This document shows positions 1 to 61,390 of a stretch of 61,390 bases of DNA, in pieces. The stretch is taken from assembly GCA_008802785.1 (NCBI GenBank), contig VUYT01000056.1:1-61390 (forward strand), in the 5' to 3' direction. Position numbers and translations under genes: made by a program. The notes under the pieces are model-generated. The model saw nothing but the letters and a program-made list of their open reading frames with translations, made no database searches and had not been told where the DNA came from. Numbering within the stretch: the stretch's first letter is position 1; the number at the start of each line of letters is the position of its first letter. This stretch comes from Symmetrospora coprosmae (Eukaryota; Basidiomycota; Cystobasidiomycetes; Symmetrosporaceae).

Positions 1-621
1 GAGTGGTGCGGGGTGTTTGTTTTGTTGTGGGGTGTGGGGGGGGGGGGGGGGTGGGGGGGGGGGGGGGGGGGGGCAGGCAGGCACCCAGGACCAGGGAGCA
101 GGAAGAGGCCCGCGGAGACTGACGATGGAGCGTACGCCGGTCAAGCTCCGCGCCCAAGAAGCTGCTGACGATGGGTCTGAGCTGAGCTTTGCCTCTTGCA
201 GATCCGGCCTGTTGTTGCGTCTCATGCCAGGCCGTTGCGGCGGGGAAAGCAGCGGAGAGGGGAGGTGCTCAGTTGAAGCGCGAATCATGGACGATGTCAG
301 TGCGTGTGCTTGTACGTGGGATTGGTCAGTCACGGCCTGCCCTTGTAGAGGGATGGTCTGGAGTGGGTGAAGCCGCCTCTGCCGCTACAAGACCCTGGAT
401 GTAAGTCAGATCAGGTCAGGCGTTGTCAGTTGCTCAGTTGTCAGCTATGTAGCAATGCACGTCCGTGCATAAGTCATATTTGCAATTCTGCATGGCATCC
501 TTGTCAGCCAGTTGGAGCTGTTCCTGTCCTGTCCTGTGCCCCATCTCCGTCCGTCTTTGCATCACCGGAGCCAGGTCCTCCTTCGCCCACCACCAGCAGG
601 ACACACAACAAGCAGCACAGC
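1..621. other. Gene-free leader with long G homopolymer
   Basis: No coding region was recognised before ATP7. Positions 36-73 are a run of G interrupted by a single T at 52. It could be a real G-quadruplex-forming tract or an assembly artefact near a contig end. The remainder is presumably the promoter and 5' leader of ATP7. Confidence 0.6.
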
Positions 622-1778
622 ATGGCATCTAAAGCAGCAGGCGCAGTGTGAGTAGCAGAAGGGTGCATCGCATCGCACGGATGCGCCTCCCAGCGCCGGG
701 CTCCACCATGCTTCTGCCGCTGCCCGTACTCTGCGGGTTTCCGTATGCGATTGGCTCACGCTCTGGTCTGCGATTGTCGAACAGCGCCCTCGACTGGACG
801 CGAGTCTACTCCAACCTCGGACTCGGCAAGGGTGTGTGCTTATGTCGCATCACGCTATGCTGCGCTGTGCTGCGCCGGGCCGGACTCCACAGGCTGACCT
901 ACCCGCCTGCCCGGCGTAAACGCTGCACAGAGACCATCAACGCCCTCCAGGCGTTCCGGAAGCGCAACTCGGACGCCAAAGCCGCACTGCACCAGATCAA
1001 GGAGCAGCGGACCGAGGTGCGTCTGCGCTCTAATCAGCTTCACGGAGCATAATGCGGCCCGCTGAGCTGACTCGCTGCGCTTGCGCCCTCCGGCCTCGCC
1101 CGACCTCGTATCTATCCATGCAGGTCGACTTTGCCCAGTACAAGAAGCTCATCAAGAACCAGCAGGTCGTGTCGGACCTCGAAAAGACGTGGACGAGCTT
1201 CAAGCCCGTCGACTACGACGTGGCCGCCCAGGTCAAGGCCATTGACAGCTTCCAGGAGAAGGCCGTCAGTCTCGCCTCTCTCTCCACGCAGTAGCACGCT
1301 GGCCTCGCCCTAGGCTGATGATGAACCGTGTGGCTGCCGCACGACAGGTCGAGAGCGCAAAGAAGGCGTCGCAGAAGATCGACCAGGAGCTCAGCGCCCT
1401 CCAGGCCACCCTGAAGGATATTGAGGACGCCCGGCCGTTCGACCAGCTTACGGTGGGTCCTCTCCTCGTGTGCTGTTTCCAAGCACAGCGTCTCGGACGG
1501 CTCCGAGAATAACAGGATGAACTGCTGACAACGAAGTCTCGGTTGCTTGCCATGGCGCTCGCACAGACCGAGGACGTTGCAAAGGCGCGCCCACAGCTCA
1601 CAAAGACGATCGAGGAGATGGTCAAGCACGGCAAGTGGACCACGCCGGGCTACACCGAGGTGCGTCGCTCTCTCTTCTCCTCTCTGCGACGCTGTGCTGG
1701 CTTGCAACGAAATCAGGGCTGACGGGGGAAATTGCATACGTCTGCCGCCAGAAATTCGGCAACCTCCAAGCCATGTAA
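622..1778 (+). CDS. ATP7: Mitochondrial ATP synthase subunit d (peripheral stalk)
   Basis: Seven exons: 622-647, 785-831, 931-1016, 1124-1264, 1348-1452, 1516-1659 and 1752-1778. Phase closes at every junction and gives 191 aa. Subunit d belongs to the peripheral stalk of F1Fo ATP synthase, on the matrix side of the inner membrane, where it holds the F1 head against rotation. The protein starts MASKAAGAVALDWTRVYSNL. It has the typical helical segments (VDFAQYKKLIKN, ASQKIDQELSAL) and ends KFGNLQAM, like family members. The first exon (26 nt) and last exon (27 nt) are very short. The ATG at 622 is the only one that fits the first splice site. No presequence is evident, as is usual for subunit d. 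The length is slightly above that of the yeast protein. Confidence 0.9.
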
Positions 1779-2596
1779 TCGCCCCAAGGCCACTTGCACG
1801 CGCGTATGGAGGTGCAGCCGGAGTCGCATCCTGTCGCCTCTGTTTGGAAAGGAGAGCCGAGGTGTGGAGGACTATGCGGTCTACCAAGTGCTTGTACAGA
1901 ATTAGAGATCCCTGGCCTGCGCGCGCAATGACTTCAAGGGCCATTCAGCCATCCAGCTTTCTCTCTCTCTCTGCCTCGGCTTGCATAGGTGCCGCTTCGG
2001 CCGGTGAGCACGGCTACGTACGCCCGGGCCCGCGATGCAGATCCCTCTGACGTCTTCGCTGCGCTTTCCTCGTCTTTTTCGCTGCGGTACGGTACGGTAT
2101 GGATGCCGCTCTACCTTCACCTTTGCCGTCCTGTTCGGGCGAATCTGCCCGTGTCGCAGTCGAAGCTTATCTGCGAAGCTGTGAGGAACAAGCAGCGGAC
2201 GACGGGGGATTTGGGGGGGGAAGCTGAACGTACTGCTGCGGCACTGTGTGTGCACAAACACATACTGCGAATGCCCCATCTAATGAGGTCGTGCGGGGCT
2301 TCTGCCTGATCTTCATCGAGCTGAGGGGATGAGAAAGCCGAAGGTGCACGTGTGCGCGGGACCTCTTGGCTGCTGCGGCGAGTGGATGAATGGCGTTCTT
2401 GACAAAGTGAAGCTTGATGTACTGTGGAGGCGGGCCGTCTTCTCCCTCGGTCTCTCTCTGCTTTCCTTCAACCCCTCTTGAGCAATCCGTCTGACCGTCC
2501 CTCGCCCTCGACAGCGTGTGCGACCTTCTCCCATCCCGGATCAGGCTCGCTCGGCCTCGGTGGCAATAGCAAGAGCGAGAGGGAGAAAAGGACACG
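1779..2596. other. Intergenic region, ATP7 3' side and next promoter
   Basis: No gene recognised. The stretch includes a CT-rich tract around 1960-1975 and another pyrimidine-rich segment at about 2440-2475, which fits the promoter and leader of the downstream membrane-protein gene. Confidence 0.4.
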
Positions 2597-4822
2597 ATGG
2601 ACCCTCGGATAGCGTCTGGCGGGTCTGGCGCAGCTTCGACATCTACAGGAGGAGCAGGAGGGAACGCGCGATCCTCTGCCGCCAACCTCCTCTTCGCCAT
2701 CCCGCTCCTCCTGCTCGCTTTTCCCTTGCTCGGCTTATCGCGGCGGCTCTTCCGTGTAAAGACAGCGGCAGGCCTCGGGCTCTGCGGCGCGCTGGCAGCA
2801 TGGGCAATCACGGTCGCAGTGATAGGGACGCGCTATCTGCACGATCTCGCGATATGGGGCATCACCGCCGCCGGCTTCCTGCTGGGTGCCGGCCTCGGAG
2901 CGACCGTCGCCTGGCCCGTCGGCCTCGCCGCCTTGTCCGTGGTTTCCGGGTTCGCACTCGGGCTGTCCATCCTCCTCATGGGCGAGGACGGCCTGATCGA
3001 TAGCGTCGGCGGGCGATGGGGCTTCATCGGCGCCCTCGGGGCTGTGGGCCTCGCTGTCCTGGCGTTCTTGCCTGCGAGGTGGAGACATCGCGTCGAGGTG
3101 CGCCAACCGTCGGCTTGGCTATTTCGGGTCTTCAGCTGAATCTGCCCTGCGATTTCTCCATGCGCGTCGCTCCTACAGCTCGTACAAGCCTCCTTCGTCG
3201 GAGCATGGCTGTTCAGCGTCGCGATTGACCTCTTCATCCACGGATCCCAAGGCGTCTCCCTGGGCCTGAGATGCATCCTCGATGGCAACTCCAACCACCG
3301 CCGGTTCCTCGCGTACACTCCCAAGCTGTCCACGCGGCTGCTCATGGCTCTCTCATGGATCATGACGTGCGTCCGGGCTCGGCATGAGGTCGCTGAATTG
3401 ACTGCCTCACGGCTCAAAGATAGCAGCGGCTGATCCGTCCGCTCGCTTGGCCTACTTGTATACAGACCCATCGCCGCGTACGCACAGAACCGCGTGTTCC
3501 CGACATCTCAGCCATCGCCCGCATCGCAAACTGCGTCCTTCGTCGAAGAGGAGGAAGAAGTAGCTGGCTCCTTGGACAATCCCGGCGCGCGCCTAGAGAA
3601 GGGGCACGATGATGCCATGTCCCTGACGAGCGAGAAGTACAATGACCCTGCGCAGTCAGAGTCAGGCACAGGTCCGCACGATGCACGGCAGCAGACGGTC
3701 TCGCAGCTCCCGATGGTCCCCGTGCAGCCCGACCACCTTCAGCAGCAGCAGCAACAGCAGCAGTACCAGGGCCACTCGCGCGCGCGCAGCCACGACGCTT
3801 TGAATGGTTCGCTGCACAACGCTCCGCGTCGGCACTCGCGCACGCGCTCCGGCAGCTCCATCCCCCGCGACGCGAGAAGGCACTCTGGATCCTCCTCGTC
3901 GCCGTACCACGCGCACGGGCAGCACAGTCCGTCGTACCGCGCCTCCTCGGCGCTGGCGCTCCCGTCAATGTCGCAATTGTTCCTCACTGTCACCCCAGGA
4001 CCGGGAGAGTCGACGCTGTCCCTCCCGCCGAACGCGCGCGACAACAGCCGGCGGAACAGCAGGATCGGGTACTCGAGCCCCGCGGCGAGCCTGGATGCGC
4101 ACTCGGAGGCCGGGGAGCCGCCGCGGCGCAGTCGCGAGTCCAGCCTCCCGGGTCCGTCCGTGGGAACAGTGGGGATGGCAGAGGCAGGGCAGGATCGCGC
4201 TGACACGCCGCAGCCGTCGTCGTCAGAGTACCCCTCGTCCTCCTCGTCCGACCACTCCAGGAGCAGCTCGCAATACTCCAGCGCAAGCGCTTCGCAGCGC
4301 GCCGGCCCGGTCACGCCGTTCGAGGTCGGCTCGAGCTCAGAGGGCGAGGAGGGGAACGCGGATGGGCACACCAGCGAACCGCAGACCTCTCCATTCGTCG
4401 TCGCAAACACCGAGCAGACAGCGCCGACCATGTTGGTAGTGCCGACAGGGGAGAAGGAGCAGCACCGCAATGGCACGCCCGCTCTCGCTCCCCGCGTCAT
4501 CTACACTTCTGCCTCGAGCTCCGAAGCACTCTCGAGCGCACGGGAACAGCTGCACCTTGTCTCAGCTGCATTTGTGCAGGGCCGCATCGTCGGCACCGTC
4601 GCAGCACCGAACGGGACAGCGAGCGTGAGCGTCCGGTACAGTGTCGACGGCTGGACGACACACGCGGACGTCAACGCAGACGCACCCACCGGCGCCGATG
4701 GACGCTGGGCATTCAGCCTTCCGGGCGAAAAGCCGCTGGCACTCTGCCTGTGCGCGAGAGTGCCAGACGGCCAGGAGATCTGGGACAGTAACGGCGGAAG
4801 CAACTACAGCTTGTCGCCTTAG
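2597..4822 (+). CDS. DUF4203 (TM7S3/TM198-like) membrane protein with C-terminal CBM21-like domain
   Basis: Three exons (2597-3097, 3179-3366, 3466-4822) close in frame to give 681 aa. The first ~235 residues hold six or seven hydrophobic spans, including AIPLLLLAFPLLGL, TAAGFLLGAGLGATV and GALGAVGLAVLAFL. They also hold the motif GVSLGLRCILDGN, which is shared with the DUF4203 protein at the other end of this window. About 350 residues of Ser/Gln-rich, probably cytosolic, disordered sequence follow. The last ~90 residues look like a type-21 carbohydrate-binding module: VSVRYSVDGWTT, a central WAFSLPG, and a closing WDSNGGSNY that matches the family's WDNNxGxNY signature. CBM21 modules occur in glycogen-targeting subunits of protein phosphatase 1 and in some amylases, so glycogen or glucan tethering is possible. 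The function of DUF4203 proteins is not established. The membrane domain is clear, and the CBM21 assignment rests on the motif pattern. Confidence 0.75.
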
Positions 4823-5087
4823 AGGAAAACGGACCGGCGCGATTGGCAGACTGCGCACATATATACACGGACACTGCGCCTCCGAGCTGGCCGCGCCAAG
4901 CCATAGACGTCTTACAATCTTTCGTTTGTCAGATCTAGTCGTTCATCTGTCATGTAGCGGGACGGGCAGTATACACGCGCTTGTGCAGACGCAAGAGGTC
5001 GGGGCAGAAGACTCTGACGTAAGGCTCAGATCCTTCTTTTCACTTCTTGGGGGATTGCAGACTGTAGTTCTCTAGACTGGACTAGAG

Positions 5088-8000
5088 CTACAGCTCGGGC
5101 TTAGCAGCCTGCGACGAGCCAGGCGTGTCGGCAGCCTCAGCCGCTTCGTAGCATACGGCCGGTGTTTGCACTTTGAAGAGGTACGTGCATTTCTCACTGA
5201 CAGGATCATAAGGATTCTGCGTCAGCTGATTCTGCGTAAGGGTAAGGGTAGGGCAAGCAGGCCCACTCACGGCTCTGCAACGGAGAGGATGGCGTTAGAG
5301 GTCCCGCAGACGAGCTCGACGTATGCCGAGCGGTCAGGGCCGTTCCAGCAGCGCTGACCCTTGTCGTAGATCTGGCCACTGTAAAAGTCCAGGCTGCCCT
5401 TCTCGGCGTTCGGGTGCCACGAAGCGAATTTGCTGCAATTGAGCAGATTCTCCGTCAGCGATGTACCCGTCACTGCCGCCCGCATCGGCGACAAGGTGTA
5501 CTCACCCGAGCGTAGTCGTCAAGTGCCCCCTGGTGCTCTTCTGGATGACCTTGTCAAACCAGCAAAGCGAGTACGTATACTCGCCCGCCTCCTTGTCGAC
5601 GCACTGTCCTTCGAGCTTCTTCCACTCCCACTCGACGCCCCAGTCCTTTTCGAGCGCGGATCGCTCGCGGAGGATGGCGCTCTCCTTGTCCGCTACGGCG
5701 GATGAGGCCTCCTGGTGATTCGCGCGAGCTTTGGCGATATCCGGCCTGTCGGCCTGCTCGACCGCCCGGCGTGAGATGACACCGTAATTGGCGAGGAGGT
5801 CGAGCAGCTGCACGCGCAAGCTATCGTACTTCGGGCGCAGCGAGTCCGGGAGGTACTCCTCAATCCGGAAGAGCAGGTTTGCCGTCTCCTGGCCAGGTCC
5901 GGCATCGAGCTCAGCCATGAGGCCGAGGATGTCCTCGCCTTCAAAGGTGCGCAGGTAGTCATCACCCAGGTCGTCAAAGTCGACCTCGACGGGCTGCACC
6001 TCGGCCTTGGACTCGCCAGCCGCGGTCGCTGCTTGATCATTGTCTCTGTCCGGGCCGCCTTCGGCGATAGGATACCCGTTCTTCCTCGACCAGTCGTCAA
6101 AAGCCCGCACGGCGCCGAGGACAGCCATGTCCTGGTAGTTTGGGTTGAACGACTTTTTTAGATCTGCCATCAAAGCCTGCAGCGATCCGACCTGCTCTTG
6201 GAGGTACTCGCGGTGCTTACGCAGCGAGGCAAGTGAGGACTGGTACTCCTCTACGCGCTTGAAAAGCTTGCTCTTGCGCTTGCGCTCAATCTCGCCAGCC
6301 TCGCTGCGCTCGACCTTGTCCAGGATGACTTTCAAGCCGCTTTCCTTCTCGCGGAGTCCAACAAGCTCTGCCTCGATCTTGGCGATGCTTTTCTCGATCT
6401 TGCGCTTCTCCTTCAGACCAGCTGCCGACCAGTCCTTCCTGATCTTGCCCCCAACACGCTGGATCCGGGCCTCCTCATCGATCTTCGCGCGGTACTCCTT
6501 GTTGACTGCCGCGCAGCGATTCGGGCACTGCACCTTGCCGTCTGTCTCGTCCGAGCCATCACAGCACTCTGGGTCACAGATGCCGTCATTGATGCGGGAG
6601 ACGAGCACACACGCTGAGATGTGGCCCTTGTTCTGGCAGCGCGCCATTCCCGCTCGAGGGCAGGTTGGGTCCTCCAGCTGGGCCAGGCCGTGCGTCACGC
6701 CAGCGATAGCGTTCTGGACACGGCACGCCTTGGCCTCGTCAAAATCCAGATGCAGCTGCCAGTCTCGGGTAATTGGTAGCCCAGCGCTCCTGACAACCAG
6801 TCGAGACGCAGCCTGTCCGTTCTTCTTCGAGCCAGCATTAGAGGCCACTCCGTCCGTCCACTCGAAGTCTAGTCCGTGTGTGTGTCCTGCAACCTTGATG
6901 CAGGTGGGCTTGCTGCCCAGACCGAGCACTACGATCTCCTCCACGCTGACCGGGGCAATCTTCCGTGTGAAGGCGTTGTCTGCATTGTAGGTCTCGGCGA
7001 TGGCTCGGAAGTCGTCGTTGCCGCCGCGGTAAGCCTTGACAGCGTCGGTCGAGCTGAGGATGAGGCTCTTCTTGGCGGTACCAGACAGGTCAAACTTGCG
7101 CCAGACCATCTCGCCCTGCTGAAAGTCGTATGAGTCTCCATCGTCCAGGTAGATGTCGCCATGCGCCTTTGCGCCGCTCTTGTCCAGAGCGACGACAAGC
7201 GTGATCGGGTCGCGCCACATGAGCGGCGCAGACCGTCGGATGATGTCCCGTCGCGTGAGGATAGAGCCACCGTGATGAAAGAGGGGCAGCTGCGACAGCT
7301 CGCCTGGCACCGTTACGCGTGATCGACTAGCTGATGAGGATGCGCGGGTCCAGACAGTGTGGTCGAAGTAGTTGTAGTATGGCTGCGAGCAATGCAGACG
7401 CAAAAGTAAGCTCAAATCGCTACTGGCACAAATGGCACTATGGAGCCAGATTCACCTCATCGTCAGCCAGGTAGACCGAAGCGGTCGTGGCTCCCTCCTC
7501 GACGACAGGTTTGACGAGCAGTCCCGAGTCGCCGACGAAGAACTGATCATCGACAGCAAAGCCCGCGGCATCGTTCGGGAAGGCAACGTAGTGTGGTCTG
7601 ACAATAGGCGTCCCGGACAAGCTTGCGTGGAAGAAGGCCGTGTACCAAGCGGGGAGGAGCGAGTAGCGGAGACGAATGGCGTCGCGCATGTACGATCGAA
7701 TTGGGTCGTCAAAGAGGTACGGCTCGCGTCGCTTGGTATCGATGTGCGCATGGGCGCGGAAGAAGGGGTGGAAAGCTCCATTCTGGTACCATCGCACCAT
7801 CATCTCATTGCTGGGATTGCCGAAAAAGCCGCCAACGTCGGCTGAATGGCAAGACACGGTCGATGCAGAGATATCAGCCGTTCTGTTGATAGGTAGCACA
7901 CCTTGGTGCTGATCGCTCCTCACCTCCGTTGAACGACATGCCAGCTATCGAGTTGCTCAGGACCATGGGCACCGCTACAGCCAGATGCTCCCAGGTGCCG

Positions 8001-10136
8001 AGGTTGTCGCCCGTCCAGATGGCACCGTATCGCTGCGATCCAGCAAAGAACGAGCGCGAAAGCACGAAAGGTCGCCTGGGCTTTTCCTCGCGCTCAATCA
8101 GAGCTTGAGCGGTAAGGTTGTGCTGTTGAGTAGATGGGCGCTGGTCAGCCTCCTCCTTCCGCTCTGTTGGGCTGAGCATAATTAGCTCACGTAGATCATG
8201 CCGTTGATATTGTGCACATCTCGGTGCTCCCAGCCTCCGTGGTGCACAACGTCCTTGGGCGCTGTGATCTCCGGGCCATTGAAGACCGAAGGCTCGTTCA
8301 TGTCGTTCCAGACGAAGAGGTTCCTCCTGGAACCGACAAACTTGTCGAACTTGAAGAGGCTGATCCACCAGTCGAACGACTTGGGGTTGAAGTAATCGGT
8401 CCACGAGGACGAGCCCGTCCAGCACCACCCTTCGAACTCGGAGCCGTCCGCCCGCTTGTACAGGATGTCCAGATCTTGCGCCTCCTTGTACACGTATAGC
8501 GATGGAACGCGCTTGATGTGCGGGTCGACAATTGCAACCAGCTGTCGACCGACGTCTGCAAGCTTGTCTTGCATCTTTTCCGGCTTTGGGAAGTTGGCTC
8601 GGTCCCAGACGAAGTACTTGTGCTGTTAAGATGTGACCGCGATAAGCATCAGGCGGCCCTTGACACTGCCTACCGATTCAGTCACAAGGGAGCGCACCTC
8701 TTCGGCATACTCAATGTCAAGCCAGATGACATCCATTGGGATATCATACTCGTCGAACTTCTCGCTGACAGTCTGCACATCCTCCTGGTTGAGGTAATTC
8801 CATCGGCACTGGTGGTGTCCGATGGCAAACATCTGCGGCAAGGCCGTCATGCCCGTCAACTTGCCGTACGTCTCGAAGATGTCCGAGTTGCTAGGTCCGA
8901 GGAAGATGACGAGGTCGAGCACGCCAGACTCGGCCATCCAATGCGTTTGCGTCGACTTGGACGACTTGGTGATGTCGATCCAGTTCTCGGATGCGGTGAG
9001 CGAGAAGAGCGCGACGGTGCTTCCGGGACGGTGGGCGTGCATGAAGGGGATCGCGCCGTAGAGTGCCATCTCCGAATTGGCTTCGTACTCGAAGACATCC
9101 AGGTTCCATAGGCGATATGGATCCGTGAAGGCGTTGTCGCCGCCCCTGCGGATGGGGCAGCAGGGACACATGAGCGAGTGTGCCAAGCTGACCATCCATA
9201 GAGTAGCAATGCGGCTCACCGGGTAGTCCGGAGGGACAGCGGGCTTGCATGCTCAGGGATTCCGAAGACGTGCTCGTAGTTCGGGAACGTCACGTCAAAA
9301 GAGTATGCTTCCGGGCCTGCAGGTCGGGATGAGCGATGTGTAGTCAGCTGACAGAGTTGACCGTACTCCGATCCCATCGATGGCGACTTACCCTTTGGCT
9401 TGGAGTCCTTGTGCCCGTTGAAAGTCTCCTCCCATGCGCCGTCATCGTTCATGAATGGCTGGAATGTGGCCCGAGCCTTCTGGAGAGCCTTGTCGACAGC
9501 GCCTTCGGGCTGTTCCTGCGAGTCCACGGCTCCTCCGCCAATCTCCTTAACGCGGAAGTGCTCCATGTGGAACAGGTTCTGCTCGTTGAAGCTGACATGG
9601 ACCTCGCCGTCACGGAGGAACTCGACCTTGAACGGGCTGAAAGTGATGCGCGCCTGCTGCTCGTGCTTGGCATGGTTTCCGCCCGAGCTGGTATAGCTCC
9701 ACGAAAGTGTCGCATCCGTTCCCGCTGCACCCTGCGCAAATGCGACTCCCTCTGCGGCCGTTGCGTACCCAGGCTCGCTCTGCAAGGCCCAGCGCGCCGT
9801 CTCATTGTACCGCTGCCGGAGCCCGTTCAGCTCGTCGATCTTGAGCCTGGGCAGCCCGGCATTCGGCGCGGCCGTAACGCCGAGCGTAAGGCCGAAGCGC
9901 GCCTCTGGCCAGATCTGCGATGCGAGCTCGGCCGTGAAGAGGCCTGAGGTAGGGTCGAAGACGGCTGATGCGGGGTCGACGGAATACGGGGACGATGAGG
10001 AGGAGGAAGGAAGGTCGCGTAGGCGTCTGCAGAAGCCGCTCTGTGCACAAGTCTTAAAGTCGCCGCGCTTGAGTCCCCTGACATAGCTAGGATGCAGTGC
10101 TAGAAGTGCGACGATGAGGGTGAGCAGTGACGGCAT
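5088..10136 (-). CDS. Glucosidase II alpha-beta fusion (GH31 catalytic subunit joined to PRKCSH/MRH subunit)
   Basis: Nine exons on the minus strand: 10136-9392, 9316-9220, 9145-8698, 8622-8191, 8122-7924, 7841-7456, 7382-5506, 5432-5271 and 5196-5088. Phase closes throughout and gives 1484 aa. Glucosidase II removes the inner glucoses from N-glycans in the ER. Residues 1-983 are the alpha subunit: a signal peptide starting MPSLLTLIVALLAL, the KRGDFKTCAQSGFCRR N-terminus, the GH31 nucleophile Asp in WNDMNEPSVF, the acid/base Asp in WTGDN, and an end at DWQLHLDF. The same frame, inside one 1.9-kb exon, continues into the beta subunit. That part has an LDLa module RINDGICDPECCDGSDE, a long coiled coil, an acidic segment and the MRH domain. 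The MRH mannose-binding Gln, Arg, Glu and Tyr are present (VIQK, CWNGPDRS, AEPEKCTY). The usual first LDLa module is degenerate, and the C-terminus is KPEL rather than HDEL. An alternative start lies at 10205. Confidence 0.88.
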
Positions 10137-11038
10137 GGCCCTGAGCAGCCATCCTCCTCGCGACGAGGTTGACCTCTGCCGTGCCGGCCGTGCAGAGTGC
10201 GTCATCCGGACTGTCCTCCCGTCTTCTGTGTTGTGATGTGCACGTCGTCTAGGTAGGGGAGAAGCAAAGAGGGAATCTGGAAGGGATGCTCTTCGTCGTG
10301 GCCGCGTCTCCGCCGCGCCCAGGCCAGGCTTCAAAGGGAGGACGCGACCTCGGAGCCGCCTCAAGCAGCTCTTCCTTCGTCCAACAACGCCCAAAGAGTA
10401 GCGCAGGAGCAATGACCACATACAAGCAAATACAGAAGTGGTACCAAGCTATTGGCCCCCATCTCCAGCTCCTCGCTGTTCCTGGCTGCCCTTGCGACTG
10501 CAGGACAGGTCGGCTGTTGCGCATAGGGGCAGGTGCACTGACTGTCGCCGTCGACGCTACTCTGACGACTTCACTGATCTGCGCAGAGCTGCGATATTCG
10601 TCTCTGCTGCACATGCTACCTCTGTCTGCTCCTCTTACCCGCCTCGACCTCGACGTCCAATAGCTGACCTCCGCCAGACGCGGCGAGCGCGGTGTCGAGC
10701 ACCGCCCACAGAGGTCACAGCCATGTCCGTACAGATGTCGCAAGCGCAGAGCGTCCCGGTCCCTCCGTCCAACGGGGACCCTCTCTCCTCTCTGTTCCAC
10801 AACCTACTGCCAGCCTCGAGTCATTTCTTTTTTTCCTGATCTCTCCATAAATCGCAACATGGCTAGGTGCCTTCAATGGTGCGTTGGTGCGCGTCACAAA
10901 GCTAGCAGCACGACTGCAGGCTGACCTGTAGATTCGGCAGCAATCGTTCGAACGTCGATATGAAGACGCACCCAGCAGAGTGTCCCTATGACAAGTAAGC
11001 AGGCTTGCAGGCCTCCTAATTGAATCCGCCTGCAACAG
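10137..11038. other. Intergenic region with a possible finger-like relic
   Basis: No convincing gene. On the plus strand, ATG 10859 begins MARCLQ. After a possible intron, a segment at about 10933-11014 reads FGSNRSNVDMKTHPAECPYD, which resembles a C2HC or BED-like finger. Phase does not close into the next unit and one junction would create a stop, so this may be an unresolved first exon or a degenerate copy. Confidence 0.35.
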
Positions 11039-11838
11039 CAACGCTGAGACACGGGGGCTCTGGCAGTCCAGTCCCATACACGCTGCCCAGCAACCATCCA
11101 CCGCCCAGGTCCGAAGGAAGCGCCTCGCCTAGGCCGTTCGTCCGCTCTTTTGATCCTCGGACAAGCCCGTCAGCCTTTTCGCCTATTCGGACACCGCTTG
11201 GCAGTGACTACCGTCGTCGCCCACAAGCGGGACTCGCGACTGGGCGCGGCGGAAGCACCGGCAACATGGCTCCAGTCGCGTCGCTGCAAGGCTTGCCACC
11301 CCGCCAGCCCGTCCTCCCCATCTCGTCGCCAGGCGGATCGACCAGCTCTCGCGCTGCGACAAAGACTTTCAGCGGTGTCTCTCCTCAGGCCAGCAACGCG
11401 CCTGTCGTCGCTAATGCTTCCGGGGCTCCCTCTCATGTCCAGGGAAGACAGTGGGCTCCGAGGAGTACAGGCTCGTACCTCCGACCTGGAGAAACGCTCT
11501 CCAAGGACAGCACTCACTATATGAGAGTCTTACGCTCTGCCGAGGACCGACACGGTGTATACAGGTGCGCGTTACTTCGAGGTGGGGACCGAGAATTCCG
11601 AGGCTGACAGTGAGCTTCGCCTGTAGGTGCAAGCGGTGGTATGTCGAGTTCGTCAGGCTTGCAGCGTTTCGCACTGACTCGAGGTGAACTCAGTTTCGAG
11701 AGGGATCCAAACGGACGCAATGTGGCAACCGGCAACAGTGTACGGTTTGCACGGCACCTTGAGACGCACAGCGGTGCTTTCCACCGCGTCCGCGGTCCGA
11801 ACAGTGAGCAGCTCGTCAACCTATCGAAAGATGACCCC
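11039..11838 (+). CDS. Zinc-knuckle (BED-like) protein, unit A, partial model
   Basis: Three exons are supported: 11039-11564, 11627-11638 and 11694-11838. Exon 1 encodes a Pro/Ser-rich stretch followed by the motif WAPRSTGSYLRPGETLS. The middle exon is only 12 nt and encodes the zinc knuckle CKRC, split at the second Cys codon. The third exon supplies FERDPNG, then HLETH. Together they make a C-x2-C / H-x3-H arrangement like a BED or C2H2 finger. Both introns have GT-AG ends, and the upstream one has a CTGAC branch site. The start and end are not resolved: exon 1 begins in phase 1 and needs an upstream exon. Unit B downstream has the same motif order and the same microexon, so the two are related by duplication. 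The function is unknown; DNA or RNA binding is an inference from the finger alone. Confidence 0.5.
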
Positions 11839-12908
11839 GTACGTGCGCTGACCCATATTCCTGGCCCGTCCATGGTCGGTCAGAGTGATAGACGAATTCC
11901 GGCACTCCTCGCATACATTTCGTTAGACATCCTATCCTTCCCCGTTGCTTTCCCCTTAGTCTGCCCACGTGAGGTGACCATTGCACGCAGGCAAAGACTG
12001 ACGGGCAGGCACGGACAATGTTCGGGTAATACTGACTGGCAGGTTTCCCTCACAAACATTTTGACATATTTGCGTGTGGAACGAAGGTCGTGCATGATCC
12101 CGACTGATCGACCGTAAGACTTACCGCAACTGGCTCACTCCAGCCGCCCATGCAACACGGCCCGCCGAAGTACAGACGCTCGCTGGTTATGTCACTACAA
12201 GCTTGGAGGAGAGGCCAGAAAGGATACGCATGACGACAGCAGCTCCGCAGCCTGTGATCGCCGCTACACTTGTACGGGCTGGCTACAACGATGGGCCCAG
12301 ATGAGGCTCTGACTCCTCATAAGCTGTGACCACCGACGCCGACAAAGGGAACGAGCTGGCTACGGTACGGCACGATCCATCAGACCCGCCGTGGAGCAGC
12401 TGACCTCCCTTTGACAGACAGTGGATGCAAGACCCCAAATCCCTCCTCCACGCGTGTATTTGCCACCAACGGGGAGCCATGTGCGCCGCCTCAACCGCCA
12501 AACATACTCGCCCGTATCTGCGCACAGCCCAGTGGTAACCTCAGGTGACCTCGGCAGTAGGCGCTGCTGTCAATGTATGAGCTCACTCGCACGTCCGAAT
12601 GCCTCTCTCCTCTCCTCCCATCACGGTACCAATAGAAGCCCCTTCTTGCTAAGCGCACCCTACAGGCATCAAGGTAACATGTCATTGCCACCTCAGCCCC
12701 GGTACAGATGCACAGTGTGGTGAGCATGCAGAGTATACAATATTGGGAGGCTCAAACACACCTGAGCTCTTCGGAACTTGCCGAACAGCGGGGCAGGATT
12801 CGACGAGCCAACTTCGCATAAGCACAAAAAGGAAGACATTCGGTGAGCAGTTCGCTCCCGCGACGTCTTGTCGGCGTGGGGTGCAGTGACACTGATGGCG
12901 ACGAGCAG
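11839..12908. other. Region between zinc-knuckle units
   Basis: Several short open stretches lie here (for example around 12050-12120 and 12420-12535) that could be exons of unit A's tail or unit B's head. No splice path closed in phase, so nothing is called. Confidence 0.3.
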
Positions 12909-13563
12909 ACCGTTTCACCCACAGCTTCCGAGCCCGGCCGTGCGTCCGGATTTTGTCCCTGATCTGCCTCAGCGAGTACCTTTTGTCAGGGGTGCTCCCG
13001 CGGGATCCGCAACATGGGCGCCCAGACCGGACGGAGACTACATCAGGGACGGCGAACGTCTGACCAACAGTACCTTCCAACACTATCTCATGCTGAAAGT
13101 TCCAATAGCAAACGGAGAATTGTCCAGAGTGAGGTACAGGTATGTCAGGATTGCGAAACTGCCAGGCAGGCCCTCAGAGCTGACTGGAGCTGATTGAACA
13201 CACTCCCGAATGTACAGGTGCAAGCGCTGGTGTGTTGCGCCCCTTGTCCGCACATGATATCACCGGGCTGACACGTCGAACTACAGCTTCGAGTTTGACT
13301 CCGGCACTGGCGCCGCCAATATAGCAGCAACCAACCCGCAGAATTTCATGACCCACCTAAGGAACGCTCACGGTCTCGCCAACCCACAGGAACCGGTAAG
13401 GCCCTGCTATTGTCACTCGGAGAATAAGCCATCGAACAACATGATCTTCTAGACTGATGCGGTACCTCCTCCTTGCTCAGGCTCGCGCAAGGAGCAATTC
13501 TCCCAGTCGCACATACGTCGTTCACGGTGTCACCTTGCAGTATCCCTCTCCGCCTCGCAATAG
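12909..13563 (+). CDS. Zinc-knuckle (BED-like) protein, unit B, partial model
   Basis: Exons 12909-13139, 13218-13229, 13287-13395 and 13453-13563 (stop TAG). The order repeats unit A: WAPRPDGDYIRDGERLT, a 12-nt exon coding CKRC, then FEFDSGTGAANIA and the closing HLRNAH. This makes a C-x2-C...H-x4-H finger. The final exon adds a short Ser/Arg-rich tail. The two units agree in motif spacing and intron positions but differ in most residues, so the duplication is not recent. The 5' end is unresolved. It may be a second gene or the second half of one gene with unit A. Confidence 0.5.
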
Positions 13564-13754
13564 CCCACAGCGATGAGCACGCGCCGTTGAATGTCGATTG
13601 TCGCGATCGTGCAATTTGGCAGTCCGCTGACATGGATAATTGTCCTAATGCACAGCTGGCTGCTGGACGCTGACCACATGCAGAGTAGTACCGGAAACTT
13701 CTTTAGATATCCTCGCATTGAGCATCGCGTGGACAGATGATCTCGCAGAGTTGT

Positions 13755-14915
13755 TCACGCAAAACCATACTTCCTTTTTGCCCCATTCTTGACTACATCC
13801 GGCAGCAGGACCATTGCGAGCTTGCTGATCCACCAGTAGCTTTTCGGCAGCCAGACCTCATCCTCCTGGTTGCGTATCGCCTCGTCCACCTGCTCGGCGA
13901 CATAGCTTGCCGACATTGCTTTCCTCTCGCTTGTGCTAGCGTGTGCGGTCGCCGGAGCGTCCAGTGCGCTGCTGCGGAGGCCCGTGTCGATGCTCGCGGG
14001 ATGCACGAGCGTGATGCCTATCCGGCGTTTCTCTTCGGGTGCAGCAGAGACGACAAGGCTCTCCAGCTCGATGCGCATGCTCCGAAGCAGCATGCTGAGG
14101 GCTGCCTTGTGCGCTGCGTAGATGGCTCGGGTGGGTGCGGGAATCTCGGCGGCCACGCTCGAGAGGACTGCGAGGCGTGGCGCAGGTGACGCGAGGAGGA
14201 GCTGCAGGAAGGCAGGGACGAGCAGCAGGGAAGGCAGGACGTTGGCGTTGTAGGATGCCGTCGCAAGGCTGGCGAGTCGGTCGAGTGCGGCAGCAGAGGC
14301 GTTTTGCGAGGCAACGACGATACTAGGCGCATCTGGCTGTGTTTGACCCGTGACGCAGAGGACTGGCTGAACTGTAAGGGCGCCAGCGCTGTGAGTGCGG
14401 TACAGTGGATGTGGCATCAGAGTGGTCGATGCGTGCCGACGGGCGAAATCGTTTCGCTTCACGCACCAGACGATGATGGTATCGACGCGGTCCCACCGCT
14501 TTGCGACTTCTTCCGCGAGCCTGACTACATCTTCCGGCTTTGTCATGTCGGTCTGAGTAAAAGCAATGTCGACATGTCGCTGCTCTCCTGTGCTGTTTCC
14601 ACCGAACATGTCATGGTCGAGCGGCCTTCGGGCGACGAGGTGGAGACTGACGCTTCTCCCCGAACGAGCATATCGGACGGCGAGCTCCTTGCCGACGCCG
14701 GAGGATGCGCCAATGACGAGGATGTGCTCGTGTGTGAGGTTGCGCGTATTGGATCGCCTTCTGCGCAGGACGCCAGCGACCAAGGCCAGGGCAGCAGCTC
14801 CTGCTCCTGCTCCTGCTGCTGCCGCTGCGGCTGGACGGAACTGCGATGCTGCGACGCGATAGGCGACGGCTGCGACGAGGACCACCGCCGCTGCACTGCC
14901 CAGACTGCGCTGCAT
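13755..14915 (-). CDS. Membrane-anchored short-chain dehydrogenase/reductase
   Basis: Two exons (14915-14467 and 14388-13755) give 360 aa. An N-terminal hydrophobic, Ala-rich region suggests a membrane anchor. The Rossmann fold begins HILVIGASSGVGKELA, with the glycine pattern of classical SDRs. The intron falls so that splicing restores the CAGAL motif, equivalent to NNAG. The catalytic signature is SSVAAE followed by YAAHKAAL, giving Ser, Tyr and Lys. The C-terminus (YWWISKLAMVLLPDVVKN) may bind membrane. The layout resembles 3-ketosphinganine reductase and 11-beta-HSD-like SDRs, but the substrate cannot be told from sequence. It is divergent from the polymerase delta gene, with ATGs about 150 bp apart. 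Confidence 0.85.
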   Translation of the reverse strand: MQRSLGSAAAVVLVAAVAYRVAASQFRPAAAAAAGAGAGAAALALVAGVLRRRRSNTRNLTHEHILVIGASSGVGKELAVRYARSGRSVSLHLVARRPLDHDMFGGNSTGEQRHVDIAFTQTDMTKPEDVVRLAEEVAKRWDRVDTIIVWCVKRNDFARRHASTTLMPHPLYRTHSAGALTVQPVLCVTGQTQPDAPSIVVASQNASAAALDRLASLATASYNANVLPSLLLVPAFLQLLLASPAPRLAVLSSVAAEIPAPTRAIYAAHKAALSMLLRSMRIELESLVVSAAPEEKRRIGITLVHPASIDTGLRSSALDAPATAHASTSERKAMSASYVAEQVDEAIRNQEDEVWLPKSYWWISKLAMVLLPDVVKNGAKRKYGFA

Positions 14916-15066
14916 CACGGCGTATCCATACTTTACGTATGTATTATGGAGGTTGGCAATGAAGAAAGAGGCGTCGCTCGCGCTCTCGTCCCCTCGTTGC
15001 AGCTTTGCGTCTCTCCAACCTTGGACGCAGGCACAGAGAGCAAGCAGAGAGGAGGAGCGAGCCAGC

Positions 15067-17168
15067 ATGGACATTGAGTGCGTCCGTCGAGGTTGCGGCC
15101 ATCCCAGAGGAGCGCCATCTGACGCTGTCCTGTCCCGTCCGTGCTCGCAGCCCGTCCACCTCCTCCTCGTCGCGGTTGACGCGCCTGGACGCCAGTTACG
15201 ACCCATTGCAGCCTCTGCAGGACAACTTTGTCATTGAGAAGGTCAAGAATGCTGCTGCGGGGACAACCGCATTCAGAAACCAGTATGCCTCAATCTACTT
15301 TTCCAGGCTCATGGCATTGAAGAAGCGCGTCAGGGAGAATGCAGAACGAAAGTGGAAAGATGTCGGTGCGTGCGGGCTCTCGGGCAGGCGAGAGCGGACA
15401 ACGCGCTTGATACGAGACTGATAGGCGCCTGTCGCTTCTCGCTGCTTTGCTATCTTCCGGCTCCTCCCTCTTACGGCAACTCGCGCGCGCCTGAATGGCT
15501 TTCTCATTGCACGACAGCCCGCAAGAACCCGACCTCGAGCAAGTCACAACGAGTTCTCGATATCAAGCCGGGGTCCCTCTGCTTCGTCGTCGGGACGGTA
15601 TACCTCGAGATGCGGTTGAAGCCGAACATCCTGGAAGACATCGGTCGGGAGGTGGGTCTCTCGCCTATACAACCAGCGATCTGTCGAGCTGTAGGCAGAC
15701 TCACGAAACCCCTCCCACATCCGCTCCTCCCGCTCACAGCAACACATTGCAGTGCCGCCGCCACGGCAAAAATTCCTGTCTGACGACGATGAATTCATGC
15801 TCGAAGACGAGTCTGGGCGCGTGCGCCTCGTAGGACAGGTCATCGAGGACCGCAAATTCCCTCTTGTGACGGGTGGGCTCCCTTCCCTGTTCGAAACGCC
15901 CACACATCATTCCTAGCTTACCCTGCTCTTTTTCTCCTTCGCAGGCGTCATTGCCGCCGTCCTGGGCGCAGAGAACCAGTCTGGAGACTTCGAGGTCGTC
16001 GACATGTGCTTTGCAGGCTTGCCGCCGCAGCCGAGCTCGTCGCGCGCGTCTTCCGCGAAGGGCAAAGGGGGCGCGCGAATCCCAGATGACGAGGCGGAGA
16101 ATGACGACGACGAGACGGGCGGAACGGCGAATGGGGCAGGCGCAGACACGGGCTCGGACCCGTACGTGGCGATCCTCAGCGGGCTGGAGCTAGGGACAAA
16201 CGAGCAGGCGTCGGATTACCGGACGGGCCTGCTGGCTGAATGGCTATTGGGGGAAGTGGGCAGCGAAGAAGTGCGCCTTTTCCCAGTCTGATCACCATCC
16301 CAGGTGGTCGAGCGGCCGACGAGCTTTTCTCCGTGTCTACAGGAGCGCAAACAAGCATCGCAGATCGTCCGCGTCGTCCTGGCTGGCAACAGCATGAAGC
16401 AGCCGATCAAGACCGCATCCGTCGACACGGCGGGCAGCAGCCTCGGGGCTGGCACGGGCGACAAAAAGCCGAAAAAAGTGTACGGATACGACTCGTCGAC
16501 GTACTCTGCGGCGCCGACGGCGCAGCTCGACAATTTCCTCGCAGAGGTCCTCGAGACGGTCGACGTCGACCTCATGTGTGGCGCTCTGGACCCTGTGGGA
16601 ATCACGCTGCCTCAACAAGCTCTGCACGAATCGCTCCTCCCGACTGCTGGCAAGTTCGAGGGGTTCAAGCGGACCACCAACCCGTGCTGGTTCGAGGTGG
16701 CGGGGAGGAGGTGCGCCCGAACCCTCGCAGCCGAGATGTGCCATCACGGTAATCGCTGACTCGGCAGTCTACACGTCGCCCCGTTCCCGCTGGTGCAGCT
16801 TCCTAGGCACATCCGGACAGAACGTGGACGACATCTTCAAGTACCTCGAGTCAGACTCGCGGCTGACGATGGCGTGCGCCTCGCTCGAATGGTCCCATAT
16901 GGCGCCCACGGCGCCCGACACGCTCTTCTGCTACCCGTTCCAGGACCGAGACCCGTTCATCCTGACGCGCACCCCCGAGGTCTACTTCGTCGGCAACCAG
17001 CCCGTCTACGAGAGCCGCGTCGTTGAGAGCGAGCGCGACAATGGCGAGGGCGCGGGCGCCAGTAAGGTTAGGTGCAGGGTGGTCCTCGTGCCCCGCTTCG
17101 CGCAAACGGGGGAAGTCGTGCTGCTGAACTGCAGGACTCTCGAGACCAAGGTCGTCCGATTCGAGTGA
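15067..17168 (+). CDS. POL31: DNA polymerase delta subunit 2 (B-subunit family)
   Basis: Exons: in-frame coding through 15365, then 15518-15651, 15740-15872, 15945-16270, 16343-16710 and 16799-17168. These close in phase to a stop at 17168. Recognisable segments are ASYDPLQPL, QYASIYFSRL, RVLDIKPG, MLEDESGRVRLVG (the OB-fold), GVIAAVLG, DVDLMCGALDP and GTSGQNVDDI in the inactive calcineurin-like phosphoesterase domain, and HMAPTAPDTL near the end. The protein is the structural second subunit of replicative polymerase delta in the nucleus. The 5' end is uncertain: the first coding block has no in-frame ATG, so a short upstream exon must exist. The start given is the nearest ATG, which would need an intron that I could not phase. 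A Gly/Asp-rich insert of about 35 residues lies between the OB and phosphoesterase parts. Confidence 0.88.
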
Positions 17169-17516
17169 AGGCGCGAGACGAGCGGTGCCGACAGGGTGCT
17201 CGAGGTCGATACTGTTGTTGCTACTATGCCATACGATGAGCAAGCGAGAAAAGTGCTCTGCAATCCTCCCCTGCCGCTGCCGGTTGAAGCAGGGCCTCCC
17301 CAACTGGGCCTCCAAGCTACAAGCGGTGACTTTCCGCATTCTCCCCAAACGATACTCGCACATCACACCATTGACTGCGTGCCTCAATAAAGACGCACAG
17401 ACTGAAACGGACTGACGCTCTTCATCTCAAAGACATACCCTGCACACCATTACGCTCGCTCCCGTACCTCCTGCCCTATTCCGACACTTTACAGTCCGAA
17501 TCTCACCTGCCTACCA
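17169..17516. other. Convergent 3' intergenic region
   Basis: Lies between the stop of POL31 (+) and the stop of the vWA gene (-). AT content is higher than in the flanks, as expected for 3' UTRs. No gene seen. Confidence 0.5.
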
Positions 17517-18952
17517 TCAGTGCGATTGCGCATCGATCCGCCTGTTGATGGCTCCTAGACAGGCTTGTCTGCGGGGTGTACGGCCAATGGTCAGCCTCGA
17601 GAGTCAACGATCTGTCGCCTGCGTCAGAGTCGGACACCGACATGATGAAGTCGCTGCTGAGCGTTCCGCGGTACTCGACCGTGTCGACAATGTCTCGGAC
17701 GCCATGTCGGGCCTTGAGATCGTCGTCCAGCTCCCGCAAGAAGGCCGTCGCGTCTGGGTCTTGCCCTATCTGAAGGAATCTAGGCAGGCTCAAGGTGTCA
17801 GCTTTTTCACTGCGCATGGGTTTCACGCTGATCTGACGCACTGGATGCCCAGCTGGAAGGGTGGAGCCCGGATGTCGTCGAGTCTGCCGGCCATCTCGAC
17901 AACTCTGCGACGAGCATCCTGCATCAGCTCCAAGCCCAGTTGCAATTGTTGGACTGACAGAACCCACACATCCAGCAATGTGTCCGGATCGTCGGCCCGG
18001 CCGTCGGTGATGCACAAGAGAACCTGAGCATGTCCAGCTTCAGTCTGGTCCAATGCAGTGCAGTGAGCCACGAGACGTGGCGTTGCTCACCAAGGGCTTC
18101 GGCAGCTGCCGCCGTGCATGCTTTGCGTCCTCGACCCTCTCAATGTATGGGCGGACGAGGTCATCGAGCCTGTACGCCGTGGGCGTGCTGCCTCGCGGGC
18201 GGACCTCGTCAAAGAGGGCTCTGACCGTGCTGGCTGATGTGCAGCCTTCTAACTGCCGCTCGCTGTTCAGGAAGAAGATGTCAATGCCGTCCTTGTCGAA
18301 CGCGATGCTGAAAACAGAGATCGATGAGTATAGGGAGGACCTGCACCTGTGTGAGAAGGACGAGCGCACCTCTTGCTCACGACGCCGACGAGCGCTTCCT
18401 TCGCCTGCTGCCAGAGCGGACCCATGCTCCCCGAATCGTCGACGAGGTAGACGATGTCATACTTGCTGAGGATGCGGAGCAGGTTCCTGCGATAATTGCG
18501 TGCGTCAGCATGGCTGGCTGTTTAGGCTGTGCTGTCCCCTTCGCTCACTCTTGATTAGCCGGAGAGTCGGATGCCACATCGTCTTGCTGAAGGGAAGGCA
18601 GGGGTAGACTGGAGCGAGGTGCTACTCGAGCTGAACGAGCAGCGTCCAGACCGGGTACGGATGCATATGGCGGCGGAGGAGGCGATCTATGCTCGCTCTG
18701 CGGGGAAGACGTAGGTCCGAGCGTGGCTCTGCGAGGTTCTGTAGACTGCGGAGAGGACGCCACTCTGTACGTGCGAGCTCCGTCGTGGGTTGCCCTTCGC
18801 ATCGGCTGCTGCGACCCATTGCCCAGGGTGATGTCGTTGAAGGGCGTGATGAGCCGGGCGGGGTCGTCGAACATCATTTCGTCAGGCGGAGCGGAGCTTG
18901 TTCTGCCGGGGCTTGAGGTCTTGTGTCCCAGGATGCTCGAGAAGCGGCGCAT
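17517..18952 (-). CDS. von Willebrand factor A domain protein
   Basis: Seven exons: 18952-18549, 18486-18370, 18307-18091, 18023-17970, 17918-17842, 17779-17642 and 17568-17517. Phase closes and gives 352 aa. The first ~135 residues are Ser/Pro-rich and probably disordered. The vWA domain follows, with a complete metal-ion-dependent adhesion site: DDSGSM after KYDIVYLV, a Thr in RGSTPTAYRL, and the Asp of ITDGRADD. The closing segment (GIQFLQIGQDPDATAFLREL, then DIVDTVEY and GAINRRID) is typical of the small intracellular vWA proteins of basidiomycetes. The function of this family is not known; Mg-dependent protein binding is likely. No signal peptide or membrane span was seen. Confidence 0.85.
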
Positions 18953-19737
18953 CTCGCGTCGACAGGCTCAAGGCGTAGGTTGGCGAGGAGCAGAGCAACG
19001 CCATGCGCCATCTCCAGGATGGACGCCAGACTGTCCTGACGAGGCGCACCGCCTCGGACTGAACGGCCGTGACGTCGAATCTGACGGCCCGGCGAACATC
19101 AGGGCCGTGTACTGTACCGAGACACGCGGGACAGAGACAAGGGGAGCTTGAGCTGCGGAAGCGGACGTCAGAAGGGCTAACGGAGCATCGGCGACTTGGC
19201 TGAGAGCTCGAGCGGTGTCAGCACGCGTGCTGCCAGCGTCTTACAAAAGTCCCGACTTGCGAAGTCTGCAACCTGCCTCGGCCTCCGCGCAAGTCGGCCT
19301 GTCCTCATCCATTGTGCCTGGCGCAGTAGTGTACGCGCTGCTGGCAACACACAACTGGCACCTCCGAATCTGTCCATGATATTCGGCTGATCAGCGGAGA
19401 GCTGCAGAGAAGTGGCAACTGCGCATGCGCGCGGGTCCGGAGCTCACATGTGGCCCCGGGCGATGCGAACGGCAACGCTCAGAAAGAGGGGGACCAATCA
19501 ACTCGGAGCATGCAGTGATATCCCTGAGCCTCAGGCTTTCATTGTCAAGTACAACCTCCACAACGTGCTCAGGGCGCACATATGAAAGAAGCGACGAGAA
19601 GAGGGCAGTTGATGTTCATGGGATGCGCGTAAAGTGAATGCCAGCCGTGGGGCATTGACTGGACCTTACGCACATCACAGAAACACCAGCTGCCCTCCTC
19701 CTGTGTGACGAATGACCTTTTCAGGTAACGTCAAAGG
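18953..19737. other. Intergenic region, no gene seen
   Basis: Upstream of the vWA gene and downstream of the SMP-like gene (both minus strand). Only short unsupported open frames occur. It presumably holds the vWA promoter. Confidence 0.4.
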
Positions 19738-20028
19738 TCACCCGAGAAGAGGCTCCTTCAAGCCTTGCCTTTGCCGCCGCCGCCACCGCCCGAGGCCTTT
19801 CCTGCCACCAGGCTTCTGGCCACCACCAGCTCCTCCTCCAGCGTTCGCGTTCTTGTCACCAGCGCTCTGTGCGCGCGCGGCAAAGCCGGAGCTGCTCATG
19901 TCCTTGCCGCCGGAGGCCTGGGACGGGCGGGCCCTCAGCCTCTAGAGCCATACTCATGGATGCAGAGAAAGAGTCACCTGGCCGGACTGGATCCTCGATG
20001 CGTCGCCCTGTGTCATTTTGCCCGACAT
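19738..20028 (-). CDS. Small SMP-family (seed-maturation-like) protein
   Basis: Two exons (20028-19978 and 19917-19738) encode 76 aa. The N-terminus MSGKMTQGDASRIQSGQ and the second block KDMSSSGFAARAQSAGDKNA match the short fungal proteins with an SMP motif, which are Gly-rich and hydrophilic. Their role is unclear, though LEA-like stress functions have been suggested. In the chosen frame the tail is Arg-rich (RKGLGRWRRR). The next frame over the same bases would read as a Gly-rich tail ending GKGKA, which is the more usual ending, so a small frame shift or an unseen splice may exist near 19795. The gene is divergent from riboflavin kinase, with 326 bp between the start codons. Confidence 0.7.
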
Positions 20029-20354
20029 TGTGCTTGTGTCAGTGCTGAGATGTGGAGATCGTCGGGCAGGTCGGGCGGTTTGAGTAGTAGGAAGAACTCC
20101 TTGCGGAGGGAAGGAAGGAGAGAGGGAGGGAGGGAGGAGAACGCCAGCCATTTATACCTTCACAAGAGAGCCGCCAGCGTCTCCGCACCCGATGCGAGGG
20201 ATGTCAGCTGGTCTTCCCGTTTCGTTTATGCTTCTGCGCCAGGTCAGGTCAGGTCAGGCGGTGGCAAACCTGCTTACGCGAGGCCAGGCCAGGGTGCGAA
20301 TATGGGGTCAGCCTCGGGTTCATAGACGCACAACGAGCAGCAGCGGCATCCAGC
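20029..20354. promoter_or_regulatory. Bidirectional promoter region with AGGTC repeats
   Basis: Separates the divergent SMP-like and riboflavin kinase starts. It contains a GGGA-rich purine tract at about 20105-20140 and tandem AGGTC units at 20241-20258. No gene is recognised here. Regulatory use of the repeats is not shown by sequence. Confidence 0.35.
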
Positions 20355-21119
20355 ATGGCAGCGTCCTCATCTTCAGCATCATCCAGTGCGAATGTCGCGT
20401 CGTCGTCGTCGTCCTCGTCCTCGTCGTCTGTGCCCATCGCGCTCCAGCATGACCCCCGGCTGGAGCGGCCGAGCATCTGTGGGCCTGACGACGTCGAGCC
20501 GCCGTACCCAATCTACATGAGGGGCCCAGTGCAGCACGGCTTCAAGAGGGGTAGCAAGGATCTCGGGTGTCCGACGGGTGGGCTTGTCTGTGCTTGATCG
20601 TCGTGTCGGGCTAAGCTGGACGCTGAGCGCCATTGCCCGAACGCAGCCAACCTCCCCGAGGACGAGGTCGAGCGCTTCGCAGACAGCTTGGAAACGGGCG
20701 TCCACTACGGCTATGCGCGCGTCCAGCTGGGGCCAGAAGAGAGCGAAAGCGCGTCGAGCGCCGTCCTGCCAATGGTCATGAGCATAGGCTGGAATCCGTA
20801 CTACAAGAACGAGAAGCGGACGGCGGTGAGTCACATCTGGCAGTGACGCGCTGATGGCACTAGCCGCGATCTGACGCTCGCCCATCTCGCCTTATCCATT
20901 CTGCAGGAAGTGCACATCTTGCACCACTTCAGCGAGGACTTCTACGGCAGGGAGATGCGGATAGCCATGCTCGGCTTCATCCGGCCCGAATACAACTACA
21001 CGTCCCTTGAAAGCCTTATCGACGACATAGAGACGGACAAGCGCGTGTCAAAGAACAGCTTGGATCGGCCAGGGTACACAAAGTACCTGCAGGATCCCTT
21101 CTTCGACTGGGAGCGGTAG
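20355..21119 (+). CDS. FMN1: Riboflavin kinase
   Basis: Three exons (20355-20577, 20647-20825, 20907-21119) give 204 aa. The enzyme phosphorylates riboflavin to FMN with ATP. After a Ser-rich N-terminus (~25 residues) come the family signatures [20 protein letters not shown] (with the PTAN ATP/Mg site split by intron 1), [27 protein letters not shown] with the catalytic Glu region, DFYG, and [18 protein letters not shown] at the C-terminus. The length is normal for a stand-alone fungal riboflavin kinase. The ATG is in good context, and the frame is supported to the stop. Confidence 0.93.
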
Positions 21120-21430
21120 GCCAGGATGGCCTCCGCATGTAGCAACAACTTGCAATCAGTGATGACGACACGCCGCACGTTTGACTGAGCCCTACTGAAG
21201 CCCATGTCTCGCTGCTCCGATTGAGCAAGAGCTTGAAACGAATGCAAGCACAGGACTGAATTGCCAGCAACCCGTCTACCGTGACATACAAGCCGGGATA
21301 AGTAGAACTGAGATCCGTGTAGTGTACGGCGAGCTGGGCACAAGGGCACCCAAAACCGACGAACAAGAGCGAGCCTTCGTTCGAGGCGGATTCCGGACTG
21401 CCGGGTCCACAGCTATCAGCTGACGGGATA
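21120..21430. other. Convergent 3' region, no gene seen
   Basis: Lies between riboflavin kinase (+) and the secreted double-psi-barrel-like gene (-). No supported coding sequence. Confidence 0.4.
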
Positions 21431-22008
21431 TCATGAGCAGTACGTGGGATGGGTTACGGGCGAGTTGCATATGCCGGTCCACGAAATCGCCGCGCAGTTC
21501 GATGGGTCGGCAGGCGCCCATCTGACATTCGGGATTGGGTTGAGGGGGTCGATGGCGATCTGTTCGAAGAGCGAGTCGCTGAGATCTATGCCGTCGGAGT
21601 CCGTTCGTTCGTCAACTACGAAAGCATAGCCGAACTTGCTTGGATCGTCTGCCGGCAAGCCGGATCGCATTCAGTGCGGTGCAGGGGGGATCAGCCGATG
21701 CTCAGTACCATCTTGATTCCTACATGGGACGGTACTAGCTTACCGGCGTTGGTGATCATGATGCATTTCGTGCAATCCGTCTCTTCACTGGACATCAGCG
21801 GGATGGAAGCCATCATGGCAAATCCTCCGGTGATTTGCTCAGCCGGCAGAGCGCATTTGCCTTGTGAGGTCAAACTCGTGTCTGTCTCGAAGTTTTGGCG
21901 AGTAGCCTCCCCGGCACCGTCCAATCCCCGTTGTTTGAGCATGCTGACGGGGATGCTGAGGCTTCCACTGACGGCCAATGACAGCGCGATGACAGCGGTG
22001 GCGAGCAT
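21431..22008 (-). CDS. Small secreted double-psi beta-barrel (RlpA/barwin-like) protein, copy A
   Basis: Two exons (22008-21744 and 21648-21431) give 160 aa. It starts with a clear signal peptide (MLATAVIALSLAVSGSL). The mature part has GEATRQNFETD, a Cys in GKCALPAEQI, TGGFAMMASIPL, CTKCIMITNA, FGYAFVVDE, DGIDLSDSLFEQI and a Trp/Cys-rich end (VRWAPADPSNCAAI, CNSPVTHPTYC). This layout fits fungal secreted RlpA-like double-psi barrel proteins, although the usual VVDxCPGC motif is replaced by VVDERTDSDG. The catalytic role is unknown; cell-wall or host-surface action is an inference. It is the paralogue of the neighbouring copy B, with the intron at the same position. Confidence 0.65.
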
Positions 22009-22651
22009 TGTGCTGTGGATGCGGGCGGATCGTGTGCCTCTTCAATACGAAAGAGTGCTAGTCAAAGAATGTAGATGTGCGTGAGTGAGCGTGAGCTGGG
22101 TTAGCTATGGCTGTGCAGAGGAGGGTGGTGATGTGGAATGCAGAATGGGTGGATGGAGCAGAGAAGAGAGGGCTTTGCAGGGATCTCACATGGCTTTATA
22201 GCTCTAGCACATAGCCATATGCCGGCCACCAAGTTGAAGCTCCTCCAGAGCGCGGCAGTGGCCTGATCTTCCCATGCAACCTTTCATACCTTTCCTTTCA
22301 GAGCCGGCCATCCGGCAGCATGCCTCGGTATGGGGATGTCGTCACGTCATGCTCAAGGTCTGCTGACCGGTCCGTCAGCTGCCACAGTCAAAGATGCCAG
22401 TGGATAGCGGTGGCATCGGGTCGACAGCACCGCCGCTTTGCCACTACTCGTTTCCCATCATCAGCTGGCGATTTAGCTGTCAGTTTCGGATATGCTAACC
22501 GGGGTCGAGAAGGACTGAACAGCATCGCGAGCTTGAGCAATGTCATTGCGAGGCAGGGCATTGCCGGGATGCAAGCGAAAGGGTATCTTCACACAAAGCG
22601 CCGCGAGAAGACCAGCTTGTGGTGCGGAAACGGACTCTGAACCGTCTTGAC
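22009..22651. other. Intergenic region between the paralogous secreted-protein genes
   Basis: Promoter side of copy A and 3' side of copy B. A run such as GGCTTTATAGC near 22190 could serve as a TATA-like element. No gene seen. Confidence 0.35.
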
Positions 22652-23227
22652 TCAAGAGCAGTATGTGGGATGGGTCACGGGCGAGTTGCATACGCCGTTC
22701 CATTTGATCGCGGCGCAGTTCGAAGGGTCGGCAGGCGCCCAGGTGATGGCGGGGACAGGGTTCTCGACAGGAGCGTCGGGAGCGAGTATCTTGATGATGC
22801 TAGCACTGACATCAACGCCGTCCTGGCGGCGCGCTGATCAACCACATAGGCGTAGGCAAACTTGGATGGATCAGCTACGTGAAGAGAGGGAGGGCAGGCC
22901 CGCGATACTGTGTCAGCTCGACATCTGGTCTGTAATACGTATATTCTAGTCTGAGGGCCACTGACCCGTATTCGTAATTTTGATACAGCTTGTGCAGGCT
23001 GTTGCCGGATCAATGCTAGGAATGGATGCCATCATGTGGAATCCTCCAGCGATATTCCCGGCTGGCAGGGCGCACAGTCCTGCGGATGTCATTGCCATGT
23101 CGGTTTCAAAGGGATGCAAAGTGGCCTCTCCGGCGCCAGACGTGCCGCGCTTGGCGATCTGAAGAGGAGCAGCGCTGGCGGCAGCGGCGAGGATGCCCGC
23201 AATGATAACGGAGGTAGGGCAGAGCAT
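22652..23227 (-). pseudogene. Small secreted double-psi beta-barrel-like protein, copy B, frame disrupted
   Basis: Exon 1 (23227-22966) codes a signal peptide (MLCPTSVIIAGILAAAASAA) and the same body as copy A: GEATLHPFETD, AGLCALPAGNIAGGFHMMAS, CTSCIKITNT. Exon 2 (from 22874) continues ADPSKFAYAYVVDQ. After this the conserved remainder (DGVDVSASIIK, AITWAPADPSNCAAI, CNSPVTHPTYCS, stop at 22652) lies in another frame, one or two bases off. In the uncorrected frame the protein ends early, at 22675, with an unrelated tail. Either the gene is recently broken or the assembly has a one-base error. The close match of the downstream frame to copy A argues for a recent event. Confidence 0.6.
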
Positions 23228-24087
23228 AATGAGCGTATTGATAGGCGTGAGTGTGTTGTATTCAATCAGGGAGTGTGTGTATGAAGGAGAGTAGAGCGAA
23301 TTGTGCAAGAGTGAGGTGTTTGTGCGGGTTCAGAAGGCGTGGCGAATGGAGTGCTTGTCAAGGTGATGCAGAGAGAGGAGAGAGCAGGATACAGCTCAGC
23401 TTTTATGTGTCGCCGTTTTGAAACCCAAGCGGCTGCCTCTTTGTGCGCGACCACGGTTCGGTCGCACCGATGGGCCGACTGGTTCCCTTGGGTGAGTGCC
23501 CTTTGATTCTGCTGCACAGCCGGCCCAGTCTGTTGCTCGTGCTCGGTCACGCAAGAGGCCTGATGACCTCTAGTGCAGCCATTGAAGTCCTGTAACATTA
23601 AGGAGCGGCTTTGAGCACGTATGCTTGCGGCAGGAGCCCATCCGGCCTATGCGGGGCCAGGGTGTCATGGGCAGATGCGGGACTGCATGGAGCGCGAGCG
23701 AGCTTAGGGTAGGATGAAGGGTGTACAGGCACGCTGCAGGCAGAGAGGAAGCGATGCTCTCTTGGCCGAGCGAGCGGGTACTGCGAACCCGCTAGATTGA
23801 TGCATTCGGTGCCGGCGCTGGCCGTCTCCGTGCAAGCGGACGCTTTGAAGTCTGCGCGGTCGCGAAGCGGCCTGGAGATACGCTGTGATCCAGATGGTGA
23901 GTCTGCAGATGCGCCATATAGCAATCGCTTGAGCGTAGGTGAGTCCGGTTGGTGAAAGTGGAAGCGTCGGCCGCGTCGGCCGCTTCCCGTAACGTAACGG
24001 CGACTGGGGGATCCCTCGCCCTCCACCTGCAGAGTCCCCCTCTCTCCTCTCAACATACAGTTCGCTCTGCCCTCTTATCTTACGATC
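23228..24087. other. Intergenic promoter region
   Basis: Lies between the divergent copy B (-) and the MEMO gene (+). No gene recognised; only short frames without support. Confidence 0.4.
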
Positions 24088-25654
24088 ATGTCCGGAACAC
24101 GACAAGCGAGCCATGCTGTAGGTCTGCCAACCAGCAGGACGCTTGATGCCCGAATGCAGTTGCGCTGACGTTTTCGGATCCCGCAATCCGCCTCGACAGG
24201 GTTCCTGGTACTCCTCTGGAAGTGCGCTGACGGCCTCACACGATGGGAGGCTGTCTCGCATCTGACGTTCCAACTCGCAGGCGCCAAGCTGAACCAGCAG
24301 CTCGAGGGGTGGCTCGCCCGGGTCTCGACGCCATCGCCGAACGCGCTCGACGGCGGTGCCCCGCTCGAGGCTGTTCCGGTCAAGGGATCCAGGGCCATCA
24401 TCGCGCCGTACGTGCGAGCTCAGCGCGGGCAAGTGCAATCGCAGTCTAGCTACTGACCCGGCTGGCATGCTTTTACAAAGACACGCTGGGTACTCTTACT
24501 CTGGACCGGCGGCCGCCTGGGCCTATCGATGCGTCGACACAGACCACATGTCCGTTGATCGGGCGAGCCAGATTCGCTCTGTCCATCGCTCATCTTCCAC
24601 TCCCTCTTGACAGCAAGCGCGTCTTCATTCTCGGCCCTTCGCATCATGCCTACCTTGACGGATGCGCCATCACCAAATGCGCAAGCTACGCCACGCCCAT
24701 CGGAGACTTGCCCATTGATCTGGAAGGTACGCTCTTTGCACTGTGCGCGAATGAAGGACAGTCAGCTGATGCGTCATGCGAGACAGCCACGAATGCTCTG
24801 CAGAAGACTGGGCAATTCTCTCAGATGGACATTGGCACCGATGAGGATGAGCACAGTATAGAGGTGGGCGCATGACTGGACTCCTGCACAACATCAGGCT
24901 GATGGGGCGTGTTTCCTCGCCGTGGTAGATGCACCTCCCTTATGTACGCAAGATCTTTGAAGGGTGTGTTACGGCAATGGCGTGTTCTTTCCGCCACAAA
25001 ATCGCTGATCTTGCACCTATGCGATTGCAGCAAAGACATCAACGTTGTGCCCATCCTCGTCGGAGCAATCTCGACATCGAAAGAGACGACCTTCGGCAAG
25101 CTGCTGGCGCCGCACCTCAGCGACCCGGAGAACTTCTTTGTCGTCTCTTCGGACTTCTGCCATTGGTGAGCGGGCTCTGTTCTGACGATACCCTCAACTC
25201 AGCCGCACCTTTAGGCTGACTCTTGTCTCGTCGACGGTGCTCCAGGGGATCCCGCTTCTCGTATACATACTACAAGGCCCCTGACGCTACGCCTACGTCA
25301 CTCTCTCGCTCCAGCCAGCCTCCATCGAGTTTCCCCATCCACGAGAGCATCACGGCGCTCGACAAGCGCGGCATGGCTGCTGCTGCGCTCAGCGGTCAAG
25401 CGGGGCGCTCAGCCAGCGAAGCGCACGCTGCGTTCGCGGCCTACCTGAAGGAGACCAAGAACACAGTGTGCGGGCGACACCCCATCGGCGTCCTCCTCGC
25501 CGCCGCTGCTGCTCTACAGGATGCAGGCGAGAAAGGGTGGGGCAAGGACGAGGTGGTGCTGAGCTGGACGCGGTATGAGCATAGCTCCGAGTGCGAGAAG
25601 GTCTCGGACTCGAGCGTCAGTTACGCCAGCGCGTTTCTTCAAGCTGGACATTGA
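24088..25654 (+). CDS. MEMO1 family protein
   Basis: Nine exons: 24088-24117, 24200-24221, 24281-24407, 24481-24549, 24614-24726, 24787-24863, 24929-24963, 25031-25165 and 25246-25654. Phase closes and gives 338 aa. MEMO proteins share the fold of non-haem-iron LigB dioxygenases; human MEMO1 acts in receptor-driven motility and copper or redox handling. The conserved blocks are in order: ASHAGSWYSSG, IIAPHAGYSYSGPAAAWAY, KRVFILGPSHH, DEDEHSIEMHLPY, VPILVG, FFVVSSDFCHWG and VCGRHPIGVLL. The His, Asp and Cys positions of the metal-binding pocket are all present. Exons 1, 2 and 7 are only 30, 22 and 35 nt. Confidence 0.93.
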
Positions 25655-25852
25655 CATTCCGGCAACGCACGTTGGAAACTCAGCAATCAGTCGGGTCTCT
25701 AAGCCCATTCACCGTAACGAAAACTGCGCAGCGAGGGCCACCTTCTGTAACTGTTATTAACCCCCTTTTGGTCATTATCGACAGCGGCCCTATGTCTAAT
25801 ACACGCGTAGTACCTCTGCACTTCTCCCTCTGCGATCTGCGATGATTTGACC

Positions 25853-28023
25853 TTAGACGAATCGGTCCACGAGTCGCTGCCAGAAGTTCAACGGCCCGCG
25901 CGCCTCGGCCTTTGCCTTCCAGTAGGCCTCGTCTTCGTCAATCTCCTGCTTGCCGGAGAAGAGATCAATCTCGGCGAGCGGGATGACCTTTGTATGGTGA
26001 CGGATCTTGTAGTATGCCCAGATGGCGACGAAGGCGACAAAGCCGATGTCTGCGAGACGACAGAGGCCGAGCCGATCGTCAGCCGTTGTATCCGCAAAGC
26101 AAGACAGAGCGGAGCGAGAAGACGGGCAACCCACAGTTGGTCATGAAGGTCGACAGCGTGAAGGACGTGACGAAAGAGTCCCAACCCTTGAAGAAGCAGA
26201 CAATGCCGGTGACGATGAGCGCGACCCATGAGCCGGCAGCGCCAAAGGGCGCCTTGTACGGCACGAGCGCGCGATCGACACCCTGAACCCTGAAAGCCTT
26301 GACGAAGCGGATGTGGCAGTATGCAATGGACCTGTGGGAACAGATTGGTCAATTCGTGAAACACGGACACGCGCGGAGGCCAGAAGCACGTACATCCACG
26401 TAAGACCGCCAAACAGGGACACCAGGTTGACAAAGTAGCCGAAGACCTGCAGGCAAGCGAGTGCGGAGAATCAGAAATTACGCCCAACAAGCTGAGGCAG
26501 GTCCCGGGATAGTCACTCACCGTGGCACCGTCACTGTCGACTCGAAGATAAGCGAGACCGCAGAAGAGCCAGGTGACGAGCAGGCACCAGTACGGGCAGC
26601 CCCACTTGTTGACTTTGAGCAAGAAGCGGGGCGCCTTGTCCTCCTCTGCGAGTGCGTAGAGCGTGCGGGACGCAATGTAGAGATCCGAGTTGGCCGCCGA
26701 GAGGACGAAGATGAGAATGGCGGCGTTGAGAATGGACGGGAGGACCTTGATGCCCATGCCTGTGACGGCGACGACGAAAGGCGAGGCAGCCGCCGACGTT
26801 CCGGCGCGGTTCGCGACGAAGAGGTTCTGGTCGTTCGAGGCGACGAGCAGCGAGATGCAGAAGACGCCCCCGACGTAGAAGACGAGGATGCGCCAGAAGG
26901 TCTTGCGGATGGCCGATGGAATGTTGCGTCGAGGGTTTGCGCACTCGCCGACGGTGACTCCGATGAGCTCCGTACCCATGTAGGCTGTCGACGCGTACAT
27001 ATCAGCCTTTTGCCGCCATGCTCACCAGCGGGGAACGGTGCTCACCGAAGAGAGCGTTGACGAAGACGGCCCAAACACCGAGGAAAGCGCCCTTGCTGCC
27101 TCCGACCTTGTACGATGCGAATGGACCGCTGTCGCCGCCCCAGTATCGGAACCAGATGACATCGCCCTGCGGGTTTGCGCCGCTCGTAAGGCAGATGGAC
27201 ATGATGAGGAGGCCGACAAGGGTGACGACCTTGATCAAGCTGAGCCAAAACTCGAATCTGGCATCGTGTATGTCAGCCACCAGGGTTCGAAGTGTCAATG
27301 TGACATCCTGCGCAACTCACTCTCCGAAGAACTTGATGCCGAGGAAGTTGATGAGAAGGATGGCAACGATGAAGATGGTGAGCCAGACTGCGACGTGCAC
27401 TGCCCGTCCGCCCGCCCAGTAGCGTAGGATGGTTGAGCCAGCGACGATGTTGTTAGGTCTGTTCCGAGTGGGTATACTCAAGTCAGCGTCATGTCAGGGA
27501 ATGTCCCAGAGGTTCCTGCGGTCACTCACGTAACGATCAAGTATTTAAAGAGGTAGTTGTAGCCGGTAGCCTGGGTGCGAAGTGTCGTGGAAGCAGATCA
27601 GCGCTGACCTCTAAAATCCAAGAGGGTCCGCCGCCGACTCACAGCACCGAGAGCCGGGTCCACGAAACGCGAGGCGTATCCCGAGAAACCTTTGCGGTTC
27701 GGGATCCACGTTGCCATTTCTCCGAGAGCGCACATGACGAGGTAGCAGATCATGCCCATGATGCTGTAACCGAGGAGGAGACCCAGCGGCCCTCCTCGCG
27801 CGAGCGCCGTTCCAGAGCCGATGATCAAACCAGTCCCCACGGCGCCTCCGATGGCAATCATGGAGATCTGGCGCGAGTTGAGACCCCTGTGCAGCGTCTC
27901 GTCCTTTGCCTGGGGCGGGGAGCCGTCAAAGGCCTTTTCGACGACGTCGGCGCCCTTCTGGTGCTCAGCGTCGTAGTCGCCTGCCTTGCCATCCTTGAGC
28001 TCCGGGGATGGAGAAGGGTGCAT
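25853..28023 (-). CDS. Amino-acid permease of the fungal YAT/APC family
   Basis: Eight exons: 28023-27643, 27570-27530, 27458-27321, 27257-27046, 26984-26521, 26446-26394, 26331-26135 and 26049-25853. Phase closes and gives 560 aa. This is a plasma-membrane proton/amino-acid symporter. About 65 polar residues are followed by GLNSRQISMIAIGGAVGTGL (TM1, with the conserved substrate-binding glycine stretch). Then come twelve predicted spans, including GYSIMGMICYLVMCALGEMA, the motif GTELIGVTVGECANPRRNIP, SRTLYALAEEDKAP, VPYKAPFGA and FMTNYIGFVAF. The C-terminus ends with a charged helix (DEDEAYWKAKAEARG). The substrate range cannot be read from sequence. Confidence 0.93.
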
Positions 28024-29020
28024 CTTTGCGTTGCGTGAGGGTGTGAAGAGAGAGGAGAGAAGAGGGGGTTCCTGTCCTGTCAGATGTCGTCGCCGTCGCT
28101 GTCGGACCGACGAGATAAGGCGTGAGAGACGTCTAGCGTGCACGCGGTCAAGTCCGTCGTGTCCGCGTTCTTCTTCCGCTGACGGAGTGGACAGATGACG
28201 ATGGGATCCGATGAGAGCGAAGGAAAGAGAGAGAGCACGATAAGGCTGCTCTGAGGGGAGAGGAAGATAGCCTTCTCCAGTGCGTGGAGGGGGCCCCGTG
28301 ACCTTTTCGACAGATTTTCGCCAGGGCCAGCCAGCAGAGAGCGCGTATCACCGGAGCCTGGTGGCGATCGGAAAAGCGGGATTACGGGGCATGATAGCGC
28401 AATCATGTGGCTGCATTCGGCGGGCTTGGCACAGACACACTCTTCTTTCGACGTCAGTTCCTGAGAAGGTGCAAAGAAAAGCAGAGACATGACATCCTGT
28501 GACATATCGCTGTGTCAGTGCGGCGCTCGAAATACTACAGTGGCCGCCCGCCGGTCCTTCAGCTTTCGATTATGAGAGGCCGAAGCGAGCAACTTGAAGA
28601 TGCATCATGCATTTGGCGCAAAGGCGAGCGAGCTGCAGGCGCTCTGCTGCAGTACAGTAGCGGTGCGCTCGCTGCGAGACTTGTGCGACCCAGCCGTATT
28701 GGAGCAGCTGGGAAACCGCTTGGCCAGCATCTGGCCTCGCATGTCACAACACCTTGTGATGCGATACCTTCCGGGCCAACCACGAGCTCCACAATTACCG
28801 TGTACGGTACGCAAATCTGTCATTTCGTCGTTTGCCCTGACGGTGAGGACTATCGATACCATGGACCGCGACTCTGACCTCTCAAGCTCGACAAGCTGGA
28901 CGTTCAAACATCACTTTCTTCCACCCTACGCCCGGGGCGCAGTCATACACGTTCAGAGGTAGACCGGTCGCTACCGCTGGCGTCTTATGCAGGCATGTGT
29001 CTGCGTGCTACCGGCATCGC
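28024..29020. other. Intergenic region upstream of the permease
   Basis: No gene seen in about 1 kb. It is presumably the permease promoter plus the 3' UTR of the ABM gene. Confidence 0.4.
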
Positions 29021-29668
29021 CTACTGCGGCACCTGTACATCCTGGGACGTGTCGAGTTCCACCGACCGCCGCAAGTCCATTGGAGACGCCAATAGCGGCA
29101 AAACGTACGAATCGAAGGTCTTCCAGTATCTGCGGGGTACACAAGATGGCAGGGTATCATTAGCTGGGGGCGGTGGTCAGTACTGTGCGGCTGTTGCCCA
29201 AACCAACGGGTTCTATGGATTGCGGGGACGCAGGAAGGGAGAAGGGAAGCGCGTCGGAGCGCAGGGCACAAGCACTGGACGTCAGTCTCGCCTCGGAATG
29301 ATACCTTGTCGTGCTTTCAGAGCCGCCCCAGCCGTTCTGAGGCCTACCTCGAGGTGGTACTGTTGCGACTGCGAAAACGCGGAGACGAGGCGGGCCACAG
29401 CAACGTCAGCCGACAGGCACAGCAGAACCACAGCAAGCCAGTGGAGAGGCTAGACTTCAGCGCAGCCTTGTATCCAACGCACCGACTCGTGCTCGTACCG
29501 CTCCACGATGGTGAAGGCCAGCGGGTCCGACGTGGACTGGCTCACAAACCAAGAGAGCGTTTCCTTGTCCTTGGAGTAGATCCGGCTCGCCTCGATGAGC
29601 TTCAAGCTGATCTTGCGGGCGGCCTCCTCGTCCTTTGCGTAGAGATGCACTGTGATGACGTAGACCAT
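29021..29668 (-). CDS. ABM-domain (antibiotic biosynthesis monooxygenase fold) protein with a 5-nt exon
   Basis: Four exons: 29668-29483, 29368-29348, 29212-29208 and 29129-29021 give 106 aa. The first exon codes MVYVITVHLYAKDEEAARKI, then LSWFVSQS and FTIVERYEHES. The second codes SQQYHLE. The last starts with the completing base of a Tyr codon and codes WKTFDSYVLPLL. Family members read HLxNPYWKTFDPYV here. The missing Asn-Pro is supplied only by a 5-nt exon (AACCC) flanked by AG and GT. Both flanking introns carry a CTGAC branch site. Without it, neither phase nor the conserved NPYW is restored. ABM proteins are small dimeric oxidative or haem-related enzymes, and the substrate here is unknown. 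Confidence 0.75.
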
Positions 29669-31371
29669 CGTGAATTGCCAGAGTGCTGTGTATGCTGATG
29701 TGTTGCAATGGACGAGGAAGAGCCGCAGAGGGTTCTCCAGCAGGGTGAGCGTGACGGGCGGGACCTGGATGGATGGATGCGCACCACGGGCACGGACTAC
29801 CTCAGAAGCAAGGACAGCTTGCAGCCGGTCATGGCAGGCAATGCGATGACGGGCATGGGCTATCCAGAGCCATCCGAAACGGCCCTCATCCACCTCGCTT
29901 AGCCCCTGAGGGTATTGCCAAGTCGCTCCGAGATGGCCAGCGCCGTCAGCAGCAGCAGCAGCAGCAGCAGCGGCATGGGAAACAGCAGCGCCGCGTTGCA
30001 GATGAACAAACTCCGCAGATCTGATTCAACTCAATTATGGCTGTCCAGCAGTCTGCTGCTTGCATGGACGTCCCCGCCCATCCGTCGCGCTTTTAAGCCA
30101 GACACTCCGGGGCAGCCTCGACCGCCCCGTACACGCCTTCTACGCCTGTTGAGCGCCCATCGCAGTGCTGCTGGCCTCGTGCGACACAGTGGTCCGAGCT
30201 CCCATACTGCAGAAGCCCGAATGGGCTCGGAAGCCACCGTGCAGACGACGTCACCTGCGCGTCCGGCCAGCATCCTCGACAGAGGCACACTCGGCCGCCT
30301 TGTGCGGCTAAGGGGCGACGAGACACTCGTGTACAGGCTGCCGGACGAGGTGAAAGACTCTCCAGTGTGTGGGCTCGAGCAGTCCGGCGACGACGGCGTG
30401 GTCTGCCGAGATCCTTTGCAATCCCCTCGACGCGCCTCGAGCGGATGCGGGAAGCGAGCAGGTCTGGCGCTACTTCGACAGGTCACTTATAGTCAGTTCT
30501 CCCTACTGAGCTCGTGAATCGCTCTTCTGGCCAGCCCAGGCTTTCTTCCACGCTGCCAGGTCCAGCCGGTCAGCTCGTTCGCCCCTCCCATGCGCACAGA
30601 GCGAGTCGGCGCTTAAGAGGCGCTAGAAGCGACTCACTGTCCCGTGAGAACCTACGACACGTCGTCTTGGGGAGTTCTGCGCACGGCAGACGCTGCAAGG
30701 CCTGGACAGGGCAGCTCATCCGGCGGATCTGAACTCAGGGCTGCCATGTCGAGCCTCTCGAAGTAGCAGCAGCTTCTGCACGCCTGTCGGCGACCTCGGA
30801 TGCCTGCAGGACAAGCTGGTCGTCTTCCATCATGACCGTCGTCATCAGAGCAGTCTTGCCGACAGCAAGCTGTGCATGCCTGTTATCATGCCTTGCTGAC
30901 CTTCATCGATCACCGCCCGGGCCCAGGGTCAGGAACAGCCTGGCCCGAAAAGGTAACGAGGATGCCCACCAAAAATACCGACAGCGAACGCCGCACCGCT
31001 GCCCCTCAACGATCAACATCAAAACAAACGGATTGGATCATCTCGGTTGCTCGAGGCATGCGTGCGAGCCGCCCGCCCTGCCCATGCACGGCCGACCTCG
31101 CTCGTCATGTCAGCGGCCGGGACGGGTCAAGCTGCAGTGCAGCCAGCACTTCGCTGTTCCCCCGGCTGAACCCGAGGAAGAGCAAGGCGAGCGGGTGGAA
31201 TGCCGACGAAGGGGCAGGCGAGAAAAGCAAGAGCTTCAGCTGTGCACCCTCGAGCGCCCGAACAGGCCAGGAAAGCGCTGCACGGGAAGGGAAGGCAGCG
31301 AGAGTAAGGGCAGAATCGCCTTCCCCTTCTGACGACACCCTCGCTAAACGCTGGCAGTATACCACGCAATC
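29669..31371. other. Long intergenic region, no gene recognised
   Basis: Lies between the ABM gene (-) and the GH26-like gene (+). It includes an AGC repeat at 29949-29973 on the plus strand. Open frames around 30100-30517 and 31100-31340 have no family signature or convincing splice path. Confidence 0.4.
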
Positions 31372-34010
31372 ATGAGAGTAGCAACCCCGAGCGCAGCAAT
31401 GCGTACGGCACGGACATGCCCAATCTTCTCGCCACTGCGGGCCTTGTTGTCGCTCGCTCTGCTCTTCGCCAGCCTGACGCTCGCAACACAGCCTGGCAGT
31501 CAGACGTCGATATATCACAAACGAGGGTTGGACATCAACCTGGGACTCAGCTTGAATAATCTAGACAAGAATGGCATCTCGTTGGGTTTGTTGTGCTCTC
31601 TCCCCCTGCTTTCCTGCCGCACGTGCAGGCGGGGCCGCGGCAGCCTTATCAGGGGAGCTGACTGCGGCTGTCCTCGCTTGCTGTTGATGTTCACCAGGTT
31701 TCCTGCCAGCATGGTGCGCGTTCTCCTCGTTTCTTCTCATGCACCGAACGCCGTCTCCTCACTGCTGTGACTGACCCTCTCTACGCTCCTATGCCTGGCC
31801 CTGCTGGCTACCCCTATTCTCCGAGTATAGGGGCGAGCCGATGTCTCCCAACAACGCAAGCAGCCTGAATGCGCTCCTACCTAGGCCCATGTCGATGGTG
31901 GGCCTTCCTCTTCAGTTTGCGTTCCCGCGCCGCGACCAGGCGCTGAGCCTCAGTGGCCGATGCACAGATCGGAGCATACGCGCAGATCCTGTCCGCAGAC
32001 CCCAACATGACGCAGCTCCAGCCGTACCTCGACGACCTTCTTCGCCAGCCAGGCGACCGGCCCGTATTCGCCCTCGCGCTCATGCCGTCCGAAGGGCTCG
32101 ACACAATCACGCCGGAAGTCGCCGAGCGCGTTGCGAAGAAAATGGGCGAGCTCAACGCGCAGGGCATAACGGTGTGGTTGCGGTATGCTCACGAGATGAA
32201 CGGCGAATGGTGCGTCCCCTTCTAGTCTCCCTTCGACAGCATCATTGCGCTGAGTGGAACTGAGGTCGGTGCGCCGCCCGCAGGTACGCGTGGGGCCAGC
32301 AGCCGGAAGCCTTCCTTGCTTCATGGAATCTCGTCACGACGGCCGTCCGCGCGTACGCGCCTGAGACGTACATGCTCTGGTCACCCAACTCGCTGTACTC
32401 GAATACGGGCAACACATCCGACGTCTATGTAAGCTCGTCAATACCATGCGGCTGTTCAGGCCACTCTCTGATTTTTAGTGCATCTGCTGACACGGAGCTA
32501 CTGCATCGCACAGGGCGGCTACGAACGTGGGTCGGGTCTCAACCAACATGCAATGGGCGCAGACACTTGAACTGCGCGACGCTGACGATGTGCCTGCGCA
32601 GCCTACTGGCCTGGAGCGGAGAATGTCGAGTAAGTCGGGCGCCGAGTCCCCATTCGCAACGCAAACAGCTGACGGCATCTCTCTCCCAAACGCCCACAGT
32701 ATCGTCGGACTTTCCTTCTAGTGCGTCCCCGCACTGCGCCCCTGCGGAACAGGCTGTGTCCTCGCCAGGCGCGAGCTCGCACTTACTTCTTCTACCGCCC
32801 CCGCAGCCACTACGGCGGTTTTGAGCGGCTCAACAACTGGCCGCGCCCCGATGAAGCTCGCAACGTCATGACCCGCTTTGATCAGGTGCCGTGCCGTCGC
32901 GGCGCAGTCTGCCTCTGGGCGGCCGATATTGACATGCACCACCCCCCTCCGCACTGTGCGGGCGACAGATGTTCGGCTCGACACAGGGTATCGCGTTTGT
33001 CCTTTCCGAAACGGGCGCTGCTTGGGTGAGCTTGTCCTACTTACCCTAGAGCGCCAGCGCAACTGGAGATACAGCAGTCGCGCCCGACTCCGAGGAAAAG
33101 CACGCAGTGTATACTGACTCTGCGATTTGCGCTTGCTGGTCTTACAGACGCGAGACGCCGACTCTGGCGTCAATGCACCTGGGAATGCGACTGAGTCGTG
33201 AGTACGCTCGCTCACTTTCCGAGACTGTGCCGTTTGTCATATCTCTTCTCGCGGGTCACTAGAGAAATCAAGTGGAATTGGCTCTGGCAGCTCACCAACC
33301 CGGACATCAGCCGGGCCCTGCCGTCGTACAAGGCTCTATGCTGGGTGAGTGGAGCTTGTTCCGTCATGTCTTTCGACGCTGCTGCTCATATTGATGACGG
33401 TTTGGGGGATTGCAGTTTGAGGTGTAAGCTGTTGCGCACAATATGCTTCCAGAGCGCTGTCCACGGCTGAGGCTGGTCCCCAACCCACTTCTGCAGCGTC
33501 AAAGACGAGAACGCGTCCGGTAACAGCATCGTCAAGGAGGAAGGTGTGTCCGACTCGTCCAGGCTGCCATCTCTACCAAGAAACGCTGTCTCCGCTCCTC
33601 GTCTAAGACTGAGACGCCTTCTCCGCCGCTTCCGCTTATATGCAGATTTCAGACTCGTTTCGGGCGATGCGGACGTGGCCGTTGGCTCGCGGAGCTTCCT
33701 GTCGCAGGTGGGCATCTGTTGAGCACTAGGAGGACCCACAGAAGTCGCTAGACCAGGAGCTAACGCCCGTATCATGGTTCCTCCCGCTGACTCGCTCCGA
33801 TCACAGACGGACACTGTACACAATCGGACAGGGATGACGAGCGTTGCGCCCATGGGTGCGGCAGCTGCGTCTCCCACGGGCTCGAGCTCGGACGCCACGG
33901 CGAGCGCCACGGGCGATGCGGCGCCGGCGCGTGTCCTGGCCCATACCACGGGAGTAGCGGCGGCGGTATCGCTCCTTCTGCTCGGTGCGACCCTCGCTCT
34001 GATCGCCTGA
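31372..34010 (+). CDS. GPI-anchored GH26-like glycoside hydrolase, 16 exons
   Basis: Exons: 31372-31585, 31698-31713, 31831-31897, 31968-32209, 32284-32428, 32514-32526, 32602-32629, 32700-32720, 32807-32885, 32969-33025, 33148-33197, 33263-33344, 33416-33423, 33497-33543, 33646-33707 and 33807-34010. The total closes in phase to give 444 aa. A hydrophobic signal (ALLSLALLFASLTLA) precedes the catalytic domain: GFLPAWGEPMSP, WLRYAHEMNGEWYAWGQQP with the acid/base Glu, YMLWSPNSLY, PYWPGAENVDIVGLSFY, and the nucleophile Glu in FVLSETGAAW. This pattern is that of GH26 mannanase-like enzymes. The tail is Ser/Ala/Thr-rich and ends in a hydrophobic stretch (VAAAVSLLLLGATLALIA) with no further polar residues, as in GPI-anchored wall proteins. 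Exons of 16, 13 and 8 nt are required for phase. Confidence 0.82.
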
Positions 34011-34863
34011 TCAGTCGCCTAACAACCCTCGGCTCTAGCCCATCGGGCAAAAAGAAGAACCTACTGTAACTGCTTCCCTCTCGCCATGGACACACTCTGC
34101 GTACAGTATCCCGTGTATCGCTCCCACTACCGTCACCGACTTCACCCGCCCTCTCCGTACCTGCCTTCTACCCATCGCCGTACTCTTACCCAATCCGTAC
34201 CCATTCGTACCCATTCGTACCCAGCCATACCTCTATACACGCCCACCCTAGACCAGTTATAACCCTATCACAGCGCTACATTAGACTGTCCTTTCGATCT
34301 TCTCTGTCTACCCATTGTGCGGAGCGCAATCGAGCTGTGTTTGTGGACTTTTCAGGACCACAGAAGTGACCGATCCATTGTAAGCGGAGTTGCATCGACC
34401 GGTTATGAACCCATCTGAGCCGTTCGCTAGCGATACGATAACGGTGAGGGTCAAGATCTCAAGATCTCTCGAGCCTCTGTGCTCGAAGAGTAGGCGCGTG
34501 TGTCGAGCTTTTTGCGCGTAGATATTCCGATGCCCTGCGAGCTTGAGGGTCGGCGAGGACATGCGCGCAGACGCCTGAATATAGCGACGTCCCTGCATGC
34601 AGTGCGCTCGCACTCGCTGTTGTGCGCGCCCTGTGCAACCGCCCGCTGCTGCTCTGTGATGAGCCAATCTTGAGGCATGCAGGGGGCTCCAGAGAGACGC
34701 GCCCAGTGCGCAAAAACACGCAAGACGAGCAGAGGGCGCTCAATGCCGAGGGATGCTTGGGAACTGTGGGCAGTACACGACGTTTGCATGCTCCCTCGCT
34801 CCTCTGTTTCTGTCTCTGCCTCTCTCTCTGCACAGCACCGTTGTTGCCAGGCATTGCCCCGTC
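34011..34863. other. Intergenic region with GTACCCATTC-like direct repeats
   Basis: No gene seen. Short direct repeats of a GTACCCATTC unit occur at about 34196-34225, with related TACCC runs at about 34155-34235. They sit just 3' of the GH26-like gene. Confidence 0.4.
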
Positions 34864-37800
34864 ATGGCCTCTTCACCATCATCATCATCGTCGTCGTCGT
34901 CGTCTCCCGACGCGACCGAGCCTGAGCCGCCGCACGGGGTCTCGGAGACGACAGCAGCATTCACCACATTGGCAGCAGCGTCAGATCCAGATCAGACATC
35001 TCCGCAACAGCAGCAGCAGCCGTCATCGGACCAGTCCTGGGAGTGGGTGGACCTCGGTGAGTGCATGTAGCATATGCCATCCCCTGGATCCCCCCCCTTT
35101 TCGCGCGCTCTCAGGGTCCGCCCGCCAACTGGACTGCCAAGGATGCATCCGGAGGGCTTGGACGAGCTGGAGCTGGAGCTGGAGAAGGGGACAATTGGAC
35201 GATTGGATGAGCCAGACCGTGCTGAGCCTGATTTCCTCATCCTGATCCTGCCTCTGGTCGACAGACGTGACGCCGCTGCCGCATCAGGAGGTTCGGCCAT
35301 CCAGCACGGCAGCCGCGAGCATCCGACCCAATAGCCTCGAGGTCCAGCCAGAGCCAGCGCACCAGGATACTGCATCCACAGTCGAAACACCCTCGTACAT
35401 CTCGCCAACGCCGTCGCTCTCGCCTTCACCGTCGCCTGTCCCCGCCGCCGCCCCTTTGGCACAACCGCGTCGCGCATCCTTGGCTGCACCTCCCCTCGTC
35501 CCACCTCCACAGCTCCCTCTGCCTCTCCCTCCCCTGCCTGCTTCGCCAATAGCTTACTCGCGATCCTCCCTGCCCGTCATGATCTACGACCACGACGAGG
35601 GCAATGATGGAGCCGCTCCCTTGCCGCCGCCACCGAGGGGTTCGTCCATGGCGCAGCAGCAACCGGAGCAGTACCCGTACCAAGCGACCGAGAGGGAGCG
35701 ACAGCCCAGCTCACCCCTCCTGACGCTCGACAGCCCAAGCATGGTCCAGCAGCAGTCCCAGGTACCGCACCAGCTGTACCGCTCCAGCTCGGCAGACAAC
35801 TTCTACCCATCTCCACCACAGCCAGTCGCAACATCGCATCCACTCTCACCCAGGCTCGGCTCGTCACCTCTCCTGGCGCAGGACGCAGATACTAGCTACT
35901 CTCCCGCTTACGCTGCTCCGCGCCCGCCATCGCGCCAGCGAGAACGCGAGCCATCCTACCGGACTCTGTACGACGCGCCCCCGTCGCCTTCGCTGGGACA
36001 CGCGCCCAACAACGGCGAGCACGGCTCGTCCACCTCTCCCTTCCTCGTCGCCCAATCGCAGCACCAGCACCAGTCAGTGGCGGCGGGGATCGCGCTGCCC
36101 GGCTCGCCCTTCTCGGCCAATTTCCCGGCCGACGCGTACGACCCTCGACCAGGTTCGTCGCTCTCCGCCACAGGCGCTGCAGCGTCAGGGTATCCGGACC
36201 CGGCGTTCCGCGGCTCGTACTATACAGACGCGGGCGGCAGCTCGAGCGACGCGAGCAGCACACGGCGCCTCATGTATTCGTCCGGGACGCCGTCGCCGCG
36301 GTACGATGCCGCTGCAGCTGGCTCGCTGGGCATGGGCGGGGCCGCCGCGGGGTACTTCAACGCGTCAAACGTGCCGCACCAGCAGCAGCAAGCAGGATAT
36401 GCTGGATCGACTCTACGGAATGGGAGCGCCGCGAACGAGAGCAGCATCTGGGGGGACGAGGACGCCGACGAGAAAGGCTACTATGGCGCCCTCAACAAGG
36501 GCATGGGCTCGGAGGAGACCAAGCGCGCAGCGAGCATCAGCAGGCAGAAGCGCGCTGCGTACGGGCTCGGCGGCGGAAAAGGCGGGAGAGGGGCCGGCTG
36601 GTCGGCGCGCAAGAAGATGGTCGTGTTTGGCGGACTTGCATTGCGTGCGTGACGTGCATGCCAACCAGGCTGCTTGGCCCGCTTTGACAGGCACAGGCTC
36701 GGCCCCGCTGATGCGTTCCCGTGTATGTGCACGCAGTCGTCCTCGCTGCTGTCGCGGCGGCAGTGACGGTCCTCAAGCTGCGCGACAACGACGGCGACGC
36801 TTCCTCCTCGTCATCACAGAGCAACAGCGCGGCAGACGGGCGCACTGCCAGCACGCCTGGACGGCCTAGCGACGCAAAGAATGACGACGGCGATAAGACG
36901 CCAGCCACATGGGGCAGCGACGGATCCATCGTCACCATGGCGTGAGTCCTGCCCGCGTGCGCGCAGGGGGACGGCCGAACTGGAAGAGCTAATTTGAGGC
37001 ATGCATGCACCAGGAACGGGACGCAGTTCACGTATACGAACCCGTTTGGCGGGATCTGGGTCGCCGACGCTGCAAACAACTCGGCCCGGCCTAACTCGTG
37101 GACACCACCGCTGAGCGAGCAGTGGGACTGGTCGACCGGCAAAATTCACGGTGTGAATATTGGCGGTACGTCCAGGTCAAGATCATCGAGAGACCTTGGG
37201 CACGCGTAGTTAATAAACCCGTCCTTTACGACACTCAGGCTGGCTCACGCTGGAACCCTTCATATCGCCTGCTCCCTTCGAGCCGTTCGAGCACATGGCT
37301 GCACCTGCCATTGACGAGTGGACACTGAGTGGAGCGCTCGGCTCTGGTCTGAGCGACGCGCTCATCGAGCACTACGACACGTTCATCACGGAGGAGGACT
37401 TTGCGCGCATTGCGGGTGCCGGGCTGAACTGGATCCGGCTCGCGCTGCCCTTCTGGGCGATCGAGACGTACCCGGGCGAGCCGTACCTCGAGGGGGTCGC
37501 ATGGCAGTACTTTCTCAAAGCTGTGGGGTGGTGCCGGAAGTATGGGCTGCGAATGAACCTCGACCTGCACGCGGTCCCCGGGTCTCAGAACGGCTGGAAC
37601 CACTCGGGTCGGTACGGCAGCATCAACTTCCTCAACGGCGTCATGGGCATGGCCAACGGGCAGCGCACGTACAACTACATTCGCATCCTGACCGAGTTCA
37701 TCAACCAGCCGGAGAACCGGCTCGTCATCCCCATGTTTGGCATCATCAACGAGGCGCAAGGAAACGTCATTTCCATCCCCGTCATTCGCTCGTAGTAAGT

Positions 37801-39175
37801 CTCTATTGCCGCCTATGACCACCCTCGGACCGCATTCACTGTGTCTCTGGCTGACGCGGCGGGCCTTGTAGCTACATGGAGGTCTACCAGATGATGCGCG
37901 ACATCACGGGCGTCGGCGCCGGGGCCGGCATGGCGATCCACGACGGCTTTTCTGGGAACCTGTCGACCTGGGCCGGCTTCCTCTCCGGCTCGGACCGCGT
38001 CTTCCTCGACTCGCACCCATACCTCGCCTTCACCCAGCCCAACAACGACCCCATGGGCGAGAACATTGCCACGGCGTGCCACAACTGGGCCAACATGTTC
38101 AACACGTCAATGCAGAATTTCGGGTTCACATTCTCTGGAGAGTGGTCGCTCGGCATCAACGACTGTGGCCAGTGGGTCCACCTTCCTCGCCTGTCGCACT
38201 GCTGCGCAAATCAGGCGCACCCCGGCGGGCGATGCGGACAGGGCTGACGCGAGGCGCCGACCCGACACACAGGTACCTCAATGGCGTGACGAACGGAACG
38301 CGATACGAAGGGACGTTCGATGGCGGACCGAGCTTTGGCTCGTGTGATGACTGGACCGACTCTTCGCGCTGGAGTGCGCAGCGCAAGCAGGAGTTGCTCG
38401 ACTTTACGCTTGCGCAGATGGATGCTTTCCAGGTGCGTACACGGGCAGACGAGGGCCCAGGATTGGACATTGAGACGCTAACGAGCCCGCCGGATGGTGC
38501 TTGTCCGGCAGAACTACTTCTTCTGGACGTGGAAGATCGGAGTGTCCACTGTCTTTAACAGGGTTGCCGTGAGTGGTCTCGCGCTTTGTGCTACGCTGGC
38601 GCCACGTTGGGCTTTTGACCGCTGACGCTCGAGCGCACCGCACTTTCAGACACCATTGTGGTCATACTCGCACGGCCTGGAGGAAGGCTATATTCCGACA
38701 GACCCTCGACAGGCCATAGGCGCGTGCAACGCCATGGCCGACAAGTACAATTTCGTCCCTCCCGTCCGGAACGACTTTGTTGCGCCGCTCGAGCCGTGGA
38801 TGACGGGCGGGGCGGGCGCTGGGCAGATTGCGGCTACGCAGGTCTCTTCGTGGGTTCTTCTCCTCTCCTAGATCCCGCGTGGCAAAGGCAAATGCTGACG
38901 CGACGCTTCCTTTCCCTCGCCGCCCTTGGCCTGGCCGCAGGTACGGCACATGGCCTCCCGCCTCGCTTGCCAATGTGCCCCTGGCGACGAGCCTGGCCGT
39001 CGCTGCTCTCCCCACATACACTGCCACGGGCGCCGCGCTCGCCCTGCCCTCTGCGGGCACGCCCACAGCCGCAATCACTCCGGTCCTCGCCACGCCGTAC
39101 TTTACGCCCATTGCGGGGTGCAGCTATCCAGATCCGTGGCAGGGCGCGGGCGTGGCTCGGCCGACGGCCTGCTAA
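34864..39175 (+). CDS. Type II membrane exo-beta-1,3-glucanase (GH5)
   Basis: Ten exons: 34864-35056, 35265-36644, 36737-36941, 37014-37165, 37239-37794, 37872-38171, 38273-38432, 38512-38568, 38650-38849 and 38941-39175. Phase closes and gives 1145 aa. About 520 residues of Pro/Ser/Gln-rich cytosolic sequence come first, then a single span (MVVFGG...VLAAVAAAVTVL) and the extracellular GH5 domain. Signatures are GVNIGGWLTLEPF, LNWIRLALPFWAIE, LRMNLDLHAVPGSQNGWNHSG, FGIINEAQG (acid/base Glu), HPYLAF, FTFSGEWSLG (nucleophile Glu) and NYFFWTWK. A C-terminal Ala/Thr/Pro-rich tail closes the protein. It likely acts in beta-glucan remodelling at the plasma membrane. The disordered cytosolic tail is unusually long for an exo-glucanase. 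Confidence 0.9.
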
Positions 39176-40071
39176 TGCAAGGCAGACCCCAGCATCTCTG
39201 GACGCCTTTTTATCGTATCTGCCGGCCACCACTTTTGCACACCAACATCATCTGTATCGATCCATCACTCGTTCGGCCGACCGGCTTTTCTGGTCATTCT
39301 TTCGCGCATGCCCGCCTCAGCCCGGCATGTCCGCTTCGCAGACCAACCACAAAGCACACTCTTCCGTTCTTCCGTGCAGTACCCGCTAAATGCAGTCAAG
39401 TCGCAAGTCGTACACCCTCAGCATGCGGTTGGAGGTTTGCGCTCCTGCCAAGTGTTTTGTTCGCACTCTGGCGCTGCACTGCAAGACAGGCGCAATACCC
39501 AGAGGACGTCTCTCCTAGTCGCCGCCAGTGCATTTGTGCGCCCCATCATCCTCGTAGGCCTCTTCGTTCGAATGAGTGCAGTACTATGTCAGCGAGTTGC
39601 AAGCCAGTTTCTGTCAGATCAGATCAAACCAGATCAAGCGTGCGAGCGTGCGTGTGGGCCTGCCGTGTGTTGTCGCATCGCAGCAAGTGGGGGCCTTTCT
39701 ACACGAGTGTCTTCGTACTCGAGCGCGACCAAAGGCATCGCCGTCCCCACGTGACACCGCTGAGACGCGTCCTGCCCGAGAAGAGAGGAGGAGCGCGCCT
39801 ATGAGTACGGTAGATCGCTGTCGCTGTGCATGGCTGCAGCTTGCTTGCGTCTGTTGAGCTTGCTCTGTTTCATGGCTATGCCCTGGCCTGGCCTGGCCTC
39901 TTGCCCGTTGCCCGTCGCAGGGTGTCGATGTCGACGACGACGACGACGACGCGTCTGGGCTTTCTCCCTCTCTTCTTCCTTCCCACATCGGATACCAGAC
40001 ATCAGACCGCCAGACAGGCCCAAGGCAGTGAGGGCGACGTGCCAGGACAGGCGCACACTGGATCACTCAAG
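39176..40071. other. Intergenic region, no gene seen
   Basis: Downstream of the glucanase and upstream of the glycosyltransferase-like gene. Only unsupported frames. A GAC trinucleotide run lies near 39932-39950. Confidence 0.4.
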
Positions 40072-42441
40072 ATGACCTCGTCGTACGCGCGCATCGAAGG
40101 CGCAGGGAGCAGCAGCGGCGGCAGCAGCAGCTTGGCCGGGGCGGGTGTGAGCAGTGTGGCAGCAACCGAGAACGAACAGAGGATACCTTATCGCACATAT
40201 CTAACTCGTATCCACACACTCGCACGTTGCGGCTTCCATTCTATTCGATACATGACCCCCCGCCGCAGTCCCGCTCATTCGCACACGGCTCGCCTTTCCT
40301 CCCTCGAGCCTCTCTCGCACGCGCAGCCGCCGCCCTTTTCGCCATCGCCGCCCTCATCCTCCTCGCAGGGCACACAGAGTCCTCCGAGCACGCCAGCGCG
40401 GCTGTGCAGTATGTGAAGAGCTCGACCCAAAAGTACGTAGGCCGGTACTGCCCGCCCGGTCATGATGGCGGCAGCGGAGGAGGAGGAGGAGGGCGCACAA
40501 ACCCTTTGGCGCATACGGTAGACGTCCTCGACAGCATTGCCCCAGAGGCGTTCGACGACGCGTTCATTCACGTCGCTGTGGATGAGCGTGCGGGCTATGT
40601 GGGTTGCGCCATGCTATGCTATGCTCTTCACTCGGGACTACTGAGGGCTGGAAGCAGCGTTCGCGGCCAAGCTAGCTAGCTGACACGCGTCGCGGTCGTA
40701 CCCGCACATACACCTCAGCACTCGGAAGTTTGGCCCGCCTTCGTATACACGCTCTCGCGCCTACCTGGCGTGCGCACGTCTGTCTTTCTCCAGGGCGGCG
40801 AGGGCCGCCCACGCGCAAACGGGATGCAGGACGTCATTGCGCCGTTCTGGGGCGGGCGCGCGCACAAGTGGGGCGAGCTCGTGCGCGCAATGAGCATCGA
40901 GGAGCCCGCAGAGCAGCGCATCGACGTCCTCATCTCGACAACGTGCGCGTCGACCCTGCAGACCAACAACACGGAGCTCCTCGACGCGTGGGACGCGCGC
41001 GACACAAAGTTCCGCCTCGTGTGCGTCGTCCACCACGCCTTCATCAAGGACCTCACGTGGATGCACACGTACATGCACGAGTGGGCAAAGAGGGACAGCC
41101 TGGTCCTCATCGGGCTCGCAGACCAGTGGGTGCCCGCCTTCCTAGCAGCCATCCTTGTTCTTGCCCTGAACGCGCGCTGTGCTTACGGTCTCCCCTGATC
41201 TGCTATACCACACCACACGACACACGACACCGCACCGAACCGCACCGCAACACACAGCACGACGGCAGCCATCAAGCGCAGCCTGGGCGAGATGGCCCTC
41301 AAGCAGAACTTCAAAGGCGACACGAGCTACGCCGGCGCGCCCGTGCACACGCTCGTTCCCGTGTTTCCGGTGCCGGATGGGGTTGCACACAAGCGCTTCA
41401 ACGAGGACCAGCGCCCGGGCAGCGCCGTCATCCAAGGGAAAATCACGGCCGCGCGGCGCGACTACCAGTCCATCTTCAAGTCGCTCATGCGCGAGATCGA
41501 AGGTTGGTCGGCGTCGGTACCCGTCAATCTCTCTACTTGCTGCCTTGTGCGCGTGCGGACTGACTCGACTCGGAGTGATTTCGCCTTGCCTTGCCAGCCG
41601 AGCCGAGATTGTGGGGCTGGCGGGTCCCTGTCGATAGCGCCCTGCCGTACGAACCGGACCCGGCTGTGTCGGACTCATTCACGCTCGTCCTGCTCGGAAT
41701 GCTCGAGCAGAAGGACTTCATCCCCGCACGGCTCAAGAATGTCGTGCGCGTGCTGTCGGACGTCGATTATGCCACGTACTACGACGAGATCCACAACTCT
41801 GGACTGGTGATTCCCGCCTTCAAGGGTAGCGATTACTATGGTGGGCCGAAGAAGTCCTACCTGCTTCATCAGATCCGCGTTGCGCCGACTGACGCTAGGC
41901 TGGGACACGTCACATCTTGAGCAGGATACGCAGCTTCATCTTCTATTGCAGCTGCGGTGATAGCAAGGGTGAGTGCGCCGTCAGGCAGGCGGGAGAACAC
42001 GGTGCCGCACGCTGACACTTCTTACGCTTCTATACAGACCCCGGTCCTGGCTACGCGGTACCACCTCTCTGCCTATACCTACCTAGACCAAAGAGGGGTT
42101 GTCCTCATGTGAGTACTTATGCCATACCAGCTCTGAGTTCTCATCCGATTCGTCTTGTGCTGATGGCTCAACGCCGGATCACACTTGACAGTCCGGACAA
42201 CGTGGACCCCATTGCTGCCATTGGGCGCTTGCGGCGGCCGGGGCACGGCACGACGCTGACGGACGAGGCCTTTTGGCAGGTCGAGTGGCGCGAGGAGGTG
42301 CGCGCGTTCAGCTGGCCAAAGACGACCGAAGAGTCGGACGCCCTGAGCGAGAAGGTGTACAGGGGCAACATGCGCACAATGGACAGGATCCTCCGGCAGC
42401 CCTTGCCGGACTATGGCTATCTGGTCGACTATTCTGTCTAG
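40072..42441 (+). CDS. Putative type II Golgi glycosyltransferase-like protein
   Basis: Eight exons: 40072-40146, 40269-40598, 40719-41125, 41258-41502, 41598-41840, 41925-41968, 42038-42108 and 42192-42441. Phase closes and gives 554 aa. A short cytosolic Ser/Gly-rich tail is followed by one hydrophobic span (ALFAIAALILLAG) and a large luminal part, the typical layout of Golgi transferases. The second half has features of a GT-B nucleotide-sugar site: SFTLVLLGMLEQKDFIPARL, RVLSDVDYATYYDEIHNSGLVIPAF, KGSDYYGYAASSIAAAV and TPVLATRYHLSAYTYLD. I do not recognise the CAZy family. The activity is therefore an inference from topology and the glycine/serine-rich C-terminal motif. Confidence 0.6.
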
Positions 42442-42768
42442 GTCGGGTACGATAGCGCGGCTTCAAGCTTGTCCGGAAGCCGACCTGTTGTTGTACGAAC
42501 AGAGAGTTAACGAGGTGCAGAGCAGAGCACAACAGAACAGACAGAGTGACCAAGAAGCGAGATGGCAGTCGTCCGATCCGCTTTCTTGTTTGGGCGCCTC
42601 TTTTGTCCGCGTCGCATCGCTGACGGCTGACGGATGCTGTAGCGTGCAACCGTCAATTTCATCCATCCCCGGTGAAGCGCCAGCGAAATCTCATCGTTAT
42701 TGGCACAGACGCAGCGACTGCATCTCGCTCCACATCTTCGGTCAGGAAAAGGCAGCTTTCGACCATAC
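42442..42768. other. Short intergenic region
   Basis: No gene seen between the glycosyltransferase-like gene and the coiled-coil gene. The coding start of the latter could also lie at an earlier in-frame near-cognate codon around 42700. Confidence 0.4.
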
Positions 42769-45700
42769 ATGGCCAATGCAGCGCCGCGCTCGCCGCAGTG
42801 GGCGCCCGAGACGTCGCCTTTCCTCCGCGGGGTCGGGCTGAGCAGTGGCAGCAGCAGCTCTAACATTGTCGCAGGTGGTTCTCACACGACACCATCTTCA
42901 CCCTTCCGAGCCAGCTTGCACGCCTTCCCTTCTCTCGATGGTCTGCATCCGCTCGACGGGCTGGACTCTGCGTGGTCGACCCGCTCGACAGGCCACGAGT
43001 ACGGTCAAGGACCAGCCAGGTTGCCAGGAGGCGGCGGCGGCAGCGGCGGCGGCGGCGGCGGCACAGGGGACGATGATCTGGCATCGTTCTTCGCATCTAC
43101 ATCCAAGTGAGTCCTCTCCGGTATTGCTGCGACCGGGGCGTCTCCGGGGCCTGTCAGTGGCGCTGTAGCCCATCCCTCAGTCGTCCAGCTGACAGCTGAT
43201 CCACGTCTGTCTGTCCCGACCGTGCAGCATCCCGACGCACAAGACGACCTCGCCAGCACTCGCACATGCGGGGACCGCGCCACAGCCCCGCGCATCTAGC
43301 GCTGCCAATGCGGTGGACTCTGCGCAGGGCAGGGCAAAGGGCAAAGGCCGGCAGTCGAGCGTCAGCGGACCACGCTCTGCTCCTACGTTCGCCCTGCCGC
43401 TCGACGCGCCCATCGAACAGCTGCGGAACCTCCTCGGCGAACTACACATGTCCCAGTCGGAAGCGCCGCCCGCCGTGCCCCTACCAGGCTCTGGCGCCCC
43501 TGCGTCGCCGTCGACTGCACCCCGGCGACCATCCCAGGCGTTCCGGAATGACCTGAGGGAGATACTAGCGCAGGCTAGAGAGGCTGCTGCTGGCATCCGA
43601 CAGTCGTCGCCCCGTCAGTCGATGTCGGCGGATGCCACACCGGCAAGCGACTTGTGGGTTGCTGTCACCTGGACTCATTGACGGCTCTCTCATAGAAGAA
43701 TATCGCTGAGCGGACCCTCCACAAACAGCCGCTCGCCGCATTTTGAGATGCATACAAATCAAGTGGGGTACTCGCCTGCAACGACCAACTTCACAGACTC
43801 GGAGCTATACGGGTCTCCAGGACCAAGCAGCTAGTGAGTGGGCTACAAAAGAGCCGGTGACAGTCTGGTCCAGCAAGCTGCTGAGGACAAGCCTTCCTTG
43901 AATATGTCTGTGCAGTGGACAAGCCCTACGCCCGCTTGCCAGGCGCAATGGTTCACTCTCCGCAACGACCACGCCCGAGTCTCGGCCGTACGACTTCCTG
44001 GAGCACCACCGCGCAGCGAGCCAGTCCGTCGCAGACAGCGCCAAGCATCTCGCCGACCTGAAAGCCATGCTCAGGAAGGAGAAGCTCGCGCACAAGAAGT
44101 CAACCTCCACCTCCGTGTTCGGCAGCCCAAAGATTGCCGTGGAGCTGTACAAGACGCAGGAGGCTGAGAAGAAGCTTCGCAGAGAGACGGCCGATGTCGC
44201 TCATCGCATCGAGGTGCAGCGCCAGGAGCAGGAGGCGATTGCTCGCAGGCAGGCCAACGACAAGAGCGGGTAAAGAACCTCGAGAGCTGCTCGAACACTG
44301 CAACTGATCCGGAAATCCTGCTTCACTCGACACAGTTCTACGAGATGCACACGCGAAGTTTGATCAAGAGCGCAAGGCGCGCGAAGGTCAGCTCGACGGC
44401 CCAACCTGAGCTTCGGGTCCGGCTGATGCTCACACACCGTCGCACTGCAGCTGCTCATACCCAGGCGCTCCTGGACGCAAAGAAGAAAGAGGAAGGAGTG
44501 GCTACGAAACAAGCTCAAGAGGCTAAGAAAGCCGAACAGGCGAAAATCGCAGAGGCGGCGAAAGCTCTCGAAGATGCCGAAGCCGTTAGAAAGGCCAAGA
44601 TCCGCCAGCTGACGCCTGAGGAGATACAGCACATCTCACAGTACCTGCTGCACCTCAACCAGGGTGGCCCGTCCGTGCCTGAATATCGTGAGCTCCATGC
44701 CCACGCCCACGCCCAACGCAAAGCTACGGCTTACAACTTGACCGCCGCCTTTGCGACCGCGGCACAGAGCGACTGCTTGAGAAATGGTATGCTGCGGGGA
44801 GGACCGACGCCCAGCTCATGGCGCATCTCGAAGGTCTGCAGCTCGCTGCGCAGCACCGCGCCGAGCAAGAGGCTGCCGACCGCGCAAAGGCGGATGCGGC
44901 TGCTCAAGCGCAAGCCAAGGCGCACGCCGACGCGGTTGCTCAGATGCGGGCAAAGGCGGAAGTCCGACAGGCTCAAGCGCAGGCGGAGGCTGTGCCGCTA
45001 CCCGCGTCAACCAATGGAGGAACTCCCCGCCCTTCACCAAGGCCTTCACCGGATGGCCGTCCTAGCGTAACGCCTGCTTCGCCTGGTCTTTTCCCGCCGA
45101 CTCCCGGTCATATCCTGCCGTCAAGTCCAGGCTGCTGCGTGTTCCTACGGCCTCAGGAGATATCACGGGAGCTGACTCGGCTTGTCGCCTCATTTCGCGC
45201 TCGCAGTCCGCCCACTCTCACAGACAATGTCATGCACGTTCTGCGCCATGTCTGCACGGTGGAAGACGAAGTGCGCCAGGAGGAGCAAATGAAGATCCTC
45301 ATGTCGCCGCATAGCCAGCTCGACAGATCCAAGCTTATCGAAGTGACTGTCGATGCCGCGCCAGAGCTGAGACAGCTGGCGAATTCGACAGTCTGCATCG
45401 TGGCGTGAGTGTTGGATATTGGCGGTGGACGCGTGACAGAGACTCAAAGTGATCGCCTCCTTGTTCCCCGGTATCTTGATAGAACCTTCTTTCCGCTTCG
45501 TAGGTAACGAGATCCTACGCTGCCCTAGAGCGAGAGTCGCTGAACGACATGTTCGCATCTTCGTAGCCAATCCCCGCCATCCTCGCTTCCAGGATATACT
45601 AGCCGCCGAGCTGACGAGCGTCGTCGCGCACCTACGGACCGCAGCCACATATTTTGGCGCGCAAGCCGTTTCGCACATCCGCTTCCAAGAGCCCAGCAAC

Positions 45701-45895
45701 CCCCAAGCAGGTCAGCTCGGACGGCTGACCGCGCACCTCGTGCAAGTAAAGCCGGTGGGACCGGATGGGCCACCGGCAGCAGGAGATAAGATGTCGGCTA
45801 CACAGCCGTACAAGGAATACAAGAAACACGCGCTTCCGGATGGCTTGCTTGAGGTGCCCGTCGAGTATGAGATCCTGCTTGAGAGGGTCATGTGA
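42769..45895 (+). CDS. Unrecognised coiled-coil protein with conserved C-terminal domain
   Basis: Likely exons: 42769-43106, 43228-43653, 43696-43833, 43916-44269, 44336-44386, 44451-44687, 44768-45404 and 45442-45895. The N-terminal ~330 residues are Gly/Ser/Pro-rich. They include a poly-Gly segment and a hydrophobic patch APIEQLRNLLGELHMSQSE. A long charged Ala/Lys/Glu-rich coiled coil follows (LRKEKLAHKK, ALLDAKKKEE, QAQEAKKAEQAK, then QLMAHLEGLQLA). The last ~200 residues look folded: TDNVMHVLRHVCTVEDEV, GILIEPSFRFVGNEI, HLRTAATYFGAQ and LEVPVEYEILLERVM. I do not recognise the family. The junction of exons 4 and 5 does not close in phase with GT-AG sites (off by one), so an indel, a missed exon or an unusual splice site is present. 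The intron before the last exon would be only 37 nt. Confidence 0.6.
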
Positions 45896-46091
45896 TGCCT
45901 TGCTCTGGCGCAGATCTAGACGTACTCCGCTTGTTGTTGCATAGTACTGTACCCGCACAACTCCTCTGCACTTGCTGGACCTGATCTGGACTCGTTTTCA
46001 AGCCAAGTCGGGCGCAGCCGCTTGAAGCTTGGTCTCTCGCATAGTCAATGGACGCAGAGCCCGGCGAGTGCAACCTTCGTCAATCGCCAGT

Positions 46092-47716
46092 CTAGTACTC
46101 ATAGAAGCCCCTTCCCGACTTCTTCCCCAGCCAGCCAGCATCCACCATCCGGCCGAGTAAGACGGACGGCCGGTACTTGCTGTCGGCCGTCTCGACGTAG
46201 AGCGTCTGCATGATGGCCAGACCTAATGCACAAACAGCGAGTTGAGCCAATTAGCCGCCTCACGAGAAAGGGTATACCCGACACTTACACGTGTCGAGGC
46301 CTGGACAAGAGCATGATGTGTCAGTCAGAGTACGTTTCCGAATCGCACGATGGACGCACCGATGAAATCCGCGAGCGTTAGAGGGCCTAGAAACGGGCGG
46401 AGGTCAGCTTCCGTGGAACCTTGCTCGCAGATCGTCCCGTCTTGACGCACCCATTGGATGCCCAAAGCCGAGCCTGGCCGTCTTGTCTAGATCCTCCTTG
46501 CTGCCCACGCCCGTCTCGAGGCAGATGATGGCTTCATTGATGTATGGCATGAGGATCCGATTCGCGAGGAAGCCAGGCGTGTCTGCACTGAGCGTCACTT
46601 CCTTGCCGCAGGCTTCGGCGAAGGCTTTTGAACGGTCGACGACGCCCTGCGATGTTTGCAGCGCGGGCACCAGTTCTGCGGGGCACGACCATATTAGATC
46701 GGATCTGAGCAGATCGCCTCTGGAAGAGGGTTCGTTATGCCTGCATACGCACCGACGAGCTTCATCTGGGGCACCGGATTCTGAACTATGCCGTGTCAGA
46801 CACGATTACAATGCGATTGCGGGAAGTCAGGGAACGACTCACCATCCAGTGGATGGACAGGAACCGCGCGCTCGAAGCCAGTTGTTCTTCGGGGGACGTG
46901 CCGCGCTTAACGGCGCTCGCTGCGATCTTTGACACCGAGATGCTCGACGTGTTCGTGGCGAGTATGGCAGACGGCGCGCAGTGCTCTGCTAGGTCACCAA
47001 AGATTTTTTGCTTGAGCGGCAGGGACTCAGACACTGCCTAGGAACGGGCCAACGTCAGCGGAAGGCCGACGGCAGACATATCATACGTTGGTATCGCCTG
47101 CCCCAGCGCACCTCCATCACCAATTGCACGTCGGCTTTCCCTAGCTCGGCAATATCGCTCGCCGTCTTGACGCGGTCCTTGATTGCCTGCGCCTCGTCCG
47201 AAGTAAGCTTCGACTTCTTGACATCCTTTTCGAGCAACTTGTCTGTCGAGCGAAACGAGACAGCGCGAGCAGGGCCTACTGTCAGCAGTGCGAATTGCAT
47301 ATGCTTGCGACACCGCGGAGACGGCCACACCCATGAAGGCTATGCCTTTCTTCAGAGCGGCCGCATTCGAGTCGAGGAGGACAACGTCCACTTTCGCGTC
47401 CTTCGAAGAGCACAATAGTGTCCGCCTTGTCACCGCTCTGCTTTCTCACCTGCCTCTCGATGCCGTAACTCACCTTCGCCGACACATACGCGATCCCCAG
47501 GCCCATCTGGCCGCTGCCGACAACGCCGACGCGCTCGACGCCATGGCTGTGGGTCTGTGTCGACGACGAGAGCAATCGCGCCCCTGATCGGGCGCATGTC
47601 TTAGCTGCAGCAGTCTGAAGCGTAGGCGTCACACGGCAATCAGGTCAGTCAGCGTGCCGAACTCGGGGCAGCCTCCAGCTAAAGGGCAGTGGCACCTTAA
47701 GGCCAGAGATGAGCAT
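46092..47716 (-). CDS. 3-hydroxyacyl-CoA (3-hydroxybutyryl-CoA) dehydrogenase
   Basis: Ten exons: 47716-47696, 47614-47474, 47400-47331, 47242-47112, 47037-46843, 46780-46753, 46675-46451, 46386-46360, 46300-46289 and 46222-46092. Phase closes and gives 326 aa. The enzyme oxidises 3-hydroxyacyl-CoA with NAD in beta-oxidation or butyrate metabolism. The Rossmann motif is [15 protein letters not shown]. The catalytic [16 protein letters not shown] region carries the His. [46 protein letters not shown] and SGKGFYEY complete the C-terminal domain. About 30 N-terminal residues rich in Ala, Arg and Ser suggest a mitochondrial presequence. The ninth exon is only 12 nt; it codes LDT with split flanking codons and is needed for the conserved GLDTCLAI. 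Confidence 0.92.
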
Positions 47717-48183
47717 ATCGCCGTTGTCTTGTCCTTTGCCGTTCTGTGCAGTGGGTCAGCTCGTTATCAGCGTGTGGTCGTCGGGAGGAGAGCCTTCTTT
47801 CTCGATGACCCGGGTTCTCCCCAAGCCCGAGCTCCGAAGCCGGCACGTGCGCCAGGCACAGATTGAGCGAGTCGCACACGCACACACACACATCTCGCAA
47901 GCACAACCAGGTCTCTGTGCGCAATCTGATTCGGTGGTGACACGGCATTGCATTGCATTGTTTTCGATGCTACCATTCCCTTGCTCAATTCTCGGAACAC
48001 CGCGCTTTGCCGGTCCCGACAGACACGGCAGACAGTCAGACGGCAATGCGTCTGCAGCATTGCACACTGCTGCATGCCTGCCTCCTTTACCTTGCCTTTG
48101 CAGCTCTTTTCTCAATCTATCCTGTCTTGCATCTGTCCGTGTACTGCGAGCGTATCTCCAGCGTCGAGAGAGCCCGCCGTAAC
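47717..48183. other. Intergenic region with CATTG pentamers
   Basis: Lies between the dehydrogenase start and the Scd6 stop (both minus). It contains a short CATTG direct repeat at 47946-47960. No gene seen. Confidence 0.4.
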
Positions 48184-50724
48184 TCACAAGGTGGGGGCAG
48201 GTCCGTCGGACTGCAATGGTGTGAGAAGCAGCATCAGCTTGACGTGCGCTCAAGGAACGACAGGACAGCACCGTTTTCTCACCCTGCCCCGTCCTCCGCG
48301 GTAGCCGCCTCGGCCTTGACCCTGACCCTGGCCGTTCGAGTCACCTCGGTAGTACCCTCCTCGTCCCCCTCGCGGTCCACCCCGCCCGCCGCGGCGGCCA
48401 TAGTACCCACCCTGCCCGCCTCCAACGCTCGCGCCAGTTTCACCGAAAGTCGACAGGTTCCTGTCGCGCTCCTCGGCGCGGTTGAACCTGTTCCCGGCGG
48501 CCCCGTTCCTCCCTGCAGCCTTCTCAGTCAGGTCGGACGAGAGCGTGTCGAAGAAGCTCGCTTTCGTGTACGCCGTCGTCGCGTCGGGCGAGGCGGCACC
48601 GGGACCGGCTGCGGGCGGAATGACCACGTGGTCGCTGGCGCTGCTGGGCGTCTCCTTTTGGAATTTCTCGTTCGATGCCGCAAAGTCAAAGTCCTTGCCC
48701 GGGACAGCCGCAGCGGCGCGCTCGCCGCCGGCAGTCGCACCATGCTGCTGCTGGGGCCTGGCTGCGCCGTATCCACCCTGTAGACCTCCGCGACCCGAGG
48801 GTCCCCTTCGTCCACCTCGGTTGCCACCAGCCTGAGGATTGTGGTTCTGGCTCAGCTCCTGGTACTGCATCGGTTGCTGCGCGCCGTTGCTTCCCCCAGC
48901 GCCAACATTGAGCGAGCCAACATCCTTGGTGAGCCTCTCGATGGCGGCCACCGAGTCTGCAGCCGTAGGTCGGCCCTGACCCTGACTCTGACCCTGGTCC
49001 TGTGCCGTGCTCCGAGCCTGAGTCTGGCTCAGGCTCTGGGCCTGTGCAAGCGCCGGTCCAGCCGTGGCGGCCTCCTGTCCGTTGACTTTTCCGCTCTGGA
49101 CGGCCGATGCGAATGACGTCGGCTTCTTGGCCTGCGGCTGTTGCTGCTGAGAGGATGCGACAGTGGCAGCAGGCACGGACTGCGACTGGGACTGAGACTG
49201 AGGCTTTGCCGCGTGTGCACCGAGTCGTCCCGCAGGCTTGGCCTGGCTGGCCGCCTTCTGCTGGCCCGGCGCGGGTGCTCCGGATGCGGTGACCGGTACC
49301 TGGCCCTGCGCTTTGGGCGCGGCAGCTGGAGAAACGCTCGCTGTCGCTGCGGGGACCTGAGCGGCTTTGCTGCTCGTCGCCGGGGTGGGCTGCTCCTTTG
49401 CCTGGGCCGAGTCCGGGAGCGTGTTGGTCGTCGTGACGATGGGATGCTCGTCCTTCTTCTCCGGCTGCATGGGCGGGGCGTTTACGTTCGCCTTTGCGAT
49501 TGCATTTGCATTCGCGGGCGCCTTGCCCTGTTGCTGCTGCTGCTGGCCCTGCATCTGCATCTGCACCTGCGGGCTGCGCTGCTGCTGCTGCTGCTGCTGC
49601 TGAGGCGGCTGCTGGCCGATGGGCGGCGGGGCCGGCATCCCGTACATGCCATGCGGCGGAGGCGGCATGCCCCACGGCTGGTGGGCGGCCTGCTGCGCGA
49701 ACGGCCCGCCCATTCCCGGAGGCGGAGGAGGGGGCATGCCGTACCCGTACGGGCTGAAGCCTGGTGCTGGCCCCGGGCCTTGGTAGCCGTGCGGCGGAGG
49801 AGGGGCGAACTGGCCGTAGGGGGATTGTGGCCCGCCGGCTCCTGGGTAGGGCCCTGGACCGGAAGGGGCCGCTTGTTGCTGTTGCTGCTGCTGGGGTGAG
49901 GTCTGTGGCGCTGTGTTCTGCGCCTGCTGCTGTGCCTGAGGCTGCTGCTGCTGGAGCGGTCGCTGCTGCTGGGGTGGTCGCTGGCCAGACTGTTGACCGG
50001 GACACGGGAGCAGACAAGATTGCGCCCAGCAACATCAGCAATCAAGCAGCATCCCTAGGAGCGAGGCTCAAAGAGGAGAGAATGGAAGGGGCGGCGCGGC
50101 GCTCACACTCATGATTGCCGGGTCCTGGGGGACCTGCTGAGGGGGCGGCGGGGGAGGGGCTGCATCCTGCTCGATCTTGAGGTCCTTCACATCGGATGCC
50201 CGGAAGACGATGAAGCTATGGGAAGGAAAGAGGATGAAGCCAGCAGAGTGCCGGGGAGCAGAGTGAGCAGGACAGCGTCAGGAATCGCGTTTCCATCCAT
50301 CCATCCAGGCGCCGCCGTCTGCCGCTGCCCGGCTGCAGCAACAGTATCAGTCTGACAGAGGGTATGGACGCACTCGTAGACTGTGTCGCTTGCGAGTATC
50401 TCGAGCGATGGATCGTCCTTTCTGCCCTCTGTGCCCAGGCTGCGGACTGCGTGCAAGTGGGTGGAGGCAGGGTCAGCCCTGCCCTGCCAGCAACGACGAC
50501 GCCGACGACGACGACGACGAGCACGCCAACCCACCTCCAGACAGCGAGATTGTCGCCTCCTCGGGGCTGATGGCTGTTGTGCATCGTGCATCCATGCATC
50601 CATGCAGTGTCAGCCCTGCGTCTATCTGCACCTGCAGTTGTCGGGCCAACCCACCCTCGAGGACGCCAGAGTAGCGGAGGTCGCTCTTGCTGACGAGCGA
50701 GATCCTCGACCCGATAAAGTTCAT
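48184..50724 (-). CDS. SCD6: LSM14/Scd6 family mRNA-decapping and translation-repression factor
   Basis: Six exons: 50724-50655, 50573-50535, 50446-50374, 50215-50107, 49989-48283 and 48210-48184. Phase closes and gives 674 aa. Proteins of this family sit in P-bodies, bind Dhh1 and Edc3-type partners, and repress translation or promote decapping. The N-terminal LSm14 domain reads MNFIGSRISLVSKSDLRYSG, SPEEATISLSGVRSLGTEGR and VYDFIVFRASDVKDLKI. A long Gln/Pro-rich low-complexity middle follows. Then come an FDF motif (KDFDFAASNEKFQKE), an FFD box (ASFFDTLSSDL), a TFG box (NLSTFGETG) and RGG repeats. The first four exons are small and split the LSm fold. The last exon adds only SDGPAPTL. The gene is longer than yeast Scd6 mainly because of the poly-Q/P middle. 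Confidence 0.93.
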
Positions 50725-50878
50725 CGCTGTGTGTGCTCTCTGCTATGCTCTGGGTGTTCCTGCTCGGATGCCGTACTCGCGTTCGGGAAAAGAGGGAAAG
50801 GGCAAGCCTAGGTGTACTCGGGGAGGTGGGTGGACTAGTCGACCAAAGAAGGACCAAACTGGACAGGATAGACAAGGA

Positions 50879-50921
50879 GCATCGCATCGCATCGCATCGC
50901 ATTGCATCGCATTGCATTGCA
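50879..50921. repeat. GCATC/GCATT pentamer tandem repeat
   Basis: About eight GCATC or GCATT pentamers in tandem between the Scd6 start and the mL49 stop (both on the minus strand), with interspersed substitutions. It is a minisatellite-like tract with no coding role seen. The intergenic interval 50725-51018 holds nothing else recognised. Confidence 0.7.
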
Positions 50922-51018
50922 GGCGGCATCTGATGTACAGATTGGTCGAGCGCAGCTACTCTCCGCGCATCCCTGACGCACACGACAACGACCCCACGAG
51001 GAACAGCCCCCTCCGCTG

Positions 51019-51633
51019 TTAGAAACCCTTGGCCTGGAGCCACTGCTTGAGCTCGTGCACGCTCGTCGTGCCCCTCGCATTGTGCAGGATCACGCTTCCC
51101 GTGCGCGCATTCACCCGGACCTTGGTGTCGAGCGCCTTGACGAGTTCGTCCTTGAGGGCCTGAGGAACGGACTCTCTCTCTGCATCAGCTCAGCCCCGAC
51201 GCGGCGGAACGCATCATAGGCAGGGACACACCTCCAGATCGCCCGTGACGTGCCGGATGCAGATCTCGTCCCGTGTGTCCCCTGACTTTGTCTCGGAAAA
51301 GACGCCCAGCGTGTTGTTGCGCTTGCCTCGTGCGACAAAGTATGGCGATGGGAGCGGCGGCGATGAGGGTGCACGGGAGAGGTGGAGATGAGACGAGGAC
51401 GGCGAGAGGGGAAGATCCGCAGCTGAAGGAGCCGCGTGCTGCTCTGGGACGAGCGGCTGGCTGGTGGATAGGCAGCGGCGATGCCTCCGTGCGGATATCG
51501 ACGACAACGACGACGAGACGGCCGAGTACGAGCAGCTTGCAATGGGCGACGAGGCTGCAGATGGTGCGCGACGGGCAGCCGCCCTCAGTGCGCTCGTCAG
51601 GCTCATCGTCGCCAGCGTCATCGTGTGCTGCAT
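51019..51633 (-). CDS. IMG2: Mitochondrial large ribosomal subunit protein mL49
   Basis: Two exons (51633-51232 and 51171-51019) give 184 aa. The N-terminal ~90 residues are rich in Arg, Ala and Ser with few acidic residues, fitting a mitochondrial targeting sequence. The conserved mL49/Img2 domain follows: SPYFVARGKRNNTLGVFSET, EICIRHVTGDLESVPQALKD, then KVRVNARTGSVILHNARGTT and the terminal ELKQWLQAKGF. Translation could also begin at in-frame ATGs 51621 or 51606. The intron acceptor lies in an AG-rich run and was chosen by phase. Confidence 0.88.
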
Positions 51634-51883
51634 CGTTGGTGTCGGTGTAGGCAAATCGGAAAGAGCCAGACCGCCGAAGACGTACAGAGATGGGATGGTC
51701 CCACCCTCATTCCGCACCGCTGCACCCATGGAACTTACGCTGATTCACCCCACAGCTGGCTATTATCGCACAGGATTACTCGCTCGCATCAGTCAGTCCG
51801 GATCCATAGCATGCCATCCAGCCGTCCCATCCCATCCCACGCGGGTGCCGTGTACTGTAATCGCCGCCTTCATCGTCAAGTCG
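51634..51883. other. Short intergenic region
   Basis: Upstream of mL49 and downstream of the second DUF4203 gene (both minus). It contains a (CCATC/CCCAT)-rich stretch near 51815-51840. No gene seen. Confidence 0.4.
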
Positions 51884-54800
51884 TCACTTCATGCCGGCCG
51901 TCTGTCTCCCAAGCAGCCGGTCCCTGAACCGGACTCTCCTGTCCGGCACTCTTCCCTCCGACCTTGACTGCTGCTCTTGCCGCTGCGCCTCCAACGACCG
52001 CCGCTGCTCCCGTCCAGGCCTGACGGTCGTCTCGCTGCCAGGCGCACCTGTCACCTCGCCCCTCTGGCCGCTCGCGCTTACGCTCCCGCTCGCGTTCTCG
52101 CTCGACACAGTCGCATTGCCGCTGAAGAAGCTCGCGACGTTGCTCTGCACGCCTGGCGAGTCCTTGTGCACGAGCACGGGCCGGCTAGGCGCCGGGACAC
52201 TCTGGAGCGGCTGCGTCATGTCCGACTGCGTGAGCGTCACCGGTCTTGCTCCACCTCCTCCTAGTCCTTCTTCTTCCCTGAGAGTGCGCTGCGCGTGCTT
52301 CCGCGCCGCTCGCTGCACATTCTCGAGGCTGTACGACGCGTGCGTCGAAGCTCTCCCTCGGTCCCCATCCTCGTCGTCGTCGTCTTCCTCGACGTACTGG
52401 AAGTAACCCGGCACGCCGCTCTCCCGCTCATCTCCGTTTTCGCTGTCGTCGTCGACCGCAGTTTGGGACGCATGGACGCGCGAACGCTGTCCCCGCGGCT
52501 CTTGCTCATCCCGATCGTACTCAACGAGGTCATCGTCCGCCAGCAGCATCCGGGGCTCTCGGTCCTGCGTAGGCTGTGTGCGAAAGACAGGGCGCGCACT
52601 GCTTGATGTCATCGTCTTCGTCGTCGTCGGCGTGTCCTGCCTTGCTGGCAGCGTCGCCGTGGCCACGGGAACGGGCAGAGCACGCCTACTTCTGTGGCCC
52701 GGCGAGCCCGCTGATGCATAGGCTTGCATCGACTGCGGCCGACCAATGACAACGGGCCGAGGCGAAGGCGAGGCGTCATCCCGGGGTACGACCTCGTAGT
52801 CGTCCCACGCGGGCGAGGGCGGCTTACTCTGCGACGTTGAACGCGACCGCGGTGCCTGCGCATGACCTGCCGCCGCTGCCGCTGCAGCTACAGCTGCTGT
52901 TGGGACGGGCAGAGGCCGGCGTGTGTCTGGCGCGCTCTGCTGCTGCTGCTGCGTCTGCTGAAGGCAAAGCTGCTCCTGCTGCTCCGATGCGGGCGGGTGC
53001 GCCGGCAGTGTCGCAGGATCCAGGTTGCCCCGCAGCATATCTGGGTGCCATCTGCGGACCGATGACACCAGCGTGCAGACATCAGCACATGCGAAGATTG
53101 ACGAGACAGCCGCAGCAGCAACAGGAAACGGCGAAGGGAACAGTACGCACGGCAGGTCACCCGTCCAGCTCGGGGGCCGCTGCTCGTCCCTGTCCATGTA
53201 CTCGGAGTGCGTGATGTTGGTCATTGGCACAGAGTACGTCGTCATCATGTCGGACTCTCTGCGGGCGGCGAGGAGAGCCTCGCTCGGCCTCGCTGGGTCC
53301 CGTTCTTGCCTTGGCGGACGCGGCACAGTCAGCGCTGCAGGCTGAGGCTGAGTTCGAGCGACTGGCGGGCTCGAAGACGCCTGACGGGTCTGCTGTTGTT
53401 GAATAGCTGCGAGCTCGGGCTGATCTGCTGCGTCGGCTTCCGGGATTGGCACCGGCAGCGGACGGTGCTGTGTGCGCGGCGAGGGGTACTGCGCTGGCGG
53501 GTGCGGGTACGCAGGCGAGACGGCCGCAGGGCGCAACTGCTCGTTCGACGCCCCATCGCCGTCCTGACCAGCCCCATCTCCATCTCTGTCGACGTGCATC
53601 GATCCGACGCGATAGACGATCGGCACGTCCGTGGTCATGACGGACGGGCGCACATTGTCGTCAGCCGGTGCATTCGGGTCATTGAGCGCGGCGAGCGCGC
53701 GCTCGTAGTTGCGCGTTAGCGCGCGGATCTCGCTGTCCGGGCTGTCGTCGAGCGTCGAGCCGCGGTTGCTGCTTCCCACCGACTCGGGGACGGATGCGTG
53801 CGCCGTGCGCGAGGAGAAGCCTCGAGAGAGAACGCCGATGCCACCTGCGCCTGCCGCTGCGGACGTCAGCGGGATCCCAGAGGGCGATAGCGCGCCAGGA
53901 GCGTCCTTCTCGACGTCGCTGTTGTGGGGCCCGCGGGAGCGTTTGCTAGAATTACGCTTGAAGGGTGGCCAGCTGCGTTGCTTGTTGCTGACGAAGGCCG
54001 CGCCCTCCCCGCGATGCGGCAGGAAAGGCCTTTGCTTGTAGGCGAGCTCCTGCCCAATGGTGCAGAGGACAGCCAGCAACCACTGTCATCGTGCACGGAA
54101 GAATTACCTTGCTCGTCAGCCGAGCGACCCACCTGGGCATCAGCATCTCAGCTGCGGCTCACTCACGCTCAAACCGACAAGTAGCTTGGTGGACAACGGA
54201 GGGTCGTATCTGCGAAGGGTCTGCATATTGGGCGCGGTCAGCCTACCAATCCAAGCCACGTTACGAACCGACGACCTACCTCTGCATGGCGTGGGTTTTC
54301 GTCCAGGATCTTTCGCAGCCCCAGCGAAGTGCCCCGGTTCGCATTCAGGATGAGATCGATGCCCAGAGCCAGGAGGAAGGCGCCAATCAAGCAGCAGGCG
54401 AGCATCTGCGAGGATTAACAGAGGAGAATCAGCGAACTCTTTCGGAATTCAGTGCATGTTGCCCTGCACGAGTGACCGGGGAGGACCGCCGCTCACTGCA
54501 CCGCGATATTTCGTCGCTAGGACACCGGCGACACCGATGGCCGCCAGCAGTGCGCACAGTGTCCACCTCCCCGCCAGACTGCCAATGAGCAGGTTCTCCC
54601 CACTGCCGAGGATGAGGATGCTGAAGCCGACGCTGAGGCCAGCCAGTCCACCCAATGCAATGTACCCCGTCCCCCATCCGATGTAGAACCGCTTCGTCAC
54701 AGCGTACGCGATGAGCATGCCCGCAAGCCCAAGTGCGGTGATGAGTCCGAACAAGGCGAGGTCGTTGCTGCTGACGCCATAGGAGGCGTCAAAGCCGCTG

Positions 54801-55106
54801 TCGCCCCTACGTCGCCGCCGGAAGAAGAGAATCCCAAGCCGGACCGGAGCGAACCTTCATCAGAGCCTGCGCGTGTCAAGCAGGTCAGAGAGAGCACAAG
54901 TAGACGTACATGATGTTGACGGCTACGGCCAGAGTAACGAGCTCGGCGGCCAGTCCAAGCGCGACGGCGCAGGTCAGGCGCCATGTCCGACGACCAAAGG
55001 CGAGGAGATAGCAGGCTACGAGGAGATGGATGATCGCAAAAGCCAGCTGAGCAGGAGAGGTGCGCGACGTCTGGCTGGCGAAGGGTGTGTAAACGGGACT
55101 GTCCAT
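51884..55106 (-). CDS. DUF4203 (TM7S3/TM198-like) membrane protein with long cytosolic tail
   Basis: Six exons: 55106-54910, 54797-54497, 54405-54280, 54220-54167, 54049-53151 and 53051-51884. Phase closes and gives 914 aa. Six or seven hydrophobic spans occupy the first ~210 residues: LAFAIIHLLVACYLLAFG, VALGLAAELVTLAVAVNII, LALFGLITALGLAGMLIAYA, GYIALGGLAGLSVGFSILIL, LCALLAAIGVAGVLAT and CCLIGAFLLALGIDLIL. The motif GTSLGLRKILDEN matches GVSLGLRCILDGN of the protein at 2597-4822. The remaining ~700 residues are low-complexity and rich in Ser, Pro, Gln and acidic residues, ending with a basic segment (RRVRFRDRLLGRQ). No CBM21-like end is seen. The function is unknown. The donor at the fifth intron was chosen by phase; a near neighbour exists. 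Confidence 0.8.
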
Positions 55107-55556
55107 CTGTGCAAGAGCTCGAGGATAGAAAGACCCGCTCGAGCAGCGAGTCGCCGGTCTCTCTCCTAGACGTCAGAGTCTTCCTGCAGCACCGCCCAGC
55201 AGCAGCGGTGCGTCTTGTAGGGTTGTAAAAACAGGTCAACCTTGGCCTGTTGGTACAGAGCTCCTGCAATGGTGTCGCAATATTCGATGGAGAGGAGGAG
55301 GAAAAGTGTCGCGGTCCCTGCCAAGAAAGCGGAAGAGAAGAAAGTCGGGCAGGATGGGATGTGTCATGCATGTTTCGCCGCTCTGGGTCAGCTCCGTCAA
55401 GCGTCGTCAAGGTAGCCCGGACAGGAGCGGAGAGCGGAGGTGCGGAGGTGCGGAGGTGCGAGAGGCGTAACAGTTCGAGGAATCTCAGGTAAGCAGCTTC
55501 GGTGCAGGAAAGCACGCTCTAGGACTCGACGCAGGCAGCAACATTCCCTCACTCCA
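55107..55556. other. Intergenic region
   Basis: Upstream of the DUF4203 gene and downstream of MET8 (both minus). It contains the short direct repeat GCGGAGGT near 55437-55460. No gene seen. Confidence 0.4.
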
Positions 55557-56633
55557 TCAACGGAACCGCCGCTGTATCTGCTGTATCGCAAGCACTGCCA
55601 CAACCCCCGACGCGGCTCCCCCAGCCGCCGAGAGCCAGTGCAAAGCCCCGCTCGGCTCGACGGCGCTCTTGCCTCTGTACACTGGGCATTTCTGCCTTCG
55701 CTCTTCTGCCTTTTCAGCTTGCGCCTCCCGCTCAGTGCCTGCTGCTGTGCCTTCACCACTTCCTCCCGCCGCTAGCCTCCACCAGAAAGCCGGGTTCAGG
55801 CCCTGGACGACCCAGTACGGGCACAGCAGACGCCGGTACCACCGTCCGCTGGCGCTCGTAAACGTCTTTGCGACGAGTCCTTCCTCCCAGCCAGCCAGGA
55901 TAGCATCCTGCTGCTCCGGCGTCATCTCGGAGAGCTCGTCGAGCGTCCAGCTGTCCGTCACGCGCACCATCCACTCCATGCGCTTCTTGACAGTCTCTGC
56001 ATCTTTTCCCGGGGCCATCTTGCGCAGCTCCTTGCGCAGCGTGCCAATGTGCTCGATCGCCTCGCCCACGTTGGCCGGCAGGCCCGCCTCGATCTGCCGC
56101 CGGATCCGGTTGGCCAGCCGGGGACCCTTGCCATTCGTAGAGATCATGACCTGCAGAGGGCCGCGCCGAATCACAGAGCCAAAGTAAAAGTCGCATAGAG
56201 GCGGAACGTCCGCGACATTGATGTTGAATCGTCGCTTCTTGGCCAGGGAATAGATGTGCTTGCTCAGTTCCGGGTCGTCTAGCGCCGTCAGGACCATGTC
56301 CCATTCCTGTGCGAGCGGGAACCATAGCCGTGGACCATTCAGCTCATCGACGCCATATTCACATGTGCGTATGCGTCAGTCAGCGCACCTCGTCGTTGAT
56401 GTCGCCATCCTCAAAATCCCGGTCCCGCCAGTCGATGCTCCACTTGTCGCGTTCGTCCACGACACGATACCGCGCCTCATCCCCCAGCCCACTGTCCGGA
56501 CACACGAGGGTCACCTTGGCGTCTGTTGGCAGTGTGCTGCGCAGCCGGTCCGCTGCTACGTTGCCGCCGCCGACAATGAGGACGCGCCGGTTCTTGAGCT
56601 GCCAGGCGAGGAGCAGGGAAGCGCCCGTTTCGA
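55557..56633 (-). CDS. MET8: Siroheme synthase: precorrin-2 dehydrogenase / ferrochelatase (Met8-like)
   Basis: Exons 56633-56389 and 56342-55557 are secure; a short upstream exon ending in phase 1 is missing from the model. The protein converts precorrin-2 to sirohydrochlorin with NAD and inserts iron, making siroheme for sulfite reductase. Conserved blocks are ETGASLLLAWQLKNRRVLIVGGGNVAADRLR (NAD site), FPLAQEWDMVLTALDDPELS, NINVADVPPLCDFYFGSVI (with the Asp used in both reactions), GPLQVMISTNGKGPRLANRI and a helical C-terminal domain. The last ~90 residues extend past the usual end and contain a weakly hydrophobic segment (GGAASGVVAVLAI), possibly a membrane tail. The ATG was not found in phase upstream. 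Confidence 0.9.
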
Positions 56634-57337
56634 CTGAAGAGCGTCATGGAGAGGTGGTACACGGTTATAAGCGAATGAGAAGGTGCCACGGGTGGTAATC
56701 CCGTGCAAGCGGGTAGACCGGAGAGGAGGAGACGGTGGCGTCGTGCGAGGCGAAGTGTAAGACGCGCAACAAGAGCGGGCGGGTTGAGGGAGTGACGGGG
56801 AACGGAGACAGCGAGTTTCAGTCAGTACGATGCTCTGTTTATTCCCGTATGCATCATGCCTTGTTCGCCCGTCCAGCCTCACTCTCTGGCCAGCTCTTGC
56901 TCTTGCTGATGCTGTTCGCGCCCGTGTAAAGCGACGCCGACGCCGGTGGCAGCGTCGAAGTCGAAGTCGAAGGGCCAGCAGTCGCAGCTCCTGCCATATC
57001 GGAAGCGTTGCTCATCGCTAAGCAGCCTTTTCTGCTATATACTGGTGCTGGTTGGCACGGAGAGCTAGAGGCCAGGCTCCTACGCAGGCGGACCCAATCG
57101 GCTTTTTGCCACCCGGGACCCTACTTAGACGATTCAGATCAATGGGCATTCGTGCGGACAGCTGACGCCCAGGGCTCTCGCGCGAGGTGACTGTGTGTTC
57201 TTCTACTTTGCGCACTCTCCTAGATGTACATTGCTTGCGAACTCGATTGCGTGCAGTTCGTTTGCAGCATGCGCGGCCCTTGCAATTGTGCAATTGTGCT
57301 GGGCCCGAGCTTTGCATATGGGTATACTCGGGCGCGC
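56634..57337. other. Intergenic region with a 53-codon ATG frame on the minus strand
   Basis: Lies between MET8 and the striatin stop. A minus-strand frame, 57015-56854, starts MSNASDMAGAATAGPSTSTS and ends at a stop. It has no family match and no donor that would join it to MET8, so it could be a short upstream ORF or chance. The missing MET8 first exon must lie somewhere here. Confidence 0.4.
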
Positions 57338-60300
57338 TCACCCGTAGATGCGCACCCCTCCATCGGCACCTGCGCTAGCGACAAACGGCAGCGTCGGGTG
57401 ATACGCGACCTGGAGGACGCCTTCGTTGCCTTTGCTGCGGTGGGACGTACTGATCTCCTGGATGCACGCACGCGTCTGGAGCAGGTCCCAGAACCGGACC
57501 GTGCAGTCGTGCGACGCAGACGCGATCGTCAGGCCCGACGGGTCCACGTCGAGCGACGTCACACCGTCGCTGTGCCCCAGAATGCTGTGAGTGCACGCCC
57601 CGCTCTTGAGGTCAAACAGCCGGATGTAGTTGTTCTCGTGCGCCGTGATGAGCATGGGAAGCGTCGGGTGCGATACGATCCGGTTGATCTGCGTTGCGGG
57701 CGTGCCGTCTGCACACATCCAAGACCCCGAGCAATCGCACCTTGTGAAGTCAGCCTGCTGGGTCAATAGGACAAGGCAAGCTGAGGGATCGGCACGCACC
57801 GTAGCCCTCGCTGCTTTGCAGCGTCATGACGAGCTTGCCAGTCTCCGTGTCAAAGATGCGGACAATGGCATCCGTGTATGCGACCGCAAGCTTGGTCATG
57901 TCGGTTTGGCAGAGGGCCAGGCTCGTGGGTATTGCGCGGCCTTTGCCTTTTCCAGAACCGGAGTTCGCCTCGTCGCTCATCTGTCCGTCCGTTCCCTGAG
58001 CAGTCCAGGAGAGCTTGAGGCTGCTCTGGCTGTTACCGGGCGACACGTCCCAGATCTTGACCGTCCCATCCGCCGATGCGCTCGCTAGCACTTCGGTATC
58101 CGGCGAGCTGCCGCCCAGCAGGCAGACATCCCACACGCCGTCCGTGTGCCCCTCGAGCCGGCCGAGGTTGAACGACGCGTCGAACGGCGCATACGTGTCG
58201 CGATTATCCCCGCGAGACGGCAAGGACCAGATCTGCACTGTGCTGTCGAGCGACGCAGAGTAGATGCGCTCGTTGGCCCCCGAGATGCACAGCGATGTGA
58301 TGGGCGCAGTGTGCCCGCGATACGTCAGGGACGGCTCGGAGTCGGGCAGATGCTGGGCTCTCGCACTGGAGGAAGTGCAGCCCGGGATCGTCTCATCAGC
58401 CAGGACGTCTCCTCGGCCTGAAGAAGGGAACAGGTCCTCACTTGGCAGCCACGCTCTGCAGATTCAGCCGCCACAGCTTCACGGTGCAATCATCGCCGCC
58501 CGTGACTAGCGACATGTCAGTTGGGCGCTCCGTCTTGTCGAAAGCTAGGCAGCGCGCGGCGTCAAGATGGCTACGCGCACCAGTTGGCAAAAAGAGGCAT
58601 ACGTATCAGCTTGCGATCGCTCGAACCGGCATGGCGTGTCCATACGCACGCTCGCAACGTCCTGCGCGGCTTCCAGCTCTTGTGCTCGTCCGTGACAACA
58701 GGCTGGGCCTGCGCATTGTTGCCAGCCAGGACGGCTGTGTCGCTCCTGTGACGCGGCGCCTGTGCCGCAGACGTTGCCGCAGCCGCAGCCGGGGCCGCCT
58801 CTCTGCCCTGCGCCTTGTCCTGCAGCTCTTTGAGCGTGACTGTTGTGCCCGCGGCCGCACCATCGCCCTCGCGCTGCAGCTGCGCTCCGCCAGCAGCACC
58901 GGTGTTGGCATACGCCGGCTCGAGGCTCTGCCCGGCCTTCTTCAGGGCCTTTTTCCATTCCTCGCTGTTCTCTGGCCGGAATATGGCAGTCAGCCGACTC
59001 GCTGCATCGGCGCTGTCGTCCACACCTCCAGGCGGACCACTGGCGCTCGGACTGCTTGCTAGCGAGTTCGTCGGAGGCCCAGCGGGCACCGGAGAGGGAG
59101 CGTCGGGCTGCAGCTGCGCCTGAGGGTGCGGAGCGCGGAAAACGTCCTCCGATAGCGACAGGGCCGCTGCGCTCGGTCCGGACTTTGCTCGAATGGACGC
59201 GGCAATCGCCGTTGGTATCGGGGCCGCGCTACCGCCTGTTACTGCTGAGGCAACGCCGCCTGCACCCGTGCCGGCGGCTTGGCCGGGTCCTGCCGGCGAT
59301 TGCTGCTGGACGTCTGCGGACGCATTGGCCGTATGCAGCGCTTCGACCACGCTCTTACCCTCCGGACCGCCCGTAGCTTTCGCATCAAGAGGCACGACGA
59401 TGTTCGCTGCGTCGGTGCTCCCGCTCCCAGCAGCAGCAGCAGCAGCAGCTGCTGCTGCCGCCGCCGCCTTTGCCTTCTCCTTCTCGAGCTGCAGCTGCTG
59501 CTGCTCCTGCGCAATGAGCGTCGATGGTGGGACCGCTGCGCCCGGGCCGGGCGCGACCTCCTTTAGCTCCTTGCGGGGGCGGCCGAGGCCAGCGGCCGTC
59601 CTGTCCGGGAGCGGATTGAGGGCGGTCGCGCTCGTGAGGTACGTAATCTCCTGCAGGCACTGCTTGAGGTACTCGCGGGAGCGGGCCCGCGAGCGCGGAT
59701 CGCGGCCTACGCCGGCAGAGGCGTTGAAGGTCGAGCCGAACCCTGCGGCGCCGAGCGCAGAGCCAGAGCCGCCAGCGCCAACCAATCCGCTGGGTGCACC
59801 AGCGCTCACCTGGATGGCCGCTGCACTGGGCGGGAGTGACGTGATGCTGCCTGCCATTCCGTTTGGCATGGAGACGAGGGAGGAGTTGGAGTTGGCGCGG
59901 TGGATGGCAGATCCGCCTGTCGCAGGCGGCTGCAGGTTGCTGGTGTCTGGATGGAGCAGAAGCAGAAGGAGATGCGGGAGCAACAGGGCCGTCAGTCGAC
60001 AGTCGAGGGTCTGGAAGCGCCTGCACCTCCCGGGCACGCAGCAGCAAATCACACACTGTTGGCCGCATCCTCTGCACCGTGAGGCGCCGGACTAGATCTG
60101 CCACTGCTGCCTCCCTGAGCGTTGATGGCCTTCCGCTTGCCCTCGGGAATGGCAGACGCGGTTCCGGCGCCTGTTGCCTTCTTCTGAGGCAGCTCCTTGG
60201 CATCTCTGCCGTCTTTCTCCTTGTCCTTGTCAGCGAGCTTTTCCTGATCCTTGCCGGTTTGTGCAGACGTGGCATCGTCCTTGTCCTTGTCCTTGTCCTT

Positions 60301-61078
60301 GCCCTTGTCCTGCTCCTTGTCCGCCTTTGCGCCAGTACTCGCGCCCGCGCCTGCACGCGCCAGAGCAGCGGCCGTCGCCTCCTTCTCCTTTTCCTTGAGG
60401 GCAACGGCGTGCTGCGCTGCCTGAGTCTGCGCATTCGTCAAGTACTTGTTGCGCTCCTGGCGCAGGGCGTACTCGAGCATCTTTACGCGGCGCATGAGGT
60501 CCGTCTTTAGGTTCTCGGTCCCCCTTCGCTCGCCCTCGAGCAGCGCGATGCGGGCCTGTCAGTTCACCGATGCACGAACGCAGAGAGAGGAAGGGGGACG
60601 TGCAGGGATGGATCCAGAGGATAATGGACGCGTGTGAGTGAGCATCAGCAACTCTGTGCGAGCATGAATGCGAAGCAGGCGCCCGGCCTGGCCTGCACAG
60701 CGGGGACTGACTGACCCGCATCTCGCCTCGCTCAATCTCCCATTCGTTCCGTTCGCGCTCGTAGCGCCTCCATTCGGTCTGGAGGTAGTGCAGGACGCTG
60801 CTGAGGTTCATTGGGGGTGGCAGTGTGCCTGCTCCTGCTGGTGCTGCTGGGTTCTGCTGTCCCTGTCCCTGTCCGGCGTGCTGCTGCTGCTGCTGCTGCC
60901 CCTGCTGGCCTTGGGCGAGATAGCCCTGCCCTTGCCCCTGCTGCTGGTTGTGCTGCTGCATCTGGACGCTGTCGGACTGCTGATACTGCTGCTGGTATCC
61001 TCCTTGTTGGTGCTGCTGCTGCTGCTGTTGATGCTGCATCGACATGGACAGCGAGGCCGGAGGTGTCCACGGCAGCAT
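57338..61078 (-). CDS. Striatin (STRIPAK scaffold)
   Basis: Six exons: 61078-60716, 60555-60053, 59939-58650, 58570-58442, 58365-57800 and 57708-57338. Phase closes and gives 1073 aa. Striatin is the PP2A B''' subunit that scaffolds the STRIPAK complex, which controls hyphal fusion, septation and sexual development in fungi. The N-terminus is poly-Gln-rich. The conserved striatin helix follows (LSSVLHYLQTEWRRYERERN, ARIALLEGERRGTENLK, DLMRRVKMLEYALRQERNKY). Then comes a long Ala/Ser/Lys/Asp-rich linker with a DKDKDK run. The C-terminal WD40 propeller has VTGGDDCTVKLWRL, YRGHTAPITSLCIS, DGTVKIWDV, DGTPATQINRIVSHPTLPML, GHSDGVTSLDVDPSGL and a final blade ending GGVRIYG. The donor of exon 2 was chosen among three overlapping GT sites by phase. 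Confidence 0.93.
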
Positions 61079-61390
61079 CCCACCCACACAGGCGATGCCG
61101 CAGCCAATGTCAATGCTATTGGATGAAAGGAGGAGCGCGGACGAGGATGCAGCCTCCCTATCCCTATCCCAATGGCGCCCGTTGCGAGATGGTCGAATGC
61201 GTGTGAGCGAGACCGACTATGCTGGGCTCAGCTGGCGTACGGCTTGTACAACGCGCGGGAGCGGTTTTGGTAGAAATAATTATCGCTCTTCTAGCCAGGT
61301 TAAGACCGAAACTACCGGGCGATCCAGGCCCTTCCCTGTTAGGGACTACCACTGCTCCGCGCTTCTCAAAATCATACTGAGCAGCATTGG
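61079..61390. other. Upstream region of striatin
   Basis: Promoter side of the striatin gene, to the end of the window. AT-richer segments occur near 61270-61290. No gene or RNA element recognised. Confidence 0.4.

Follow-up and report, generated by a model that had tools for sequence, protein, structure and literature searches.

Introduction

Does the gene described here encode both subunits of glucosidase II as one polypeptide, or have two genes been brought together in the assembly or by the way in which their transcripts are processed? Glucosidase II, which checks newly synthesized glycoproteins, is normally put together from two separate proteins. These are described as a 110-kDa GH31 alpha subunit and a 60-kDa beta subunit that is flexible, extended, and equipped with an MRH domain (PMC4742823). 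Beta is reported to bind alpha through its N-terminal part (G2B), to recognize N-glycans through the MRH domain, to carry the retention signal, and to be dispensable for in vitro activity on a small substrate (PMC6583763). According to titles cited in PMC4742823 and a review statement, MRH binding aids natural trimming. No natural alpha-beta fusion of glucosidase II is named in the open-access literature that we searched; sequence databases may hold unremarked ones.

The window, i.e., the whole stretch of DNA analyzed, comprises 61,390 nucleotides. Its short introns and gene content indicate that the host is probably a fungus, and the basidiomycete host given in the preliminary description is plausible.

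Results

Gene Model

The glucosidase II alpha-beta gene lies on the minus strand, from the start codon at 10136 to the stop codon at 5088 of our model, in agreement with the span proposed earlier. The exon model was assembled by hand from GT-AG sites, and its initial version comprised 1492 aa without an internal stop. Alignment with the PDB entry 5dkx showed that this version had eight extra residues where exons 3 and 4 meet, and a codon-bias scan put the end of exon 3 at 8698; because of these two results, the donor of intron 3 was set at 8697, 24 nt upstream of 8673. The corrected model has nine exons and eight introns (all GT-AG, 68–82 nt), and joining the exons leaves a frame of 1484 codons free of stops, giving a product of 165.8 kDa (~166 kDa) including the signal peptide (Table 1). 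The Pfam and PDB searches were run on the 1492-aa model or on pieces of it, the numbering of which past residue 437 is 8 above that of the corrected model. Pfam revealed in one chain the GH31 domains, followed by PRKCSH-like, PRKCSH_1, and PRKCSH/MRH. Inspection of intron 8 by eye (5197–5270, minus strand) showed a short run of CCCTACCCTTACCCTTA as well as several AG sites that could serve as alternatives.

Table 1. Features of the glucosidase II alpha-beta gene, with positions in the window and the basis of each assignment.
Feature	Positions	Strand	Basis
Exon 1: start codon, signal-peptide-like N-terminus (MPSLLTLIVALLALHPSYVRG), alpha N-terminal domain	9392..10136	-	Model; 5dkx alignment from residue 22; signal peptide by eye
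Exon 2, alpha	9220..9316	-	Model and 5dkx alignment
Exon 3, alpha, donor GTGCGC at 8697	8698..9145	-	Model, 5dkx alignment, codon-bias scan
Exon 4, alpha TIM barrel, D537 in WNDMNEP	8191..8622	-	Model, Pfam, 5dkx alignment
Exon 5, alpha barrel, D613 in WTGDN	7924..8122	-	Model and 5dkx alignment
Exon 6, end of alpha barrel and proximal C-terminal domain	7456..7841	-	Model, Pfam, 5dkx alignment
Exon 7 (1877 nt): alpha distal C-terminal domain, junction, LDLa2, coiled coil, start of MRH	5506..7382	-	Model, Pfam, splice and codon scans
Presumed end of alpha half, DWQLHLDF (aa 976–983)	6741..6764	-	Model; alpha C-terminus homology by recall only
Linker DEAKACRVQNAIAGVTHGLAQLEDP (aa 984–1008, ~25 aa, 75 nt)	6666..6740	-	Codon score; model coordinates
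Beta LDLa module 2, begins TCPRAGMARCQNKGHI, contains NDGICDPECCDGSDE (end approximate)	6513..6665	-	PRKCSH-like profile; PDB beta chains
Beta coiled coil and middle region (limits approximate)	5610..6512	-	Helices in low-confidence model; homology
Intron 7, splits MRH domain	5433..5505	-	Model
Exon 8, MRH domain with RCWNGPDRS	5271..5432	-	Model, Pfam, PDB alignment
Exon 9: end of MRH domain, C-terminus AAKPEL, stop	5088..5196	-	Model and PDB alignment

Alpha Half

The best PDB match of the alpha half was 5dkx (phmmer E 6.9e-267; residues 22–961 of the 1492-aa model, to 953 after correction), which we take to be the Chaetomium thermophilum glucosidase II alpha entry of the PMC4742823 paper. 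Among the best 60 of the 71 matched PDB sequences, 5dkx and the neutral alpha-glucosidase AB chains (at least 609 residues) scored 891–591 bits, followed by maltase-glucoamylase as the next GH31 match (370 bits) and by 5djw, named alpha-glucosidase II (298 bits). Judged by this similarity, the alpha half is closest to glucosidase II rather than to other GH31 enzymes. The GH31 barrel and C-terminal domains were found in it, with PF13802, PF01055, and PF21365 above the Pfam cut-off; DUF5110 scored 26.0 bits on the full chain, against a cut-off of 27, and 27.2 on exon 7. Both D537 and D613, the latter presumably the acid/base of GH31, align with 5dkx, and the entry 5dkz has Ala in the D537 column, as expected of a nucleophile mutant.

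The alpha half had been proposed to end at DWQLHLDF (residue 983, base 6741), a position that matches the corrected model; we assume this motif to be the usual alpha C-terminus, after mammalian GANAB. The last 30 alpha residues (954–983) lie beyond the end of the 5dkx alignment. When the C-terminal piece of alpha was searched against the PDB, it matched 26 sequences (TALE, Hax3, TOD, TAL effector); these matches are repeat-driven, no stretch passes alone, and they were attributed to chance.

Beta Half

The PRKCSH-like profile matched residues 1013–1110 (1021–1118 in the 1492-aa model) over positions 74–170 of its 176. On the spliced chain, PRKCSH-like, PRKCSH_1, and PRKCSH (MRH) were all above the cut-off (39.7 bits for PF07915); on exon 7 alone, the end of which falls inside the MRH domain, PRKCSH_1 and PRKCSH were just below it. 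Both beta-half introns are of the GT-AG type, and splicing them out leaves the MRH homology in frame. In the alignment with 2lvx, presumably the S. pombe MRH entry, the MRH residues Q, R, E, and Y, assumed here to be the sugar-binding four, are kept together with the Trp of CWNGP, a motif that occurs at one site (5353) in the six frames of the window, within this gene. The catalytic Asp residues of GH31 and the four mannose-binding residues of the MRH domain, both reported as intact in the preliminary description, are present in these alignments. A structure prediction of exon 7 without alignment had a mean pLDDT of 42.3, with long helices (the coiled coil) at the best-predicted part; the model was judged of too low quality for a fold search. 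A PUL-domain match inside this coiled coil (E 0.0085, below the cut-off) was dismissed as chance.

Against the PDB beta chains, the beta half gave an E value of 2.1e-35, and the alignment started at their residue 69 or 86, i.e., at LDLa module 2. The similarity to module 1 of the PDB beta (residues 43–73 in 8d43) is only weak and is that of another copy of the LDLa motif. Module 2 alone is represented in the profile and PDB alignments, and an LDLa motif scan of six frames over the whole window found one site (6578), in this gene, and no second. Similarly, tblastn of the beta half matched only this gene within the 61-kb window; on the basis of this search and the motif scan, a second beta copy in the window was rejected.

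The chain ends in KPEL (5091–5102, minus strand) and not in HDEL or KDEL, a feature unusual for an ER-retrieved protein that had previously passed without remark.

Junction

The junction (6740–6666) is situated deep within exon 7 (7382–5506) and contains no stop. Using codon log-odds trained on alpha only, the linker scored +0.20 bits per codon in frame, and the remaining two frames of this strand gave -0.60 and -0.30; the corresponding scores for the beta half were +0.22 vs. -0.67 and -0.65. The linker score is modest, being reached by 6.2% of random open stretches of equal length in the window, and 23% of alpha stretches of linker length score at or below it. The codon-bias scan, which was trained on the fusion CDS itself and is thus not independent, placed the alpha end, the linker, and beta in one segment (5538–7379).

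No splice donor matching the weakest used one was found in 7382–6666, and the best GT sites in 6950–6560 score at most 4.7, compared with 5.8–9.9 for the eight used donors. In exon 7 as a whole, two donors (6220, 5604) reach the level of those used, and a branch-like motif accompanies one acceptor (6813); no donor-acceptor pair among them would enclose an intron of 40–150 nt. Since only six of the eight real introns of the gene pass the acceptor test, the donor result bears the most weight. With no adequate donor and no such pair, a hidden intron at the junction was rejected.

Reading by eye revealed no signal peptide of beta's own in any frame of 6900–6561 and no LDLa1 in the other two frames of this interval; from this reading and the motif scan, an LDLa1 hidden in another frame was rejected as well. 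Nothing found in the 75 nt between the presumed alpha end and LDLa2 would supply a signal peptide. Within 6400–7000, there were no repeats of at least 12 nt. The frame is thus continuous across the junction, inside one exon and without a stop or, upstream of it in that exon, a donor of the used standard, in line with the earlier claim; a separate upstream signal-peptide exon for beta, which the preliminary description named, together with a one-base assembly error removing the alpha stop, as evidence that would speak against a fusion, was looked for beside the junction and not found.

Neighborhood and Search for Relatives

The convergent neighbor at 3437–4819 (plus strand) carries a C-terminal match to a CBM21 starch/glycogen-binding domain (29.5 bits, cut-off 28.9) after a long low-complexity region. 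Other matches on the plus strand were a DNA polymerase alpha/epsilon subunit B (16740–17060) and a riboflavin kinase (20898–21113). On the minus strand, we found an amino acid permease match (25891–27021), a fragment of sirohaem synthase (55779–56357; Sirohm_synth_C, Sirohm_synth_M, NAD_binding_7), WD40 repeats (57801–58286), and a striatin-family match (60109–60558; 56.1 bits, cut-off 29.4), with a weaker one below the cut-off in 58574–60091; the WD40 repeats and the striatin matches perhaps form one striatin gene (57801–60558). ARAGORN found no tRNA genes in the window. A promoter and terminator scan found nothing, its models being of the bacterial type and saying little about a fungus.

The exon 7 protein had no relative among the prokaryote and viral contigs (109 and 28 pattern stretches, none of them confirmed). 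The exon 4 protein matched two bacterial loci among the prokaryote contigs, at 32 and 29% identity (9 pattern stretches), and had no relative among the viral contigs. The same junction was not found in a relative among the prokaryote and viral contigs.

Discussion

According to our analysis, the locus most likely represents a genuine gene fusion that makes glucosidase II as one chain. At the DNA level, this reading is based on the continuous frame, the domain order, the conserved residues, and the loss of LDLa1 and of the beta signal peptide: the gene is one open frame and would not yield separate alpha and beta polypeptides. To this extent the preliminary interpretation of one alpha-beta frame is upheld, and its functional side is kept conditional below. 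The second LDLa module noticed at that time was likewise confirmed; the consequence, that the signal peptide and LDLa1 of beta have been lost, had not been drawn. As a result of this loss, an independent lumenal beta from this locus is hard to imagine. A single protein is the best reading because a separate beta needs its own signal peptide for entry into the ER.

The gene would be transcribed and translated as one active chain, taken into the ER as a whole by the signal peptide of alpha and retained there by the degenerate KPEL or by other means. The GH31 domain would trim the two inner alpha-1,3-linked glucoses of N-glycans, and the MRH lectin, tethered at the end of the long coiled coil, would bind mannose on the same or a neighboring glycan and present the glycan to the active site. 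The covalent link may take the place of half of the N-terminal region by which beta binds alpha, with LDLa1 lost and LDLa2 kept. In PDB 5f0e, alpha is paired with an 88-residue beta fragment in which LDLa2 occupies residues 40–87, an arrangement consistent with an alpha-binding region to which both LDLa modules belong. We infer that the tether stands in for LDLa1 docking and that the lectin stays on the coiled-coil arm. A fixed 1:1 stoichiometry, the lack of an assembly step, and a built-in glycan sensor would be reasonable expectations for such an enzyme.

Among the alternatives, the one that survives best shares the fused chain with our preferred explanation and overlaps with it: a normal beta gene would exist elsewhere, and the tail would be an extra lectin part derived from a partial beta duplication. 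A partial copy could well be without LDLa1 and HDEL, as the beta half is; however, the beta half extends from LDLa2 to the end of MRH, its open frame, introns, and binding residues are kept, and tblastn with it matched no other gene in the 61-kb window. We consider this redundancy rather unlikely.

An assembly chimera is the main artefact to be weighed, with two genes, in tandem or apart, joined in the contig and the alpha stop and the beta promoter, signal peptide, and LDLa1 deleted. A join by deletion would remove just the N-terminal part of beta that is missing here. Nevertheless, such a join must have preserved the reading frame, for which the chance is one in three, and must have fallen right after the presumed alpha C-terminus and between LDLa1 and LDLa2; the interval 6400–7000 has no internal repeats of at least 12 nt, and codon usage in the linker is coding-like in the right frame, though weakly. 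A chimera therefore seems improbable. Finally, alternative processing that would yield two proteins from this locus, with alpha ended early and beta begun at an internal or upstream alternative start, is very improbable: stops follow soon after the alpha end in the other two frames, so that a frame change could end alpha, but no donor of the used standard lies upstream of the junction in exon 7, a beta begun at the internal Met (MARCQNKG) would stay cytosolic for want of a signal peptide, and the motif scan found no second LDLa-like site in the window.

The single-chain glucosidase II proposed here resembles the GANAB/PRKCSH heterodimer in its GH31 part with WNDMNEP and its beta part with LDLa, coiled coil, and MRH; it differs in being one chain, in the absence of the beta signal peptide and LDLa1, and in KPEL instead of HDEL or KDEL. 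The alpha half aligns with 5dkx, which is the alpha subunit alone with no beta appended. In the available text on FfSpdsSr, a spermidine synthase-saccharopine reductase, a natural basidiomycete fusion of proteins that are elsewhere separate is likewise described; unlike the present gene, FfSpdsSr joins enzymes of different pathways and not subunits of one heterodimer (PMC10051792).

The C-terminus places ER retention in doubt. In the part of PMC7561476 available to us, the KDEL receptor is reported to hold three carboxylates (those of Asp, Glu, and the C-terminus), and KPEL is without the Asp that gives one of them. The KDEL receptor should have a lower affinity for KPEL, and the protein may be slowly secreted or kept in the ER in another way.

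Conclusion

We lean slightly toward the view that a fungal lineage has turned the glucosidase II heterodimer into an obligate single-chain enzyme, in which LDLa1 would be dispensable owing to the tether and HDEL retention perhaps relaxed. Such a form may provide yeast glyco-engineering with glucosidase II in a single gene; in this field, overexpression of the heterodimer worked best according to the available part of one report (PMC3386995). If the fusion is true, the single-chain form separates the roles of beta and would serve as a natural test of docking, lectin sensing, and retention. Should the tethered enzyme be functional in the absence of LDLa1 and HDEL, docking and retrieval would be replaceable, with lectin sensing kept.
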